Below are positions 1 to 64,000 of a stretch of DNA of 64,000 nt, in pieces. Location: positions 1 to 64,000 of the forward strand of contig JAOUJZ010000003.1 in NCBI GenBank assembly GCA_029882915.1, in the 5' to 3' direction. Source of the DNA: Gammaproteobacteria bacterium (lineage in GTDB: Bacteria; Pseudomonadota; Gammaproteobacteria; Nitrosococcales; Methylophagaceae). The notes under the pieces were generated by a model. It had not been told where the DNA came from. It saw only the letters and a program-made list of their open reading frames with translations, and did no database searches. Every line of letters starts with the position of its first letter. Position 1 is the stretch's first letter. The position numbers and the translations under genes were made by a program.

Positions 1-221
1 TTTTCGGTCTCGGAATGGGCTAGGGAGCCGTGAGTTGGAATAACAGCTGTTGGTGAAGGCACGCCATCTTCAGGTAATGCACCGACACTTTTTTCATATT
101 TGGTGATTAATAAAGACATCAGTGACGTTACAATGACCAATAATGTCAAAAAGACAAACACAAAGCCCATACCAAATAACATTAAGGTTAGACCTTCATT
201 CATTAAGTTAGATGCTTCCAT
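1..221 (-). CDS. oadG: Oxaloacetate decarboxylase gamma subunit (partial)
   Basis: This is the N-terminal 73 residues of a small membrane protein cut by the window edge; the start ATG is at 221 with an AAGGGGAAG ribosome site just upstream. It begins MEASNLMNEGLTLM and has one strongly hydrophobic segment (about residues 12-38, GMGFVFVFLTLLVIVTSLMS), then a polar Pro-rich stretch. That layout is typical of OadG, the small subunit that anchors and assembles the sodium-pumping oxaloacetate decarboxylase in the inner membrane. The alpha and beta subunits would be expected beyond the left edge. It is transcribed away from the neighbouring nuclease gene. The assignment rests on the short hydrophobic signature, so a related DUF-type OadG-like protein is possible. 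Confidence 0.75.
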   Translation of the reverse strand, partial: MEASNLMNEGLTLMLFGMGFVFVFLTLLVIVTSLMSLLITKYEKSVGALPEDGVPSPTAVIPTHGSLAHSETE

Positions 222-413
222 CTATACTTCCCCTTAAATCAATAAATAAATTAAGTATCACAATTCAATAACTTAATCTCAAATAGCCGCGTATTATACC
301 AGCAATCACCTATATGGCATGTTTTTTAAGATCACATTTATAAAGTCCATGACACCTTAGTAATGCGTTTATTGGCATAATAGAACGCTTTATATTTCAG
401 TTTCAGAGCATAT

Positions 414-1790
414 ATGACACCAGATTCAACTGATTTTTGGTTTTTACCACTTGGTGGTACCGGTGAGATCGGTATGAACCTGAACCTGTATGGACACGAT
501 GGCCAGTGGTTAATGGTTGACTGTGGCGTTATTTTTGATAAAAACACAGATGTTGATGGGGAAGAAATAATCAGTCACCGGCCCCATATTCAAATGGCAG
601 ATCCTCAATTTATTGCCGAACGTCGAACGGCGTTAGCCGGGCTGGTGATCACCCATGCACATGAAGATCATATTGGAGCAGTGCCATATCTATGGCGTCA
701 GCTTCGATGCCCTGTATACACCACTGCATTTACGGCTGAAATATTACGTAGAAAACTCATTGAAGTGGGGCTGGATGGCAAAGTGCCAGTCACGATTGTC
801 GAGCCCAATGCTCATCTTGATATTGGTGTATTTAATGTCAAATGGGTGGCCTTAACCCATTCACTTCCAGAGCCTTATGGACTGTTGATTACAACACCGG
901 TTGGCAAAGTCTTTCATACTGCGGACTGGAAGTTGGATCCAGCTCCTGTAATTGGCGAAAGATTTCATCAGGAAGCGTATCAGCAACTTTCTGAACATGA
1001 AATTGATGCCATGGTTTGCGACTCTACTAACGCCGATGTGGCAGGATGGTCATCTTCGGAGGCAAGTTTATACAAAGGGTTAAAACACCATATTGAGAAA
1101 GCCAAAGGACGAGTGATTGTTACCTGTTTTGGCAGTAATCTAGCTCGATTACATACCATTGCTAGAATAGCTGAGGAAACAAATCGCCACCTTGGATTAT
1201 TAGGTCGTTCACTGATTAATATGATGTCGGCAGCTAAAACAACAGGTTTATGGACATCGGTCGAAACACTCGTTGAGCCATCCCATCTTGGCTATTTGCC
1301 AGCACAAACCGTATTGCTGGTTGCGACTGGCAGTCAGGGTGAACCACGGACCGCTTTAAATCGCCTGAGTACTAATAGTTTTCGTGATATGCACCTTGAG
1401 CCGGGAGATACCGTTATATTTAGCTCAAAAATGATTCCCGGAAATGAACGCGCCATTGAAGCCGTAATTGAACGGTTGAAAGCAATGAAGGTCGATGTGA
1501 TTACAGCAGATGAAAGTACATTAACTATCCATGCATCAGGCCACCCGGCCGTAGAAGAACTGAAATTGATGTACAGTTGGGTCAAGCCAAGGTGCGCTAT
1601 TCCGGTACATGGTGAGTTGCATCATTTACAGGCTAATGCCACTATTGCTAAGACGGTGGGCGTGTCTAAGCAACTGCTTGGTAAAAATGGTGATATATAT
1701 TATATTTCGCCAGTACAGGGAATTCGTCGTAATGCCATAAAAACAGGGCGTTTAGGAGTGGTAAGCAAGAAGGAGTTTGTGAAGCTATGA
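414..1790 (+). CDS. RNase J-type MBL/beta-CASP nuclease
   Basis: A 458-residue metallo-beta-lactamase-fold protein with a beta-CASP insertion. The zinc motif HAHEDH lies at residues 81-86. Further conserved elements follow in order: FHTADWKLD, CDSTN, a beta-CASP region with SGHP, and PVHGELHH near residue 400. The opening (FWFLPLGGTGEIGMN) is characteristic of the RNase J family, which cuts and degrades RNA in the cytoplasm. It is about 100 residues shorter than Bacillus RNase J (about 555) and seems to lack that protein's C-terminal domain. The next gene overlaps by 4 bp (ATGA), so the two are probably co-transcribed. The exact substrate cannot be told from sequence. The ATG at 414 has only a weak ribosome site. 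Confidence 0.85.
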   Translation: MTPDSTDFWFLPLGGTGEIGMNLNLYGHDGQWLMVDCGVIFDKNTDVDGEEIISHRPHIQMADPQFIAERRTALAGLVITHAHEDHIGAVPYLWRQLRCPVYTTAFTAEILRRKLIEVGLDGKVPVTIVEPNAHLDIGVFNVKWVALTHSLPEPYGLLITTPVGKVFHTADWKLDPAPVIGERFHQEAYQQLSEHEIDAMVCDSTNADVAGWSSSEASLYKGLKHHIEKAKGRVIVTCFGSNLARLHTIARIAEETNRHLGLLGRSLINMMSAAKTTGLWTSVETLVEPSHLGYLPAQTVLLVATGSQGEPRTALNRLSTNSFRDMHLEPGDTVIFSSKMIPGNERAIEAVIERLKAMKVDVITADESTLTIHASGHPAVEELKLMYSWVKPRCAIPVHGELHHLQANATIAKTVGVSKQLLGKNGDIYYISPVQGIRRNAIKTGRLGVVSKKEFVKL

Positions 1791-2209
1791 CTATTGAAAA
1801 TAGAAAGTATATCCGGCATCCAAGTAATATTCCGTTACTTTTTAGTTTAAAAAACGAGGTGAAAAGGACACGGACAAAGGATGTCAGTGAGGGAGGCTTA
1901 TGTTTTTTTTGTCAGCATGCCATCGACAAAGGTGAAATCATACGTATCGCGATCCCCCTTTCTCGACTAGAGTTTGAGGCTGACGGTATTGTATGTTGGT
2001 GCAAACAAGATGGAGATGGTTATCTGGTTGGCATTACATTTCAGGAAGATTCGGTGGCGTACTCAGTACGAATGATAGAGCAAATCTGTCATATTGAGGA
2101 TTACCGACTTAAAGTGAAGACTGAAAAGGGCGTTGAGCTTACTAGCGAACAAGCAGCACAGGAATGGATCACTCAATACGCGCATACCTTTCCAAGCATT
2201 TCAGACTGA
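1787..2209 (+). CDS. PilZ domain protein
   Basis: A 140-residue cytoplasmic protein that is almost entirely one PilZ domain. The cyclic-di-GMP binding signature is present: RKYIR (RxxxR) at about residues 6-10 and DVSEGG ([D/N]xSxxG) at about residues 33-38. Both halves are intact, so binding of c-di-GMP is expected. The gene overlaps the preceding nuclease gene by 4 bp, which suggests translational coupling; whether c-di-GMP affects the nuclease is unknown. A GGDEF protein that could supply the signal is encoded at 14637-15698. The last 40 residues are not recognisable. Confidence 0.85.
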   Translation: MTIENRKYIRHPSNIPLLFSLKNEVKRTRTKDVSEGGLCFFCQHAIDKGEIIRIAIPLSRLEFEADGIVCWCKQDGDGYLVGITFQEDSVAYSVRMIEQICHIEDYRLKVKTEKGVELTSEQAAQEWITQYAHTFPSISD

Positions 2210-2218
2210 ATATTCAGC

Positions 2219-2262
2219 AAAAAAAGGATTCAGTTTATAGGGCACGTATTAACTGAATCAGG
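2219..2262 (-). terminator. Rho-independent terminator of the GNAT gene
   Basis: A perfect 9-bp inverted repeat, GATTCAGTT (2228-2236) and AACTGAATC (2252-2260), lies beside an A-run on the plus strand. Read on the minus strand this is a hairpin followed by a T-run, so it should end transcription of the leftward gene that stops at 2294. Confidence 0.7.
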
Positions 2263-2293
2263 TTAATAGCGCTCAATTTCCATACCTGTTTCC

Positions 2294-3235
2294 CTAACCG
2301 GTTTCAGGTAAAAAGCTTGGCATACTAATGCCGTTAAAACCGGGAAATTCACCCCAAACTTCTTTTAGATGTGTTTCGACATTAATCGCATTCCACACAT
2401 ACATTTGTTCCACTATTTTTCTTTTGTCCATGGGAATGGAAAACAGTACCCATGTGCCATTAAAGCGCTCAATTTCTTTTCTTATCAGAGCGATGGCTAT
2501 GGTTTCATTACGAGCTATACAGGGACCCAGCATATTTAGGGCTGGGTGTTTGACTGAAATCATAAACCCATCAATACGCTGTTGGTCGTTTTCATAGACG
2601 GTGGCATGTAGAACGCCACGAGGGTTTTCAATTGCATAACGATAGTCAATTTCACGTTTTATTCCACTGATCTCCATTTCCAGATCAGCCATCTGGTCAA
2701 TATCTTCAGTGACAGCTTCTCGAACACGATCCTCGCCTGAAACGTTGATATTACCCAAACCGGCTTCAGGCACCGTAATTACCATATCGTGGTATGTAAC
2801 ACGCGGTATAAAACCAGCACGGTTATATAAGGAGAATGAATCCATATTAATAGCGCTACTGACGAGTCGACAGGATTTGAAGTCGTGATCTTTAGTGTAA
2901 TCCAGAATGTAATTGACAAGTTGTCGACCAACTCCACGCCCGCCATAATTTGGGTGGACACTCATAATGCCCAATGAAACATGATGTTCACGAGGATGAT
3001 AAAAACAGGATCCCATCATCCGATTTGTAGTCGAATCGAAGGCTGCGATGCTGTGTCCCGGGGTTAAATCATTATAAATGTCGTAGAAAATAGATGTTTC
3101 TTGTGGTGTGCAACCAAAATAGTCTTTTCCCCAACCATGTTTCCAGTACCATGAATTAAAGGAGTTATAGAGAAGGTCAGCATGCTCAGGAATATCTTCA
3201 TCTTGTAACGGACGTAATATGATTTTTTCTGTCAT
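2294..3235 (-). CDS. Tandem GNAT-family acetyltransferase
   Basis: A 313-residue protein with a clear N-terminal GNAT domain (about residues 5-160). The acetyl-CoA binding motif A is visible as VHPNYGGRGVGRQL at about residues 93-106. The second half (about 165-310) looks like a degenerate GNAT repeat without an obvious motif A. Such two-lobed GNAT proteins transfer acetyl groups to small molecules or proteins, but the substrate is not evident here. It stands alone, with its own terminator downstream and a roughly 80-bp gap before copA. Confidence 0.75.
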   Translation of the reverse strand: MTEKIILRPLQDEDIPEHADLLYNSFNSWYWKHGWGKDYFGCTPQETSIFYDIYNDLTPGHSIAAFDSTTNRMMGSCFYHPREHHVSLGIMSVHPNYGGRGVGRQLVNYILDYTKDHDFKSCRLVSSAINMDSFSLYNRAGFIPRVTYHDMVITVPEAGLGNINVSGEDRVREAVTEDIDQMADLEMEISGIKREIDYRYAIENPRGVLHATVYENDQQRIDGFMISVKHPALNMLGPCIARNETIAIALIRKEIERFNGTWVLFSIPMDKRKIVEQMYVWNAINVETHLKEVWGEFPGFNGISMPSFLPETG

Positions 3236-3316
3236 GGTTGTTACTCAACATAACAATAGTAGGAGCTTTAAAAATATAGCATAAAAACCTAGTTAAATAC
3301 TAGGATAAATACTTGT

Positions 3317-5749
3317 TCATAGAGCTATTCGTCTAAGTCTTAATGCATTACTAATTACAGACACTGAACTTAAGCTCATCGCTGCAGCCGCTATCATTGG
3401 TGACAATAACAAACCAAATATTGGGTATAAAATACCTGCAGCTACCGGCACCCCAAGTGAGTTATAGATAAAAGCAAAAAACAAGTTCTGACGAATATTG
3501 CCCATGGTGGCGCGACTTAAACGTATTGCTTTGACTATACCTCGTAAATCACCTTTAACGAGCGTAACATCAGCACTTTCCATAGCAATATCAGTCCCTG
3601 TTCCCATTGCAATACCAACGGTTGCCTGAGCAAGTGCAGGAGCATCATTAATGCCGTCACCTGCCATGGCAACAATTTTACCTTCAGCCTGCAGTTGCTT
3701 GACGATGGCTGCTTTTTGTTCAGGTAATACTTCTGATTGCACCTGATCGATACCAAGTTTGCTAGCAACAGCCATAGCAGTAGCATGACTGTCTCCTGTG
3801 AGCATAACAATGCTAATACCTTGATCATGTATGGCTTTAAGCGCTTCAGGAGTAGATTTTTTAATGGGATCAGCAACGCCAATCATGCCTGCGGCTTGAC
3901 CATCAATACTGACAAGCATGACTGTTTGCCCTTCAGATCTGAGTAAGTCAGATTTTTGAATTAACTCTTTTGTATTTACTCCGCGACTTTCCAGTAATTT
4001 GGCATTACCCAGTGTGATATCGTGATTGTCGACGTGGCCTGTGATACCTTTACCCGTGATGGAAGAAAACTCATCAGGTTGACTCAGAGTGATACCACGA
4101 TCTTGGGCACTACTTACAATTGCTTCCGCTAACGGGTGTTCACTGGCTCGTTCCAGACTGGCAGCAAGTTGTAGTACCGTTTCATCAACGAAGCCAGGTT
4201 CTACAGTAATGGATACTAATTTGGGTTTACCTTCAGTCAAGGTGCCTGTTTTATCAATAACCAGAGTATCGACTTTTTCCATTGCTTCTAATGCTTCGGC
4301 ATTTTTTATTAACACACCGGTGAGAGCACCACGACCGGTACCCACCATGATTGACATTGGGGTGGCCAGGCCCAATGCACATGGACATGCAATGATTAAC
4401 ACCGCAACAGCATTGACAACAGCATGAGCAATACGTGGTTCTGGTCCCCATATCCACCAGATGATCAGAGTCAGAATAGAAACAACGACTACGGCTGGTA
4501 CAAAGTAACTGGCGACTACATCGACCAGTTTTTGAATTGGGGCACGTGAACGTTGTGCTTCAGCGACCATGTGGACGATTTGAGCGAGCAAGGTATCGCT
4601 GCCTACTTTTTCAGCACGCATGAGCAGACTTCCGGTGCCATTGACTGTCGCACCGATCAGGCGATCATCTACAACTTTGAGTACAGGTATCGACTCCCCA
4701 GTCACCATAGATTCATCAACTGTACTACTGCCATCGATAACAGTACCATCAACTGGTACTTTTTCGCCGGGACGAATACGCAGTTTGTCGCCGACTAAAA
4801 CATGCTCTAGGGGTATATCTTGCTCGTCGCCATTATCCCGGACAATTCGGGCAGTATTGGGAGCCAATTCCAGTAACAATTTGATTGCGGCATTGGTTTT
4901 GCTACGAGCACGTAATTCCAGTACTTGCCCTAACAGAACGAGTACGGTGATCACTGCCGCTGCTTCGAAGTAGACAGGCACAGTGCCGTCTTGATGCTGC
5001 ATGGTAGCAGGAAACAACTGTGGAAATATCAAGGCAACTACGCTGTATAACCAGGCTACGGAAACCCCAAGGCCAATCAATGTAAACATATTCAGATTTC
5101 GACTGATAACTGATTGCACGGCACGAATGTGGACAGGCCAGCCACCCCAGAAAACAACAGGGGTGGCTAATGAGCATTCAATCCATTGCACTTGTTGCAT
5201 TGTGATACCTTCTGGTAGCCATTGAGGAACCAGATCTGCAACCATTGCCAACACAAACACTGGCAGAGCAAATATAGTGCTTAACCAGAAGCGACGAGAC
5301 ATATCATCAAGTTCACTGGTGTCTTCCTCAACTTGCACAGTCTGAGGCTCTAATGCCATGCCACATTTAGGGCAGTTACCGGGATGATTTTGTACAACTT
5401 CTGGGTGCATCGGGCAGGTATAGTCTATTTTTGTTGCTGTTACCGATTGAGCGACAGGCTCAAGTGCCATTCCACACTTAGGACAGATACCGGGACCATG
5501 TTGCAGAATTTCTGGGTGCATGGGGCAGGTGTAGTTATTGTGACTATCTTCTGCAGGCGATAATGTCTGATGATTTCCGTCACAACAGTTGCCAGGTTGT
5601 ATCACATCCTGAATATAGTGTTCGGGCCTGGCCTTAAATTTAGTCAGGCAGCCTGCACAACAAAAGTAATACTGCTTGTCATCATGTTCAATATGATGAC
5701 GGGTCATGTTTTTATCTACTTCCATGCCACAAACGGGATCAATTGCCAT
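3317..5749 (-). CDS. copA: Cu(I)/Ag(I)-exporting P1B-type ATPase
   Basis: An 810-residue metal-pumping ATPase of the inner membrane. The N-terminus carries a YHS-like domain (residues 1-48, with Cys7 and CCAGC at 30-34). Two short heavy-metal-binding modules of the CPMHPE...CPKCGM type follow (about 73-98 and 110-134). There is no classical ferredoxin-like CxxC metal-binding domain. The core is complete: TGES (350-353), the CPC metal site (455-457), the phosphorylated Asp in DKTGT (D499), and GDGINDAP. The late membrane helices contain YN and MSLSS, the pattern of the P1B-1 subgroup that exports Cu+ and Ag+. It is the last gene of the minus-strand metal block, after the Cus-like efflux genes, and fits SilP/CopA-like pumps. 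Confidence 0.93.
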
Positions 5750-5791
5750 GATGCGTTCTCCTGTTACATAGATGTTAGTTGCTACTATTTA

Positions 5792-5802
5792 GTTAACTAA
5801 TT
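5792..5802. promoter_or_regulatory. Shared 11-mer upstream of copA
   Basis: The 11-mer GTTAACTAATT lies in the 80-bp gap upstream of copA. The same 11 bases occur upstream of the small Cys-rich gene at the head of the metal block (12908-12918), where they overlap a candidate -10. A common operator is possible but rests only on this identity, and both regions are AT-rich. Confidence 0.25.
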
Positions 5803-5829
5803 TTACCCATACGATAGAAAATGTCTTCG

Positions 5830-6447
5830 CTAATGCTCATGCTCATTTTCTGTTGATGGTTGAATGTCATGCGCATGCTCACTGCCGTGAGGGTGTTGCT
5901 GGATATCAATACTGGCATCATTATGGTGATCGTTGTTATCTGTTTCTACTGTAGTACTACGACTATGGTCGTGACCATCAGTTTCAGTTTCTATTGTAGG
6001 TAAAGACATAACGCCTATGCCATAACGATACACTGCTTCTGCGCCAAGCCAGCCAGTGACCATTAACATTATGCCAGCAACAGCAGACACAGATAAAAAT
6101 AGCAGGCCAGGTTTTTTGTGAGTTTTATTCAATACTACGACTGATATACCAACAAGTAAAAATAAAGCTGCAGTGGGTAATGCCCAGTTTCGATGTAGCG
6201 TCATGGCTGCATGTGATGCTGAGTCATGTTCAACGGTATTATAGGCATACCAACCTGCTATCACTGTAGCAACAGTAAATAAACAACCTGTCCATAAGCT
6301 CCAGTTAGCCATATGATGCCACTGTTCTTTCCAGCGATGGTCATTAGGTAGTACTTTTACGGCAAAATAAAAGACGACGGAAATGCTTAGCAGCCCGATG
6401 GTGAAATGCACCAGAATGGGATGCCAGTTTGGAATAACGGTGATCAT
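5830..6447 (-). CDS. DUF2231 membrane protein with His-rich tail
   Basis: A 205-residue inner-membrane protein. The first about 150 residues hold four hydrophobic segments and start with NWHPILVHFTIGLL, the opening typical of DUF2231 proteins. The last about 50 residues are a soluble tail with many His and Asp residues (motifs such as DGHDHS, DNNDHH, EHAHD), which could bind metal ions. Its start overlaps the end of the efflux-pump gene by 4 bp (ATGA), so it belongs to the same operon, and copA follows. The family has no settled biochemical role. From context and the His tail I infer a part in metal handling. Confidence 0.75.
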   Translation of the reverse strand: MITVIPNWHPILVHFTIGLLSISVVFYFAVKVLPNDHRWKEQWHHMANWSLWTGCLFTVATVIAGWYAYNTVEHDSASHAAMTLHRNWALPTAALFLLVGISVVVLNKTHKKPGLLFLSVSAVAGIMLMVTGWLGAEAVYRYGIGVMSLPTIETETDGHDHSRSTTVETDNNDHHNDASIDIQQHPHGSEHAHDIQPSTENEHEH

Positions 6448-9400
6448 GTTTTATCCCCATTAATTTTTAAGTGTTCTTTGAGTTGTAAAACCAGGCTGTA
6501 CACAACAGGCAGGACAAACAAACTGAGCAGGGTGACTGTCACCATTCCGCCAACCATTGGGGCAGCGATTCGTTGCATGACTTCGGATCCTGTGCCGCTA
6601 CCCCACATAATTGGTAGCAAACCGGCAATGGTAGCCGATGACGTCATGATAATAGGGCGTACCCGTTCGGATGTACCTGATCGAACTGCATCGATGATTT
6701 CCTGGCGAGTCAGATGCAACTTATTGTGTCTTAATGCAGCAATTTTTTGGTCAATAAACGTTAACACTAAGACCCCTATTTCTGCTGCTATTCCGGCAAG
6801 TGCAATAAAGCCCACAACTACGGCAACTGAGAGGTTAAAACCAAGTAAGTAAATTAGCCAGATACCGCCAACCAGAGCAAAAGGCACTGATAACATGACG
6901 ACCAATGGGGCACTGATATTACGAAAATTAAGGTATAACAACAGGAAAATGCTAATAAGCGTGATAGGGATGACAATTTGTAATCGTTCAGCAGCACGTT
7001 CCATATATTCAAATTGACCGGACCAGGATAGGCTATAGCCTGCTGGTATGGTGACCTGTGTGTTAACAATCTGTTTTGCCTTAGCGACATAGCCACCGAT
7101 ATCATCCGTTTTGATATCGATATAAACCCAGGCATTAGGCCGGGAATCTTCTGTTTTAATGACAGGTGCCCCACGGCGTAGCTGCATGGTAGCTAATTGA
7201 GCCAGTGGGACCTGAGCACCTGTTGGTGTTGGAATCAGAATACGTTTTAACTCAGAAATATTGTCACGCAACTCCCGTGGGTAACGTAAATTTACTGGAT
7301 AACGTTCCAGACCTTCTACAGTTTGAGTGACATTCATACCGCCAATCGCAGTTTGAATCACATCTTGCACATCGGCTATATGTAAACCATAGCGGGCCAA
7401 TTCTTCGCGGTTAATATCAAAATCAAGATAATAGCCACCAGCTGCCTTGTCACCAAATGCCGATAATGTTTCTGGCATTTGTTTCACAATCTGTTCAATG
7501 TCATCAGCAATTTGCTCTAGGACAGTAAGGCTCGGACCACTAATCTTTAACCCTATAGGGGTTTTTATTCCGGTCGACAGCATATCAATTCGGGTTTTAA
7601 TCGGCATTGTCCACGCGTTTGTAAGTCCCGGAAATTGAATAGCATGATCCATTTCATTCATTAATTGCCGGGTAGTTTTATCAGGATCAGGCCAGACCTT
7701 TTTATCTTTCAATGTAATGGTCGTTTCCAGCATAGATAATGGTGCCGGATCAGTAGCTGTCTCAGCACGACCTGCTTTACCGAAAACCTGCTCCACCTCA
7801 GGAAAGGTCATTAGTATTTTGTCTGTTTGTTGCAGTAGTTCACGTACTTTAGAGATCGAAATGCCTGGATAGGTGGTTGGCATATAGAGAATATCGCCTT
7901 CATCCAATGGCGGCATGAATTCGCTTCCTAATTTGCTCGCTGGAATACTAGTTATCGTAAGGATAATTACCGTCAGTAACAAAGTAAGCCAACGCCAACG
8001 AATTGCAATGCGTAATACAGGTGCGTGGATGTAATGCAGTACTCGGTTTATCGGGTTTTTTGCCTCTGGCAAGATATTCCCACGGATGAGATAACCCATC
8101 AAGACAGGTACCAATGTGATTGCTAAAATAGCGGCAGCGGCCATTGAATAGGTTTTGGTAAATGCCAAAGGTGAGAATAACCGGCCTTCTTGTGCTTGCA
8201 GAGTAAAAACAGGCAAAAATGACACTGTAATAATCATCAAAGAGAAAAATAAGGCCGGCCCAACTTCTTTGGCTGCAATTGCCACTGTTTGCCAGCGCTC
8301 GGAAACTGTTAATCCCCCCATTTTTTTCTGAGTGGCATATTCCAGATGTTTATGTGTGTTCTCAATCATGACAATGGCACCATCAACCATTACCCCGATT
8401 GCGATAGCGATTCCTCCCAATGACATGATATTGGCATTAATACCTTGCCAGTGCATTATTAAAAAGGCCATCAATATGCCGACTGGAAGACTGATGACAG
8501 CAACCAGTGCAGAGCGAATATGAAATAAAAACAGGATACAAATCAGACTGACCACGATAGATTCTTCGATCAGTTTTTCCTGTAAATTATCGACTGCGCG
8601 GTTGATGAGTTTACTGCGGTCATAAACAGGAATAATCTCTACCCCGGCTGGCAGGCCTTTTTCTAGTTCCGTCAGCTTGTCTTGTACATTTTTAATCGTA
8701 CTAAGTGCATTTTCACCATAGCGCATGATGACTACACCACCTGCAACTTCACCTTCACCGTTAAAATCTGTCAATCCCCTTCTTAACTCGGGTCCAAGAT
8801 GAATATTGGCTATATCGGTCAATCGAATAGGGGTGCCATTGTCACTGACGCTAACGGCGATGGATTTCAAGTCATCTAATGATTGAATATAGCCCAGTCC
8901 ACGCACCATATACTCGGTTTCGGCCATCTCTATCAGTTTACCGCCGACATCACTATTGGAACGTTGAATGGCCTTTTTTACTTTTGATAGTGGAATGTTG
9001 TAATTCTGTAAGGCATTGGGATCGACCTCCACCTGATATTGTTTAACAAAACCGCCAATAGACGCGATTTCAGCAACACCTTCCACAGTTTGTAAGGGGT
9101 AACGTAAATACCAATCCTGAATAGAGCGTAATTGAGCAAGATCATGTCGACCAGTCTTATCAATCAGGGCATATTCATACACCCAGCCGACCCCTGTAGC
9201 ATCAGGTCCAAGGTTGGGAGTGACTTCTTTGGGTAATCGGCCACTGACATAATTGAGGTATTCCAGTACCCTAGAACGCGCCCAGTACATATCGGTATCA
9301 TCTTCAAAAATAATATAAACAAAAGACAAACCAAAAAAAGAATAGCCACGAACGGTTTTTGCTTTGGGTACCGCTAACATAGCAGTAGTGAGAGGATAGG

Positions 9401-9596
9401 TTACTTGATCCTCTACAACTTGCGGTGCTTGTCCAGGATATTCGGTGAGGACAATAACCTGTACATCAGATAGATCAGGGATAGCGTCAAGAGGTGTATT
9501 TTTCAGCGCCCATATACCGGCAATCACAATCAACACTGTTGCTAACAGTACCTGAAATTTGTCACGTAAGGAGGCGGTAATGATGCGATTAATCAT
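6444..9596 (-). CDS. cusA: CusA-like heavy-metal RND efflux pump
   Basis: An inner-membrane proton-driven pump of about 1050 residues that exports metal ions through a tripartite complex with the CusB- and CusC-like proteins encoded next to it. The start chosen is ATG at 9596 (MINRIITASLRDKF), which matches the usual CusA/CzcA N-terminus; an in-frame ATG at 9626 would add ten residues inside the upstream gene. Twelve membrane segments and two large periplasmic loops are recognisable. Segments such as FMPPLDEGD, RIDMLSTGIKTPIG and GFIALAGIAAEIGVLVL match Cu/Ag-type CusA better than CzcA-type Zn/Co pumps. It overlaps the adaptor gene upstream by 8 bp and the DUF2231 gene downstream by 4 bp. Confidence 0.9.
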   Translation of the reverse strand: MINRIITASLRDKFQVLLATVLIVIAGIWALKNTPLDAIPDLSDVQVIVLTEYPGQAPQVVEDQVTYPLTTAMLAVPKAKTVRGYSFFGLSFVYIIFEDDTDMYWARSRVLEYLNYVSGRLPKEVTPNLGPDATGVGWVYEYALIDKTGRHDLAQLRSIQDWYLRYPLQTVEGVAEIASIGGFVKQYQVEVDPNALQNYNIPLSKVKKAIQRSNSDVGGKLIEMAETEYMVRGLGYIQSLDDLKSIAVSVSDNGTPIRLTDIANIHLGPELRRGLTDFNGEGEVAGGVVIMRYGENALSTIKNVQDKLTELEKGLPAGVEIIPVYDRSKLINRAVDNLQEKLIEESIVVSLICILFLFHIRSALVAVISLPVGILMAFLIMHWQGINANIMSLGGIAIAIGVMVDGAIVMIENTHKHLEYATQKKMGGLTVSERWQTVAIAAKEVGPALFFSLMIITVSFLPVFTLQAQEGRLFSPLAFTKTYSMAAAAILAITLVPVLMGYLIRGNILPEAKNPINRVLHYIHAPVLRIAIRWRWLTLLLTVIILTITSIPASKLGSEFMPPLDEGDILYMPTTYPGISISKVRELLQQTDKILMTFPEVEQVFGKAGRAETATDPAPLSMLETTITLKDKKVWPDPDKTTRQLMNEMDHAIQFPGLTNAWTMPIKTRIDMLSTGIKTPIGLKISGPSLTVLEQIADDIEQIVKQMPETLSAFGDKAAGGYYLDFDINREELARYGLHIADVQDVIQTAIGGMNVTQTVEGLERYPVNLRYPRELRDNISELKRILIPTPTGAQVPLAQLATMQLRRGAPVIKTEDSRPNAWVYIDIKTDDIGGYVAKAKQIVNTQVTIPAGYSLSWSGQFEYMERAAERLQIVIPITLISIFLLLYLNFRNISAPLVVMLSVPFALVGGIWLIYLLGFNLSVAVVVGFIALAGIAAEIGVLVLTFIDQKIAALRHNKLHLTRQEIIDAVRSGTSERVRPIIMTSSATIAGLLPIMWGSGTGSEVMQRIAAPMVGGMVTVTLLSLFVLPVVYSLVLQLKEHLKINGDKT

Positions 9597-11016
9597 GTTG
9601 ATGCACCCCGTGTGATGAGTGGTCAATTACCGGCTGTTGTTCATTATGTGGTTGAATCGTATTACTTGTGGGTACTTCGCTTTCTGACATGTCATGGTCA
9701 GTCGGATTACTTGTTGTTATCGTCTCTGAAACAGTGGCACCGCTCTTTAAAGCATCCAGCATTTTGGCTGTGGATTCACGGAGTTTGGATTCAGAATCAA
9801 TTAGAAACTGACTGGATGTGACAATTTCTTCATCTGATGATAAACCGCTGAGTATCTGCGTTAACCCATTGGATGATAATCCTGTAGTAACAGTTCTTGG
9901 TTCAAATTTACCTTGTTCACGGACCACAAAAACTTGATCACGTTCACCAGAACGGACGATGGCTTCTGAAGGAACCGTTATAGCATTAAGTTGTTGTTGG
10001 GTTTTAATGGTGACATTAGCAAACATGTCAGGTTTGAGCAGTAAGTCAGGGTTATTAAATTCAAGCCGGACTTTAATCGTGCGCGTTTTGGCTTCAGCAT
10101 AAGGATATATGTAAGATAATTTGCCTTTAAATACCTGTCCTGGGATGCCGGTCAGTGACATTTCAACAGCATCACCAACATTTACCCAAGGCAGGTCAGA
10201 TTCATACACATCAGCAAATACCCAGACTCTAGATAGATCTGCCAGCATATAAAGTTCAGTTTGTGGTGTAACACGTTGCCCTTCTCGGGCACCGATATTA
10301 ATCACGATACCGTTAAAAGGTGAGTGAATGTGAAGGCTCTTTTTGATTTCACCAGAGTGTTCCATATCACGGATCTGGTGTTCTGGTACATCCAAAAACT
10401 CCAGTCGTTCACGGGCTGTTTTTGCCATTTGTGCAGCACCATTACGAATATCTTCAAATGGACTGTCTTTAAGTGTTTTTAAGCTATTAAGTGCCAATAG
10501 ATATTCCTGAGCACTGGTCACTAGTTGAGGTGAATAGATACTCAGTAACATGGTGTTTTTTCTGACTGCAGTACCCGTTTTATCAATGAATAGCTTTTCT
10601 ACCCAGCCTTCTGTTTTAGGGTGAAGACGGGTGATTCGTTCTTCATCATAGGCAATACGACCCACAGTGCGAATATCATGAGATAGGGCAGTAATGCTTG
10701 CGGTCGCTGTACGAACACCCATATTTTGAACGGTAACTGGGTCAATATTAACAGTGCCGTTAGATTTGTCATCACTGTTACTGCTATCTGAGTAAACAGG
10801 AATATAGTCCATGCCCATGCTGTCTTTGGCAGGCACAGCAGAGGTGACTTCGGGGTTCATTGGATTACGATAGAACAGTGGTTTTTGTTGTTGAACAATT
10901 TTGCTAGATTCTTCAGACAAAGGCTGGGCTTGTTGTTTCGCAAACCAGTAAGCACTGTATGCGCCTACTGTAATTCCAGCAGCCAATGCCAATGTAACTA
11001 AAATAGATTTATTCAT
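9589..11016 (-). CDS. cusB: CusB-like periplasmic adaptor
   Basis: A 475-residue membrane-fusion protein that would link the CusA-like pump to the outer-membrane channel. Residues 1-26 form an N-terminal membrane anchor or signal. A heavy-metal-binding module follows at about residues 48-75 (YRNPMNPEVTS...KDSMGMDYIPVY), where conserved Met residues can take up Cu(I) or Ag(I). The HlyD-type barrel-sandwich and beta-barrel domains come next. The C-terminal tail is rich in His (SSHGVHQHD), an extra not found in E. coli CusB. The gene overlaps the outer-membrane gene by 8 bp and the pump gene by 8 bp. Confidence 0.9.
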   Translation of the reverse strand: MNKSILVTLALAAGITVGAYSAYWFAKQQAQPLSEESSKIVQQQKPLFYRNPMNPEVTSAVPAKDSMGMDYIPVYSDSSNSDDKSNGTVNIDPVTVQNMGVRTATASITALSHDIRTVGRIAYDEERITRLHPKTEGWVEKLFIDKTGTAVRKNTMLLSIYSPQLVTSAQEYLLALNSLKTLKDSPFEDIRNGAAQMAKTARERLEFLDVPEHQIRDMEHSGEIKKSLHIHSPFNGIVINIGAREGQRVTPQTELYMLADLSRVWVFADVYESDLPWVNVGDAVEMSLTGIPGQVFKGKLSYIYPYAEAKTRTIKVRLEFNNPDLLLKPDMFANVTIKTQQQLNAITVPSEAIVRSGERDQVFVVREQGKFEPRTVTTGLSSNGLTQILSGLSSDEEIVTSSQFLIDSESKLRESTAKMLDALKSGATVSETITTSNPTDHDMSESEVPTSNTIQPHNEQQPVIDHSSHGVHQHD

Positions 11017-12358
11017 AAATATTCTCCTCGCCGACAGTTGCGACTAATTTGGCAAGTGCAGACTTGGCTTCACTGATGGTTTGCCACAGATTTGTTTCAT
11101 AGTTATAGAGTGTGATTTGGGCACGGATCAGATTCAGGAAGTCCACTTTATTAACCTGATAGCCTGCCAGCATTGATGCTACTGTTTGCCTTGCTTGCGG
11201 GAGAACGCCGGTTTTAAATAACACGACTTGTTCTGTCGCACGCTCATAATCAGCTATGGTTGCGGCGATATCAGCTTGGATAGTTAACCATTGATCTTGC
11301 AATGCGTATTGCTGTTGTTTAACCTCACTGTGTCGTTGCGAAATGGCCTTTTTCTGTTTTCTTTCAGCAAACAGGGGCATAGTGATACCAACTTTTAATG
11401 AAAACAAATCAGAACGCTGATCACCGTTAGGATTATCACCTTGACGGATTCCATAGGATGCACCGATATTGAAATCGGGCAATAAATCACGTTCAGCCAA
11501 TTTTTTTTGCTCTGTGGCTGCATCAATAAGCCATCTTTGAGTAGCCAATGAAGGTCGATTGTCTTTGGCTAATTGAAAGACTGCTGACGAGCTTTTCAAA
11601 ACTGGTAGATCAACCTCTATATTCGATAATGATGGTAGTTGGACAGTTTGGTCTGTCGGCTGATTGAGCAGGGCATTGAGACGTGCTGATTCCTGTTTTC
11701 GTCTACTGGCAAGTTGAATATCCCGATCAAGCAGTTTTGATAATTCCAGTTGTGCTAGTAATACATCTTGCTGTAAACCCTGACCTACCTTGTATTTAGT
11801 TTGGGCAATTTCAATAAACTGCCGAAGCAAAGTTTTGTTGATAGTGTTAACTTCAAGTGAACGGTCAAGGTAAAACAATCGCCACCAAAGCGTTTTTACG
11901 TCACGATTTAGCTGAAGATGCATTTCTTCAACATTGCTATTGGCTGCTTTGGCGCGATAAGAAGCAATCTGCTCTTTTAAAGCGAGTTTTCCGGGATAGG
12001 GGATGCGTTGACTGATTCCAAACTGTAATTGTGTCATTGCTTCCTGATCGATATTAAATGTATCCACAGGCAGATTTAGAGTATTAAAACTGATCATTGG
12101 ATCGGGCAAACTACCGACCTGTGACGGGATTGCCATCATCGCATCTGCTCGTGCCTGTATCTCAGCAAGGCCTGGATTTTCAACCTGAAGGCGAACCAAA
12201 GCTTGTTGTAGCGTTAATGGCTTAGGTTGAGTTGACTGATAGCCTGTTTGTTCTGGGATAGCTGTATTTAATGATTCGGCAGAGACAAACCAAGCAGCAC
12301 ATAACAGAAATATCGATAATAAAATTCGGGCATAGTAGCCAAGTAGCAAGTTCCACAT
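11009..12358 (-). CDS. cusC: CusC/TolC-like outer-membrane efflux protein
   Basis: An outer-membrane channel subunit of about 449 residues. The start at 12358 (MWNLLLGYYARIL) is preferred because AAGGTG lies about 7 bases upstream; an in-frame ATG at 12379 has no clear ribosome site. Residues 1-27 look like a signal peptide ending near VSA-ES. Two OEP/TolC repeats follow, with the long Ala/Gln/Leu-rich helices typical of this family. It is the first efflux gene in the metal block and overlaps cusB by 8 bp. Metal specificity is inferred from the neighbours only. Confidence 0.85.
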   Translation of the reverse strand: MWNLLLGYYARILLSIFLLCAAWFVSAESLNTAIPEQTGYQSTQPKPLTLQQALVRLQVENPGLAEIQARADAMMAIPSQVGSLPDPMISFNTLNLPVDTFNIDQEAMTQLQFGISQRIPYPGKLALKEQIASYRAKAANSNVEEMHLQLNRDVKTLWWRLFYLDRSLEVNTINKTLLRQFIEIAQTKYKVGQGLQQDVLLAQLELSKLLDRDIQLASRRKQESARLNALLNQPTDQTVQLPSLSNIEVDLPVLKSSSAVFQLAKDNRPSLATQRWLIDAATEQKKLAERDLLPDFNIGASYGIRQGDNPNGDQRSDLFSLKVGITMPLFAERKQKKAISQRHSEVKQQQYALQDQWLTIQADIAATIADYERATEQVVLFKTGVLPQARQTVASMLAGYQVNKVDFLNLIRAQITLYNYETNLWQTISEAKSALAKLVATVGEENIYE

Positions 12359-12508
12359 AATTAAACACCTTGTTGGCATTATCTACAGCACCATCTACTA
12401 AGTGATGATGCACGATATAGCGTGCTTTAAAACCGGGAGGGATTTAATACGTTTTTATCTATGCCGAAGGCAAAAATGAACGTATTACATACACTTTAAA
12501 GCAATGGT

Positions 12509-12871
12509 TTAAAGTGTAATAGGTGGCCGAAATAAGGATGAGGATTGAGCAGGTGGGGAACTGGCATGAAATGTCGAATGCCAGCGTGTAGCATTTCGAT
12601 AAGCATATAACTCTGTAGGTAATTCTGTAATGCCAACACTGACGGAACAAGAACCGTGAGCAGTATTGCAATTATGTTGATCAGAGCAGTGCCCACATTT
12701 TTTAGGCACTTGCTCGGAATGACAATCAGCCATATCCATATTCATATTCATATCAGTGGAATATGTTTGTTGTGGAACAGAAATATCAGGCACAGCATAG
12801 GCAACCGTCATTGGCAAATGAGCCATGATGGTAATCAAAACGAATAACAATTTTTTTGTGATGCTACGCAT
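12509..12871 (-). CDS. Small exported Cys/Met/His-rich protein
   Basis: A 120-residue protein with an N-terminal signal peptide (about residues 1-26, cleavage near AYA-VP). The mature part has a Met-rich run (DMNMNMDMADCHSEQ) followed by closely spaced Cys and His (KKCGHCSDQHNCNTAHGSC), a pattern suited to binding Cu(I) or Ag(I). The end (SSSLFRPPITL) resembles the tail of small CopL/DUF2946-like proteins found beside copper operons. I cannot assign it firmly to either family. It is the promoter-proximal gene of the metal block, about 150 bp before cusC. A periplasmic metal sensor or scavenger is the likely role, by inference. Confidence 0.65.
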   Translation of the reverse strand: MRSITKKLLFVLITIMAHLPMTVAYAVPDISVPQQTYSTDMNMNMDMADCHSEQVPKKCGHCSDQHNCNTAHGSCSVSVGITELPTELYAYRNATRWHSTFHASSPPAQSSSLFRPPITL

Positions 12872-12915
12872 ATAATTGTGTTTTAGTTCAGTGCACTTTC
12901 TGACAACGTTAACTA

Positions 12916-12945
12916 ATTGTAGTGCCTAATAGATTATCTTGCCAA
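12916..12945 (-). promoter_or_regulatory. Candidate sigma-70 promoter of the metal block
   Basis: On the minus strand TTGGCA (12945-12940) and TACAAT (12921-12916) are separated by 18 bp, 44 bp before the ATG of the small Cys-rich gene. The spacing is ordinary rather than the 19-20 bp of MerR/CueR-type promoters, and I see no CueR-type dyad in the spacer. Confidence 0.45.
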
Positions 12946-12963
12946 TGAATTTCTCATACTGTT

Positions 12964-13593
12964 TCATTTTTCCCTTTTATATAACACATAAATATAAGAT
13001 CTGGGATCACCATGAGGATTGATAAAAGTGTAATCCTCATGGCAGATTAAATTGAATGATGAACCCAAGCGTCCAGATAGTTCATCGACAGCGTAGCGAA
13101 GTACGGGTAAGCCAGCACACCTGGTGGCACCTGTTTCTGAAAATTCAGCAAATATTGCATAACCGCCGATCTTTAAGGTCGATTTTACATTGTCAAAATA
13201 GCCTTCGATATCACTCTCATCGAGTAAAAAATGCAACACAGCTCTATCAATCCATACATCAACGATTTGCGTTATTAGATTATTGAGAGGTTGAGCAATA
13301 TCCTGACATAGGTACGTAATGTCCCTAGATATTTCTCCCAACCTTGTTTTGACCTGACTGAGCGCCTCATTACTAATATCATTGAGGATTAATCTTGCAT
13401 CATGGTTCAGTAGCTCATCGATGAGTACCGACGTCCCTACACCAGGAAGAAAAATCGTTGAGCCACGCCATTCAGGAACACGGGACAAGAGTTTTAAAGT
13501 TTGTGATGCTTCCTGCTCATACCAGCCCAATTTTGAATTTTCGGCTTGTGAAAAAATAGTATTCCAATGATGATTGTTTGATTTTATCGTCAT
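12964..13593 (-). CDS. Class I SAM-dependent methyltransferase
   Basis: A 209-residue soluble protein with a Rossmann-type methyltransferase fold. The SAM-binding loop is visible as FLPGVGTSVLIDELL (about residues 48-62), and the acidic ribose-binding turn as LILNDIS (about 69-75). The N-terminus (HHWNTIFSQ...LGWYEQEAS) matches small methyltransferases of unassigned substrate. It overlaps the DJ-1/PfpI-like gene upstream by 4 bp, so the two are co-transcribed. The substrate is unknown. Confidence 0.75.
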   Translation of the reverse strand: MTIKSNNHHWNTIFSQAENSKLGWYEQEASQTLKLLSRVPEWRGSTIFLPGVGTSVLIDELLNHDARLILNDISNEALSQVKTRLGEISRDITYLCQDIAQPLNNLITQIVDVWIDRAVLHFLLDESDIEGYFDNVKSTLKIGGYAIFAEFSETGATRCAGLPVLRYAVDELSGRLGSSFNLICHEDYTFINPHGDPRSYIYVLYKREK

Positions 13594-14261
13594 CGATCCA
13601 GTACTGCTTTCGCCACCAGATCAGATGATGCTGGATTTTGACCTGTTATCAGGTTTCCATCTGTCACCACATAAGGTAGCCAGTCTTCGCCTTTAGAATA
13701 ATTGGCGCCCATAGTTTTTAATTCATCTTCTAGTAAGAAAGGCACAATGTCTGAAAGTTGAACCGCATCTTCTTCACTGTTACTGAATGCTGTAACAGAC
13801 TTTCCTTGAACCAAAGGTGAACCTTCTGCATTTTTAGTATGGCGAAATACGGCTGGAGCATGACACACAGCAGCAACAGGCTTACCGGCAGTGTACATAG
13901 ATTCAATTAATGCGATTGATGCTTGATCTTCAGCTAGGTCCCATAGCGGCCCATGACCACCAGGAAAAAATACAGCATCGTAATCCTCAGCAGAGATATC
14001 AGATAATTTTAATGTATGTGCCAACGCGTTTTGAGCGCTAGCATCCTGTTTAAATCGTTCAGTAGCAGCTGTTTGGAAATCAGGCTCATCACTTTTAGGG
14101 TCAAGAGGTGGTTGTCCACCAAGTGGGGAGGCTAATGTAATGGCTACATTTGCATCTTTAAAAACATAATATGGGCTAGCAAATTCTTCAAGCCAAAAGC
14201 CGGTTTTAAGACCAGTATTACCCAGTTTGTCGTGAGATGTGAGAATAATAAGAATTTTCAT
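13590..14261 (-). CDS. DJ-1/PfpI family protein (Hsp31-like)
   Basis: A 223-residue class I glutamine-amidotransferase-like protein. The nucleophile elbow is AAVCHAPAVF with Cys133; a conserved acidic residue sits in WLEEF (about residue 25), and FFPGGHGPLWD (about 98-108) is the usual preceding loop. This length and the motifs fit the Hsp31-like subgroup, whose members act as chaperones, glyoxalases or deglycases that deal with reactive carbonyls. That would suit a methylotroph, but it is inference. It shares a 4-bp overlap with the downstream methyltransferase gene. Confidence 0.8.
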   Translation of the reverse strand: MKILIILTSHDKLGNTGLKTGFWLEEFASPYYVFKDANVAITLASPLGGQPPLDPKSDEPDFQTAATERFKQDASAQNALAHTLKLSDISAEDYDAVFFPGGHGPLWDLAEDQASIALIESMYTAGKPVAAVCHAPAVFRHTKNAEGSPLVQGKSVTAFSNSEEDAVQLSDIVPFLLEDELKTMGANYSKGEDWLPYVVTDGNLITGQNPASSDLVAKAVLDR

Positions 14262-14636
14262 AGTGTTGATCCAGTTTAATAATTGTGAGAGTAGCTAGTA
14301 ATCTAATCTAATTTAACAGTTATGGCGAGAATTTTGCTTGAATTATTATTTTCTGAATATTTTAGTCAAAACAGTGTGGATAGCGCTATATTTGGCTTTG
14401 TATGGTAGATGAAAGCGAAAAAACCGAATTTTTTGCCGATCATTAAGTCACTAATAGTGTGCGGTACTTAAATACGCTGTAGGAGAACAGCTAGTCAACA
14501 TTACAATTAGCGGGGATTTTACTCAGGCCTAGGCTAGGTTGCTTACTGTGTGCCAGATTTAAAAAGTTGTGTTAATCTAACCTCTGCATAATGACTTGCT
14601 TATATTCTGGTTAAGGTGTGTGGAAAGTTCAAATTT
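14262..14636. other. Intergenic gap with nothing recognised
   Basis: This 375-bp stretch separates the leftward DJ-1/PfpI gene from the rightward GGDEF gene and must hold both promoters. It is AT-rich. I see only a tiny inverted repeat (GCTGT/ACAGC near 14476-14491) and no convincing gene, RNA or clear promoter pair. Confidence 0.5.
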
Positions 14637-15698
14637 ATGGAAAAAGATAATTATCATCGATTAAATAATGATCCCGATGTCATTGATGGGTTCAGTCGAA
14701 CATTACCAGAAATTGAATGGTTGACATTGGTTTTAATACTATTTTATCTGACAGTTGGAGACGTTGAGGAAACTGTCAAGCCATTATTGATACTGGCATC
14801 TTGCCTATTCGCTATCGTGATTATTGTTTTTCAATATATTAATTTTTTTAACGAATCCAAAGAATGGAAAATCTCAGTTCAGACCTGGCTAATGATACTT
14901 TATATCAGTTATGTCCTTTGGTATTCAGGCAAGTTGGACAGTCCATTATTTAATCTGTACTTACTGCCAATTATTGCGAGCGCCATTACTCTAGATAAGT
15001 TGGCAACCTTCCTGAAAACAGGGTTGATAGGACTTACGATGCTCTACTTTCAAAGTAGTGAAGCTAACGAAGGTATTTTGCCTTCATTGACTGAAAGTGG
15101 TGAGTTACTCCTCCTATTTTTTCCAATAGTCCTCGTCACGTACATCACCACTATGTTGTCTGCTGACATACAAAGAGGATTCAACAGACTGAAAATTATT
15201 TCTGAAACAGACGAGTTGACCAAACTGTTCAATCGTCGATCTCTTAATCGACTTGCACTAAAAATGTTTGGTATGGCAACACGTCACAATCGCAGTGTTT
15301 CAGCACTTATGGTCGATGTTGATAATTTAAAACCCGTTAATGATAAATTTGGACATGATGCCGGAAACCTTTTGTTAATCAATATCGCTCAATGCCTGAG
15401 TTCTGTGTTGAGAGAGGAAGATATTGCCGCACGTTATGGTGGTGATGAATTTATTGTCATGCTTTCTGATTGTTCAATAACACAGGCACAACAAGTTGCA
15501 AAAAGAATTATTCATGAGTTCAATCAAAAGCGTCTGAGCTATAAAGGGTCGACGATAGAACTGAGTGCCAGTATCGGTATAGCATCATTTCCAGAGCATG
15601 GGCAAACAGTTGAGGAAGTAGTACAGAATGCTGATATAGCTATGTATTCTAGTAAAGAACAGGGTAATAATCTGGTTTCTGTCTACGGTCAAAAATAA
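14637..15698 (+). CDS. Membrane-bound GGDEF diguanylate cyclase
   Basis: A 353-residue protein that should make cyclic di-GMP from two GTP. About six hydrophobic segments in the first about 175 residues form a membrane sensor part of no recognised family. A complete GGDEF domain follows, with the catalytic loop YGGDEF and an inhibitory RxxD site (REED) five residues before it. The ATG at 14637 is preferred because GGAAAG lies 9 bases upstream; a GTG at 14616 would add seven residues. No EAL domain is present. The PilZ protein at 1787-2209 is a possible receptor. Confidence 0.88.
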   Translation: MEKDNYHRLNNDPDVIDGFSRTLPEIEWLTLVLILFYLTVGDVEETVKPLLILASCLFAIVIIVFQYINFFNESKEWKISVQTWLMILYISYVLWYSGKLDSPLFNLYLLPIIASAITLDKLATFLKTGLIGLTMLYFQSSEANEGILPSLTESGELLLLFFPIVLVTYITTMLSADIQRGFNRLKIISETDELTKLFNRRSLNRLALKMFGMATRHNRSVSALMVDVDNLKPVNDKFGHDAGNLLLINIAQCLSSVLREEDIAARYGGDEFIVMLSDCSITQAQQVAKRIIHEFNQKRLSYKGSTIELSASIGIASFPEHGQTVEEVVQNADIAMYSSKEQGNNLVSVYGQK

Positions 15699-15707
15699 TT
15701 AATGTAC

Positions 15708-16172
15708 TTAGTCAGAAATAAAATCCGAAATATGGATTTCTCCTCCGTGTATGATTTGTGCTCTTAACCCTGCTTTATGAACCATATAGTCCATTACTTC
15801 AGAGCCTAATCGTGCAGATAAATATGAACAAGGTTCACATAATCGGATGCCTTTTAACGTTACATTGCCGATAGAAAATGATTTGCCTACAAGTTCATTA
15901 AGCTGAATTCCCTGGGTGACAATATTTCTACGGAAATCATGACCTGAGTAATGGTGTCCTGTAATAGCGTTAAACTCGTCAATTTTTTCTTGCTCTATCA
16001 GAGAAACTTCAAAATCGGGTTGGTTCTGCATGTGTTCAGAAAAAGTACCTTGAGATGAATAATAGCGGTCACCGACAATGCCTTTACCTGCTTCTAGTGT
16101 GGCCGTTGGACTCGAAACTAGTCTGTCGCCAGAATGTTCGGCTGTTAAAATGTCTTTTATAATCCCATTCAT
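15708..16172 (-). CDS. MOSC domain protein
   Basis: A protein of about 154 residues formed of one MOSC domain, the beta-barrel fold related to the C-terminus of molybdenum-cofactor sulfurases. Recognisable elements are GIVGDRYY, a region ending HDFRRNIVTQGIQLNELVG, and a Cys in LCEPCSYL that could carry sulfur. The reading frame is open back to a TTG at 16268, inside the neighbouring gene; I prefer ATG at 16172, where the domain begins and no overlap arises. It lies 37 bp downstream of the DUF1415 gene on the same strand. The substrate is unknown. Confidence 0.75.
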   Translation of the reverse strand: MNGIIKDILTAEHSGDRLVSSPTATLEAGKGIVGDRYYSSQGTFSEHMQNQPDFEVSLIEQEKIDEFNAITGHHYSGHDFRRNIVTQGIQLNELVGKSFSIGNVTLKGIRLCEPCSYLSARLGSEVMDYMVHKAGLRAQIIHGGEIHISDFISD

Positions 16173-16209
16173 AATTGTGTCACAGGCATAGCAGTTAGTG
16201 ATTAAATGA

Positions 16210-16764
16210 TTATTTCTCGGTATTATCGAAATAGGACTGAAACATAGCTTGCAATTTTTCTTTTCCAAGACTTTGCATCACCCCTATATTGCGCTCAGGA
16301 ATCAGTTCTACATTTGGATAATTGGCGATAGCACGTTCCAGACTTTGTTCCCTAATTAAATGTAATAAAGGGTAGGGTGAACGGTTGCTATAGTTTTCGA
16401 CATCATTTGGCTTAGTTCCAGAAAATTGATAATCAGGATGAAAACTGGCAATTTGAAATATACCTTCCAGTTCCATTTGTATGATCAGACCATCGGCATA
16501 ATCGAGAAATTCGTTGTAATCACAGAAGTCCTCTAATACTTGGGGGTGGATCAATAACGTCGTTTCAATTGTTTTATCATCGCTGAGAAATTTAAGCTCA
16601 GTTTGTAGATCCTCTAATAGCTGTTCTTGAGTTGTTGCTTCTGATACATAAAAGCGTATTCGATTATTTACCAATTCGCGTTTTGCAAAAGGGCATAGAT
16701 TTAAACCAACTACCAGTGTTTCAACCCATTTTCGCACGGACTTGATTATTTTTTCGTGTGGCAA
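16210..16764 (-). CDS. DUF1415 family protein
   Basis: A 184-residue soluble protein matching DUF1415 throughout. The hallmark GLNLCPFAKRE lies at about residues 20-30, with a Cys-Pro-Phe motif; HPDYQFSGT and NRSPYPLLHLIRE follow in the second half. The function of the family is not established. It stands upstream of the MOSC gene on the same strand and probably forms a two-gene unit with it. Its start is 57 bp from the first pqqA terminator. Confidence 0.8.
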   Translation of the reverse strand: MPHEKIIKSVRKWVETLVVGLNLCPFAKRELVNNRIRFYVSEATTQEQLLEDLQTELKFLSDDKTIETTLLIHPQVLEDFCDYNEFLDYADGLIIQMELEGIFQIASFHPDYQFSGTKPNDVENYSNRSPYPLLHLIREQSLERAIANYPNVELIPERNIGVMQSLGKEKLQAMFQSYFDNTEK

Positions 16765-16820
16765 ATAGTTACCCAGTAATTATGGTTATGAATTTAAATA
16801 AAATATACAGCAAAAAGATA

Positions 16821-16855
16821 AAAAAAAGCCCCGGCAGTGTTGCCGAGGCTTTTTT
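16821..16855 (-). terminator. Terminator of pqqA copy 1
   Basis: Read on the minus strand, AGCCTCGGCA and TGCCGGGGCT form a 10-bp stem around an ACAC loop, followed by a run of T. A C/A mismatch on the plus strand becomes a stable G-U pair in the minus-strand RNA, so the hairpin is designed for leftward transcription from pqqA. The same stem with different loops follows the other two pqqA genes. Confidence 0.88.
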
Positions 16856-16873
16856 GTTTATGCTAACTGCGTA

Positions 16874-16945
16874 TTAACGGTTGCAAATGTACATTGTTAC
16901 TTCGAAGCCGAAACGCATATCTGAATATTCTGGTTTAGTCCACAT
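16874..16945 (-). CDS. pqqA: PQQ precursor peptide PqqA, copy 1
   Basis: A 23-codon gene for the ribosomal peptide from which pyrroloquinoline quinone is made. It reads [12 protein letters not shown] at the start and EVTMYICNR at the end. The Glu and Tyr that PqqE cross-links and that become PQQ are E15 and Y19, in the required E-x3-Y spacing. A good ribosome site (GAGAGGA) lies 8 bases before the ATG, and the terminator begins 19 bp after the stop. It is one of three copies here with identical protein sequence; the coding DNA is identical to copy 2. No pqqB, C, D or E gene is in the window, so the peptide must be processed by enzymes encoded elsewhere. Confidence 0.93.
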
Positions 16946-17008
16946 GATCGTATTCCTCTCATTAGTGTTTAAATTATTGCCTGAAACAATTCCAAGCAGT
17001 TGATTAAC

Positions 17009-17073
17009 ATTTTAGTGATCTGGATCAAGATTAGAATCAGGGATCCCCTCTTTATTACTCAGGATTTTCCTGA
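17009..17073 (-). promoter_or_regulatory. pqqA promoter module, copy 1
   Basis: This 65-bp module recurs with identical internal spacing before all three pqqA genes. Reading toward pqqA it has a perfect palindrome TCAGGA-N3-TCCTGA (17073-17059), 30 bp, a TTGAT-N4-ATCAC dyad resembling an FNR/Anr box (17028-17015), then TAAAAT (17014-17009) as candidate -10, 63 bp before the ATG. The palindrome would sit near -64, a usual place for an activator. The dyad lies between -35 and -10. Which regulators bind is not known. Confidence 0.65.
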
Positions 17074-17266
17074 ACTGGTTAGCCGATGAGTATCATATGC
17101 TATGTAATTAGCAGACCTATGATTAACACCTTTTGATTTATGACTAATTGGCGATGATAAGTTTAGAATATTAGTGTTAGAATTTGAGACGATTATGTAT
17201 CTTGAATTTGAACTATAAAGCGTTAAAAATATCATGTATGTAGTGTAATGATCCTGGTTTTTAACC

Positions 17267-20068
17267 ATGAATAGCTTAAAAGACAGTAGTCAACTAGCAA
17301 AAATGAATTGGTTGCTGGCTACCCTTGCCACACTGTTTCTTATTGTTTGGTTAATGCCAACAATTAGTGTCATACAAGACGTTGTCATTATGTCACTGCC
17401 AACTCATATGTTTGCAGAGATATTTTCAGTTATTGTCTCCATGCTCGTTTTTGCACTTGTCTATAGTACACGTGCTGAAGATCGTCCTGGTAACCCAGTT
17501 ATTCTTGCTTGTGCATTTCTTGTTGTTGGTCTGGTGGATTTTGCACATACACTGTCCTACTATGGGATGCCTGTTTTCGTGACTCCGGGTAGTGCAGCCA
17601 AATCGATTTATTTCTGGTTGGTGGCGCGATATATTGCTGCTATTGCATTGCTGGTATCGGCAGTGCTGCTATGGAAACAAGTACTAAAACTACCTAACCG
17701 TTATTGGCTTTTGCTTGTAAGTCTTGTTCTTACAGTCGTTATATACTGGGTCGGGCTTTATCACCTTGATGTTTTTCCTGTCACCTTTATTGAAGGGCAG
17801 GGATTGACACCATTTAAGGTGATAGCAGAATACGGAATTATTTTAATCTTGTTAGTGCCTGCTATTCTTTTCTATCTACAGGCAAATAAATCCGAATTAT
17901 TTGATTCCAGTAGTATGTATGCAGCGACAGTGATAACCATACTAAGTGAACTATCATTTACTCTGTATTCAGATGTGTCTGATATCTTTAATTTACTTGG
18001 ACATACCTACAAGGTTATTGCTTACATTTTTATATTTAGAGCAATATTTTTGTTTGTTGTACGCGAACCTTATCAGAAACTTCATGAAAGTGAGCAATAC
18101 AACCGAACTTTGTTTGAAAGTTCTTCCATTGGTCTAGCAGTATGTCGGATGGATGGCACACTGATTGATCTTAACCAGTCCTATGCGGATATTATTGGCC
18201 GTAGCATTGAAGAAACCAAGCAATTAAGTTACTGGCAGATAACTCCTGAAGAGTATATGGAGCAGGAACAGTATCAGCTGGAGATGCTAGAAGACAAACA
18301 GTGTTATGGTCCTTACCAGAAGGAATATCTACATAAGGATGGACATCGTGTGCCGGTAAGACTCTCCGGCAGATTAATAGAAAGAGAGAATGAGGCCTTA
18401 ATCTGGTCCAGTGTTGAGAATATTTCAGATGAAGTTTTGGCTAATCGTGCTCGTGATGAATCAGAGCAGAATTTCAGACAGCTGGTTGAGCACATGCGAG
18501 AGGTTTTCTGGCTGACAGATGTCGACACCAATAGAGTGATTTATATTAGCCCAGCCTATGAGGTGGTCTGGGGAAGAAGTTGCGAGAGCCTCTATGCCGA
18601 GCCTACATCGTTCATAAAGGCTATTCATAACGATGATCGTGAACGAGTCAAACAATCAATTCTAAGACAAAAGGAAGGCAGTCGTAATGAAGAGTATCGT
18701 ATTGTTAAGTCCGACGGTACTGTTCGCTGGATAAAAGACCAGTCATTTCCAGTATTGAATCAGGAGGGTGTAGTTTATCGTGTTGCTGGCATAGCAGAAG
18801 ATATAACTGAAGAAAAATTTGCTCAAGAACTGCTCGAGCAGCGTGTTCAAGAACGTACAGAGTCGTTGTTTCAAAAAGAACGAGAACTTATTATTGCCAA
18901 GGAAGAAGCTGAACGTGCAAATCGAGCTAAATCTCAATTTCTATCCAGTATGAGTCATGAATTACGTACTCCTCTTAATGCGATTCTTGGTTTTTCACAG
19001 TTACTAGAGTTTGATCAGAACCTTAATAAAGATCAGCAAGACTCAATCAGATCCATACAGCATGGAGGCAGGCATCTACTACTACTGATTAATGAGGTTT
19101 TAGATCTTGAAAAAATTGAGACAGGTAAATATGAGATAAACATTGAGCAAGTTGATATACATGAAATTTTGATGGAATGTGTAGCTCTGTCTGAACCATT
19201 AATTACACAATATGAAGTGTTATTATCGCTTCACGCAGACAATCTGATTCAACCTTATGTCTCGGCTGATAAAACCAAGCTTAAACAAGTTATTCTTAAC
19301 CTGATTTCGAACGCTTGTAAGTATAACCATAGTGGTGGAACAGTTGATATTGAATGCATCAATACGAATGACCAAGGAATTCTTAGACTCTCCATTACAG
19401 ATAATGGTAATGGCATAGAAAAAGAACAACAGGCTAGTATTTTCGAACCTTTTAACCGCTTAGGTGCGGAGTTCGGCAGTATCGAAGGGACTGGGATAGG
19501 CCTGACTATAACGAAAGAATTAATTGAAATAATGGGCGGTAGCATTGGGTTTGAAAGTGAGCTGAAAAAGGGAAGCCGGTTTTGGATTGACCTGCTAACA
19601 TACAATTCAGATTTGAATGTGGACAAGTTAACAGATATGGAAGTTGAATCTGACCAGACTGTTTATAATCAAAATGATTTTAATTCGGGGCAGTATACAA
19701 TTCTCTACATTGAAGACAATTTAATGAATCTGAGTCTGGTTGAAACCATATTTAAAAAATATCGACCAAACTATAAGCTTATTAGTGCCATTAAACCAGA
19801 AGAAGGCATTGAACTTGCCTATGAGTTTAAGCCAGATTTAATATTACTTGATATTAATCTTCCAGAAATGGATGGTTATCAGGTTATGGAGAAATTAAGC
19901 ATTATGGAAGAGTGTAAAACTATTCCTGTGATCGCTGTTAGTGCTAATGCGATGAACACTGATCTTGAACGTGGTAAAAAATCTGGTTTCAAAGCATATG
20001 TAACAAAACCAATTGATATTGACGCTTTTTTAGACGTTATCAAGCAACAATTAGCTGATACCGTGTAA
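17267..20068 (+). CDS. MASE3/PAS hybrid sensor histidine kinase
   Basis: A 933-residue membrane sensor kinase. Residues about 15-265 hold seven or eight hydrophobic helices of the MASE3 type (RPGNPVILACAFLVVGLVDFAHTLSYYG is typical). Two PAS domains follow (about 275-395 and 400-515), then a short coiled coil and a HisKA domain with the phospho-acceptor His564 in SMSHELRTPL. The HATPase domain has NLISNACKYN and DNGNGIEKE, and a C-terminal receiver domain carries its phospho-acceptor Asp near residue 862 (LLLDINLPEMDG). No DNA-binding output is present, so it probably passes phosphate to a partner encoded elsewhere. It lies between pqqA copy 1 (divergent) and copy 2 (convergent), which hints at a link to PQQ or methanol metabolism, but this is inference. 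Confidence 0.9.
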   Translation: MNSLKDSSQLAKMNWLLATLATLFLIVWLMPTISVIQDVVIMSLPTHMFAEIFSVIVSMLVFALVYSTRAEDRPGNPVILACAFLVVGLVDFAHTLSYYGMPVFVTPGSAAKSIYFWLVARYIAAIALLVSAVLLWKQVLKLPNRYWLLLVSLVLTVVIYWVGLYHLDVFPVTFIEGQGLTPFKVIAEYGIILILLVPAILFYLQANKSELFDSSSMYAATVITILSELSFTLYSDVSDIFNLLGHTYKVIAYIFIFRAIFLFVVREPYQKLHESEQYNRTLFESSSIGLAVCRMDGTLIDLNQSYADIIGRSIEETKQLSYWQITPEEYMEQEQYQLEMLEDKQCYGPYQKEYLHKDGHRVPVRLSGRLIERENEALIWSSVENISDEVLANRARDESEQNFRQLVEHMREVFWLTDVDTNRVIYISPAYEVVWGRSCESLYAEPTSFIKAIHNDDRERVKQSILRQKEGSRNEEYRIVKSDGTVRWIKDQSFPVLNQEGVVYRVAGIAEDITEEKFAQELLEQRVQERTESLFQKERELIIAKEEAERANRAKSQFLSSMSHELRTPLNAILGFSQLLEFDQNLNKDQQDSIRSIQHGGRHLLLLINEVLDLEKIETGKYEINIEQVDIHEILMECVALSEPLITQYEVLLSLHADNLIQPYVSADKTKLKQVILNLISNACKYNHSGGTVDIECINTNDQGILRLSITDNGNGIEKEQQASIFEPFNRLGAEFGSIEGTGIGLTITKELIEIMGGSIGFESELKKGSRFWIDLLTYNSDLNVDKLTDMEVESDQTVYNQNDFNSGQYTILYIEDNLMNLSLVETIFKKYRPNYKLISAIKPEEGIELAYEFKPDLILLDINLPEMDGYQVMEKLSIMEECKTIPVIAVSANAMNTDLERGKKSGFKAYVTKPIDIDAFLDVIKQQLADTV

Positions 20069-20127
20069 CTCATATTGTTTTGGAGTTCATACACTGACAA
20101 TTAGACAGAAAATCATAATACTTAAGT

Positions 20128-20161
20128 AAAAAAAAGCCCCGGCAGTTGCCGAGGCTTTTTT
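20128..20161 (-). terminator. Terminator of pqqA copy 2
   Basis: The same stem as at copy 1 (GCCTCGGCA pairing with TGCCGGGGC in the minus-strand RNA), but with a shorter loop, followed by T residues. A-runs and T-runs flank it on both sides, so it may also stop the rightward kinase transcript that ends at 20068. Confidence 0.85.
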
Positions 20162-20179
20162 GTTTATGCTAACTGTGTA

Positions 20180-20251
20180 TTAACGGTTGCAAATGTACAT
20201 TGTTACTTCGAAGCCGAAACGCATATCTGAATATTCTGGTTTAGTCCACAT
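20180..20251 (-). CDS. pqqA: PQQ precursor peptide PqqA, copy 2
   Basis: A second 23-codon pqqA, identical base for base to copy 1 over the whole coding region and still close to it downstream to the terminator, but diverged upstream except in the promoter module. The E15-x3-Y19 pair is intact. GAGAGGA lies 7 bases before the ATG. The identity of coding DNA with copy 1, across 3.2 kb holding the kinase, points to a recent duplication or gene conversion. Confidence 0.93.
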   Translation of the reverse strand: MWTKPEYSDMRFGFEVTMYICNR

Positions 20252-20310
20252 GATCGTATCCTCTCATTAATGTTTTATGGTTGCTTAAATGTTTCAAGCA
20301 GGTGAGATAC

Positions 20311-20375
20311 ATAATACTGATTTAGATCAAGAATAAAATCAGGGATCTTCTTTTTATCACTCAGGATTTTCCTTA
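20311..20375 (-). promoter_or_regulatory. pqqA promoter module, copy 2
   Basis: The same 65-bp layout as copy 1: a near-perfect palindrome (20375-20361, one mismatch), 30 bp, TTGAT-N4-ATCAG (20330-20317), and TATTAT (20316-20311) as candidate -10, 59 bp before the ATG. The palindrome contains the stop codon of the broken DUF3175 gene, so the module starts exactly where that gene is cut off. Confidence 0.65.
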
Positions 20376-20609
20376 GTGACTGGATTCGGCTCGATTGATA
20401 TAGCACACCAACATCGACATGGCCGATCGAAAGGGTTTTACTTTTCGTCGCTGGTTGCTATCCGCAGACATTTTTAATGAACGGGCAATTATTTTTGGAT
20501 CTTTCCAGGTAAAAACACCGTGTTCAATATCCAGAGCATGGCTGTCACGTGTGACTTCCGCCGACCAGTTGTTTTGTTGTAAAGCGTTAGTTTTTGATGG
20601 TATTGCTCC
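20373..20609 (-). pseudogene. DUF3175 protein remnant
   Basis: The minus strand has an open frame of 78 codons that matches the conserved body of DUF3175 proteins. It includes WSAEVTRDSHALDIEHGVFT, DPKIIARSLKMSAD, and a final RRKVKPFRSAMSMLVCYINRA. It has no start codon: a TAG at 20612-20610 closes the frame with no ATG, GTG or TTG before the conserved part. It also stops after INRAESSH, about 30 residues short of the usual C-terminus. The stop lies inside the promoter module of pqqA copy 2. The simplest reading is a gene broken when the pqqA cassette was duplicated next to it. The function of DUF3175 is not known. Confidence 0.75.
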
Positions 20610-20729
20610 CTATAGCAGTGGTAGCGCTTCAGAGGTAATTAAATCATTATCGGTTTTTATTCTATCAACAAGAGAATGGGTATGTATGAGTTTGAATAAT
20701 TACAAGAGGACTGCACAAAGTCCAAATAC

Positions 20730-20766
20730 AAAAAAGCCCCGGCGGATGAGGTTGCCGAGGCTTTTT
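20730..20766 (-). terminator. Terminator of pqqA copy 3
   Basis: GCCTCGGC and GCCGGGGC form the same stem as at copies 1 and 2, here with a longer 10-base loop, followed by T residues on the minus strand. Stem sequence is kept across all three copies while the loop varies. Confidence 0.85.
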
Positions 20767-20786
20767 CTTTACGCTAACAGTTTTGA

Positions 20787-20858
20787 TTAACGGTTGCAGA
20801 TGTACATTGTTACTTCAAAGCCGAAACGCATATCTGAATATTCTGGTTTAGTCCACAT
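20787..20858 (-). CDS. pqqA: PQQ precursor peptide PqqA, copy 3
   Basis: The third 23-codon pqqA. It differs from copies 1 and 2 at two bases only, both silent (TTT for TTC at Phe14 and ATC for ATT at Ile20), so all three peptides are identical. E15 and Y19 are intact and GAGAGGA lies 7 bases before the ATG. Its flanks are more diverged than those of copies 1 and 2, so it is probably the oldest branch. Its transcript would end at the terminator at 20766-20730, before the DUF3175 remnant. Confidence 0.93.
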   Translation of the reverse strand: MWTKPEYSDMRFGFEVTMYICNR

Positions 20859-20919
20859 GATCGTATCCTCTCATTAGTGATTGAATATAAGACTGGAATT
20901 TCCCCAGTCAGTGATTCAC

Positions 20920-20984
20920 ATTATAGACATCTCCATCAAGAGGAATATCAGAGAACCGCTATTTAATGGTCAGGATTTTGCTGA
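20920..20984 (-). promoter_or_regulatory. pqqA promoter module, copy 3
   Basis: The same 65-bp layout: palindrome with one mismatch (20984-20970), 30 bp, TTGAT-N4-ATGTC (20939-20926, second half degenerate), and a consensus TATAAT (20925-20920), 61 bp before the ATG. The FNR-like dyad is weakest here while the -10 is best, so regulation of this copy may differ. Confidence 0.6.
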
Positions 20985-21016
20985 ATTAAGGGTAAGCAAA
21001 GGATACTTAGGGTATA

Positions 21017-21045
21017 CAAAAAAGGCATCCGAAGATGCCTTTTTA
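21017..21045 (-). terminator. Terminator of the cupin gene
   Basis: AAAAAGGCATC and GATGCCTTTTT form a perfect stem around a CGAA loop, just after the stop of the leftward cupin gene. T-runs on both strands could make it work in both directions. Confidence 0.88.
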
Positions 21046-21050
21046 GTTTA

Positions 21051-21326
21051 CTAGTCGTAGCTATAATGCTTGCGCAGTGTTTTCACAACCTGCCACATGC
21101 TGGTTAAACCTTCAGGAAACTCAACATAATCACCTGGTACGATACGCACTGGTTCGCCACCATCTGGTGTGACTACGATTTCGCCTTCGAGAATATAGGC
21201 TTTTTCTGTTTCATCAAAATCAAGTCTGAACTCAGAGACTGGGCAATCCCAGGTTTCCCAGCTTGCAACGCCTAATTCTTTTAGACGTTCTTCACTAGGG
21301 TTCTTTTCAATTATAATTTCTGGCAT
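21051..21326 (-). CDS. Cupin_3 (DUF861) domain protein
   Basis: A 91-residue single-domain cupin. Visible features are WETWDCPVSEFRLDF, KAYILEGEIVVTPDGGEPVRI and PGDYVEFPEGLTSMWQV, which fit the Cupin_3/DUF861 family related to ureidoglycolate hydrolase-like and sugar-binding cupins. Classical cupin metal His residues are mostly absent, so catalytic activity is doubtful. It stands alone with its own terminator. Function unknown. Confidence 0.75.
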   Translation of the reverse strand: MPEIIIEKNPSEERLKELGVASWETWDCPVSEFRLDFDETEKAYILEGEIVVTPDGGEPVRIVPGDYVEFPEGLTSMWQVVKTLRKHYSYD

Positions 21327-21499
21327 GTGAATCCTGCATATAAATAATAGTAATCAAAAGATGGACGTCGTTATGTTGTTGGCACGCCATCCCCATGTCA
21401 CGATCGATCTTCATTAAACTTTGCGATCGTCATTTTCGAGACGGGCAAATGATATCAGAAAGCGCGCGGTAATTTTTACGAGGATTGTTTTTTTTAGAC
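21327..21499. other. Intergenic stretch with nothing recognised
   Basis: The region upstream of the cupin gene must contain its promoter, but I see no clear hexamer pair, hairpin or short gene in it. It continues into the doubtful small frame at 21500-21694. Confidence 0.4.
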
Positions 21500-21694
21500 T
21501 TAGTTCAAGTAAGGGCTCTGATTAGGCTTAAAATTGAATCTGAGTGCTGGGCCTTGATGCAGTTTGGTGTTACCCGGTAAATACATTGCCTTTAGAAGAC
21601 AAAGATTATTCAGAATAAGTTCAACATCATTTTGATTCTGGAAATATGCAAAAGAATAGAGCGACAAGATCATTAAAATGGCGACTATCACCAT
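21500..21694 (-). CDS. Possible small membrane protein
   Basis: A 64-codon frame starts 18 bp after the stop of the parvulin gene on the same strand. The first about 20 residues (MVIVAILMILSLYSFAYF) form one hydrophobic helix and the rest is polar. No clear ribosome site precedes the ATG, and I do not recognise the sequence. Its position directly behind the parvulin gene makes it a plausible but unproven gene. Confidence 0.3.
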   Translation of the reverse strand: MVIVAILMILSLYSFAYFQNQNDVELILNNLCLLKAMYLPGNTKLHQGPALRFNFKPNQSPYLN

Positions 21695-21711
21695 ATAGAT
21701 AGAGTAGTGCT

Positions 21712-21993
21712 TTAATTGCGATAAATTGTTTCAATCAAATGAAAACCAAACTTGGTTTTAATCGGCCCGTGCACGGTCAGCACAGGCTTTTTGAAAACGA
21801 CATTATCAACTGCCTTCAACATCGTACCAGGGCTAAATTCACCAAGTTCGCCACCTTTTTTCGCTGACGACTTACATAAGGAATGCTTTTTAGCGAGCAG
21901 GGCAAAGTCTTTGCCACCGGCCAACTGTTTCTTGATTGACTCCGCTTCTTCTTTGGTTTTCACCAAAATATGTCGTGCACATGCTCTTGCCAT
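21712..21993 (-). CDS. ppiC: Parvulin-type peptidyl-prolyl isomerase
   Basis: A 93-residue single-domain parvulin with no signal peptide, so cytoplasmic. It has ARHILVKTKEEAE at the start, FALLAKKHSLCKSSAKKGGELGEFSPG in the middle and IKTKFGFHLIE at the end, all typical of PpiC. It catalyses cis-trans isomerisation of prolyl bonds during protein folding. Length matches E. coli PpiC (93). The upstream dienelactone hydrolase gene is 40 bp away on the same strand. Confidence 0.9.
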   Translation of the reverse strand: MARACARHILVKTKEEAESIKKQLAGGKDFALLAKKHSLCKSSAKKGGELGEFSPGTMLKAVDNVVFKKPVLTVHGPIKTKFGFHLIETIYRN

Positions 21994-22033
21994 CTTTGAC
22001 CCACTTGTGAAAAAGCCCTGGAACTGTTCCTGC

Positions 22034-22777
22034 CTAACGTAATGTTCTGCTAAATAAATTCAGTGCTAATTGATAGCCCAGCATCGCTGTTTGTGCATCA
22101 TAGCGGCCGCCATCACCTTCATCACGCATAAAGGCGTGTCCGGCATTAAATTCATGCCATGTAAAGGTAATATCGGTATCGCTTAATGCTTTATAAATCT
22201 TGGCAAGGCCTTCAGGTGGAATATGGTTATCCTGCTTACCCCAAATCATCAATAACTCACCTTTAATATCATCAAGGCGTTCCATGCTGTGTTGACCGGG
22301 TTGATTAGGAATGACTTGAATATGCAGATCGGTACCGTAAAAACACGCAGCCCCTTTGACTTCAGGCTGTAATGCAGCACGAAATGCCAAGTGACCACCA
22401 ATACAATAACCCATCGCACCGATATGACCATTGCACCAGTCTTGTTGTTTGGCAAACTCGATTAACGCGACATTGTCAGTGTCATAGCCTTGCACTTCTT
22501 TAGTGTGCTTATCGGCATTGCCTTTTTCACGGCCGGCATCGTCATAACCCAACACCGTACCAATAGGGTTAAGCTCATGGAATACTTCAGGAACTAAAAC
22601 AGCATAACCATGACTTGCCATCAGCCTTGCAGCACGCTCAATCGGGCCGGTTTGTTGGAAAATTTCTGAATAAAACAAAATAACAGGGTAGCTACCTTCA
22701 CCGACAGGGCGGTGAATATAAGTACGCATTATGCCAGTGGGTGTATCAAGATCAGTAAAATGGCTTTGTATGTTCAT
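22034..22777 (-). CDS. Dienelactone hydrolase family protein
   Basis: A 247-residue alpha/beta hydrolase. The nucleophile elbow is GYCIGG (Cys in place of the usual Ser, as in dienelactone hydrolases), the acid is the Asp in WGKQDNHIP, and the His is in NAGHAFMRDEGDGG. All three catalytic residues are therefore present. Family members open lactone rings or cleave esters in the cytoplasm. The real substrate is unknown, and no aromatic-degradation genes are nearby. Confidence 0.85.
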   Translation of the reverse strand: MNIQSHFTDLDTPTGIMRTYIHRPVGEGSYPVILFYSEIFQQTGPIERAARLMASHGYAVLVPEVFHELNPIGTVLGYDDAGREKGNADKHTKEVQGYDTDNVALIEFAKQQDWCNGHIGAMGYCIGGHLAFRAALQPEVKGAACFYGTDLHIQVIPNQPGQHSMERLDDIKGELLMIWGKQDNHIPPEGLAKIYKALSDTDITFTWHEFNAGHAFMRDEGDGGRYDAQTAMLGYQLALNLFSRTLR

Positions 22778-23005
22778 TATGGGCTCTTTTGATTCGTGTG
22801 TAATTGTTGGTAAATAGCGGTAGATAAAAGGAGGGTATTGTACAGTGATTCATGGTGTTCATCATTTCTGATCGAGATAAAAATCTGGTCGATAGGCAAA
22901 TTAGTTAAATCAATCGAGCCGATCCCATTGATTGTTCCATTTAGGTTATTGGTATAAGGTAAGCATAGTCTTTGCTCCTACATGCTAGTGAATGAGGATA
23001 AGAAA

Positions 23006-23335
23006 ATGCTGCAGAAACAACTTCTTATTATAGCGTTGCTTTATGTCTTTCCAGTTCAGGCCGAAGAAATGGAACGCTCTACCATCACAACCTGTGCATA
23101 TCAAGCTGGTACTGCTCGTGAAATCCAATTGATTAGGCAAAGTGAAGGCGATGATTGGTCACAATTCGAGCAGAAAATAAAGCAAATATACAAAGACACT
23201 CCAGGCCGTTCGGATCTACTTGTAATCGCCAAAAATGTGTACCTACAACCGATAACGACATTACCGACTGAAGCATATGAAAAAGCTTTTACTGCGTGTG
23301 TTAGTCGGATACAGGGTACAGAACCATCAGCATAA
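23006..23335 (+). CDS. Small exported protein of unknown function
   Basis: A protein of about 109 residues. The start at 23006 (MLQKQLLIIALLYVFPVQAEE) is preferred since GAGGAT lies just before it; an ATG at 22982 would add eight polar residues in front of a signal peptide. Cleavage is likely after VQA. The mature part has two Cys (in TTCAYQAG and TACVSRIQG) that could form a disulfide bond. I do not recognise the family. It stands alone and converges on the epimerase gene. Confidence 0.6.
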   Translation: MLQKQLLIIALLYVFPVQAEEMERSTITTCAYQAGTAREIQLIRQSEGDDWSQFEQKIKQIYKDTPGRSDLLVIAKNVYLQPITTLPTEAYEKAFTACVSRIQGTEPSA

Positions 23336-23418
23336 GTGTTTTTACGGTGCGTAAATTAAATTGACAGGCTGCTTGATCGTCGTGGACAGTTTTTAACAAA
23401 ATACTTGGCAATTACACC

Positions 23419-24303
23419 TCATACGACATCCAGTAAAGCGTCCTCTAATTTTTCATACTGAAATTTATAACCTGCATTCAACGCTTTTGCAGGAATGATT
23501 TTCTTTCCTGTCAGCAATAATTCTTCACCCATTTGTCCCATTAAAATTTTTATAATTATTGCAGGCATAGGTAAAAGAGTCGGACGGTTTAGTGCTTTAC
23601 CAAGCGCCTTTGTAAATAACTGATTCGTTACTGGGTTAGGTGATGTGCCATTAATAGCGCCTTGTAAGCTATGGTGTTCAATGCAGTGCAAAATAATACC
23701 AACCAAGTCATCTAGGTGAATCCAAGACATCCATTGTTTACCCTGACCTATTCTTCCCCCTAGACCCATTTTAAAAACGGGTAGCATTTTTCTTAATGCT
23801 CCGCCTTTACCCAGAACAATTCCGGTACGCAATAAACATGTACGAATTCCAAGCTTTTGTGCTTGTAGGGCGACTGTTTCCCATTGTAGGCATACTTGAC
23901 TAGAAAAGCTGTCATCACCTGATACTGTTTCATCAATAAATTCGCTAGTATCGCCAACGCCATAATAACCAATAGCTGAACCACTAATTAGCAATTTGGG
24001 TTTATGTTTTATGTTGTTAAAGAATGCAATAAGATCTTGAGTTGTATCAATACGACTACTGAGAATATGTTGTTTTTGTTGAACGCTCCAACGCTTGTCG
24101 GCTATAGGTTCACCTGCCAGATTAATCACAACATCGAAAATAACGTTATCCTTCAATTGTGCTAGTTCACTAATGCCATGAATAGGTGCTTTAATTATTT
24201 CAGGATGTCGACTCAATATAACAATAGTATGTTGTTTTTCCAGTAAACGGGAACAAAGGGCTGAACCAATAAATCCTGTACCGCCAGTAATTAATAAGTT
24301 CAT
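23419..24303 (-). CDS. TIGR01777 family epimerase-like protein (YfcH type)
   Basis: A 294-residue protein of the extended short-chain dehydrogenase fold. The NAD(P)-binding loop is ITGGTGFIGSAL (residues 5-16), and the active-site pattern GSAIGYYG lies near residues 108-115. The C-terminal DUF1731-like part (NGTSPNPVTNQLFTKALGKAL...P...LLTGKKIIPAKALNAGYKF) is the signature of the TIGR01777/YfcH group. Its substrate is unknown. It is the last gene of a short leftward run. Confidence 0.85.
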   Translation of the reverse strand: MNLLITGGTGFIGSALCSRLLEKQHTIVILSRHPEIIKAPIHGISELAQLKDNVIFDVVINLAGEPIADKRWSVQQKQHILSSRIDTTQDLIAFFNNIKHKPKLLISGSAIGYYGVGDTSEFIDETVSGDDSFSSQVCLQWETVALQAQKLGIRTCLLRTGIVLGKGGALRKMLPVFKMGLGGRIGQGKQWMSWIHLDDLVGIILHCIEHHSLQGAINGTSPNPVTNQLFTKALGKALNRPTLLPMPAIIIKILMGQMGEELLLTGKKIIPAKALNAGYKFQYEKLEDALLDVV

Positions 24304-24352
24304 TTATTTTTCCTGAGAATCAATGGGGGTCAGGAGCCATTGATTATATTCA

Positions 24353-24625
24353 TCATACAAACTGAATCACAACAACAGTGAGAACAGTAATCGTGCTCAA
24401 TATGGTAGCGGCAACGGTAAGCTTATTGGCGTTATATGACCGGCTGTGATTAACGGAAGATGACAAGGCAGCTTGTCGTTCTTCCATCTTGGCGGATAGC
24501 CAATGAATGATTTCTTCACGCATGGGGGAACCAGGACGGCCTAATTTTCCTCTGCCTTTACCCAATTCAGTAAACACGCCTTCAACACCAAGGTTTTCTA
24601 GTAGTGCTAAATCATCGGTATTCAT
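24353..24625 (-). CDS. Small tail-anchored protein of unknown function
   Basis: A 90-residue protein with a polar N-terminal part (LGVEGVFTELGKGRGKLGRPGSP) and one hydrophobic helix at the extreme C-terminus (about residues 69-90), the layout of a tail-anchored membrane protein. I do not recognise the family. It lies between nrdB (terminated just upstream) and the epimerase gene. Confidence 0.55.
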   Translation of the reverse strand: MNTDDLALLENLGVEGVFTELGKGRGKLGRPGSPMREEIIHWLSAKMEERQAALSSSVNHSRSYNANKLTVAATILSTITVLTVVVIQFV

Positions 24626-24697
24626 AAGTACTCCTACTTTATTAATAACGAAAACGCTGTCTATCTCTGTACTGCAATGGTGAATCTTAAATTCAAC

Positions 24698-24733
24698 AAA
24701 AAAAGCCAGAATGATTACTCATTCTGGCTTTTG
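24698..24733 (-). terminator. Terminator of nrdAB
   Basis: AAAAGCCAGAATGA and TCATTCTGGCTTTT form a perfect stem around TTAC, right after the nrdB stop codon. The T-run is on the minus strand. Confidence 0.9.
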
Positions 24734-24735
24734 GT

Positions 24736-25932
24736 TTAATCCCACTTCAACGCGCCGCCGGTTTGATATTCGGTGACTTTGGTTTCGAAGAAGTTTTTCT
24801 CTTTCCTCATATTAGCCTGTTCATCTAGCCAGGGCAGGGTACTTTCTGCTCCGGGGAACGGTTCTTCAAACCCGAGCTGTTTCGCACGGCGGTTAGCGAT
24901 AAATCGGAACTGACCGACATGCGCTTCTTTTGAATAACCGAGAATAGGGTCACGCAGGATATAGCCAGCGTAGGTTTCTTCAGCCGCATCGGCTTCTTCC
25001 CACATTTGTTGTACTTTTCGTGGGTCAAGTTTAACGTTTTCTTCTTTGATGATTTGTTTAACAACTCGAATACCAAATGAAGCATGCAGCACCTCATCAC
25101 GCATGATGTATTGCAATTGTTCGGCGGTACCTTTCATCAAACCACGGCGTTGCAGGGCAAAAATCGGGCTAAAGCCGTTGTAGAACCAGCAACCTTCAAA
25201 AATACCGCCAAAGAAGGCGTAGGCCATGACGAAGTTTTCTAGTTCGTCACGATCATGCAGATCAATATCACTGCGTAATATTGAACTCAGGCGAGCGTTG
25301 GCCAGTTGAATCTTCTGGTTAATTTCTGGAACCACACGGTATCGGTTGTAGATTTCACTTTGATCCAGACCAATGGTTTCGATGCAGTGTTGATACGTCC
25401 ATGTGTGCAATGCTTCTTCATAAACCTGACGAGCCTGATAGATTTGCAGTTCAGGCGCACTCATTTTTTCCATTACTGCCAGACCGATATTACGCATAGC
25501 AAGAATGTCTGATGTGGTCAGGTAAGACAGTACGTTTTCATAAACATGACGTTCTTCAAGAGTCAGGTTATGACGGTAGTCATGAACATCCTGAGACATG
25601 TTGATATCAAGCGGTGTCCAGTGGTTCTTGTTGGCATTAAGGAAGTAATCCCATGCCCACGGGTATTTGAACGGTGCCAGTTGATTAATATCAGTCATAC
25701 CGTTAATGACACGTTTATCGTCTGGGTTAACAGGCGCAACGTTGGCTAATGGCAATGAACTGAACACAGGTTTATCCACCACTACAGCGCTGACAGATGG
25801 CTTGTTGGCTGTCTGTTCAGGAGCTGGTGTCACCTGTTCTGGCTGTGGAACTACCTGCTCAGGTTTTGGCGCCGTTTGTTCAGGTGCTGGAGCTGCAAGC
25901 GGTGCTGAAAATGGATCATCCCAATTTAACAT
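24736..25932 (-). CDS. nrdB: Ribonucleotide reductase class Ia, beta subunit
   Basis: The radical-bearing subunit of the enzyme that makes deoxyribonucleotides aerobically, about 398 residues. The ATG at 25932 is chosen because it shares a base with the nrdA stop (TAATG); an ATG at 25971 would lie far inside nrdA. Di-iron ligands are visible: Asp142 in TTSD, Glu173 and His176 in EEALH, a Glu in GGIFEG, and Glu/His in MRDEVLH. Tyr180 lies four residues after His176, the place of the radical Tyr122 in E. coli. Residues 14-40 hold four PxPEQ-type repeats, an unusual flexible N-terminal extension. Confidence 0.93.
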   Translation of the reverse strand: MLNWDDPFSAPLAAPAPEQTAPKPEQVVPQPEQVTPAPEQTANKPSVSAVVVDKPVFSSLPLANVAPVNPDDKRVINGMTDINQLAPFKYPWAWDYFLNANKNHWTPLDINMSQDVHDYRHNLTLEERHVYENVLSYLTTSDILAMRNIGLAVMEKMSAPELQIYQARQVYEEALHTWTYQHCIETIGLDQSEIYNRYRVVPEINQKIQLANARLSSILRSDIDLHDRDELENFVMAYAFFGGIFEGCWFYNGFSPIFALQRRGLMKGTAEQLQYIMRDEVLHASFGIRVVKQIIKEENVKLDPRKVQQMWEEADAAEETYAGYILRDPILGYSKEAHVGQFRFIANRRAKQLGFEEPFPGAESTLPWLDEQANMRKEKNFFETKVTEYQTGGALKWD

Positions 25933-28802
25933 TACTGACATGCCTCGCAATCTGGTTCTAAAATTGAGCATGCTTTAGGTGCTTCAACGCCTTCACCTAA
26001 TATGATGTCATCAACAGGTGCGGCGGCGCTAATGGCCACTGGTGCTGGTTTTGGAGCAACAATGGTGACTGCAGGTGCGGCACTGCTGGTTTTTTCAGCG
26101 GCAGTCGCACCCATAGAACGTAGGTAGTAGGTTGTTTTAAGACCACGAACCCAAGCTAGTTTATACAGGTTGTCCATTTTCTTGCCAGATGGTTCAGCCA
26201 TATACAGGTTAAGACTTTGAGCCTGATCTAGCCATTTTTGACGACGAGAAGCCGCTTCTATCAACCAGCGTGCATCCATTTCAAATGCAGTTGCATAGAT
26301 TTCTTTAAGCTCTGTTGGAATGCGGTCAATCGATTGCAGGCTACCGTCAAAGTATTTGAGGTCGTTGATCATGACATCATCCCACAGACCACGAGCTTTT
26401 AGGTCATCAACCATATATGGGTTAATGATGGTGAATTCACCTGACAAGTTCGATTTTACAAACAGGTTTTGATAGGTCGGCTCAACCGATTGGCTCACAC
26501 CACAGATGTTTGAAATAGTTGCTGTTGGTGCAATCGCCATGGTGTTGGAATTACGCATGCCTTGTTGCTTGATTTTGCTGCGAAGTGTATCCCAGTCTAA
26601 TGTTTGGCTTTGATCTTGTTGCAGATATTCACCACGCGCTTCCTGCAGGATCTTGATAGAGTCGATTGGCAAAATTCCCTGACTCCACAAGCTGCCTTCG
26701 TAGGTTTTGTAACTACCGCGTTCAGCGGCCAGATCTGAGGAGGCTTCAATAGCGTAATAACTGACCGCTTCCATTGAGGTATCAGCAAATTGAACCGCTT
26801 CTTCTGAGCTGTATGGTAGGCGTAATTTATACAATGCATCCTGAAAACCCATAATACCGAGACCAACAGGGCGGTGTTGAAGGTTAGAGTTACGTGCTTG
26901 AGGCACACTGTAATAGTTGTACTCGATTACATTATCCAGCATACGCATAGCAGTAGTGATGGTACGCTTGAGTTTTTCAAGATCCAGACCATTTTCAGTC
27001 ACATGTTGTGGCAGGTTGACGGAACCCAGATTGCATACTGCGATTTCACTGTCTGATGTGTTCAGAGTGATTTCAGTACATAGGTTAGAGCTATGTACAA
27101 CACCGACATGTTGTTGCGGGCTGCGAAGATTACATGGATCTTTAAATGTGATCCATGGGTGACCTGTTTCAAACAACATACCTAACATTTTGCGCCATAA
27201 GTCGTTGGCTGGCAGTGTTTTGAAGTTACGAATTTCACCGCAAGCCGCTTTTTCTTCGTACGTGTTGTAGGCTTGTTCAAATGCCAAGCCAGTTAGATCG
27301 TGAAGATCAGGAACTTCTTCTGGTGAAAATAACGTCCAATCGCCATTTTCAGCAACGCGTTTCATGAACAGATCAGGGATCCAGTTAGCCGTGTTCATGT
27401 CGTGAGTACGACGGCGATCGTCACCGGTGTTTTTACGCAAGTCGAGGAATTCTTCAACATCAATATGCCATGTTTCGAGATAGGCACAGACAGCCCCTTT
27501 ACGTTTACCACCTTGATTGACGGCAACCGCAGTGTCATTGGCGACTTTCAGGAAGGGTACAACACCCTGAGATTTACCGTTGGTGCCTTTGATATGAGCG
27601 CCGAGACCACGAACACGAGTCCAGTCATTACCTAGGCCACCGGCATATTTTGATAACAGGGCATTATCGCGAATGGCATTGTAAATACCACTGAGATCAT
27701 CCGGTACGCTAGTCAGGTAGCACGATGACAATTGTGGGCGTAATGTACCCGCGTTGAACAGAGTAGGCGTGCTGCTCATAAAGTCGAATGAAGACAACAG
27801 GTTGTAGAACTCGATCGCGCGTTCTTCACGCTCAACTTCGTTGATTGCCAATCCCATGGCTACACGCATATAGAAGGCTTGCGGCAACTCAAAACGGACA
27901 CCGTCATGGTGAATGAAGTAACGGTCATATAGCGTTTGTAGACCAAGGTAAGTGAATTTGAAATCACCTTCAATTTTGAGGGCCTTGCCCATCCTATCGA
28001 GGTCGTATTGAGCCAGTTCAGGGGCGAGTAACTCATGACCAATAGCACGCTGAATATAGTTTTTGAAATAGTCAGGGTAGATGTCGATCATTTCATGGTG
28101 TGATGCCTGACGAGGGCCATTATAAACATAGCTCAATGCTTCACGACGGATGCTGTCCATCAATAAACGTGCAGCAACCGTACTGTATGCCGGATCTTTT
28201 TCTATAAAGGTACGCGCAGACATAACCAGTGCTTTTTCAACATCCACTTCAGTCACACCATCAAATAAGTTACGTTGGGTGTCATGTAGGATAGTGGCAC
28301 TATCAACTTCACTGATACCTTCGCAGGCTTCGACAATAAGATTTTGTAGGCGGTTAATATCAAGTGGTGCTTTACTACCATCTTTAGCTGTTACGTTAAT
28401 ACTGGATTCGACCACCAGCTCAGGGTGTTGTTTTTGTTCTTCAGCACGTTTTTGTGCTTGATGGTCACGATAGAGTACATAGGCACGCGCGGCTTTATAT
28501 TCATCTGCACGCATTAACGCTAATTCAACCTGATCTTGAATGTCTTCGATATGGACAGTGCCGCCATCATCAAGACGACGAGTCAGGTTTTCAGAGATTT
28601 GGGCAGTAATTTTGGCAACTGTGTCATGTATACGGCGACTGTCTTGTGCAGACTCACCTTCCACAGCGAGGAAGGCTTTAGTGATGGCAATTGCAATTTT
28701 ACTACTATCAAAAGTCGTTACCTGACCATTACGTCGAATAACTTGATATTGACCTTGATCTGAAGAGTTGGGTGTTGTGTGGGCCATTGATTCGCTTGCC
28801 AT
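25932..28802 (-). CDS. nrdA: Ribonucleotide reductase class Ia, alpha subunit
   Basis: The catalytic subunit, about 956 residues; it reduces ribonucleoside diphosphates in the cytoplasm. The start at 28802 (MASESMAHTTP) has AGGA upstream; an ATG at 28856 would overlap an NrdR box. Two ATP-cone domains sit at the N-terminus (VIRRNGQVTTFDSSKIAIAI and VTAKDGSKAPLDINRLQN), one more than in E. coli NrdA. The active-site elements are intact: SSCYLTS, SSNLCTEI with the radical Cys, PTATISNICG, and the paired Tyr in KTTYYLRS. The C-terminus ends DCEACQ, the CxxC that accepts electrons from thioredoxin or glutaredoxin. It is co-transcribed with nrdB. Confidence 0.95.
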   Translation of the reverse strand: MASESMAHTTPNSSDQGQYQVIRRNGQVTTFDSSKIAIAITKAFLAVEGESAQDSRRIHDTVAKITAQISENLTRRLDDGGTVHIEDIQDQVELALMRADEYKAARAYVLYRDHQAQKRAEEQKQHPELVVESSINVTAKDGSKAPLDINRLQNLIVEACEGISEVDSATILHDTQRNLFDGVTEVDVEKALVMSARTFIEKDPAYSTVAARLLMDSIRREALSYVYNGPRQASHHEMIDIYPDYFKNYIQRAIGHELLAPELAQYDLDRMGKALKIEGDFKFTYLGLQTLYDRYFIHHDGVRFELPQAFYMRVAMGLAINEVEREERAIEFYNLLSSFDFMSSTPTLFNAGTLRPQLSSCYLTSVPDDLSGIYNAIRDNALLSKYAGGLGNDWTRVRGLGAHIKGTNGKSQGVVPFLKVANDTAVAVNQGGKRKGAVCAYLETWHIDVEEFLDLRKNTGDDRRRTHDMNTANWIPDLFMKRVAENGDWTLFSPEEVPDLHDLTGLAFEQAYNTYEEKAACGEIRNFKTLPANDLWRKMLGMLFETGHPWITFKDPCNLRSPQQHVGVVHSSNLCTEITLNTSDSEIAVCNLGSVNLPQHVTENGLDLEKLKRTITTAMRMLDNVIEYNYYSVPQARNSNLQHRPVGLGIMGFQDALYKLRLPYSSEEAVQFADTSMEAVSYYAIEASSDLAAERGSYKTYEGSLWSQGILPIDSIKILQEARGEYLQQDQSQTLDWDTLRSKIKQQGMRNSNTMAIAPTATISNICGVSQSVEPTYQNLFVKSNLSGEFTIINPYMVDDLKARGLWDDVMINDLKYFDGSLQSIDRIPTELKEIYATAFEMDARWLIEAASRRQKWLDQAQSLNLYMAEPSGKKMDNLYKLAWVRGLKTTYYLRSMGATAAEKTSSAAPAVTIVAPKPAPVAISAAAPVDDIILGEGVEAPKACSILEPDCEACQ

Positions 28803-28849
28803 ATTATTAAATCCTGCTATCCATGATAGAAAATTTCTAAAATTACCAA

Positions 28850-28898
28850 ACCACAACCTATAGTGGTTTGCGTTGAGTTAAACCACAAGATAATGTGT
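28850..28898 (-). promoter_or_regulatory. Pair of NrdR boxes upstream of nrdAB
   Basis: Two dyads on the minus strand match the NrdR consensus: ACCACTATAGGTTGTGGT (28867-28850) and ACACATTATCTTGTGGT (28898-28882). Their centres are about 31.5 bp apart, three helical turns, which is the spacing seen for NrdR box pairs in other bacteria. NrdR would repress nrdAB when dATP is high. The nrdR gene itself is not in the window. Confidence 0.8.
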
Positions 28899-28935
28899 TT
28901 TTTGTGTGATAGCAAGCGTAAAAAATGTATGGTTT

Positions 28936-28955
28936 TGTGGAGAAGATGTGGATAA
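28936..28955 (-). promoter_or_regulatory. Two DnaA boxes upstream of nrdAB
   Basis: On the minus strand TTATCCACA (28955-28947) is a perfect DnaA box and TTCTCCACA (28944-28936) differs at one base. They point the same way and start 11 bp apart, one helical turn. In E. coli the nrdAB promoter also has two DnaA boxes that tie dNTP supply to replication. Confidence 0.65.
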
Positions 28956-29007
28956 CTTTGTGTCAGTGACTCGCTAGCATAGTAGTGACGGGACTTGTTC
29001 AGTTTTT

Positions 29008-29047
29008 GAAAAAAAATCCCCTCAAGAAAAATTTTTTTTAAGGGGAA
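29008..29047 (-). terminator. Terminator of bcp
   Basis: On the minus strand TCCCCTTAAAAA and TTTTTCTTGAGGGGA pair across a short loop and are followed by eight T, directly after the bcp stop codon. Confidence 0.75.
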
Positions 29048-29052
29048 ATTAT

Positions 29053-29520
29053 CTAAAGTGTGTCAACAAAAGCTAATACTTCGGCAAGATGCTCTTTTAC
29101 TCTGACATTTCGCCATTCTTTACGGAGTATCCCCTGAGTATCGATCAGAAAGGTGCTGCGCACGATGCCCATGTACTCGCGTCCATAATTTTTTTTCAGG
29201 TGTAATACATCAAAAAGCTTACAGGCAAGTTCATCAGTATCTGATAGCAAATCGAAAGGGAAGTTTTGTTTAGCTTTGAAGTTTTCATGCACGCGAACAC
29301 TGTCGCGTGAAACACCTACAATGAGGGTGTTGTGTTGATTAAATTGTTCAAGGTGATCTCGAAAATTCTGTCCTTCAAGTGTACAGCCAGGTGTATTGTC
29401 TTTTGGATAGAAGTAGATAAGAATATTTTTACCATGTTGCTCCGATAGTCGAAAAATGGTGTCGCCAGTACTGGGAAGTTCGAAGTCGGGCACGGCCTGA
29501 TCGAGTTCTACTTTATTCAT
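29053..29520 (-). CDS. bcp: Thiol peroxidase (Bcp/PrxQ type)
   Basis: A 155-residue peroxiredoxin that reduces hydrogen peroxide and organic peroxides in the cytoplasm. The peroxidatic Cys lies in KDNTPGCTLEGQNF (about residue 47), followed by the conserved Arg in GVSRDS. The second Cys that E. coli Bcp has five residues later is missing here; another Cys at about residue 96 (ELACKLFD) could act as the resolving Cys. It is divergent from dapA; this bcp/dapA/bamC/purC order is common in gammaproteobacteria. Confidence 0.9.
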   Translation of the reverse strand: MNKVELDQAVPDFELPSTGDTIFRLSEQHGKNILIYFYPKDNTPGCTLEGQNFRDHLEQFNQHNTLIVGVSRDSVRVHENFKAKQNFPFDLLSDTDELACKLFDVLHLKKNYGREYMGIVRSTFLIDTQGILRKEWRNVRVKEHLAEVLAFVDTL

Positions 29521-29643
29521 TGATAGATCCTGAATTACTTAATGATACGTTCAAAAAATATACCTTACACAAACCACTAGGATCTTGTCATCTCGTGGCT
29601 GGCAAAGTACCATGCTCGTTTATCTTTACGGAGTCTTGTGAAC

Positions 29644-30522
29644 ATGTTTAGCGGCAGTATGGTGGCATTGGTTACACCGATGCGAGCGGATGGCTCGCTG
29701 GATAGTGACTGCCTTCACAAGTTAGTAGAGTTTCATATTAGCAATGGCACTGATGCCATTGTCGCCGTTGGAACCACAGGAGAATCTGCTACGCTGACGG
29801 TTGAAGAACATTGCGATGTCATTCGTGAGGTTGTACAGCAAGTCAATGGACGTATTCCTGTTATCGCCGGTACGGGTGCAAATTCAACTACTGAAGCCAT
29901 TGAGTTGACTCAATCTGCAAAAGATCTGGGTGTGGATGCCGTATTGTTAGTTACACCCTATTATAATAAGCCAACACAAGAAGGTTTGTTTTTACACTAT
30001 AAAGCAATTTCTGAAGCGGTAGATATTCCGCAAATTCTCTATAATGTACCAAGCAGAACTGCCTGTGACTTATTGCCAGAAACAGTCGCTCGTCTTGCTA
30101 ATATTCCAAACATTATTGGTATTAAAGAGGCAACGGGCGATTTATCAAGAGTGGAGCAAATCAAAGCACTGTGTGGAGACAAATTGGAACTTTATACCGG
30201 TGAAGACGCAAATACAGTGGACTTTATTCTCGCGGGTGGCCAAGGTGTAATTTCAGTTACGGCAAATGTCGCACCAGCCGCAATGCATGAAATGTGTGCT
30301 GCTGCTCTGGCTGGAAATGAAGTGCGCGCACGCCAAATTAATAATGACTTAAACTTATTGCATAAAACATTATTTGTTGAGGCGAATCCAATTCCTGTTA
30401 AATGGGCATTGACTGAAATGGATTTGATTCCTTCAGGCATACGATTGCCAATGACTGTATTATCAGAAAGATATCATCAGCCGGTGCGTGAAGCATTGAT
30501 CGCTGCCGGTGTACTAAACTAA
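29644..30522 (+). CDS. dapA: 4-hydroxy-tetrahydrodipicolinate synthase
   Basis: A TIM-barrel aldolase of 292 residues that condenses pyruvate with aspartate semialdehyde, the first step of lysine and diaminopimelate synthesis. The ATG at 29644 (MFSGSMVALVTPM) fits the family start; a GTG at 29638 is in frame but too close to the GGAG ribosome site. The Schiff-base Lys is in GIKEATGD (about 161), the catalytic Tyr in LYNVPSRT (about 133), and GTTGES near 43-48 is present. It precedes bamC by 20 bp, so the two share an operon. Confidence 0.95.
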   Translation: MFSGSMVALVTPMRADGSLDSDCLHKLVEFHISNGTDAIVAVGTTGESATLTVEEHCDVIREVVQQVNGRIPVIAGTGANSTTEAIELTQSAKDLGVDAVLLVTPYYNKPTQEGLFLHYKAISEAVDIPQILYNVPSRTACDLLPETVARLANIPNIIGIKEATGDLSRVEQIKALCGDKLELYTGEDANTVDFILAGGQGVISVTANVAPAAMHEMCAAALAGNEVRARQINNDLNLLHKTLFVEANPIPVKWALTEMDLIPSGIRLPMTVLSERYHQPVREALIAAGVLN

Positions 30523-30542
30523 CTGTGAGTAAACTTAAATAA

Positions 30543-31571
30543 ATGAACGTTAAGCATTTTAAAACTACTTCTCTAGCACTATTGCTATCGGTTTTAATCA
30601 GTGGATGTGAATCGATACCGGGACTTGACGAGGTTGTACCTGATAACACAAAAAAATACCGTAAAGCAGAAACAATGCCTCCGCTTGATGTTCCGCCAGA
30701 TTTAAGTACTACACGTATTAATGATGAAATTGCCGGTAGTCAAAAATCGACAGCAACGTATTCTGAATTTGAGGAAGCCGCTAATAATCCGCTAGCGAGT
30801 AAATATAATATTACACCTGATGTGAAACCTAGTTTGTCGGGTGAGGGGGATACACGTCACCTTATTGTTCCGGGAGAACGTGAGGACACTTGGCGACGAT
30901 TATTAGAATTTTGGTCGCAAAAGGGCATTGAGATCAAACGTAAGGATATGAGAATTGGTCTGATGGATACGGAATCGACTAGTGACGATTATGCTTATCG
31001 GGTACGAATCGAACGTGGCGATACCTCAAAAGTATCACAAGTTTATGTGGGTGCCGCCGGAGTAGAAGCTAACGCACAGAAAGATGAAGCGATGTTGCGT
31101 CAACTGGCTGATTTTCTAGGCGCGCTACATCAGCAAGATCAAGCCAAAACTCAAGCACTAAAAGAAAGCCAACCCCAAGTTGCAGCTGTAAAAACGGTGT
31201 TATTGGATGAAACAGGTGGTCAGCAATCATTATTAGTGGAACAGGATTTCGCTGATGTCTGGCGACGTGTTGGACGAGTATTAGATAGTAAAGGTTTTGC
31301 TGTTGAAGATCGTGATCGGTCACGTGGTGTCTATTTTGTACGATATATCGATCCATTTAACGAAATAGAAAAGGACGAAGAAGGCTTGTTGAGCAAACTG
31401 GCCTTTTGGAAAGATGACGCTGAAAAATCACCAGAAGAATTTTATTACATTAAACTGATTTCTGATGCTGAAAATACCAAAATCATTGTATTGGATGCAG
31501 AAGAAACACGGACATCATCTGACACAGCTAAACGCTTATTAGGATTGATACAGGAACAGTTGGCCCAGTAA
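30543..31571 (+). CDS. bamC: Outer-membrane assembly lipoprotein BamC
   Basis: A 342-residue lipoprotein (NlpB) of the BAM complex, which inserts beta-barrel proteins in the outer membrane. The lipobox is LISGCES, with the lipidated Cys near residue 22. The unstructured N-terminal segment (PPLDVPPDLSTT) that contacts BamD follows. Two helix-grip domains come next, each beginning with a D(T/V)WRR-like motif (EDTWRRLLEFW and ADVWRRVGRVL). It lies directly after dapA, as in E. coli, and its stop overlaps the next start (TAATG). Confidence 0.92.
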   Translation: MNVKHFKTTSLALLLSVLISGCESIPGLDEVVPDNTKKYRKAETMPPLDVPPDLSTTRINDEIAGSQKSTATYSEFEEAANNPLASKYNITPDVKPSLSGEGDTRHLIVPGEREDTWRRLLEFWSQKGIEIKRKDMRIGLMDTESTSDDYAYRVRIERGDTSKVSQVYVGAAGVEANAQKDEAMLRQLADFLGALHQQDQAKTQALKESQPQVAAVKTVLLDETGGQQSLLVEQDFADVWRRVGRVLDSKGFAVEDRDRSRGVYFVRYIDPFNEIEKDEEGLLSKLAFWKDDAEKSPEEFYYIKLISDAENTKIIVLDAEETRTSSDTAKRLLGLIQEQLAQ

Positions 31572-32338
31572 TGCGATTTGCTTCACTCGGAAGTGGTAGC
31601 CGAGGCAATGCAACACTTATTTCACAGGGTAAAACCACCTTGCTAGTTGATTGCGGTTTTTCTGCTCGTGAAACTGAAAAACGTTTACAAGGTTTTGGGC
31701 TGGATGCCAGTGAGCTGTCTGCTATCGTGGTCACACATGAACATGCTGATCATGTTAACGGTGTACGAGTATTAGCACGAAAATATCAGCTACCTGTTTA
31801 TGCAACCGCTGGTACTGCTGGATGTATGTCTGCTGATTTGGTCGAGCTGATAACTGAGTTTAGTTGCCATGATGTCTTTGAAATCGGTGATATAGAGGTT
31901 CATCCTTTTCCCGTACCGCATGATGCACGAGAACCCAGTCAGTTTGTATTTACTAATGGCCAGCATAGACTGGGGTTATTAACCGATGTCGGTACGGTTA
32001 CGCCAGTGATTGAACAGGCATTGTCACAATGCGATGCGCTGCTTCTGGAGGCCAATCATGATATAGATATGTTGGATAATGGCGATTATCCAGATCATCT
32101 TAAATATCGAGTGGCAGGTCGGCTTGGACACTTGAATAACGTACAATCAGCCACCTTGCTTGAAAAGATTGATACGACTCATTTGCAACATATTGTTGCA
32201 ATGCATTTAAGTGAAAAGAATAATTCGCCAGATATTGTTAGCCCGTTATTTGCACAAGCACTACAGTGCGAACAAAGCTGGATCAGTATTGCCAAACAAG
32301 ACACTGGTTTTGACTGGCGTGAAACAATCAACGGTTAG
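31571..32338 (+). CDS. MBL-fold metal-dependent hydrolase (YycJ/WalJ-like)
   Basis: A 255-residue metallo-beta-lactamase-fold protein. It opens MRFASLGSGSRGNATLI and has the zinc motif THEHADHVNGV (about residues 55-65), a His in PVPHDAREP and an Asp in LLTDVG. The sequence fits the YycJ/WalJ and PhnP-like group of small hydrolases, thought to act on nucleic acids or phosphodiesters. There is no beta-CASP insertion, unlike the nuclease at 414-1790. It is coupled to bamC by TAATG and lies 12 bp before purC. Confidence 0.85.
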   Translation: MRFASLGSGSRGNATLISQGKTTLLVDCGFSARETEKRLQGFGLDASELSAIVVTHEHADHVNGVRVLARKYQLPVYATAGTAGCMSADLVELITEFSCHDVFEIGDIEVHPFPVPHDAREPSQFVFTNGQHRLGLLTDVGTVTPVIEQALSQCDALLLEANHDIDMLDNGDYPDHLKYRVAGRLGHLNNVQSATLLEKIDTTHLQHIVAMHLSEKNNSPDIVSPLFAQALQCEQSWISIAKQDTGFDWRETING

Positions 32339-32350
32339 AGAGTAAATCGT

Positions 32351-33061
32351 ATGGAAAAAAGACAAGAACTGTATGCAGGTAAAGCAAAAAGTGTTTATAC
32401 AACGGACAATGATGATTATGTCATTTTAAGTTTTCGTGATGATACCTCTGCTTTTGACGGTGAGAAAATAGAGCAACTGAGTCGTAAAGGTGAGGTGAAC
32501 AATAAATTCAATGCCTTCATTATGGAGTATCTGAGCAATGCAGGCATTCCTACCCACTTTGAAAAGCTGCTTAACGCCAACGAATCATTAGTGAAAAACA
32601 TGCAAATGATCCCAGTGGAATGTGTGGTTCGTAACGTTGCTTCTGGCAGTCTATGTCGTCGTTTGGGTGTGGACGATGGACTGGAACTCAACCCTCCAGT
32701 ATTTGAATTTTTCTTAAAAAATGATGCGCTTCATGACCCTATGATCAATGAATTTCATATTGAAACATTTGGTTGGGCGAAATCCGAAGATGTCAGCACA
32801 ATGAAACAACTAACATTCAATGTTAATGAACTGCTTAGTAAATTATTCGCTGATGCAGGCATGATTCTGGTTGACTACAAACTGGAATTTGGTTTGTTTA
32901 AAGGTGATGTTGTATTGGGTGATGAATTCAGTCCTGATGGTTGTCGTTTATGGGATGCAGAAACACGTAAAAAACTTGATAAAGATCGTTTCCGCCAAGG
33001 GTTGGGTGGTGTTATTGAAGCCTATGAAGAAGTAGCTAGACGCATTGGGGTGCCATTATAA
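32351..33061 (+). CDS. purC: SAICAR synthetase
   Basis: A 236-residue enzyme of purine synthesis that joins aspartate to CAIR with ATP, giving SAICAR. The start [18 protein letters not shown], the ATP-binding [12 protein letters not shown], the [13 protein letters not shown] loop and the [12 protein letters not shown] motif are all intact, and length matches E. coli PurC (237). It ends the dapA-bamC-hydrolase-purC operon and is followed by a strong terminator. Confidence 0.96.
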
Positions 33062-33100
33062 AAAATCTTTGGTCAATAAAAGAAATAGCTATACATAAGG

Positions 33101-33137
33101 AAACCCCTGATGCCGATAGAGTATCGGGGGTTTTTTA
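33101..33137 (+). terminator. Terminator after purC
   Basis: AACCCCTGAT and ATCGGGGGTT form a 10-bp stem (one G-U pair) around an 11-base loop, followed by a run of T. It closes the dapA-purC operon. Confidence 0.9.
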
Positions 33138-33261
33138 TATTTAACTAAGTCTGATTAAAAGTTATTCATTGTTACTTGCATATCAATTAGATGTCGGTAT
33201 CGTTATAAGATAACTGCAATTGATGGGTGTATGCATAGAGATTAGGAACAGGCATATAAGC

Positions 33262-33768
33262 ATGAGTGAAAATAATGAACATGTAGTCGTCGGTTGGCGA
33301 GAATGGCTAGCATTGCCAGACTTAGCAGTATCAAAAATTAAAGCCAAAGTTGATACAGGTGCAAGGACGTCCGCGCTTCACGCTTTTTCTGTGGAGCCTT
33401 TTGAAAAAGGCAATAGCCTGTGGGTACGTTTTGGTATTCATCCTAATCAACAAGATGTTGAAACTGAAGTATGGTGTGAGGCCAAAGTCATCGATCAACG
33501 TAATGTGACTGATTCAGGCGGTCATACAGAAGAGCGTTATGTGATTAGTACCGATGTGACATTGGGAAATAGAACCTGGCCTGTTGAGGTTACCTTGACT
33601 AATCGTGACAATATGTTGTTTCGAATGTTATTGGGGAGAACTGCAATGAGTGCTGGAAATATAGTAGTCAATCCAGATCTGTCTTATCTGGCAGGTCAAA
33701 CCTTAATTGAACATATGCAAGATCAGGATGCTTTGCAAGATGCGCTTGATAATGGAGAAAATGAATGA
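33262..33768 (+). CDS. Retropepsin-like ATP-dependent zinc protease (COG4067/RimB type)
   Basis: A protein of about 168 residues. The ATG at 33262 ([21 protein letters not shown]) is chosen over an in-frame TTG at 33220. The single domain carries [12 protein letters not shown] near residue 32, the D-T/S-G active-site pattern of retropepsin-fold aspartic peptidases, plus [10 protein letters not shown] near the end. Proteins of this type are annotated as ATP-dependent zinc protease and are commonly encoded next to rimK. The gene overlaps rimK by 4 bp (ATGA). The target is not known. Confidence 0.82.
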
Positions 33769-34670
33769 AAATTGCCATCCTGTCCAGAAATGAAAAATTG
33801 TATTCAACTCGTCGTCTAGTTGAGGCTTCTGAAGCCCGTGGGCACGAAGTGGAAGTAATTGATGTATTACGCTGTTACATGAATATTACTTCTATGAAGC
33901 CGGAAGTGCACTATAAAGGTAGAAATCTAGCGGGCTTTGATGCTGTTATTCCGCGTATTGGTGCCTCTGTTACTTTTTATGGAACAGCTGTATTACGCCA
34001 GTTCGAAATGATGGGTGTTTATCCATTAAGTGAATCGGTTGCTATTAGTCGATCACGAGATAAATTAAGAGCATTACAACTGTTATCTCGCAAAGGTATT
34101 GGCTTGCCTGTTACAGGTTTTGCACATAGCCCTGATGATGTAGGAGATCTGATCAAAATGGTTGATGGCGCACCATTAGTCATTAAGTTACTGGAAGGTA
34201 CACAAGGTATAGGGGTTGTTCTTGCAGAAACGAAGAGTGCTGCAAGCAGTGTAATCGAAGCATTTATGGGACTGAAAGCCAATATTTTAGTACAAGAGTT
34301 TATTAAAGAAGCCGGTGGTGCAGATATCCGCTGTTTAGTGGTCGGTGGTAAAGTCGTTGCTTCAATGAAACGCCAAGGACAAGAAGGTGAATTCCGGTCT
34401 AATATACATAGGGGTGGGACAGCGAATCTTATCCGAATTACACCTGAAGAACGCTCAACAGCAGTACGTGCGGCAAAAACTATGGGATTAAATGTCTGTG
34501 GCGTTGATCTTTTGCGTTCTAATCATGGCCCAGTTGTGATGGAGGTGAACTCCTCTCCTGGTTTACGAGGGATTGAGGGCGCAACCGGTAAAGATATTGC
34601 CAGCATGATCATCAGTTTCATCGAAAAAAATGCTAAGGCTGGCAATACTAAAACTCGCGGGCACGGATAA
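33765..34670 (+). CDS. rimK: RimK-type alpha-L-glutamate ligase
   Basis: A 301-residue ATP-grasp ligase that adds glutamate residues to a protein C-terminus; in E. coli the target is ribosomal protein S6. The N-terminal domain starts [24 protein letters not shown]-grasp elements follow: [37 protein letters not shown], and [22 protein letters not shown] with the magnesium-binding Glu and Asn. Length matches E. coli RimK (300). It is translationally coupled to the protease gene upstream and lies 6 bp before the M14-family gene. Confidence 0.93.
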
Positions 34671-34676
34671 TATTAA

Positions 34677-35732
34677 ATGTCCGATATCCTTACTATTGCT
34701 GGTCATGATATCCCGCTTGGTAGAAATCAAGTTATTGATGTGTCATTGCCAGATTTATATATGCATACGTCCCTCAGTATGCCGGTGCATGTCATACGGG
34801 GACGTAGAAAAGGCCCGACGCTATTTGTATCAGCGGCCGTGCATGGTGACGAAATCAATGGCGTTGAAATTATTCGCCGACTCGTAAAAAGCAAAGCATT
34901 GAGAGGCCTAAAAGGCACATTAATCACTGTGCCGGTTGTGAATGTGTATGGTTTTATTAACCAATCGCGCTATTTACCAGATCGCCGAGATTTAAATCGC
35001 TGCTTTCCTGGCTCAAACTCCGGATCTTTAGCAGGACGGTTGGCGAATTTGTTTATGACTGAGGTCGTAAAAAACTGTACTCATGGTATAGATCTTCATA
35101 CAGCCGCTATTCATCGAGATAACTTACCGCAAATTAGGGCTGACTTGTCTTATCCAGAAGTCGAAGGTTTAGCCCGAGCATTTAATGCGCCAGTAGTCGT
35201 CAATTCAAGTTTGATAGAAGGAACGCTTCGCCACGCAAGTCAGGAATATAATATCCCAGTCATTGTTTACGAGGCAGGTGAGGCTTTACGTTTCAATGAG
35301 CTTGCTATCAGGGCGGGTGTTAAAGGAGTTTTAGGAGTTATGCGTGTCATAGATATGCTGGCACCACAACGCAAAAAATCAAAAAGAAGCATAGAGCCAT
35401 TTGTTGCACGATCCAGTGCATGGGTTCGAGCTCCACAAAGTGGTCTTTTCCGCATGCTTGTGCCTATGGGCGCGCATACCAACAAAGGTGATTTACTCGG
35501 GATGGTAGCAGCCCCATACGGTGACAAAGATTCCGAAACGCCGGTTATTGCTACAAGCTCTGGAGTTGTCATCGGTCGTACTAATTTGCCTCTGGTTAAT
35601 GAAGGTGAGGCCTTATTTCATATTGCACGATTCCACAGGCCTGATGAAGTGGCGGATAGTGTGGAAGCTTTCCATTCGGATCTAGACCCGGCTACTGATA
35701 CGACCATTCCAGACGAGATTCCGATTATCTAG
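34677..35732 (+). CDS. Succinylglutamate desuccinylase/aspartoacylase-family metalloenzyme
   Basis: A 351-residue zinc-dependent amidohydrolase of the M14-like AstE/AspA family. The zinc motif HGDE lies in AVHGDEINGVEII (about residues 58-70), DLNRCFPG (about 103-110) is the substrate-binding signature, and the third zinc ligand is the His in GIDLHTAAIHRDN. A C-terminal beta-domain (APQSGLFRMLVPMGAHTNKGDLLG) resembles a biotinyl-lipoyl-like fold. It closes a three-gene unit with the protease and RimK. By context it may remove the glutamates RimK adds, but that is inference; a small-molecule substrate is equally possible. Confidence 0.82.
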   Translation: MSDILTIAGHDIPLGRNQVIDVSLPDLYMHTSLSMPVHVIRGRRKGPTLFVSAAVHGDEINGVEIIRRLVKSKALRGLKGTLITVPVVNVYGFINQSRYLPDRRDLNRCFPGSNSGSLAGRLANLFMTEVVKNCTHGIDLHTAAIHRDNLPQIRADLSYPEVEGLARAFNAPVVVNSSLIEGTLRHASQEYNIPVIVYEAGEALRFNELAIRAGVKGVLGVMRVIDMLAPQRKKSKRSIEPFVARSSAWVRAPQSGLFRMLVPMGAHTNKGDLLGMVAAPYGDKDSETPVIATSSGVVIGRTNLPLVNEGEALFHIARFHRPDEVADSVEAFHSDLDPATDTTIPDEIPII

Positions 35733-35763
35733 TTTCGTGATCTTGCAATAGAATAACAGTGAT

Positions 35764-36816
35764 CTAATTCAGAGTGACCGTCCAGGCTATTTCTTCACCA
35801 GCACGCATGGGAATCAATGCCTGGTCAGTGAACGAATAACTTTCAGGAACCAGCCATGATTGTTTTGTTAAAGTAATTGTTGTTGAGTTTCTCGGTAATT
35901 GATAAAAATCAGCACCGAAGTGACTGGCAAAGCCTTCCAGCTTATCAAGTGCATTAGCGGCGTCAAAAGCCTCAGCATAAAGCTCAATAGCGGCATGGCT
36001 ACTGTATATGCCGGCGCAGCCACAGGCATTTTCTTTTAAATGCTGAGGATGTGGGGCGCTATCAGTGCCTAAGAAAAATTTGGGATTACCACTAGTCGCA
36101 GCTTTTATCAGGGCTTGTTGATGGGTATTACGTTTTAATACGGGCAGACAATAATTATGCGGATGGACGCCGCCAACAAGCAAGTCATTACGGTTTAACA
36201 ACAAGTGGTGTGGGGTAATGGTTGCTGCAACACGAGCATCATGCTCAATGACAAAATCAACGGCATCGCCTGTAGTAATGTGTTCGAATACGACCCTGAG
36301 TTCTGGATAATCCTTTAGGAGTGGTATCAATACCTGATCGATAAACACTTTTTCTCGGTCAAATACATCAATATCAGAACTGGTCACTTCACCGTGAACT
36401 AACAACGGCATTTTTAGATGTTGCATCTGAGTTAATGCTTCACTACAGAGTTTAATGTCTGTAACACCGGCATCTGAATTGGTGGTGGCGCCAGCAGGAT
36501 AGAGTTTAACAGCATGTACGATACCACTGTCATGGGCGCGTTGAATTTCATCAGCTGTTGTATTATCCGTTAAGTACAAGGTCATCAATGGTTCAAAGTT
36601 ATTACCATCAGGGCGAGCTTGTAAAATACGATCTCTATAACTTCTTGCTAATGATGTCGTAGTAACGGGAGGGCGTAAATTAGGCATTACGATCGCACGA
36701 CCAAAATAACGAGCCGTGTCTGACACAGTTCGTTTAAGTGCAAGATCATCGCGCAAATGGAGATGCCAGTCGTCAGGCTGGGTAAGTATCAGTTGTGTGT
36801 TATGTAATTCACTCAT
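35764..36816 (-). CDS. pyrC: Dihydroorotase, class II
   Basis: A 350-residue zinc enzyme that closes N-carbamoyl-aspartate to dihydroorotate in pyrimidine synthesis. The first zinc ligands are in DDWHLHLRD (about residues 16-24). The carboxylated Lys is in [17 protein letters not shown], further ligands are the His in LVHGEV and FEHITT, and the active-site Asp is in LGTDSAPH. This matches E. coli PyrC (348) throughout. It converges on the M14-family gene and is divergent from ilvB. Confidence 0.95.
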
Positions 36817-36905
36817 AGGCCGGGATTATGCCATAGCTAAACCAATAAGCGGATATTGAGTGCATTAAATTAATGTAAAGACAATAGGCTTAACCACGGT
36901 TTTTC

Positions 36906-36934
36906 TTGACCTAAAGCGGCATTGCAAGTAACTT
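36906..36934 (+). promoter_or_regulatory. Possible ilvBHC promoter
   Basis: TTGACC and TAACTT are separated by 17 bp, 53 bp before the GTG start of ilvB. I see no Ile/Val/Leu-rich leader peptide between this and the gene, so classical attenuation is unlikely. Confidence 0.35.
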
Positions 36935-36987
36935 TGCAGGTTTTATATTTTTGTGACTATCGCTACGGCGGGTGAAAAGGGGAACAC

Positions 36988-38733
36988 GTGGAATTAAGCG
37001 GCGCTGATATTCTTGTTCGTTGTTTAAAAGACGAAGGTGTTGAATATTTGTTTGGTTATCCAGGCGGTGCTGTGCTTCATATATACGATGCACTTTACCA
37101 ACAGGAAGACGTTAAACATATTTTAGTACGCCATGAGCAGGCAGCAACTCATGCAGCAGATGGCTATGCGCGTGCTACGGGCAAGCCGGGTGTGGTGCTT
37201 GTGACATCAGGTCCCGGAGCAACTAATGCAGTGACTGGTATTGCTACTGCTTATATGGATTCCATCCCTATGGTCGTCATTACAGGCCAAGTTCCTTCTG
37301 CAGTCATTGGTAGTGATGCCTTTCAGGAAGTGGATGCAGTGGGCATTACTCGTCCTTGTGTGAAACATAACTTTCTGGTTAAAGATGTGACTAAATTGGC
37401 TGAAACAGTCAAAAAAGCATTTTACGTAGCGACAACAGGTCGTCCTGGACCTGTAGTGGTTGATGTACCAAAGGATATTACTGATCCGAACATTAAAGTG
37501 CCATATCACTACCCTGATAAAGTTACGATGCGTTCTTATCAACCTACAGTGAAAGGACACACTGGACAGATCAAACGTGCTGTTGATTTATTGTTGTCAG
37601 CAAAAAAGCCAATGATCTACAGTGGTGGTGGTGTTGTTCTGGCGGATGCATCAGAAGAGTTGCGTACATTTGTTCGTCATTTAGGTTACCCCATAACCAG
37701 TACGCTGATGGGCTTGGGTGCCTATCCTGCGACTGATCAGCAATTCCTTGGCATGCTCGGAATGCATGGTACGTATGAAGCAAATATGGCGATGCATGAT
37801 TGTGATGTATTGATTGCTGTTGGCGCACGTTTTGATGATCGTGTGACTGGTAAATTGGAAGAGTTTTGTCCATACGCAAAAATCATTCACATTGATATTG
37901 ATCCATCGTCTATTTCCAAAAATATCACGGTAGATATTCCTATCGTAGGTGATGTGGCTGGTGTGTTACAGGAAATGAATCATCTCCTGTCTACCGGTAA
38001 AAAACAGCCGAAGAAAAAAGAGTTGGAAGCGTGGTGGAAAATTATCAATAGCTGGCGTGCAAAACAGTGCATGTCATATGACCACAATGATAAAGAAAAA
38101 ATCAAACCACAAGCAGCTATTGAGTTGTTGCATGAGATCACTGGCGGTGATGCTTATGTCACCTCGGATGTCGGCCAGCATCAAATGTGGGCAGCCCAGT
38201 ACTATGGTTTTGATAAACCAAATCGCTGGATAAACTCTGGTGGATTAGGCACGATGGGCTTTGGATTGCCTGCAGCCATGGGTGTTCAATTAGCGTATCC
38301 TGACGAAACAGTTGCATGTGTCACTGGTGAAGGCAGCATCCAGATGTGTATTCAGGAGCTTTCGACCTGTTTGCAATATGGCTTACCAATTAAAATTGTG
38401 GCATTGAACAACCGCTACCTTGGCATGGTTCGTCAGTGGCAGGAATTTTTCTATAAAGAACGTTATTCACATTCTTATATGGAATCTTTGCCTGACTTTG
38501 TGAAATTGGCCGAAAGTTATGGTCATGTAGGTATTCGTGTTGAAAGACCTGAAGATCTACGTCCTGCTATGGAAAAAGCATTTGCAATGAAAGATAGATT
38601 GGTATTTCTGGATATTGTTACGGATCAAACAGAAAACGTCTATCCGATGATTGCTGCTGGTAAGGCGCATAATGAAATGCATATGTCACCTCATTGTGAG
38701 TTGCCACAAAGTGCCGAAAGGGAGTTGTCATAA
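36988..38733 (+). CDS. ilvB: Acetolactate synthase, large subunit
   Basis: A 581-residue thiamine-diphosphate enzyme, the first common step of valine, isoleucine and leucine synthesis. The start is GTG, with AAGGGG 5 bases upstream. The catalytic Glu lies in [16 protein letters not shown] (about residue 50), the FAD-binding central domain holds [15 protein letters not shown], and the ThDP motif runs from [12 protein letters not shown] to [16 protein letters not shown]. It is coupled to the regulatory subunit by TAATG. It is either IlvB, IlvG or IlvI by E. coli naming. Confidence 0.95.
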
Positions 38734-39227
38734 TGCGCCATATTATTTCTATCCTGATAGAGAATGAGGCAGGTGCTTTGTCACGCGTGGCAGGTTTGTT
38801 TTCCGCGCGTGCTTACAATATTGAGTCATTGACTGTAGCACCAACAGAGGATCCATCATTATCGCGGATGACTATTGTTACAACGGGTACTGATAGAATT
38901 GTTGAGCAAATCACCAAACAATTGAATAAATTGATTGATGTGGTGAAACTACTTGAGTTGACTGATGGGCCTCACATAGAGCGTGAAATGATGCTGATAA
39001 AGATAAAAGCGTCAACCATGGCTCAACGTGAAGATGTTAAGCGTCTGGCAGACATCTTCCGTGGACGAGTAATTGATGTAACGCCAACAATTTATACCAT
39101 CGAATTAACCGGTTCTGGTGAAAAGCTGGATTCATTTATTGAAGCATTGGCTGAACATAAAATTTTGGAAACCGTACGCTCTGGTGTTTCAGGCATAGCA
39201 CGCGGTGAGAAAAGTTTGCACGTATAA
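38733..39227 (+). CDS. ilvH: Acetolactate synthase, small subunit
   Basis: A 164-residue regulatory subunit that gives the large subunit its activity and valine feedback. The N-terminal ACT domain begins [33 protein letters not shown], the valine-binding part; the C-terminal domain is complete. Length matches E. coli IlvH (163). Its ATG overlaps the ilvB stop by one base, and ilvC follows after 44 bp. Confidence 0.95.
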   Translation: MRHIISILIENEAGALSRVAGLFSARAYNIESLTVAPTEDPSLSRMTIVTTGTDRIVEQITKQLNKLIDVVKLLELTDGPHIEREMMLIKIKASTMAQREDVKRLADIFRGRVIDVTPTIYTIELTGSGEKLDSFIEALAEHKILETVRSGVSGIARGEKSLHV

Positions 39228-39244
39228 CACGTGATACAACATAG

Positions 39245-40288
<1,044 letters not shown>

Positions 40289-40318
40289 TTAATAACAGCC
40301 GATATGAAAACTAATAGA

Positions 40319-40348
40319 GGACTGGTGTGAAAACACCAGTCCTTTTTT
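40319..40348 (+). terminator. Terminator of ilvBHC
   Basis: GGACTGGTGT and ACACCAGTCC form a perfect 10-bp stem around GAAA, followed by TTTTTT. Confidence 0.93.
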
Positions 40349-40419
40349 GTTTCTGCTATATAAGTTAGACAACTAGTGTCATAATTCTGAATAGAAACAG
40401 GTTTTATGGAATTGATTAA

Positions 40420-41163
40420 ATGATGGATGGTGAAAAACAACAAAGCCGAGGCATATACTTATTGCCTAACTTATTCACAACGGCAGGCTTGTTTGCAGGC
40501 TTTTATGCGATTGTGGCCGCAATTCGTGGCGATTTTGAATCTGCAGCTATCGCAATTTTTGTGGCTATGGTCATGGATGGACTGGACGGAAGAATAGCTC
40601 GTCTGACTAATACTCAAAGTGCCTTTGGCGCTGAGTATGACAGTTTGGCTGACATGGCATCATTTGGGTTGGCTCCTGCATTGGTGATTTTTCAGTGGGC
40701 ATTGCTGGGTATGGGGAAATTTGGCTGGATGGTGGCTTTTATCTATGCTGCCTGTGGCGCATTACGTCTGGCACGATTTAATACTCAGATAGGCATAGAA
40801 GATAAACGGTATTTCCAGGGGTTACCGAGTCCCGCTGCGGCTGCTTGTGTAGCCGGCTGGGTATGGGCTGGTACAAGTAATAATGTTGATGCATCATTAA
40901 TGACTGCGATAGCCTTACCTCTCACATTTGCATGTGGGATCCTGATGGTAAGTACTGTGCGTTACCATAGTTTTAAAGAGCTGGACTTACGCGGCAAAGT
41001 ACCCTTTGTCGTCATGTTAGTGCTGGTATTGGTGTTTGCGCTCGTTGCTATTGACCCACCACTGATTTTGTTTGGGTCCTTTGTGATTTATGCCCTATCA
41101 GGTCCTATATTTACCTTGATAAAAATACGTCAGCACCGCACAGAACGGCATCAAGGAAAATAA
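40420..41163 (+). CDS. pssA: CDP-diacylglycerol-serine O-phosphatidyltransferase
   Basis: A 247-residue inner-membrane enzyme that makes phosphatidylserine, the precursor of phosphatidylethanolamine. The CDP-alcohol phosphotransferase motif DGxxAR-x8-GxxxD-x3-D is complete (DGRIARLTNTQSAFGAEYDSLAD, about residues 48-70). About six to eight hydrophobic helices follow the LLPNLFTTAGLFAGFYAI opening. This is the Bacillus-type integral-membrane form (PssA II). The start at 40420 has no strong ribosome site and a second ATG follows directly. Confidence 0.92.
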   Translation: MMDGEKQQSRGIYLLPNLFTTAGLFAGFYAIVAAIRGDFESAAIAIFVAMVMDGLDGRIARLTNTQSAFGAEYDSLADMASFGLAPALVIFQWALLGMGKFGWMVAFIYAACGALRLARFNTQIGIEDKRYFQGLPSPAAAACVAGWVWAGTSNNVDASLMTAIALPLTFACGILMVSTVRYHSFKELDLRGKVPFVVMLVLVLVFALVAIDPPLILFGSFVIYALSGPIFTLIKIRQHRTERHQGK

Positions 41164-41205
41164 GGAACTTGGCAATAACATTATTTCAGCCTAAAATTAC
41201 ACGTT

Positions 41206-41355
41206 ATGAGCATTTCCAAAACAAGAATACTAACTGCCTGTGTTAGACAGCAGGGCTTAGTTACGTCTAAAAAGTGTTCATTATTCCTGCTACGACTGCC
41301 CTAGGGGCATACAGACTTAGCACCCCCAATCAGTTTAACTACTGATAATCCTTTT
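41206..41355 (+). promoter_or_regulatory. Possible leucine leader and attenuator before leuA
   Basis: A 32-codon frame runs from ATG 41206 to TAG 41302-41304. It has four Leu codons in its last seven (SLFLLRLP, codons TTA, CTG, CTA, CTG) and six Leu in all. A hairpin with perfect stem ATCAGT/ACTGAT (41329-41346) and a CTTTTATATATTTT tail follows, 46 bp before leuA. That is the layout of leucine attenuation. The frame lacks a clear ribosome site and the hairpin stem is short and AT-rich, so this is only a candidate. Confidence 0.3.
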
Positions 41356-41391
41356 ATATATTTTAGAGTCTGCGTAAATGGAGCAGGAAAA

Positions 41392-42924
41392 ATGAGCGAC
41401 AAATTAATTATTTTTGATACTACCTTGAGAGATGGCGAACAGAGTCCTGGCGCCTCAATGACCAAGGATGAAAAAGTGCGTATTGCCAAATCATTGGAAC
41501 GTATGCGTGTTGATATTATTGAGGCAGGTTTCCCAATTGCTAGTGTGGGTGATTTTGAGTCAGTTCAAGCCGTTGCGAGAGCAGTACAGGATAGCCGTGT
41601 TTGTGGGCTAGCTCGTGCATTAGACGGTGACATTGATCGTGCAGGTGAAGCATTAAAAGATGCCAATGCGTCCCGTATTCATACTTTTATAGCCACATCA
41701 CCTATTCATATGAAGATGAAACTTCGTATGGAACCAGATCAGGTGATCGAAAACGCAGTAAAAGCGGTACAGCGTGCACGTCAATATACAGATGATGTTG
41801 AATTCTCACCTGAGGATGCCGGTCGAAGTGAGCCAGAATTCTTATGTCGGATTTTAGAAGCAGTTATTGATGCTGGAGCGCGGACATTAAACATCCCGGA
41901 TACCGTTGGCTATAATTTGCCCAATCAGTTTGGTCAGTTAATCTATGACTTGCGTGAGCGTATCCCGAATTCCGATAAAGCCATTTTTTCTGTACATTGT
42001 CATAACGATTTAGGTTTGGCTGTCGCTAATTCCTTGTCTGCCGTTTTAAATGGTGCTCGTCAAGTTGAATGTACGATTAATGGTTTGGGTGAACGTGCAG
42101 GTAATGCTGCTTTAGAAGAAGTGGTGATGGCAGTGCGAACCCGTCAAGACATGTTCAACTGTGATACGAATATTGATACCACTCAAATATTGGCAGCATC
42201 TCGTTTAGTCTCCGGTATCACTGGCTTTGCTGTTCAACCGAATAAGGCAATTGTGGGTGCTAATGCGTTTGCTCACGAGTCAGGCATTCATCAGGACGGC
42301 GTATTAAAAAGTCGTGAAACTTATGAAATTATGCGAGCAGAAGATGTAGGCTGGAACACTAATAGAATGGTATTAGGAAAGCATTCTGGTCGTAATGCTT
42401 TCCGTACACGATTGGAAGAGTTGGGTATCGACTTTGAGTCAGAAACGGATTTAAATGCTGCTTTCAGACGTTTTAAAGAGTTAGCCGATAAAAAGCACGA
42501 AGTCTTTGATGAAGATTTACAGGCATTGGTAAGTGAAACTGTTGCTTTGGATAATGAACGCGTGCGGTTGATTTCATTAAAAGTGTGCAGTGAAACAGGT
42601 GAAACTCCACTTGCTTCAGTCACGTTATCGGTTGATGACCATGAAAGTCAGGTTGAAATGGCTGGTAGTGGCCCTGTTGATGCAGCTTTCCGTGCAATTG
42701 AAGAAATAGTTCAGAGTAAGACGGAACTTCAATTGTATTCGGTAAATAACATCACCAGTGGTACCGATTCTCAGGGTGAAGTGAATGTGCGTCTTGAGAA
42801 AGGTGGGCGGATTGTAAGTGGTCAGGGTGCTGACACCGACATAGTGATTGCCTCGGCCAAGGCCTACATCAATGCATTAAATAAAATTTTAGTGCCTGTT
42901 GAACGTGCTCATCCACAAGTGTAA
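41392..42924 (+). CDS. leuA: 2-isopropylmalate synthase
   Basis: A 510-residue enzyme that condenses acetyl-CoA with 2-ketoisovalerate, the committed step to leucine. The catalytic barrel begins [18 protein letters not shown] (metal-binding Asp and Arg); [14 protein letters not shown] holds two metal-ligand His, and [14 protein letters not shown] is the second family signature. The C-terminal LeuA dimer domain (from about residue 385), where leucine binds, is complete. GGAG lies upstream of the ATG. The stop overlaps the next start (TAATG). Confidence 0.95.
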
Positions 42925-43454
42925 TGCAGTTATCTCCCGGACAGTTATCTACCCTCACTGAGATGGGGATCCCTGTCTGGGAGTATCGCCAACTTTCACC
43001 TATACCAACTGAAACAGTAACCGTTGAGCCATCAATACAGTCTACAGAGACGGATGAGCAGATCATTCGATGTGATTGGCTGGTGTTGATTGATCAAAGT
43101 GATAATAATCAGCAAACACAGCGACTATTACAAGCCATGATGTCGGCAGTAGGTGTATTACAACATCAATTTGCCATAGTCAGATATGATCAATTATCAC
43201 AACTACATACTCTACCAATAGATCGTAAAGTAGTCATGGCTTTGGGTCACAAGTCTGCCCAGTTATTGCTGGGTGAAAAAGTCCTCATAGAGGACTGTCG
43301 TGGAAAAGCATTTCAGGCAGCAGCATCAAAGCTTACGACCATTGTGAGTTTTAGCCTTTCAGAGTTGATCCAGACACCACAAAAAAAAGCATTGGCATGG
43401 CAAGATATACAATTTGCTAAATCAATTCATCAACGATCTGGTCATACTGAATGA
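42924..43454 (+). CDS. holD: HolD-like DNA polymerase III psi subunit
   Basis: A 176-residue soluble protein with no catalytic motif. Its start (LSTLTEMGIPVWEYR) resembles LQQLGITQWSLR in E. coli HolD, the middle (QRLLQAMMSAVGVLQHQFAIVRYDQL) aligns with VLRALTVSPDQVLQL, and the end (KKALAWQDIQ) with ARAALWQQIC. In E. coli holD also lies directly before rimI, overlapping it. Here the overlap is 4 bp. Psi links the clamp loader to single-strand-binding protein. The match is by eye and the family diverges fast, so this is likely but unproven. It is about 40 residues longer than E. coli psi (137). Confidence 0.65.
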   Translation: MQLSPGQLSTLTEMGIPVWEYRQLSPIPTETVTVEPSIQSTETDEQIIRCDWLVLIDQSDNNQQTQRLLQAMMSAVGVLQHQFAIVRYDQLSQLHTLPIDRKVVMALGHKSAQLLLGEKVLIEDCRGKAFQAAASKLTTIVSFSLSELIQTPQKKALAWQDIQFAKSIHQRSGHTE

Positions 43455-43903
43455 AAGTGCGTGCCATGCAGAAAAAGGATATTGCTGATGTTATTACCAT
43501 TGAGCAATCCGCAAATCAGTTTCCCTGGACAGAAAAAAATTTTGAAGACAGCTTAGCTGCAGGCCATCATGCATGGGTATTCTGTCATGATTCGGATAAA
43601 ATTTTTGGCTACACGATTGTTCAAAGTGTCATTGATGAAGCTCATTTACTGAATATTTGTGTCAGTCCTGCTGATCAAGGTCAAGGCTGGGGACGTAAAA
43701 TATTGAACCATGTTATTGATTTTTCATTGAGTATTCCATCATCTTTGATTGTGCTGGAAGTTCGTGGTTCTAACCATCGTGCCCAACAATTATATTTGCA
43801 ATCAGGTTTTAATGAGATGTCTGTGCGTAAGGACTATTATCCTGCTGAGAATGGTCGTGAAGATGCTATATTAATGGGTATGGATATGACTTTTTTAGTA
43901 TGA
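43451..43903 (+). CDS. rimI: Ribosomal protein S18-alanine N-acetyltransferase
   Basis: A 150-residue GNAT enzyme that acetylates the N-terminus of ribosomal protein S18. Motif A is VSPADQGQGWGRKIL (about residues 77-91), preceded by DEAHLLNICV. The family end motif SNHRAQQLYLQSGFNEMSVRKDYYP is clear and includes the Glu/Tyr residues of RimI. Length matches E. coli RimI (148). It is coupled to the HolD-like gene by ATGA. Confidence 0.92.
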   Translation: MKVRAMQKKDIADVITIEQSANQFPWTEKNFEDSLAAGHHAWVFCHDSDKIFGYTIVQSVIDEAHLLNICVSPADQGQGWGRKILNHVIDFSLSIPSSLIVLEVRGSNHRAQQLYLQSGFNEMSVRKDYYPAENGREDAILMGMDMTFLV

Positions 43904-43951
43904 CATTGCTTGCTTTGATAAAGGCTCTAGCATAGACTTATTACCGAAGCA

Positions 43952-43965
43952 TTGATCTAGATCAT
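43952..43965 (+). promoter_or_regulatory. FNR/Anr-like box before the PuuD-like gene
   Basis: TTGAT-CTAG-ATCAT matches the FNR/Anr consensus TTGAT-N4-ATCAA at nine of ten positions. A possible -10 (TATATT, 43984-43989) lies 18 bp downstream, close to the spacing of an activated class II site, though about four bases short. The gene would then be raised under low oxygen. Confidence 0.45.
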
Positions 43966-44015
43966 TTACAAGGTTTTTGGTTTTATATTAGTTCGTCAAT
44001 ATCAGGAGTAAGAAA

Positions 44016-44621
44016 ATGGGTTTTATCAAAAGTTTACTTGGTAGTATTAAAGCAACAATAGCGTCAGGATTTATTCTAGCTATTTTGATTGCACTGTTCG
44101 GCTGGGAACCACACGGAAGTTTTAATCTGTGGGAAGTAACAGTATGGTTGCATGTGATTTTTGGTATTACATGGATTGGACTTTTATACTATTTCAACTT
44201 TGTACAAGTGCCAGCAATGGGTGAAGCATTGGCGGATGAAGGTGGTCCAGGCCCAGCAGCTATTGGTAAATATGTTGCACCTCGTGCATTGCTTTGGTTC
44301 CGTATGTCAGCAGCATTAACATGGTTGACTGGTATGAGTGCATTGGAATCAGCCGGTGTCGGTATTGTTAACGCGTTTACGTTTGCTGATTCATCAAGTT
44401 CAGTCATTGGTCTTGGTGCATGGTTCGGCACCATCATGCTATTTAATGTATGGGTACTTATTTGGCCAAACCAGAAGAAAATTCTTGGTATCGTGGAAGC
44501 AACAGCTGATGAAATTGCAAAAGCAAAAGTAACGGCTGCTATGGCATCACGTACTAATGTACTATTATCTGTGCCATTGTTGTTGTCAATGACAGCTTTC
44601 GCACACGGTAACCTAATCTAA
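44016..44621 (+). CDS. PuuD-type (urate oxidase N-terminal) membrane protein
   Basis: A 201-residue integral membrane protein with about five hydrophobic helices. The segment WEVTVWLHVIFGITWIGLLYYFNFVQVPA is typical of the urate hydroxylase PuuD N-terminal membrane domain, and conserved His and Trp residues in it may bind a quinone or haem. The C-terminal cytochrome c domain of full PuuD is missing. No purine-degradation genes lie nearby, so urate is unlikely to be the substrate. GGAG precedes the ATG and a strong terminator follows, so it is a one-gene unit. Confidence 0.7.
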   Translation: MGFIKSLLGSIKATIASGFILAILIALFGWEPHGSFNLWEVTVWLHVIFGITWIGLLYYFNFVQVPAMGEALADEGGPGPAAIGKYVAPRALLWFRMSAALTWLTGMSALESAGVGIVNAFTFADSSSSVIGLGAWFGTIMLFNVWVLIWPNQKKILGIVEATADEIAKAKVTAAMASRTNVLLSVPLLLSMTAFAHGNLI

Positions 44622-44719
44622 CAATACTTTTAATTATGAAATAGTCTTCTAAATTTAGGCTAAATTAAGTATTTTTGCTTATAAATTCATAACATTATAA
44701 AATGTAGTGGTTTTGAATT

Positions 44720-44750
44720 ATGGCAGTTTCTTTTGAAACTGCCATTTTTC
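44720..44750 (+). terminator. Terminator of the PuuD-like gene
   Basis: ATGGCAGTTTC and GAAACTGCCAT form a perfect 11-bp stem around TTTT, followed by T residues. Confidence 0.9.
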
Positions 44751-44812
44751 GTTTTTACTACAGCTAAATTATTACACCCTTGCCGTAATAGCAGGGAAAT
44801 GGGAGTTGCTTC

Positions 44813-46021
44813 ATGACACAAAGTTACACAGCCGTCATGCCAACCTATGGACGTCTTGATGTTGCCTTTACCGAGGGTAATGGTGTGTGGTTAACGGATA
44901 CCGAGGGAAAACAGTACCTCGATGCTATAAGTGGCATTGCTGTCTGTAATCTGGGACATGTCCACCCAGCTGTGACAAAGGCGATTTCTGAACAAGCCGG
45001 CAAGTTAATCCATACCTCGAACATTTATCAAATTCCGCTGCAAAACCAACTGGCTGAACAGCTCACTGAATTATCAGATATGGAACAAGCTTTTTTCTGT
45101 AATTCAGGAGCGGAAGCGAATGAAGCAGCAATCAAAATAGCTCGGAAATACGGGCATAGTAAAGGCATTGATAAACCCGTCATTATTGTAATGGACGGTA
45201 GCTTTCATGGCCGCACCATGGCGACTTTGACTGCTACAGGCAATCCGAAAGTACATGCTGGTTTTGAGCCACTAGTATCGGGATTTGTTCGAGTCCCTTA
45301 TAACGACCTTGATGCATTGAGAATGGCGATCGGCCACTGGCCAGAAGCTGTGGCAGTCATGCTTGAGCCAGTACAGGGTGAAGGGGGGGTTAAAATACCT
45401 GATGCTGATTATTTGGCAGCGGTTCGTAATTTATGTACACAACGTAAATTACTCATGATGTTGGATGAGGTTCAAACTGGAATTGGACGTACGGGAAAGT
45501 GGTTTGCGTTTCAACATTGTGAAGGTGTTGTGCCTGATGTGATGATGTTAGCTAAAGGTTTGGGTAATGGCGTACCGATAGGTGCGTGTCTGGTCTCTGG
45601 CCCAGCTGTAGGTGTATTACAAGCAGGAAATCATGGGTCAACATTTGGTGGTAACCCACTGTGTTGTAGTGCAGCATTGGCAGTTTTAGACACCATTAAA
45701 AAAGACAAGCTACTGGATCATGTAACTACTTTGAGTTCTCAGATGTCAGATGCTTTTAAACTCGCTTTATCTAATCAACCCGGAGTTAAAAGTATAAGAG
45801 CGATGGGGTTTATGTTTGGTATTGAATTAATGATGCCTTGTGCAGAATTAGTACAAAAGGCGTTAGAAAAAGGCATATTGATTAATGTTACTGCAGACAA
45901 AGTTGTTCGTCTGTTACCGCCATTAGTTATTAATACGGATGAAGCGAATCAAATCGTAAATTTAGTGAGTGAGTTAGTGCTAGATTTCTTGGCTTCACAG
46001 GCCGTTGAGAGTGTAGCGTAA
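44813..46021 (+). CDS. argD: Acetylornithine aminotransferase
   Basis: A 402-residue pyridoxal-phosphate enzyme of arginine synthesis that makes N-acetylornithine from glutamate and the semialdehyde. [15 protein letters not shown] binds the cofactor phosphate, the [13 protein letters not shown] segment holds its Asp, and the Schiff-base Lys lies in [14 protein letters not shown]. Length fits ArgD (about 400). It lies 1 bp before argF, so the two form an arginine operon. It could also serve as succinyldiaminopimelate aminotransferase (DapC), as ArgD does in E. coli. Confidence 0.94.
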
Positions 46022-46022
46022 T

Positions 46023-46925
46023 ATGAGACATTTTTTAACGTTAAAAGATTTTACAGCGACAGAATTAAAGCAGTTAATTAACCGCGCTATTGAATTGAAA
46101 CATATACAAAAATCGGGTGAGATATATCAACCGCTTAAAAATAAAGTGCTGGCGATGATTTTTGATAAATCATCAACCCGAACACGAGTGTCATTTGAAT
46201 CAGCAATGATTCAATTTGGTGGGGGTGCTATATTTTTATCTCCGAACGACACACAGTTGGGGCGAGGTGAACCAGTAGAAGACTCTGCACGTGTTATTTC
46301 TAGCATGGTTGATGCAGTCATGATTCGTACATTTGAGCATGCAATGGTTGAACGTTTTGCTGAGTATTCATCTGTGCCGGTTATTAATGCGTTAACGGAT
46401 GATTATCACCCCTGTCAGTTATTAGCAGACATGCAAACCTATGTTGAGCATCGCGGGTCAATTGAAGGTAAAACTGTAGCCTGGATCGGGGATGGTAATA
46501 ATATGTGCCATTCTTATATTAATGCCGCAGAACAGTTTGGTTTTAATTTGAATATTGCAACTCCAGTAGGCTATGAACCAAAAGCCGACATTGTTTCAGC
46601 ATCAACGGCAGATATTTCACTGTGTCATGATATGAAAACAGCCGTTAAAAATACTGATTTGATTGTGACTGACGTCTGGGCCAGCATGGGTCAGGAAGAA
46701 GAACAGAAAAAAAGGGAGCATGCGTTTGCCGACTTTCAGGTTGATAATGATGTAATGACATTAGCAAACAGTGACGCGTTGTTTATGCACTGCTTACCTG
46801 CGCATCGCGGTGAAGAAGTGTCTGCTGATGTCATTGATGGTGGGCAAAGCGTGGTCTGGGATGAAGCTGAAAATCGTTTGCATGCTCAAAAAGCATTACT
46901 GGAATTTTTGTGTGTTAGTGATTAA
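46023..46925 (+). CDS. argF: Ornithine carbamoyltransferase
   Basis: A 300-residue anabolic OTCase that makes citrulline from ornithine and carbamoyl phosphate. The carbamoyl-phosphate loop [10 protein letters not shown] (about residues 46-55), HPCQLLAD (about 128-135), the ornithine loop DVWASMGQE and the active-site Cys in [10 protein letters not shown] are all present. It follows argD with no gap. Its 3' end overlaps the convergent murU gene by 11 bp. Confidence 0.95.
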
Positions 46926-47589
46926 GCGTTCTGATAAGTTTTTGTAAGCGTTCAACTGTACCAATATCTGACCATTCACCCTGATAAATCTCGCCACCAA
47001 CTTGTTGATTATAGATCGCTTGTAGCAATAAAGGCCTCAGTGGCATGCGTTGCACATTAAGACCTGAAAATAAGTCAGGATGGTAAATACCTATGCCACT
47101 GTAGGTGTATTGGTCATCACCTGACTGTTGTATCAACCCAGACGAAAGAGAAAAATCTCCTTGAGAATTGTGCTGTGGATTATTCACCATAACCAGATAG
47201 CACAGCATATTCGTAGCCAGCGTTATGTGAGTTAGCCGCTCAAATGGATAGTCGGTCCAGATATCACCATTAACGACTAGAAATGGTTCATTATCCAGCA
47301 AAGGAAGTGCATTGATAATCCCCCCTGCCGTTTCTAACCCGCCTTCATGCTCTGGTGAATATACAATGCTGGCTCCATATTGATGTCCATTGCCCAGTAT
47401 CTCCGGAAATTGTTCACCTAAATGAGCATAATTGATCACAATGTCATCAAAGCCTGCTTTCACTAGTGATCGAATGGTGTATTCGATTAACCGATAGTTA
47501 CCTGCTTTGAGCAATGGTTTTGGGGTATGGTCAGTCAGCGGCCGTAATCGTTCGCCACGGCCAGCAGCTAAGATGATTACCTTCATCAT
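46915..47589 (-). CDS. murU: N-acetylmuramate-1-phosphate uridylyltransferase
   Basis: A 224-residue nucleotidyltransferase. The nucleotide loop [21 protein letters not shown] and the metal-binding Asp in VVNGDIWTD are typical. With AmgK it makes UDP-MurNAc directly from recycled muramic acid, bypassing the fosfomycin-sensitive MurA step. Its start overlaps the amgK stop by 4 bp, and the pairing of the two supports MurU over a general sugar nucleotidyltransferase. Confidence 0.9.
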
Positions 47590-48566
47590 AAGGCCCTAAT
47601 TCGTGAATGTTGTTCAAGGAATTGGCTTAGTTCTGAAAACTCAGCATATTTTCCACTTACTTGCCTGACATAAGACAAGGTCAATGGTAGGTCATGGATG
47701 TAATCAGGTTTGTTATCGCGATAATTAAGTCGAGAGAATATGCCTAATACTTTGAGGTGCCGTTGTAAGCCCATCCAGTCGAACCATTTAACAAAACATT
47801 CGATTGAAACACCTGCTAGTAGTCCATGTTGTTGAGCTGATGAAAAATAATAGTTGATCCAACTGTCTATTCTGTCACTAGGCCATGAAATATAACAATC
47901 ACGTAACAATGAGACTAGGTCATAAGTAATAGGGCCAATGACCGCATCCTGAAAATCAATAATTCCCGGAGTCTTGCCAGATGTATACATTAAATTGCGA
48001 GAATGATAATCACGGTGGACGACAAGTTGTGGCTGTTCGAGGGCATGATTAATAAGTTTATCAAAGGTGGATTGCAAAAAATCGGGAGCAGGGATATTGA
48101 GATGCTTTCCTAAAAACCACTCAGGGAACAAATCAAGCTCTTTGTGTAATAAAGCTCGGTCGTAATGAGGAAGACTGATGTCTAGAGACGGGCATAACTG
48201 GATCTGAATCAAGCTTTCTATAGCCGATTTATATAATGTATCAGCAGTTTGTTCATTAAGCTTGTCAAGAAAAGATTGATTGCCAAAATCAGATAATAAT
48301 AAAAAACCTAATTTCTGGTTTGAGGCATCAATTTTTGGTACGTGAATATCGTGCTGATATAAAAAAGTAGCAATTTCAGTAAATGGTTTAATATCTTCAT
48401 GCTCAGGTGGTGCATCCATAACTATCCATGTCTTATTATCTATAAACACTCGAAAATATCGTCGAAAACTGGCATCACTTGATGCGGGCGTAATTTCAAA
48501 GTTATCGGTACTGAGTATGGTAGCTAACCATAATTTTATTTGTTCTAATCGAGGATCTTGCGACAT
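47586..48566 (-). CDS. amgK: N-acetylmuramate/N-acetylglucosamine kinase
   Basis: A 326-residue kinase of the aminoglycoside-phosphotransferase fold that phosphorylates MurNAc or GlcNAc at C1. The catalytic loop VVHRDYHSRNLMY (about residues 201-213) and the metal-binding GIIDFQDAVIGP (about 219-230) are intact. It is the first gene of the amgK-murU recycling pair. Other phosphotransferases of unknown substrate look similar, but the neighbour decides. Confidence 0.9.
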   Translation of the reverse strand: MSQDPRLEQIKLWLATILSTDNFEITPASSDASFRRYFRVFIDNKTWIVMDAPPEHEDIKPFTEIATFLYQHDIHVPKIDASNQKLGFLLLSDFGNQSFLDKLNEQTADTLYKSAIESLIQIQLCPSLDISLPHYDRALLHKELDLFPEWFLGKHLNIPAPDFLQSTFDKLINHALEQPQLVVHRDYHSRNLMYTSGKTPGIIDFQDAVIGPITYDLVSLLRDCYISWPSDRIDSWINYYFSSAQQHGLLAGVSIECFVKWFDWMGLQRHLKVLGIFSRLNYRDNKPDYIHDLPLTLSYVRQVSGKYAEFSELSQFLEQHSRIRAL

Positions 48567-48765
48567 ATATAAACCATATAGCTAACATTAAGTATATTCA
48601 GTAACATATTGTATATATTTAATATTAAAACACCTATGATAGGTTTATTAGAATAAAATGTCACTGTATTTGATTAGCTAAGTGTATAGTATTGCCTTTT
48701 CTCGGGATATTTTTGTACTTTGAATAGTGTCTCAGTTGGCCTGTTTATGGATTTTAGGAGTGATG

Positions 48766-49164
48766 ATGAATAAATTTGTTTTGTTGGTGTCCGGCTTGTT
48801 AATTTCATCTGCTGCAATCGCAGAAGAAAGTATGATTACTCAAGCAGATATGCCAGAAGAAGCTCAAACACAGATGTATGCCGCAATTACTGAGTACAAT
48901 AAATGCATGATGCAAAATAGGCTCGAATATCATCAACAAGGCGCGAAAGTGGCAACAGTCGCTGATAAAACACTGCAAGCTTGTGAACCACACCTCACAA
49001 CTCTAAGAGATGTTCTTGTGGCAAATAATGTTAATGAAGGTATTACTGAAACCATGGTCGCTACAATGCGTTCGCGCGCTGCTCGACAATTAATGGCCGC
49101 GGTGATGCAATCTATGGCTGGCCAAGCCGCTGCTGCAGCGAATGCAGCTCCATCAGCACAATAA
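48766..49164 (+). CDS. Small exported protein of unknown function
   Basis: A protein of about 132 residues. The start at 48766 (MNKFVLLVSGLLISSAAIAEE) has AGGAG 5 bases upstream; an earlier in-frame start at 48727 lacks one. A signal peptide ends near AIA-EE. The mature part is helical with two Cys (NKCMMQNR and LQACEPHL) that may form a disulfide bond, and an Ala-rich C-terminal end (QAAAAANAAPSAQ). I do not recognise the family. Confidence 0.6.
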   Translation: MNKFVLLVSGLLISSAAIAEESMITQADMPEEAQTQMYAAITEYNKCMMQNRLEYHQQGAKVATVADKTLQACEPHLTTLRDVLVANNVNEGITETMVATMRSRAARQLMAAVMQSMAGQAAAAANAAPSAQ

Positions 49165-49172
49165 AATCACTA

Positions 49173-49760
49173 CTACTGCGGTTGAAGGACATCAATGCCT
49201 TCAATCGCTAACATCTGTATCAATTTAATCAGTGGTAACCCGATCAATGCATTCGGGTCATCACCACTGAGTTTAGCAAATAGGCTAATTCCGAATCCTT
49301 CTGATTTAAAGCTGCCAGCGCATTGATAGGGCTGTTCTTGTTGCAGATAAAATTCTATCTGATCAGGAGATAAAGTCTTGAAACTCACTTCAAATGGTTC
49401 TACTACTGTGTACATGTGACCGCTCTTGCTATTTAAAAGTGTTAACCCGGTTAAGAAAACAACGGTTTTTCCAGATGCCGCCATGAGTTGTTTAACAGCA
49501 TTTTCATGGTTGCCCGGTTTACCTAAAATTGTTCCGTCAAGTACAGCAACCTGATCAGAACCAATGATCAGTGCATCAGGATGTTGAATGGCTATTGCTT
49601 GTGCTTTATTTTCCGATAGCCTTTTTACTAATTGTTCTGGTTGTTCATTAGCTATTGGATTTTCATCGATATCAGGTGAGACGCTAATAAAAGGTAAACC
49701 AAGCTTGGTTAATAATTCAGCTCGAAAAGGCGAGCTGGATCCTAAAATCAATTGCTGCAT
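49173..49760 (-). CDS. Maf-family nucleotide pyrophosphatase (YceF type)
   Basis: A 195-residue house-cleaning pyrophosphatase. The Maf loop LGSSSPFRAELLTKLGLPF lies at residues 6-24, the catalytic Asp in IGSDQVAVLDGTILGKPG, and the end motif in CAGSFKSEGFGI. The F/Q residues in this last motif suggest the YceF subgroup, which acts on 7-methyl-GTP, rather than dTTP/UTP-specific YhdE. It lies 12 bp after pgm on the same strand, and 8 bp beyond the end of the convergent exported protein. Confidence 0.88.
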   Translation of the reverse strand: MQQLILGSSSPFRAELLTKLGLPFISVSPDIDENPIANEQPEQLVKRLSENKAQAIAIQHPDALIIGSDQVAVLDGTILGKPGNHENAVKQLMAASGKTVVFLTGLTLLNSKSGHMYTVVEPFEVSFKTLSPDQIEFYLQQEQPYQCAGSFKSEGFGISLFAKLSGDDPNALIGLPLIKLIQMLAIEGIDVLQPQ

Positions 49761-49772
49761 TTAAGTTGTGTC

Positions 49773-51467
<1,695 letters not shown>

Positions 51468-51489
51468 TTAAAACCAATATACCGTTCTG

Positions 51490-52374
51490 ATGACAAGCAC
51501 TCAACAACCAGATGCTGCTCGCTTGATGCGATTAGCTACATACGCTTCAGTTTCTGTAGCCACAATTCTTATTGTGGCAAAACTTGTTGCATGGTTTATT
51601 ACAGATTCAATTAGTATTCTTGCAACACTGATTGACTCAAGCTTGGATGTTTTGGCTTCTTTATTGAATTTGGTTGCTGTACATCATGCACTTCAACCAG
51701 CTGATCGTGAACATAGTTTTGGGCATGGTAAAGCAGAAGCTTTAGCAGGGATGGGGCAGGCAATGTTTATTGCAGGCTCTGCCGGTTTATTATTGCTTCA
51801 GGCTGTAGGCCGGATCTTTCATCCACAAGCTGTCAGTGCTGGCTTAGAGGTAGGGGTCAGTGTAATGGTGTTTTCAATGGTGGCCACTATGCTGCTGATT
51901 TTATTTCAGAAATATGTAATTCGGCATACGAATTCCACAGCAATTAAAGCGGATGCACTACATTACAAAACTGATTTATTGGTTAATGGTAGTGTCATTG
52001 TTGCCTTATTGCTAACCTTTTATGGTTGGTCTCATTTTGATGCCATATTCGGTATTGGAATTGCAATTTTTATTCTTTATAGCGCATGGGACATCGTTCG
52101 TGAATCAATTGATTTATTGATGGATCATGAATTGCCTGATGAAGTGCGTGAGAAAATAAAAACCATACTGTCAAACCATCCGGAGGCACATGGTTTTCAT
52201 GATTTAAGAACACGACGTTCAGGTACGACGGTCTTTATCCAGTTGCATTTGGAGTTAGATGCATCACTAAGACTCTCTGAGGCGCATCGGATTGCAGATC
52301 AAGTAGAACGAGAGCTCGAAAGCTTATTTGCAGATGCAGAAGTTATTATTCATGAAGATCCAGTGATTGTCTGA
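51490..52374 (+). CDS. Cation diffusion facilitator (FieF-like)
   Basis: A 294-residue inner-membrane antiporter that exports divalent metals such as Zn2+ or Fe2+. Six helices are visible. The metal site has Asp in DSSLDVLAS (TM2) and His/Asp in DALHYKTDLLVN (TM5), the tetrahedral HxxxD pattern of FieF. The cytoplasmic domain from about residue 205 (DHELPDEVREKIK...GFHDLRTRRSG) carries further His. It is not near the copper block, so its metal may differ. It is the only gene on its transcript so far as visible. Confidence 0.88.
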   Translation: MTSTQQPDAARLMRLATYASVSVATILIVAKLVAWFITDSISILATLIDSSLDVLASLLNLVAVHHALQPADREHSFGHGKAEALAGMGQAMFIAGSAGLLLLQAVGRIFHPQAVSAGLEVGVSVMVFSMVATMLLILFQKYVIRHTNSTAIKADALHYKTDLLVNGSVIVALLLTFYGWSHFDAIFGIGIAIFILYSAWDIVRESIDLLMDHELPDEVREKIKTILSNHPEAHGFHDLRTRRSGTTVFIQLHLELDASLRLSEAHRIADQVERELESLFADAEVIIHEDPVIV

Positions 52375-52460
52375 GTCAGAGCTCTCTTGGCTCACAAGTT
52401 CAGCTGAATCTCGTATAATGTACATTAATTCATAATTCATAATTCAAAGGCTTTGTCATC

Positions 52461-53060
52461 TTGACCATAAATCCTTATAGCACTGAAACACTGGCAGTGA
52501 TTGTTATTTTATTGCTTGTTTTCATCATCACAAAACTCTTTATTAAACGTAAACGTTCTGTAAGTTATCAAATGGCATCAATACTTAAGCCTTATGCCCG
52601 TGATGAGATTAAAGAATTTATTATCCCTGATGGTGTTGGTGGTCTACTGGAAGTTGAACATTTGGTCTTAATGGATCAAGGGTTATTACTTATTAAGACC
52701 TATCCTTATTCAGGGAATTTATTTGGTGCTGAAAATATAGAACAGTGGACACAGATTATTGATGGTAGAAGCTTCAAATTCATCAACCCGCTGTATCATA
52801 TTCACAGCTCACGTCTGGCATTGACAGCTGTTGCACCCAAAGTTCCCGTTTATTGTAGGATTGTATATACAGGTAACTCTGTATTTCCAAAAGGCAAGCC
52901 CGATGAGGTATCAGTATTAAGTTCACTAGCTGATGATTTACAGTTGATCAAAGATGAGCCTACAATGCCCGACAGAGCACAACATGGCTGGGATACCATT
53001 TTGCGTATCGCTCGAAAAAATGGCAAGGCAGTAAAAGGGAGAGGAACAGTGAATGGCTGA
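52461..53060 (+). CDS. NERD domain membrane-anchored protein
   Basis: A 199-residue protein with one N-terminal helix (about residues 9-30, TLAVIVILLLVFIITKLF) and a NERD (nuclease-related) domain from about 40 to 160. The latter is recognised from VGGLLEVEHLVLMDQGLLLIKTYPYSGNLFGAE and the later WTQIIDGRSFKFINPL. The start is TTG at 52461; the next ATG would remove the helix. NERD proteins are proposed nucleases, but I see no full catalytic triad. It overlaps the next gene by 8 bp. Confidence 0.7.
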   Translation: MTINPYSTETLAVIVILLLVFIITKLFIKRKRSVSYQMASILKPYARDEIKEFIIPDGVGGLLEVEHLVLMDQGLLLIKTYPYSGNLFGAENIEQWTQIIDGRSFKFINPLYHIHSSRLALTAVAPKVPVYCRIVYTGNSVFPKGKPDEVSVLSSLADDLQLIKDEPTMPDRAQHGWDTILRIARKNGKAVKGRGTVNG

Positions 53061-53961
53061 TAAACGTTTGGTTGTGGCAATCTCATCCCGTGCATTGTTT
53101 GATCTGGATGAAAGTCATCAGATATATGAACAGGAAGGCACTCAAGCCTATTGTCATTATCAGATTGAAAATGAGGACATTCCTCTACAGCCAGGGGCAG
53201 CGTATAACCTAGTTAAAAAACTATTGGCTTTAAATAATAAAATTTCAAGTAGCACTAAAGTAGAAATCATCTTGTTATCACGTAACAGTTCCGACACTGG
53301 TTTGCGGATTTTTAATTCAATTCAGCACCATCAACTTGATATCAGTCGTGCAGTATTCACTTCTGGAAGCAGCCCTTATTGTTATGTTGCTCCATTTGGA
53401 GCTAACTTGTTCCTATCAACCAGCCCGGATGATGTTCGTAAAGCTCTTGATGCCGGCATTGCTGCTGCGACCATCATGCCATCAAATGTTGGTGAAAACA
53501 GCAATGAGGAACAATTACGTATTGCTTTTGATGGTGATGCTGTATTATTTTCTGACGAATCAGAACGAATTTATAAAGAGCAGGGTTTGCAGGCTTTTAC
53601 GGACAACGAACAGCAAACAGCTAAAAGCCCTTTAACTGGTGGACCATTCAAAGACTTTTTAATAGCATTAAATCATTTGCAGACGGAATTTGAAGGTGAT
53701 GAGGCACCCATTAGAACGGCATTGGTAACAGCACGTTCCGCACCTGCACATGAAAGAGTTATTCGTACATTACGTGCATGGGATATTCGCCTTGATGAAG
53801 CCATATTTCTAGGTGGAATGGATAAGGGTCCTTTTTTGAAATCTTTTGGTGCAGATATTTTTTTTGATGATCAGCAAGGGCACTGTGATTCAGCAAGAGA
53901 ACACGTAGCAACAGGACATGTACCACATGGTGTGGCAAATGAAAATAAGGGTGGGCAATAA
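53053..53961 (+). CDS. Cytosolic 5'-nucleotidase (PF06189 type)
   Basis: A 302-residue HAD-like nucleotidase that releases phosphate from nucleoside monophosphates. The HAD-fold elements are DLDESHQIYEQEG near the start, EIILLSRNSSDTGLRIFNSI in the middle and LRIAFDGDAVLFSDESERI with the catalytic Asp pair (about residues 158-170). PFLKSFGADIFFDD near the end closes the site. It shares an 8-bp overlap with the NERD gene and lies 2 bp before the HDOD gene. Confidence 0.85.
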   Translation: MADKRLVVAISSRALFDLDESHQIYEQEGTQAYCHYQIENEDIPLQPGAAYNLVKKLLALNNKISSSTKVEIILLSRNSSDTGLRIFNSIQHHQLDISRAVFTSGSSPYCYVAPFGANLFLSTSPDDVRKALDAGIAAATIMPSNVGENSNEEQLRIAFDGDAVLFSDESERIYKEQGLQAFTDNEQQTAKSPLTGGPFKDFLIALNHLQTEFEGDEAPIRTALVTARSAPAHERVIRTLRAWDIRLDEAIFLGGMDKGPFLKSFGADIFFDDQQGHCDSAREHVATGHVPHGVANENKGGQ

Positions 53962-53963
53962 CA

Positions 53964-55415
53964 TTGGGTAAAAATGCTAAGCAAGAGATTGACGCCTGGA
54001 TTAAACGTCTCAGTGATGAAGACATGCCAGTGTTTTCCAGCACGGTGGCAGATGTCACACAGGCAGTCAATGATGCTGAAACATCAGCAGCTGATGTGGC
54101 ACAAACTATCCTGAGAGATGCATCCTTAACTAGCCGTGTTTTAAAAATGGCTAACAGTTTCTATTACAATCCAAATGATCAGAAAATCAGCACAATTTCA
54201 CGTGCGGTCATGGTGTTAGGTTTTGAACAAGTACTCGCACTTACATTGTCACTGGTCTTGATTGATGCATTATCAAAAGGCGAACAACGAGACAAGTTAA
54301 TTGATGAAATGGCTTTGTCCTGCCATGCAGCTATTCAGGCAGAAGAATTGGCACATCAGACCCGTTGTGAATTTCCTGAGAATGTATTTGTTGCTACTTT
54401 GTTATCACGATTAGGCAATATGGCCTTTTGGGCGTTTTCAGGTGACAAGGGTACAGAACTACTTAATTTGATTGAATCAGGTGAGATGACCGAACAAGAG
54501 GCAGAAAATGAAGTTCTTGGGTTTTCACTGCATCAATTGACAAAAGGGCTAAGCAAATCATGGTCTTTGGGAGAGCTGCTCGATAAATCTTTGAGTGGTA
54601 AACATAAAACCGATCCTGAAATTGCAGTTATCAACATGGGCAAGGAGTTGGCCGAAGTTGCTACTGATGGCTGGGAGCACAATGAAGCGAAAAAGGTGAT
54701 TGAACAGGTTTCAAAGTATCTGGAAGTATCTGTCGCTGAGACTAAAAAAATTGTTTATGGCAGTGCTAAGAAGGCCAAAGATATTACCAGAATGTACGGT
54801 GCTTTTGATGCGAGTAACCGAATCAATCAGGCCGATACCATTACTATTGAACTCGAAAATGATGGCCAGATGCAGCAAGAGGATGAAATCGGACTTTATC
54901 CATATCCAGATGCAGGAATGCAATTGAGCATATTAAAAGAGATTGCTGAAGCCATTGAAGAGAACAGGGGTATTAACGTAATTCTTGAGATGGTGCTGGA
55001 AGGCATTCATCGTGGTGTGGGAATGGACCGTTCTATGTTTGCTATTTTATCAAAAGATCGTAAAACGTTGACCTGTAAATACGCCATTGGTGATGATAAT
55101 GAACGTTTACGCGACCAGTTTAAGATTGATATTTCGAATCCAAAAAATATCTTTAACTTATCCATTAGCAATAAAAAGGCAAGGCACATTCCATCTGACC
55201 CTAAAATGGTCGAAGGTACTATTGCCAGAGAAACACTTAAGATGCTGGGTACACCGCCTTATTTAATTATGCCGACTATTGTGAAAGGAAAGGTTATCGG
55301 TATGTTTATAGCTGATCGTAACGCCAGCTCAAGACAAATAGATGATAAAGATTTCGTTGCATTTCAACAGTTTTGTCAGCAGGCCAATATGGGATTAACT
55401 TTTTTAAGCTCTTAA
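53964..55415 (+). CDS. HDOD-GAF signalling protein
   Basis: A 483-residue soluble protein. The first about 280 residues form an HDOD domain (LRDASLTSRVLKMANSFYYNP, TISRAVMVLGFEQVLALTLS), a catalytically dead relative of HD phosphohydrolases used in signalling. A C-terminal GAF domain (about 330-480, LEMVLEGIHRGVGMDRSMFAIL...LIMPTIVKGKVIGMFIADRN) should bind a small ligand. The start is TTG at 53964, with GGTGGG 8 bases upstream and no closer ATG. It ends the NERD-nucleotidase-HDOD operon. Its partner is unknown. Confidence 0.82.
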   Translation: MGKNAKQEIDAWIKRLSDEDMPVFSSTVADVTQAVNDAETSAADVAQTILRDASLTSRVLKMANSFYYNPNDQKISTISRAVMVLGFEQVLALTLSLVLIDALSKGEQRDKLIDEMALSCHAAIQAEELAHQTRCEFPENVFVATLLSRLGNMAFWAFSGDKGTELLNLIESGEMTEQEAENEVLGFSLHQLTKGLSKSWSLGELLDKSLSGKHKTDPEIAVINMGKELAEVATDGWEHNEAKKVIEQVSKYLEVSVAETKKIVYGSAKKAKDITRMYGAFDASNRINQADTITIELENDGQMQQEDEIGLYPYPDAGMQLSILKEIAEAIEENRGINVILEMVLEGIHRGVGMDRSMFAILSKDRKTLTCKYAIGDDNERLRDQFKIDISNPKNIFNLSISNKKARHIPSDPKMVEGTIARETLKMLGTPPYLIMPTIVKGKVIGMFIADRNASSRQIDDKDFVAFQQFCQQANMGLTFLSS

Positions 55416-55491
55416 GGCTAGTTTTCTGCGTTATCTATGTTTATAATGGCCAGCTTAATTTGGATGTCAGGCTATCTGAACAACAATTTTT

Positions 55492-55576
<85 letters not shown>

Positions 55577-55651
55577 CATTAAATTAAAGATTGGTGGCTG
55601 AAAATGTTTGAAAGTCACCAAGACTTTAAAATCCCAGTTTTGAGGTAAAAA

Positions 55652-56959
55652 ATGCAAGTTACTGTAGAAAATGTTAGCGAACTCGGTCGCCGTATGTCGG
55701 TGACAGTTGAAGATGCCAATATCGAGCAAGCAGTACAGGAGCGTTTGAAAGCAATCCTACCAACGGTAAAAATGGCTGGCTTTCGACCTGGTAAAGTCCC
55801 AATGAAAATGGTTGAACAATCACACGGACCAAGTGCTCGTCGTGATGTAATTGACAGCCTGGTTCAAAGTAGTATGCAAGAAGCCTTTACGCAAGAAGGC
55901 ATTAACCCTGCAGGTCCTCCCCATATCGACAGCATGAAAGAAGAGGGTTCATCTCTTGTATATACCATGGTTTATGATGTGTTCCCAGACGTTAAAGAAG
56001 TTAAGCTTGACGGTATAGAGCTGGAAAAAGTGGTTGCTGAAGTTCAGGATGAAGACGTTGACAATATGATAGAGACGCTTCGCCAGCAACGTGTTACATG
56101 GGAGCCTCTAAAACGGGCAGCTAAAGAAACAGATGGTGTTACGATCGACTTTGTTGGTAGCATTGATGGCCAAGAGTTTGATGGTGGTAAAGGGTCAGAT
56201 GTATTGGTAGTTATTGGTGATGGTTCAATGTTACCTGAGTTTGAAAGTCAGTTGGTTGGCCATAAAACAGGCGATAAAGCTAACATTAGCGTAACTTTTC
56301 CGGATGATTATCGGGCGCAAGCGTTACAGGGTAAGAAAGCCACCTTTGCAATTACTGTGAAATCGGTTGCCAAGAAAAAATTACCAAAACTTGATAAAGA
56401 ATTTGCACAGTTGTGTGGCGTTGACGGTGGGATGGCGGCTCTGAAAAAAGAAGTGCGTGCTAATATGACCCGTGAACTTGCGTCGGCTCTGAAAAATCAG
56501 AACAAACGTAAAGTTATGAGCAGCTTGACTGAAAACAATGACATTGCCTTGCCAGAATCACCTGTTGAACGTGAAGCAGAGTATTTAATGGAGCAAGCTA
56601 AAAACAACTTAAGAAATCAGGGTGTGAATGTTGATGGAATTCCATTCAATGTTGACAACTTTAAAGATACTGCAAAACAACGTGTATCATTAAGCTTATT
56701 GGTTGGTAAAATTATTACAGACAATAATATTCAACCTGATGATGCACGCGTAAAAGAAGTTATTGATGGCATAGCCTCTAGCTACGAAGATCCAGAAGAT
56801 GTTGTGAAGTTTTATATGAATGATCAACAGAAACTTTCTGAAATTCAAATGATGGTTGTTGAAGATATGGTTGTGGACTGGATCTATGATCATGTTAAAG
56901 TTAAAGTAGAAGAAAAGGCATCAACCTTCTCTGAGGTGATGAACTCTGCTGCAGCATAA
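55652..56959 (+). CDS. tig: Trigger factor
   Basis: A 435-residue ribosome-bound chaperone and prolyl isomerase. The ribosome-docking motif GFRPGKVPMKMVEQ lies at residues 44-57. The FKBP-like domain (about 150-245) has TIDFVGSIDGQEFDGGKGSDVLVVIGDGSMLPEFESQLVG, and the long helical C-terminal cradle follows. Length matches E. coli Tig (432). It starts the usual tig-clpP-clpX-lon protein-quality series and has its own terminator. A hairpin (TTGGTGGCT/AGTCACCAA, 55591-55621) lies in its leader. Confidence 0.97.
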   Translation: MQVTVENVSELGRRMSVTVEDANIEQAVQERLKAILPTVKMAGFRPGKVPMKMVEQSHGPSARRDVIDSLVQSSMQEAFTQEGINPAGPPHIDSMKEEGSSLVYTMVYDVFPDVKEVKLDGIELEKVVAEVQDEDVDNMIETLRQQRVTWEPLKRAAKETDGVTIDFVGSIDGQEFDGGKGSDVLVVIGDGSMLPEFESQLVGHKTGDKANISVTFPDDYRAQALQGKKATFAITVKSVAKKKLPKLDKEFAQLCGVDGGMAALKKEVRANMTRELASALKNQNKRKVMSSLTENNDIALPESPVEREAEYLMEQAKNNLRNQGVNVDGIPFNVDNFKDTAKQRVSLSLLVGKIITDNNIQPDDARVKEVIDGIASSYEDPEDVVKFYMNDQQKLSEIQMMVVEDMVVDWIYDHVKVKVEEKASTFSEVMNSAAA

Positions 56960-56982
56960 CCCTTTATATTGATACGGATATA

Positions 56983-57022
56983 ATAGCCCGTGCTCATTAG
57001 ATTGGGTGCGGGCTATTTTGTT
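56983..57022 (+). terminator. Terminator after tig
   Basis: ATAGCCCG and CGGGCTAT form an 8-bp stem around an 18-base loop, followed by TTTTGTTTT. It separates tig from clpP. Confidence 0.75.
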
Positions 57023-57048
57023 TTACGGTTAATTTTATTGAGAATCAA

Positions 57049-57687
57049 ATGACAAATAATATCTTTGCTAACGATGTCCCTGGTATTAACAATGCGTTGG
57101 TGCCTATGGTAGTTGAACAAACTTCTCGAGGTGAGCGTTCATACGATATTTATTCGCGACTTCTGAAAGAGCGGGTGATTTTTCTGGTAGGTCCAGTTGA
57201 AGACCAGATGGCAAATCTTGTCGTAGCACAGTTACTGTTTTTAGAATCTGAAAATCCAGATAAAGATATTCATTTATATATCAATTCACCGGGTGGTGCC
57301 GTAACAGCAGGCATGGCCATATACGACACTATGCAGTTTATTAAACCCAATGTCAGTACATTGTGCATAGGACAGGCAGCTAGTATGGGTGCAGTTTTGC
57401 TAGCAGCAGGCGCAGAAGGTAAGCGCCATTGCTTGCCTAATTCACGTATTATGGTTCATCAACCATTAGGTGGATTTCAAGGGCAGGCGTCAGATATCGA
57501 TATTCATGCACGTGAAATTTTATCTGTTCGAGAACGTCTGAACAAAATTTTAGCTCATCATACCGGACAGGATGTTAAGAAAATTCAAAAAGATACTGAT
57601 CGTGATAACTTTATGAATGGTGAACAAGCCCTTGAATATGGTTTAATTGACTCTGTATTGAGTAATCGCCCTGAAGAAAAATCATAA
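57049..57687 (+). CDS. clpP: ATP-dependent Clp protease proteolytic subunit
   Basis: A 212-residue serine protease that forms the double-ring chamber and degrades proteins unfolded by ClpX or ClpA. The catalytic Ser lies in [14 protein letters not shown], His in [14 protein letters not shown] and Asp in [14 protein letters not shown] short propeptide precedes the mature start near [20 protein letters not shown]. It is 35 bp from clpX on the same strand, so the two are co-transcribed. Confidence 0.97.
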
Positions 57688-57728
57688 AGAGCCGATATAA
57701 GGTTTGACCTTGGTAGGAATCATTGAAA

Positions 57729-59003
57729 ATGAGTGACGATAAAAATAACGACGACGATAAATTACTCTATTGTTCGTTTTGCGGTAAAAGCCAACATGAA
57801 GTAAAAAAACTGATCGCGGGGCCTTCAGTGTTTGTCTGTGATGAATGTGTTGATCTCTGCAACGACATCATCCGAGAAGAGTTACAGGATGTGGTTGCAG
57901 ACCAGTCTGAATCGAGTTTGCCAACACCACGCGAAATCAATGAAGCCCTAGACAGCTATGTTATTGGACAGGACAAAGCAAAACGCGTGTTATCAGTAGC
58001 CGTTTACAACCATTACAAACGCTTACGTTTTGGCCGTACCAATGATGATGTTGAGTTATCTAAAAGTAATATTCTGTTGATTGGCCCAACGGGTAGCGGT
58101 AAAACATTATTAGCTGAAACATTAGCAAGACAACTTAACGTTCCTTTTACAATGGCGGATGCGACCACATTAACAGAAGCCGGTTATGTGGGCGAAGATG
58201 TTGAAAACATCATCCAGAAACTATTGCAAAAATGTGATTACGATGTTGAAAAAGCTGAAACAGGTATTGTTTATATTGATGAGATTGATAAGATTTCTCG
58301 TAAATCTGATAATCCATCTATTACCCGTGATGTCTCTGGTGAAGGAGTACAGCAAGCCTTACTGAAATTGATTGAAGGTACAATGGCTTCAGTACCACCA
58401 CAAGGCGGTCGTAAACACCCACAACAGGAATTTTTACAAGTTGATACCAGTAAAATTCTGTTCATCTGCGGCGGTGCATTTGCTGGCCTTGATAAAGTGA
58501 TCCGTAATCGCTCACAAAAAGGGGGAATTGGTTTCTCTGCAGAAGTACAAAGTGTTGACGATGATCGGGTAATCAGTGATGTGTTAAAAACCGTCGAACC
58601 AGAAGATTTGATTCAGTATGGTTTAATACCAGAATTTGTCGGTCGTTTGCCGGTTGTAGCTACATTGAACGAACTTGATGAAGAAGCATTAGTACAGATT
58701 CTGACTGAACCAAAGAATTCGTTAACTAAGCAATACCATAAGCTTTTTGAGATGGAAGGTGCATCGATCGAATTCAGAGATGATGCCTTGCATGCGATCG
58801 CGCATAAAGCCATGGAACGTAAAACAGGTGCTCGTGGTTTGCGATCTATTATTGAGAATGTGTTACTCGATACCATGTTTGATTTACCATCTACCGATAA
58901 CGTATCTAAAGTGGTTGTTGATGAACATGTTATCAATGGTGAAAATGCACCGATTTTAATTTATGAAGATCACATAAATGATATTGCAGCAAGTGACAAA
59001 TAA
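57729..59003 (+). CDS. clpX: ClpX unfoldase subunit
   Basis: A 424-residue AAA+ unfoldase that feeds substrates to ClpP. ATG at 57729 ([18 protein letters not shown]) is chosen; a TTG at 57723 is also in frame. The N-terminal zinc domain has Cys15, Cys18, Cys37 and Cys40. The Walker A motif is [15 protein letters not shown], Walker [11 protein letters not shown], pore loop GYVGEDVE, and the ClpP-docking loop is in [15 protein letters not shown] terminator follows and overlaps the lon promoter. Confidence 0.97.
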
Positions 59004-59040
59004 ATCATTCACTTTCTTCTAAGAATATCAGCAGATAGAC

Positions 59041-59075
59041 ACAAGCCCCTTACTATTGGGGCTTGTTTTTTTTTG
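59041..59075 (+). terminator. Terminator after clpX
   Basis: ACAAGCCCC and GGGGCTTGT form a perfect 9-bp stem around TACTATT-type loop sequence, followed by eight or more T. Confidence 0.93.
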
Positions 59076-59089
59076 TAACATCCCCATAT
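59062..59089 (+). promoter_or_regulatory. Sigma-32-type heat-shock promoter of lon
   Basis: CTTGTT (59062-59067) and CCCCATAT (59082-59089) are separated by 14 bp. The heat-shock consensus is CTTGAA, 13-15 bp, CCCCATnT, so the -10 is a perfect match and the -35 differs at two bases. The -35 overlaps the terminator of clpX. The start codon of lon is 67 bp further on. Confidence 0.65.
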
Positions 59090-59156
59090 AGTTCCTGATT
59101 AGAACGAATAATGCCGTTATTAGGCATATTTATAGATTTGCTAGAGGTTTGACTTG

Positions 59157-61589
59157 ATGGAAAACAAAACAGAAACAACACCAACAGATACCCCATTAGT
59201 TGCAGTGCCAGTACTGCCACTCAGGGATGTTGTTGTATATCCATATATGGTCATACCATTATTTGTTGGACGTGAGCGCTCTATCAATGCATTGGAAATT
59301 GCTACTGATGAAAATCAACAAATTTTATTGGTGGCTCAAAAAGACTCCAACGAAGATCAGCCTGATGTCGACAACTTATATAAAACAGGTACATTGGCAA
59401 ATATCCTCCAGCTATTAAAACTGCCAGATGGCACGGTAAAAGTACTGGTTGAAGGTACAGCACGCGCCAAAGTGACTTCCTTTGATAATGAGCAGTCTTA
59501 TTTAAAAGCGGATGTTGATCCCTTTATTAGCGAGCAACCGGACGAGCGTGAAGTGGATGTACTAATGCGTTCATTATTAAATCAGTTTGAGCACTACGTT
59601 AAACTCAACAAGAAGATCCCACCCGAAGTTATTGCTTCTTTATCGAGCATTGATGATGCAGCCAGAATGGCAGACACTGTCGCTGCACATATGACATTAA
59701 AACTCGACGATAAGCAGTTGTTACTGGAAATGAGTGGTGTTACTGCGCGCATTGAGAAATTAATGGCATTTCTTGAGTCTGAAATTGATGTTCAGAACAT
59801 TGAAAAACGTATTCGTGGACGCGTTAAAAAACAAATGGAAAAAAGCCAGCGTGAATACTATCTAAATGAGCAAATGAAAGCCGTTCAGAAAGAACTGGGT
59901 GAAATTGATGAAGCAGGCAACGAAATTGATGAACTGGCCGAAAGAATCAGTAAAGCTGGCTTGTCTTCTGAAGCAAAAGAAAAAGCGGAATCAGAATTAA
60001 AAAAATTAAAAATGATGTCACCAATGTCTGCAGAAGCAACCGTGGTGAGAAATTATATTGAATGGTTAACAGATGTTCCATGGAAAAAACGGTCACGTGT
60101 TTATCAGGATCTGGATCGTGCTGAAAAAATACTCAATGAAGATCACTTCGGTTTAGAAAAAGTAAAAGAACGGATTTTGGAATATTTGGCCGTTCAACAA
60201 CGTACAAAAAAATCAAAAGGGCCTATATTGTGTTTGGTTGGACCGCCAGGTGTTGGAAAAACGTCTGTCGCACAATCTATTGCACGGGCAACGAATAGAA
60301 AATTTTCACGTATGGCCCTAGGTGGAGTACGTGACGAAGCAGAAATTCGTGGCCATCGGCGTACATACATAGGTTCAATGCCGGGCAAGATCATGCAGAA
60401 CCTGTCTAAAGTAGGGGTTCGTAACCCACTGTTTTTGCTTGATGAAATCGATAAAATGGCACAAGACTTTAGAGGTGATCCAGCTTCGGCCCTACTTGAA
60501 GTACTTGATCCTGAGCAAAACTCAACCTTTTCCGATCATTTTATGGAAGTGGAATATGATTTGTCGGATGTTATGTTTGTATGTACTGCTAATACCTTAA
60601 ATATCCCTGATGCATTACGTGACAGGATGGAAATTATTCGTTTATCAGGCTACACCGAAGATGAAAAACTGAATATTGCCATCAAGTATCTGTTACCGAA
60701 GGCAGTGAAAGATAATGGTTTGAAAGCAAGTGAAGTCGAGATCCAACTGGATGCAATTCAGGATATTATTCGCCGTTATACCCGTGAAGCAGGTGTGCGA
60801 AATTTACAGCGAGATATTTCAAAGATTTGCCGAAAAGTTGTGAAGCAAATTTTGACTAGCAAATCGACGGAAAAAATTGTCGTGTCAGCTGATAATCTTG
60901 AAGATTATTTAGGCGTGTACATCTATCAATATGGCGTTGCAGAAGAGAATGATCAAATTGGTCAAGTGACCGGTCTGGCTTGGACGGAAGTCGGTGGTGA
61001 ATTGTTAACCATTGAGACAGCAGTGATGCCGGGTAAAGGTAAAGCCGCTTATACAGGTAAGTTAGGTGAGGTAATGCAGGAATCTATTCAGGCTGCTACA
61101 ACCGTTGTTCGTTCCAGATCAAAAGAATGGGGTATCGCTGCTGATTTCATGCAAAATCACGACGTGCATATTCATGTACCTGAAGGTGCAACACCTAAAG
61201 ATGGCCCCAGCGCCGGTGTTGGAATGTGTACCGCTCTGGTTTCTGCGATTACTGGAATACCCGTAAAATCCAACGTCGCAATGACCGGTGAAATTACTTT
61301 AAGGGGTGAGGTATTAGCGATTGGAGGTCTAAAAGAGAAGTTATTGGCGGCATTACGCGGTGGTATCGATACTGTGCTGATCCCTAACGATAATGTCAAA
61401 GACCTTAAAGAAATACCGGATAACATCAAACAGGGACTAAAAATTATACCGGTACGTTGGATCTCGGAAGTCTTGGAAGTGGCCTTGCAGCATATGCCAG
61501 AAGCAGTCGAAGATAAAAACAGCGGTGAAAAGGTCATCACAAATGATAAAACAAGTTATCATGAGGTTAATTCCGAAAACCGACATTAA
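59157..61589 (+). CDS. lon: Lon ATP-dependent protease
   Basis: An 810-residue protease that degrades misfolded and short-lived regulatory proteins in the cytoplasm. ATG at 59157 follows AGAGG; a TTG at 59154 is directly in front. The N-terminal substrate domain starts AVPVLPLRDVVVYPYMVIPLFVGRERS. Walker A is GPPGVGKTSVAQ, Walker B FLLDEIDK, and the catalytic Ser lies in PKDGPSAGVGMCTAL with the Lys in GGLKEKLLAALRGG. Length matches E. coli Lon (784) with a longer tail. A heat-shock promoter lies upstream. Confidence 0.97.
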   Translation: MENKTETTPTDTPLVAVPVLPLRDVVVYPYMVIPLFVGRERSINALEIATDENQQILLVAQKDSNEDQPDVDNLYKTGTLANILQLLKLPDGTVKVLVEGTARAKVTSFDNEQSYLKADVDPFISEQPDEREVDVLMRSLLNQFEHYVKLNKKIPPEVIASLSSIDDAARMADTVAAHMTLKLDDKQLLLEMSGVTARIEKLMAFLESEIDVQNIEKRIRGRVKKQMEKSQREYYLNEQMKAVQKELGEIDEAGNEIDELAERISKAGLSSEAKEKAESELKKLKMMSPMSAEATVVRNYIEWLTDVPWKKRSRVYQDLDRAEKILNEDHFGLEKVKERILEYLAVQQRTKKSKGPILCLVGPPGVGKTSVAQSIARATNRKFSRMALGGVRDEAEIRGHRRTYIGSMPGKIMQNLSKVGVRNPLFLLDEIDKMAQDFRGDPASALLEVLDPEQNSTFSDHFMEVEYDLSDVMFVCTANTLNIPDALRDRMEIIRLSGYTEDEKLNIAIKYLLPKAVKDNGLKASEVEIQLDAIQDIIRRYTREAGVRNLQRDISKICRKVVKQILTSKSTEKIVVSADNLEDYLGVYIYQYGVAEENDQIGQVTGLAWTEVGGELLTIETAVMPGKGKAAYTGKLGEVMQESIQAATTVVRSRSKEWGIAADFMQNHDVHIHVPEGATPKDGPSAGVGMCTALVSAITGIPVKSNVAMTGEITLRGEVLAIGGLKEKLLAALRGGIDTVLIPNDNVKDLKEIPDNIKQGLKIIPVRWISEVLEVALQHMPEAVEDKNSGEKVITNDKTSYHEVNSENRH

Positions 61590-61606
61590 GTGCTGAGGGA
61601 CACACA

Positions 61607-62161
61607 ATGACAGATATTATGAAACAACGACTATTGGGTTCATTATTGTTGTTGTGTGTCATCGCTGTTACCGCCTTTTATCTTGTCAAGAATGCCAATA
61701 ACACGTCAGTCAGTCATGAGCAAGTGATTGAACAAGTTGAGTTTGTGCCGACAGTTGAACCGATAACAGAGGAAACAGTTGATGTTTCAACTGAAGCACC
61801 AGAGCCAGTTGTTGATACTCCGCAGCCCGAGCAATCACCTGCTGTAGACAGTATAGAGGGTGACACCGCAAAAGTTGAATCAATATCGCCATCAAATAAC
61901 AGCAATGCTCAGCAGTCATGGACGATTCAATTGGGTAGTTTTAGTGTGCAGGAAAATGCTCAGGCACTAAAAGATAAAGCTTCAAAACTTGGCTATGATG
62001 TAAAAATTAAGCAAGTTATCACTCAAGATCGAAGCAGTTATCGTGTTCGTATCGGTCCTGAATATGATCGACAGCAAGTGGATAAAATTGTTAATCAACT
62101 TGCTGCTCAATTAGCGATTAAACCACAAGTATTATTATCAAACCCTGAAAACAACAAATAG
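61607..62161 (+). CDS. dedD: SPOR domain protein (DedD-like)
   Basis: A 184-residue inner-membrane protein with one N-terminal helix (about residues 8-25, LLGSLLLLCVIAVTAFYL), a Pro/Glu-rich periplasmic linker (about 40-100) and a C-terminal SPOR domain (about 105-180, WTIQLGSFSVQENAQALKDKASKLGYDVKIKQV). SPOR domains bind denuded peptidoglycan at the division site. The position before cvpA and purF matches dedD in many gammaproteobacteria, so I favour DedD over FtsN. Confidence 0.82.
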   Translation: MTDIMKQRLLGSLLLLCVIAVTAFYLVKNANNTSVSHEQVIEQVEFVPTVEPITEETVDVSTEAPEPVVDTPQPEQSPAVDSIEGDTAKVESISPSNNSNAQQSWTIQLGSFSVQENAQALKDKASKLGYDVKIKQVITQDRSSYRVRIGPEYDRQQVDKIVNQLAAQLAIKPQVLLSNPENNK

Positions 62162-62251
62162 AATCCGATTTTATTAAAAATGTATGGGGCGATGGCGTTC
62201 ATTCTGGTAAAATTTGCAATTTCAATAAACGAGTAGCCAGCTGGATAAATA

Positions 62252-62743
62252 ATGATTTGGGTTGATTATGTAATTATCGGCATTATATTACTCTCGTCTG
62301 GCATCAGTGTTGTACGTGGTTTTATAAAAGAAGTCCTTTCCCTAATCAGTTGGGTATTAGCATTTTGGGTTGCTTTAACATTTGCACCTAATTTAGCCAC
62401 CTTATTGGCTGATTATATTGCAACACCCTCGATTCGTTTATTTGCAGCATTCTTTGTCTTATTTGTCGCCACACTGGTTTTGGGTGCGTTGGTTAATCAT
62501 CTGATTTCCACCTTGGTAGAGAAAACAGGTTTAACAGGTACCGACCGATCTTTGGGTGTGCTTTTTGGTATTTTACGTGGCATTACAATTGTAGCTTTAT
62601 TAGTCCTGATTGCCGGTACAACACCAATGCCTAATGATACTTGGTGGCAAAACTCATTACTGATTGAACATTTTGAAAAACTTGCCATCTGGCTTCGTGG
62701 TCTTTTACCTGCAGATCTTGCAGAATATATACATTTTAGTTAA
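62252..62743 (+). CDS. cvpA: CvpA family membrane protein
   Basis: A 163-residue inner-membrane protein with four helices, starting VDYVIIGIILLSSGISVVRGFIKEVLSLISWVLAFWVAL, the usual CvpA pattern. It was named for colicin V production in E. coli, where it is also linked to envelope integrity. It lies between dedD and purF, the usual order, and is probably co-transcribed with purF (15 bp gap). Confidence 0.93.
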   Translation: MIWVDYVIIGIILLSSGISVVRGFIKEVLSLISWVLAFWVALTFAPNLATLLADYIATPSIRLFAAFFVLFVATLVLGALVNHLISTLVEKTGLTGTDRSLGVLFGILRGITIVALLVLIAGTTPMPNDTWWQNSLLIEHFEKLAIWLRGLLPADLAEYIHFS

Positions 62744-62758
62744 TTACTAGGGCTTGTT

Positions 62759-64000
62759 ATGTGTGGAATTATTGGCATTATCAGTCAGTCAGAGGTCAAT
62801 CAGGATCTTTATGATGGGCTAACTGTACTACAACATCGTGGTCAAGATGCCGCCGGTATTGTGACCTGTGACAGTAGTGGCCAGTTCTTTTTACGAAAAG
62901 CTAATGGATTGGTTAAAGATGTTTTCCATACGCGTCATATGCTTGAACTTAAAGGCAATATGGGAATTGGCCATATTCGTTATCCAACAGCAGGTTGTTC
63001 AACTTCAGCTGAGGCGCAGCCTTTTTATGTTAACTCGCCTTTTGGTATCTCACTGGCACATAATGGTAATCTTACCAATACCAAGCTGCTCAGAGAAGAG
63101 TTATTTCAAAGCGATCGACGTCACTTGAATACAGGTTCTGATTCTGAAGTATTACTAAATATTTTGGCGCATGAATTACAAAAAACAGATCAATTGACAC
63201 CGCAAGCTGATGATATATTCGAAGCTGTTGCTGAGTTACACAAGCGTTGTAAGGGGGCATATGCAGCGGTTGCAATGATTGCAGGTGTTGGGATCTTAGC
63301 GTTCCGCGATCCATACGGAATTCGTCCCGTAGTGATAGGGCAACGTGACACTAGCGATGGCAATGAATATATTGTTGCCTCTGAAAGTGTAGCTATTGAT
63401 TCACTTGGTTTTGAATTGGTTCGTGATGTTGCGCCAGGAGAATGCATATTCATTGATACCAACGGAAATTTGCACGCACAACAATGTGCTGAAGCACCAA
63501 TTAAGTCTCCCTGTATCTTCGAATATGTTTATTTTGCCCGCCCAGATTCAATCATTGATGGTATTTCAGTGCATAAAAGTCGTCTGCGTATGGGGACTAA
63601 ATTAGCGGAAAAGATAAAACGCGATTTTCCTGAGCATGACATTGATGTTGTGATCCCTATTCCCGATACGAGTCGTAGTGCGGCATTGCAATTATCCTAT
63701 GATTTAGGCGTTCCCTATCAGGAAGGGTTTATTAAAAATCGCTACATCGGACGTACATTTATTATGCCTGGGCAAACGCAGCGTAAAAAATCTGTCCGTC
63801 AGAAATTGAATGCGATAGAACTTGAGTTTAAAGGTAAAAATGTACTTCTGGTAGATGATTCCATTGTTCGTGGCACAACGTCGCAACAGATTGTTCAAAT
63901 GGCACGTGATGCAGGAGCACGCAAAGTGTATTTTGCTTCTGCTGCTCCTCCTGTACGTTACCCAAATGTTTACGGTATTGATATGCCTTCAGCACATGAG
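62759..64000 (+). CDS. purF: Amidophosphoribosyltransferase (partial)
   Basis: The first 414 codons, running off the window end. It makes phosphoribosylamine from PRPP and glutamine, the first step of purine synthesis. The glutamine-hydrolysing domain starts [10 protein letters not shown] with the nucleophile Cys2 exposed after Met removal; [15 protein letters not shown] and LAHNGNLTN are the other glutaminase motifs. The PRPP loop [15 protein letters not shown] lies about 30 residues before the cut. About 90 residues are missing at the right edge, judged from the usual length near 505. Confidence 0.97.

Follow-up and report, generated by a model that had tools for sequence, protein, structure and literature searches.

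Three pqqA genes in one stretch of DNA share an operator that, judged from sequence, is almost exclusive to pqqA. The window analyzed here is a 64-kb stretch, contig C62 of a draft genome (MAG; 1.94 Mb, 90% complete) of a marine-type bacterium that uses methanol, and three of its units are genuine pqqA genes under selection. We favor, at a probability of roughly 0.7, the reading that these units are mini-operons that provide extra precursor for a single pqqBCDE set and form one regulon under a regulator encoded on contig C58 of the same genome. Within this reading the genes, the cassettes, the specificity of the operator, co-occurrence and selection are matters of observation. Methylotrophs with several pqqA, solo ones among them, have been described before; what is new is a pqqA-specific operator common to the copies, together with a candidate regulator. 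One 15-bp site and one candidate regulator offer a testable regulatory handle on PQQ supply in Methylophaga, cultured species included, and short precursor-peptide genes become findable through their operator as well as through their coding sequence.

Three pqqA Genes in Separate Cassettes

The window has three 72-bp ORFs on its minus strand, and all of them specify one and the same 23-aa PqqA peptide. Each scores 42.1 bits against the Pfam PqqA model PF08042 (cut-off 21.1, E 3e-10 for the genome; 5/5 copies), and the ExxxY motif is present as Glu15 and Tyr19 (EVTMY), the glutamate and tyrosine of this motif being the residues that become PQQ. ORFs, PF08042 and ExxxY thus uphold what a preliminary description had proposed, namely three 23-codon pqqA genes encoding one peptide with both residues. 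The coding DNA of copies 1 and 2 is identical over the gene, and that of copy 3 has two silent changes. The features are as follows:

16822..16855, minus strand: rho-independent terminator of copy 1 (15-pair stem; -23.1 kcal/mol, z -7.9)
16874..16945, minus strand: pqqA copy 1, 23-aa precursor peptide (ORF; PF08042 42.1 bits; ExxxY)
17001..17073, minus strand: promoter/operator module of copy 1, with site 1, second site and -10-like element (profile R1, 47.7 bits, E 3.3e-12, own genome)
17059..17073, minus strand: operator site 1 of copy 1, TCAGGAAAATCCTGA, 128 bp 5′ of the ATG (exact match; rank 2 in the window with the own-genome-free matrix)
17267..20068, plus strand: hybrid histidine kinase MASE3-PAS-PAS-HisKA-HATPase-REC, between copies 1 and 2 (Pfam)
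20128..20162, minus strand: terminator of copy 2 (-22.0 kcal/mol, z -6.8)
20180..20251, minus strand: pqqA copy 2 (ORF; PF08042 42.1 bits)
20303..20375, minus strand: promoter/operator module of copy 2, site 1 at 20361-20375 (profile R1, 46.8 bits, E 6.2e-12)
20730..20768, minus strand: terminator of copy 3 (-21.4 kcal/mol, z -4.5)
20787..20858, minus strand: pqqA copy 3 (ORF; PF08042 42.1 bits; two silent differences from copies 1 and 2)
20911..20984, minus strand: promoter/operator module of copy 3, site 1 at 20970-20984 (profile R1, 35.9 bits, E 1.5e-8)

A unit of about 250 bp is repeated three times, with similarity spanning the upstream motif through the terminator. On the gene and terminator side, 115 nt are 99% and 78% identical between units (99% for copies 1 and 2), and on the upstream side 82 nt are 80% and 71% identical. 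A strong hairpin with a U tract follows each window pqqA, with folding energies unmatched by shuffles. The repeated unit, the operator/promoter blocks and the terminator folds agree with the earlier claim of separate promoter–gene–terminator units of this size. A standard sigma-70 scan gave a lower count of promoter-like sites than shuffled sequence did, with none at the -10-like element of the cassettes, which fits their missing -35 box.

Other features of the window were considered for a part in control. Riboswitch control of the window cassettes was rejected after an Rfam search gave no match at gathering level; the weak sRNA and leader matches of a relaxed search lie mostly on the terminator hairpins, all below the family gathering score. 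The full-length MASE3 hybrid kinase was rejected as a regulator of pqqA because it is absent from nearly all members of the genus that have the operator: at E ≤ 1e-100, it has no counterpart in 27/28 other genus genomes. It is probably a neighbor and not part of the pqqA system, its gene having probably been acquired at its place between copies 1 and 2. An FNR/Dnr-like sequence, TTGATNNNNATCA, lies at 17016-17028 and 20318-20330 (minus strand), just 5′ of the -10 of copies 1 and 2; it occurs seven times in the window versus 1.6 expected.

Genomic Context

No pqqE was found on the contig of the window. The pqqBCDE genes lie instead on C58, in the order SoxY-SoxZ-sensor kinase-response regulator-pqqA-pqqA-pqqB-pqqC-pqqD-pqqE-ABC transporter, with pqqB, C, D and E each above their NCBIfam equivalog cut-offs behind two more pqqA, for a total of five pqqA in the genome. 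The statement that pqqBCDE does not adjoin the window copies is therefore correct, and the label "orphan" first given to them holds locally and fails at the level of the genome, which has a complete pqqABCDE locus with two further pqqA. The search of the whole genome also excludes a lack of pqqBCDE, a case that the preliminary description had raised, so the solo genes have a pathway to feed. Two PQQ-dependent alcohol dehydrogenase candidates match TIGR03075, one on C85 over the cut-off (716 bits) and one on C30 under it (453 bits). Besides one full-length pqqE, the genome has part of a second one, divergent in sequence and cut off by an end of contig C47 (locus L065, 9895-10392).

Response regulators 82–90% identical lie on related contigs mostly named Methylophaga or Methylophagaceae/Piscirickettsiaceae, which places the host in or next to Methylophaga; the arrangement of the main locus is the same in the named species among these contigs. 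Among other genomes of the genus, 15/24 have two to nine pqqA copies and 9/24 have none, the latter also being without PQQ alcohol dehydrogenases and without the regulator orthologue.

A Shared Bipartite Operator

Nearly every pqqA copy of the genus, including 5/5 in the own genome, is preceded by a bipartite operator. In aligned upstream regions, site 1 is a 15-bp near-palindrome, TnAGGAAAATCCTGA, about 104–137 bp before the pqqA ATG, and a second half-site follows about 22 bp past it, reading TTTTCCTCTAAC, TATTCCTGACGTAA or ATCCCTGAT depending on the class of the copy. These regions also have a -10-like element, GTATAnT, and no recognizable -35 box. Placed from the -10-like element, the two sites would be centered near -64 and -39, a placement that would suit an activator standing in for the -35 element.

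Several searches point to specificity for pqqA. Site 1 with at most three mismatches is found at 94% of 53 copies versus 0.25% in shuffles, and the 64-kb window has three occurrences of the upstream element TNAGNAAAATCCTGA, each at a pqqA gene, versus 0.00 expected. With a 45-bp matrix trained without any sequence of the own genome, the three cassette sites are the top hits in the window (34.8, 34.3 and 12.9; next -0.5), and together with the two C58 pqqA sites they come first by a wide margin. A profile of 75 positions matches only the five pqqA of the own genome (E ≤ 1.5e-8; next E 0.1). Across 29 genus genomes, among them G040–G043, which were outside training, 59/59 matches at E ≤ 1e-3 and 65/70 at E ≤ 0.02 are at pqqA, counting one in G041 (C261:27-98) that was assigned by its position behind two others, on a contig that ends before the gene. 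The five weak matches elsewhere comprise one in a coding frame, three with no pqqA after them, and one, on G002 C268, that looks like a real module and runs to the contig end. Class-wide, the profile finds the module in 3/369 genomes: the own genome, one of another genus of the same family with both matches at pqqA, and one with a weak match without pqqA. Site 1 is also present at pqqA of the cultured M. thiooxydans, M. lonarensis, M. aminisulfidivorans and M. sulfidovorans. An exact copy of the motif on C30 was discarded as an operator since it sits inside a kinase coding sequence.

A Candidate Regulator Adjoining pqqA

The response regulator of C58 is of the NarL/FixJ type, with REC and GerE (LuxR) domains; it adjoins pqqA and has its kinase partner, a PAS-HAMP sensor kinase, beside it. 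Its best NCBIfam model, UvrY/SirA/GacA, scores below the cut-off. Orthologues (at least 83% identity) are present in 18 genus genomes, all 18 with the operator module. Two further genomes combine the operator with a missing or incomplete orthologue: in G043 the contig starts inside the regulator gene (the 4,085-bp contig that also carries locus L148), and in G040 (82% complete) we found the module and pqqA and no regulator orthologue. Neighborhood and co-occurrence make this regulator the most likely activator at the pqqA operator, which is good circumstantial evidence for the link, as distinct from proof of binding. Counting against the link, the regulator is co-inherited with pqqA and pqqBCDE.

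The operator could instead be read by a different regulator, for example an additional NarL-type protein or an activator of some unrelated kind, as the presence of several NarL-type paralogues per genome would allow (38–53% identical, in the same genus genomes). We consider this rather unlikely, given that the regulator orthologue is missing along with pqqA from the nine pqqA-less genomes and that the motif lies beside homologous regulator genes in other families: at Porticoccaceae loci (regulators 71 and 76% identical), in one of which it precedes pqqA, and at a Mariprofundaceae locus (49% identical). No motif was found near the regulators of Thiotrichaceae/Beggiatoa-type loci (56–57% identical).

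Two arrangements outside the genus are of note. At the Mariprofundaceae locus (L146, 5647-5677) the operator is flanked by the response regulator on one side and, on the other, by a large gene whose predicted product is a membrane sensor protein, a position that hints at a different target there. In UBA652 (L138, 8920-10500), a second kinase-regulator pair comes after the same SoxYZ-kinase-regulator cluster, and with it a PQQ-dependent-dehydrogenase-like gene; no pqqA was found in the stretch examined.

Function and Origin of the Solo Cassettes

Each PQQ made uses up one PqqA, whereas the enzymes work repeatedly, so extra pqqA would raise precursor supply without more enzyme. We propose that each unit is an independently transcribed mini-operon of operator, promoter, ribosome site, pqqA and terminator, and that the three units would supply additional PqqA to the one pqqBCDE set, that of C58. 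The same operator with its two sites would control all five copies from a position typical of activator sites, 5′ of and overlapping the -35 region, and the activator would be the NarL/FixJ-type regulator with its PAS-HAMP sensor kinase, encoded directly 5′ of pqqA on C58. With one activator encoded beside the C58 pqqA, the scattered copies would act as a single regulon whose only clear target is pqqA. Transcription, regulator binding, the signal and the effect on the amount of PQQ are the parts of this mechanism that we infer, and the extra copies may raise PQQ flux. Some may contribute little, since one copy is reported to be able to dominate (Ge et al. 2015, cited in PMC6520949).

Selection and phylogeny bear on what the copies do. 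Across 52 genus copies the peptide is invariant except for K/T4 and one S8A, and silent substitutions dominate (pS 0.33, pN 0.009, pN/pS 0.026), indicating that the copies are selected as peptides. In a tree of cassettes, pqqB-adjacent copies form one clade (100/100), and the three of the window group together (100/99) inside a separate solo clade (97/94), which also holds copies from four other species. Solo cassettes, of which G007 has six, thus seem to represent an ancient lineage that underwent separate expansions in different species; the genes flanking them are mostly not common to different species.

One alternative is that local duplication produced the extra copies as evolutionary by-products that matter little functionally, gene conversion having kept them alike; this would account for the 99% identity of copies 1 and 2 over 115 nt and for the grouping of the window's three. 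It is improbable in view of the low pN/pS across the genus, the preservation of operator, gene and terminator between differing flanks, and the recurrence of solo cassettes in several species. More credible, if on balance still doubtful, is that solo copies serve condition-specific expression instead of dosage, with promoter classes that differ by location. The tree separates pqqB-adjacent copies from the solo clade, the second operator site varies by class, and an FNR-like TTGATNNNNATCA stands beside the -10 in copies 1 and 2 alone. Copies responding differently are reported by Ge et al. 2015 (PMC6520949), and solo and operon copies of Hyphomicrobium differ in expression (PMC9851590). However, site 1 and its spacing are common to all classes, which argues for one common input, and the FNR-like box is not conserved in pqqA promoters of other species. 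Returning to supply by mini-operons under one regulator, a broader proposal, tentative and a little short of even odds, is that the genome-wide regulon of a two-component regulator consists of one 23-codon gene in many dispersed copies, that copy number scales a consumed ribosomal precursor peptide under one switch, and that the solo cassettes are an old lineage of their own that spread between loci in Methylophaga.

Comparison with Known Systems

In the literature searched, with most subscription journals outside its scope, we found no account of multi-copy pqqA in Methylophaga, nor any of this operator. The likeness to multi-copy pqqA of methylotrophs that the preliminary description had drawn is well founded, with five pqqA and one full pqqBCDE set here and published cases in Methylophilaceae, Methylovorus and Hyphomicrobium. 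Methylophilaceae have 3–12 pqqA per genome (PMC4109929), and Methylovorus sp. MP688 has multiple pqqA, one of which is reported to dominate PQQ synthesis (Ge et al. 2015, cited in PMC6520949). Like the genome studied here, these have several pqqA per pqqBCDE set in the same biosynthetic role; they belong to another bacterial lineage, and a shared operator is not among the features described in the text consulted. Three pqqA copies are also reported for Beijerinckiaceae RH AL1 (PMC10848612).

On the regulatory side, Pseudomonas AgmR/ErbR, a LuxR-type activator of pqq genes (PMC12997753), is alike in kind, as a LuxR-type response regulator linked to pqq transcription, the likeness being one of type only; P. 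putida KT2440 differs in being listed with one pqqA, in the pqq operon (PMC12997753). In Methylophaga nitratireducenticrescens GP59, a c-di-GMP riboswitch flanks a pqqA (PMC12530212), a likeness in that pqqA of Methylophaga is under extra control; unlike in GP59, neither the window nor the C58 locus has a riboswitch match at gathering level.

The closest layout is that of Hyphomicrobium denitrificans FJNU strains, whose five pqqA, with expression data, comprise pqqABCDE, pqqADE and three solo genes (PMC9851590). This layout is almost the same as here: one copy in the operon, three solo pqqA and, besides, a second cluster of the pqqADE type; H. denitrificans is an Alphaproteobacterium, and the comparison concerns gene layout, not operator or regulator. 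In two relatives (loci L187 and L077), a divergent pqqA with an EVTAY motif lies 5′ of a further gene, PqqD-like in L187, an arrangement that resembles the pqqADE clusters of other methylotrophs, and the L187 copy carries the operator.
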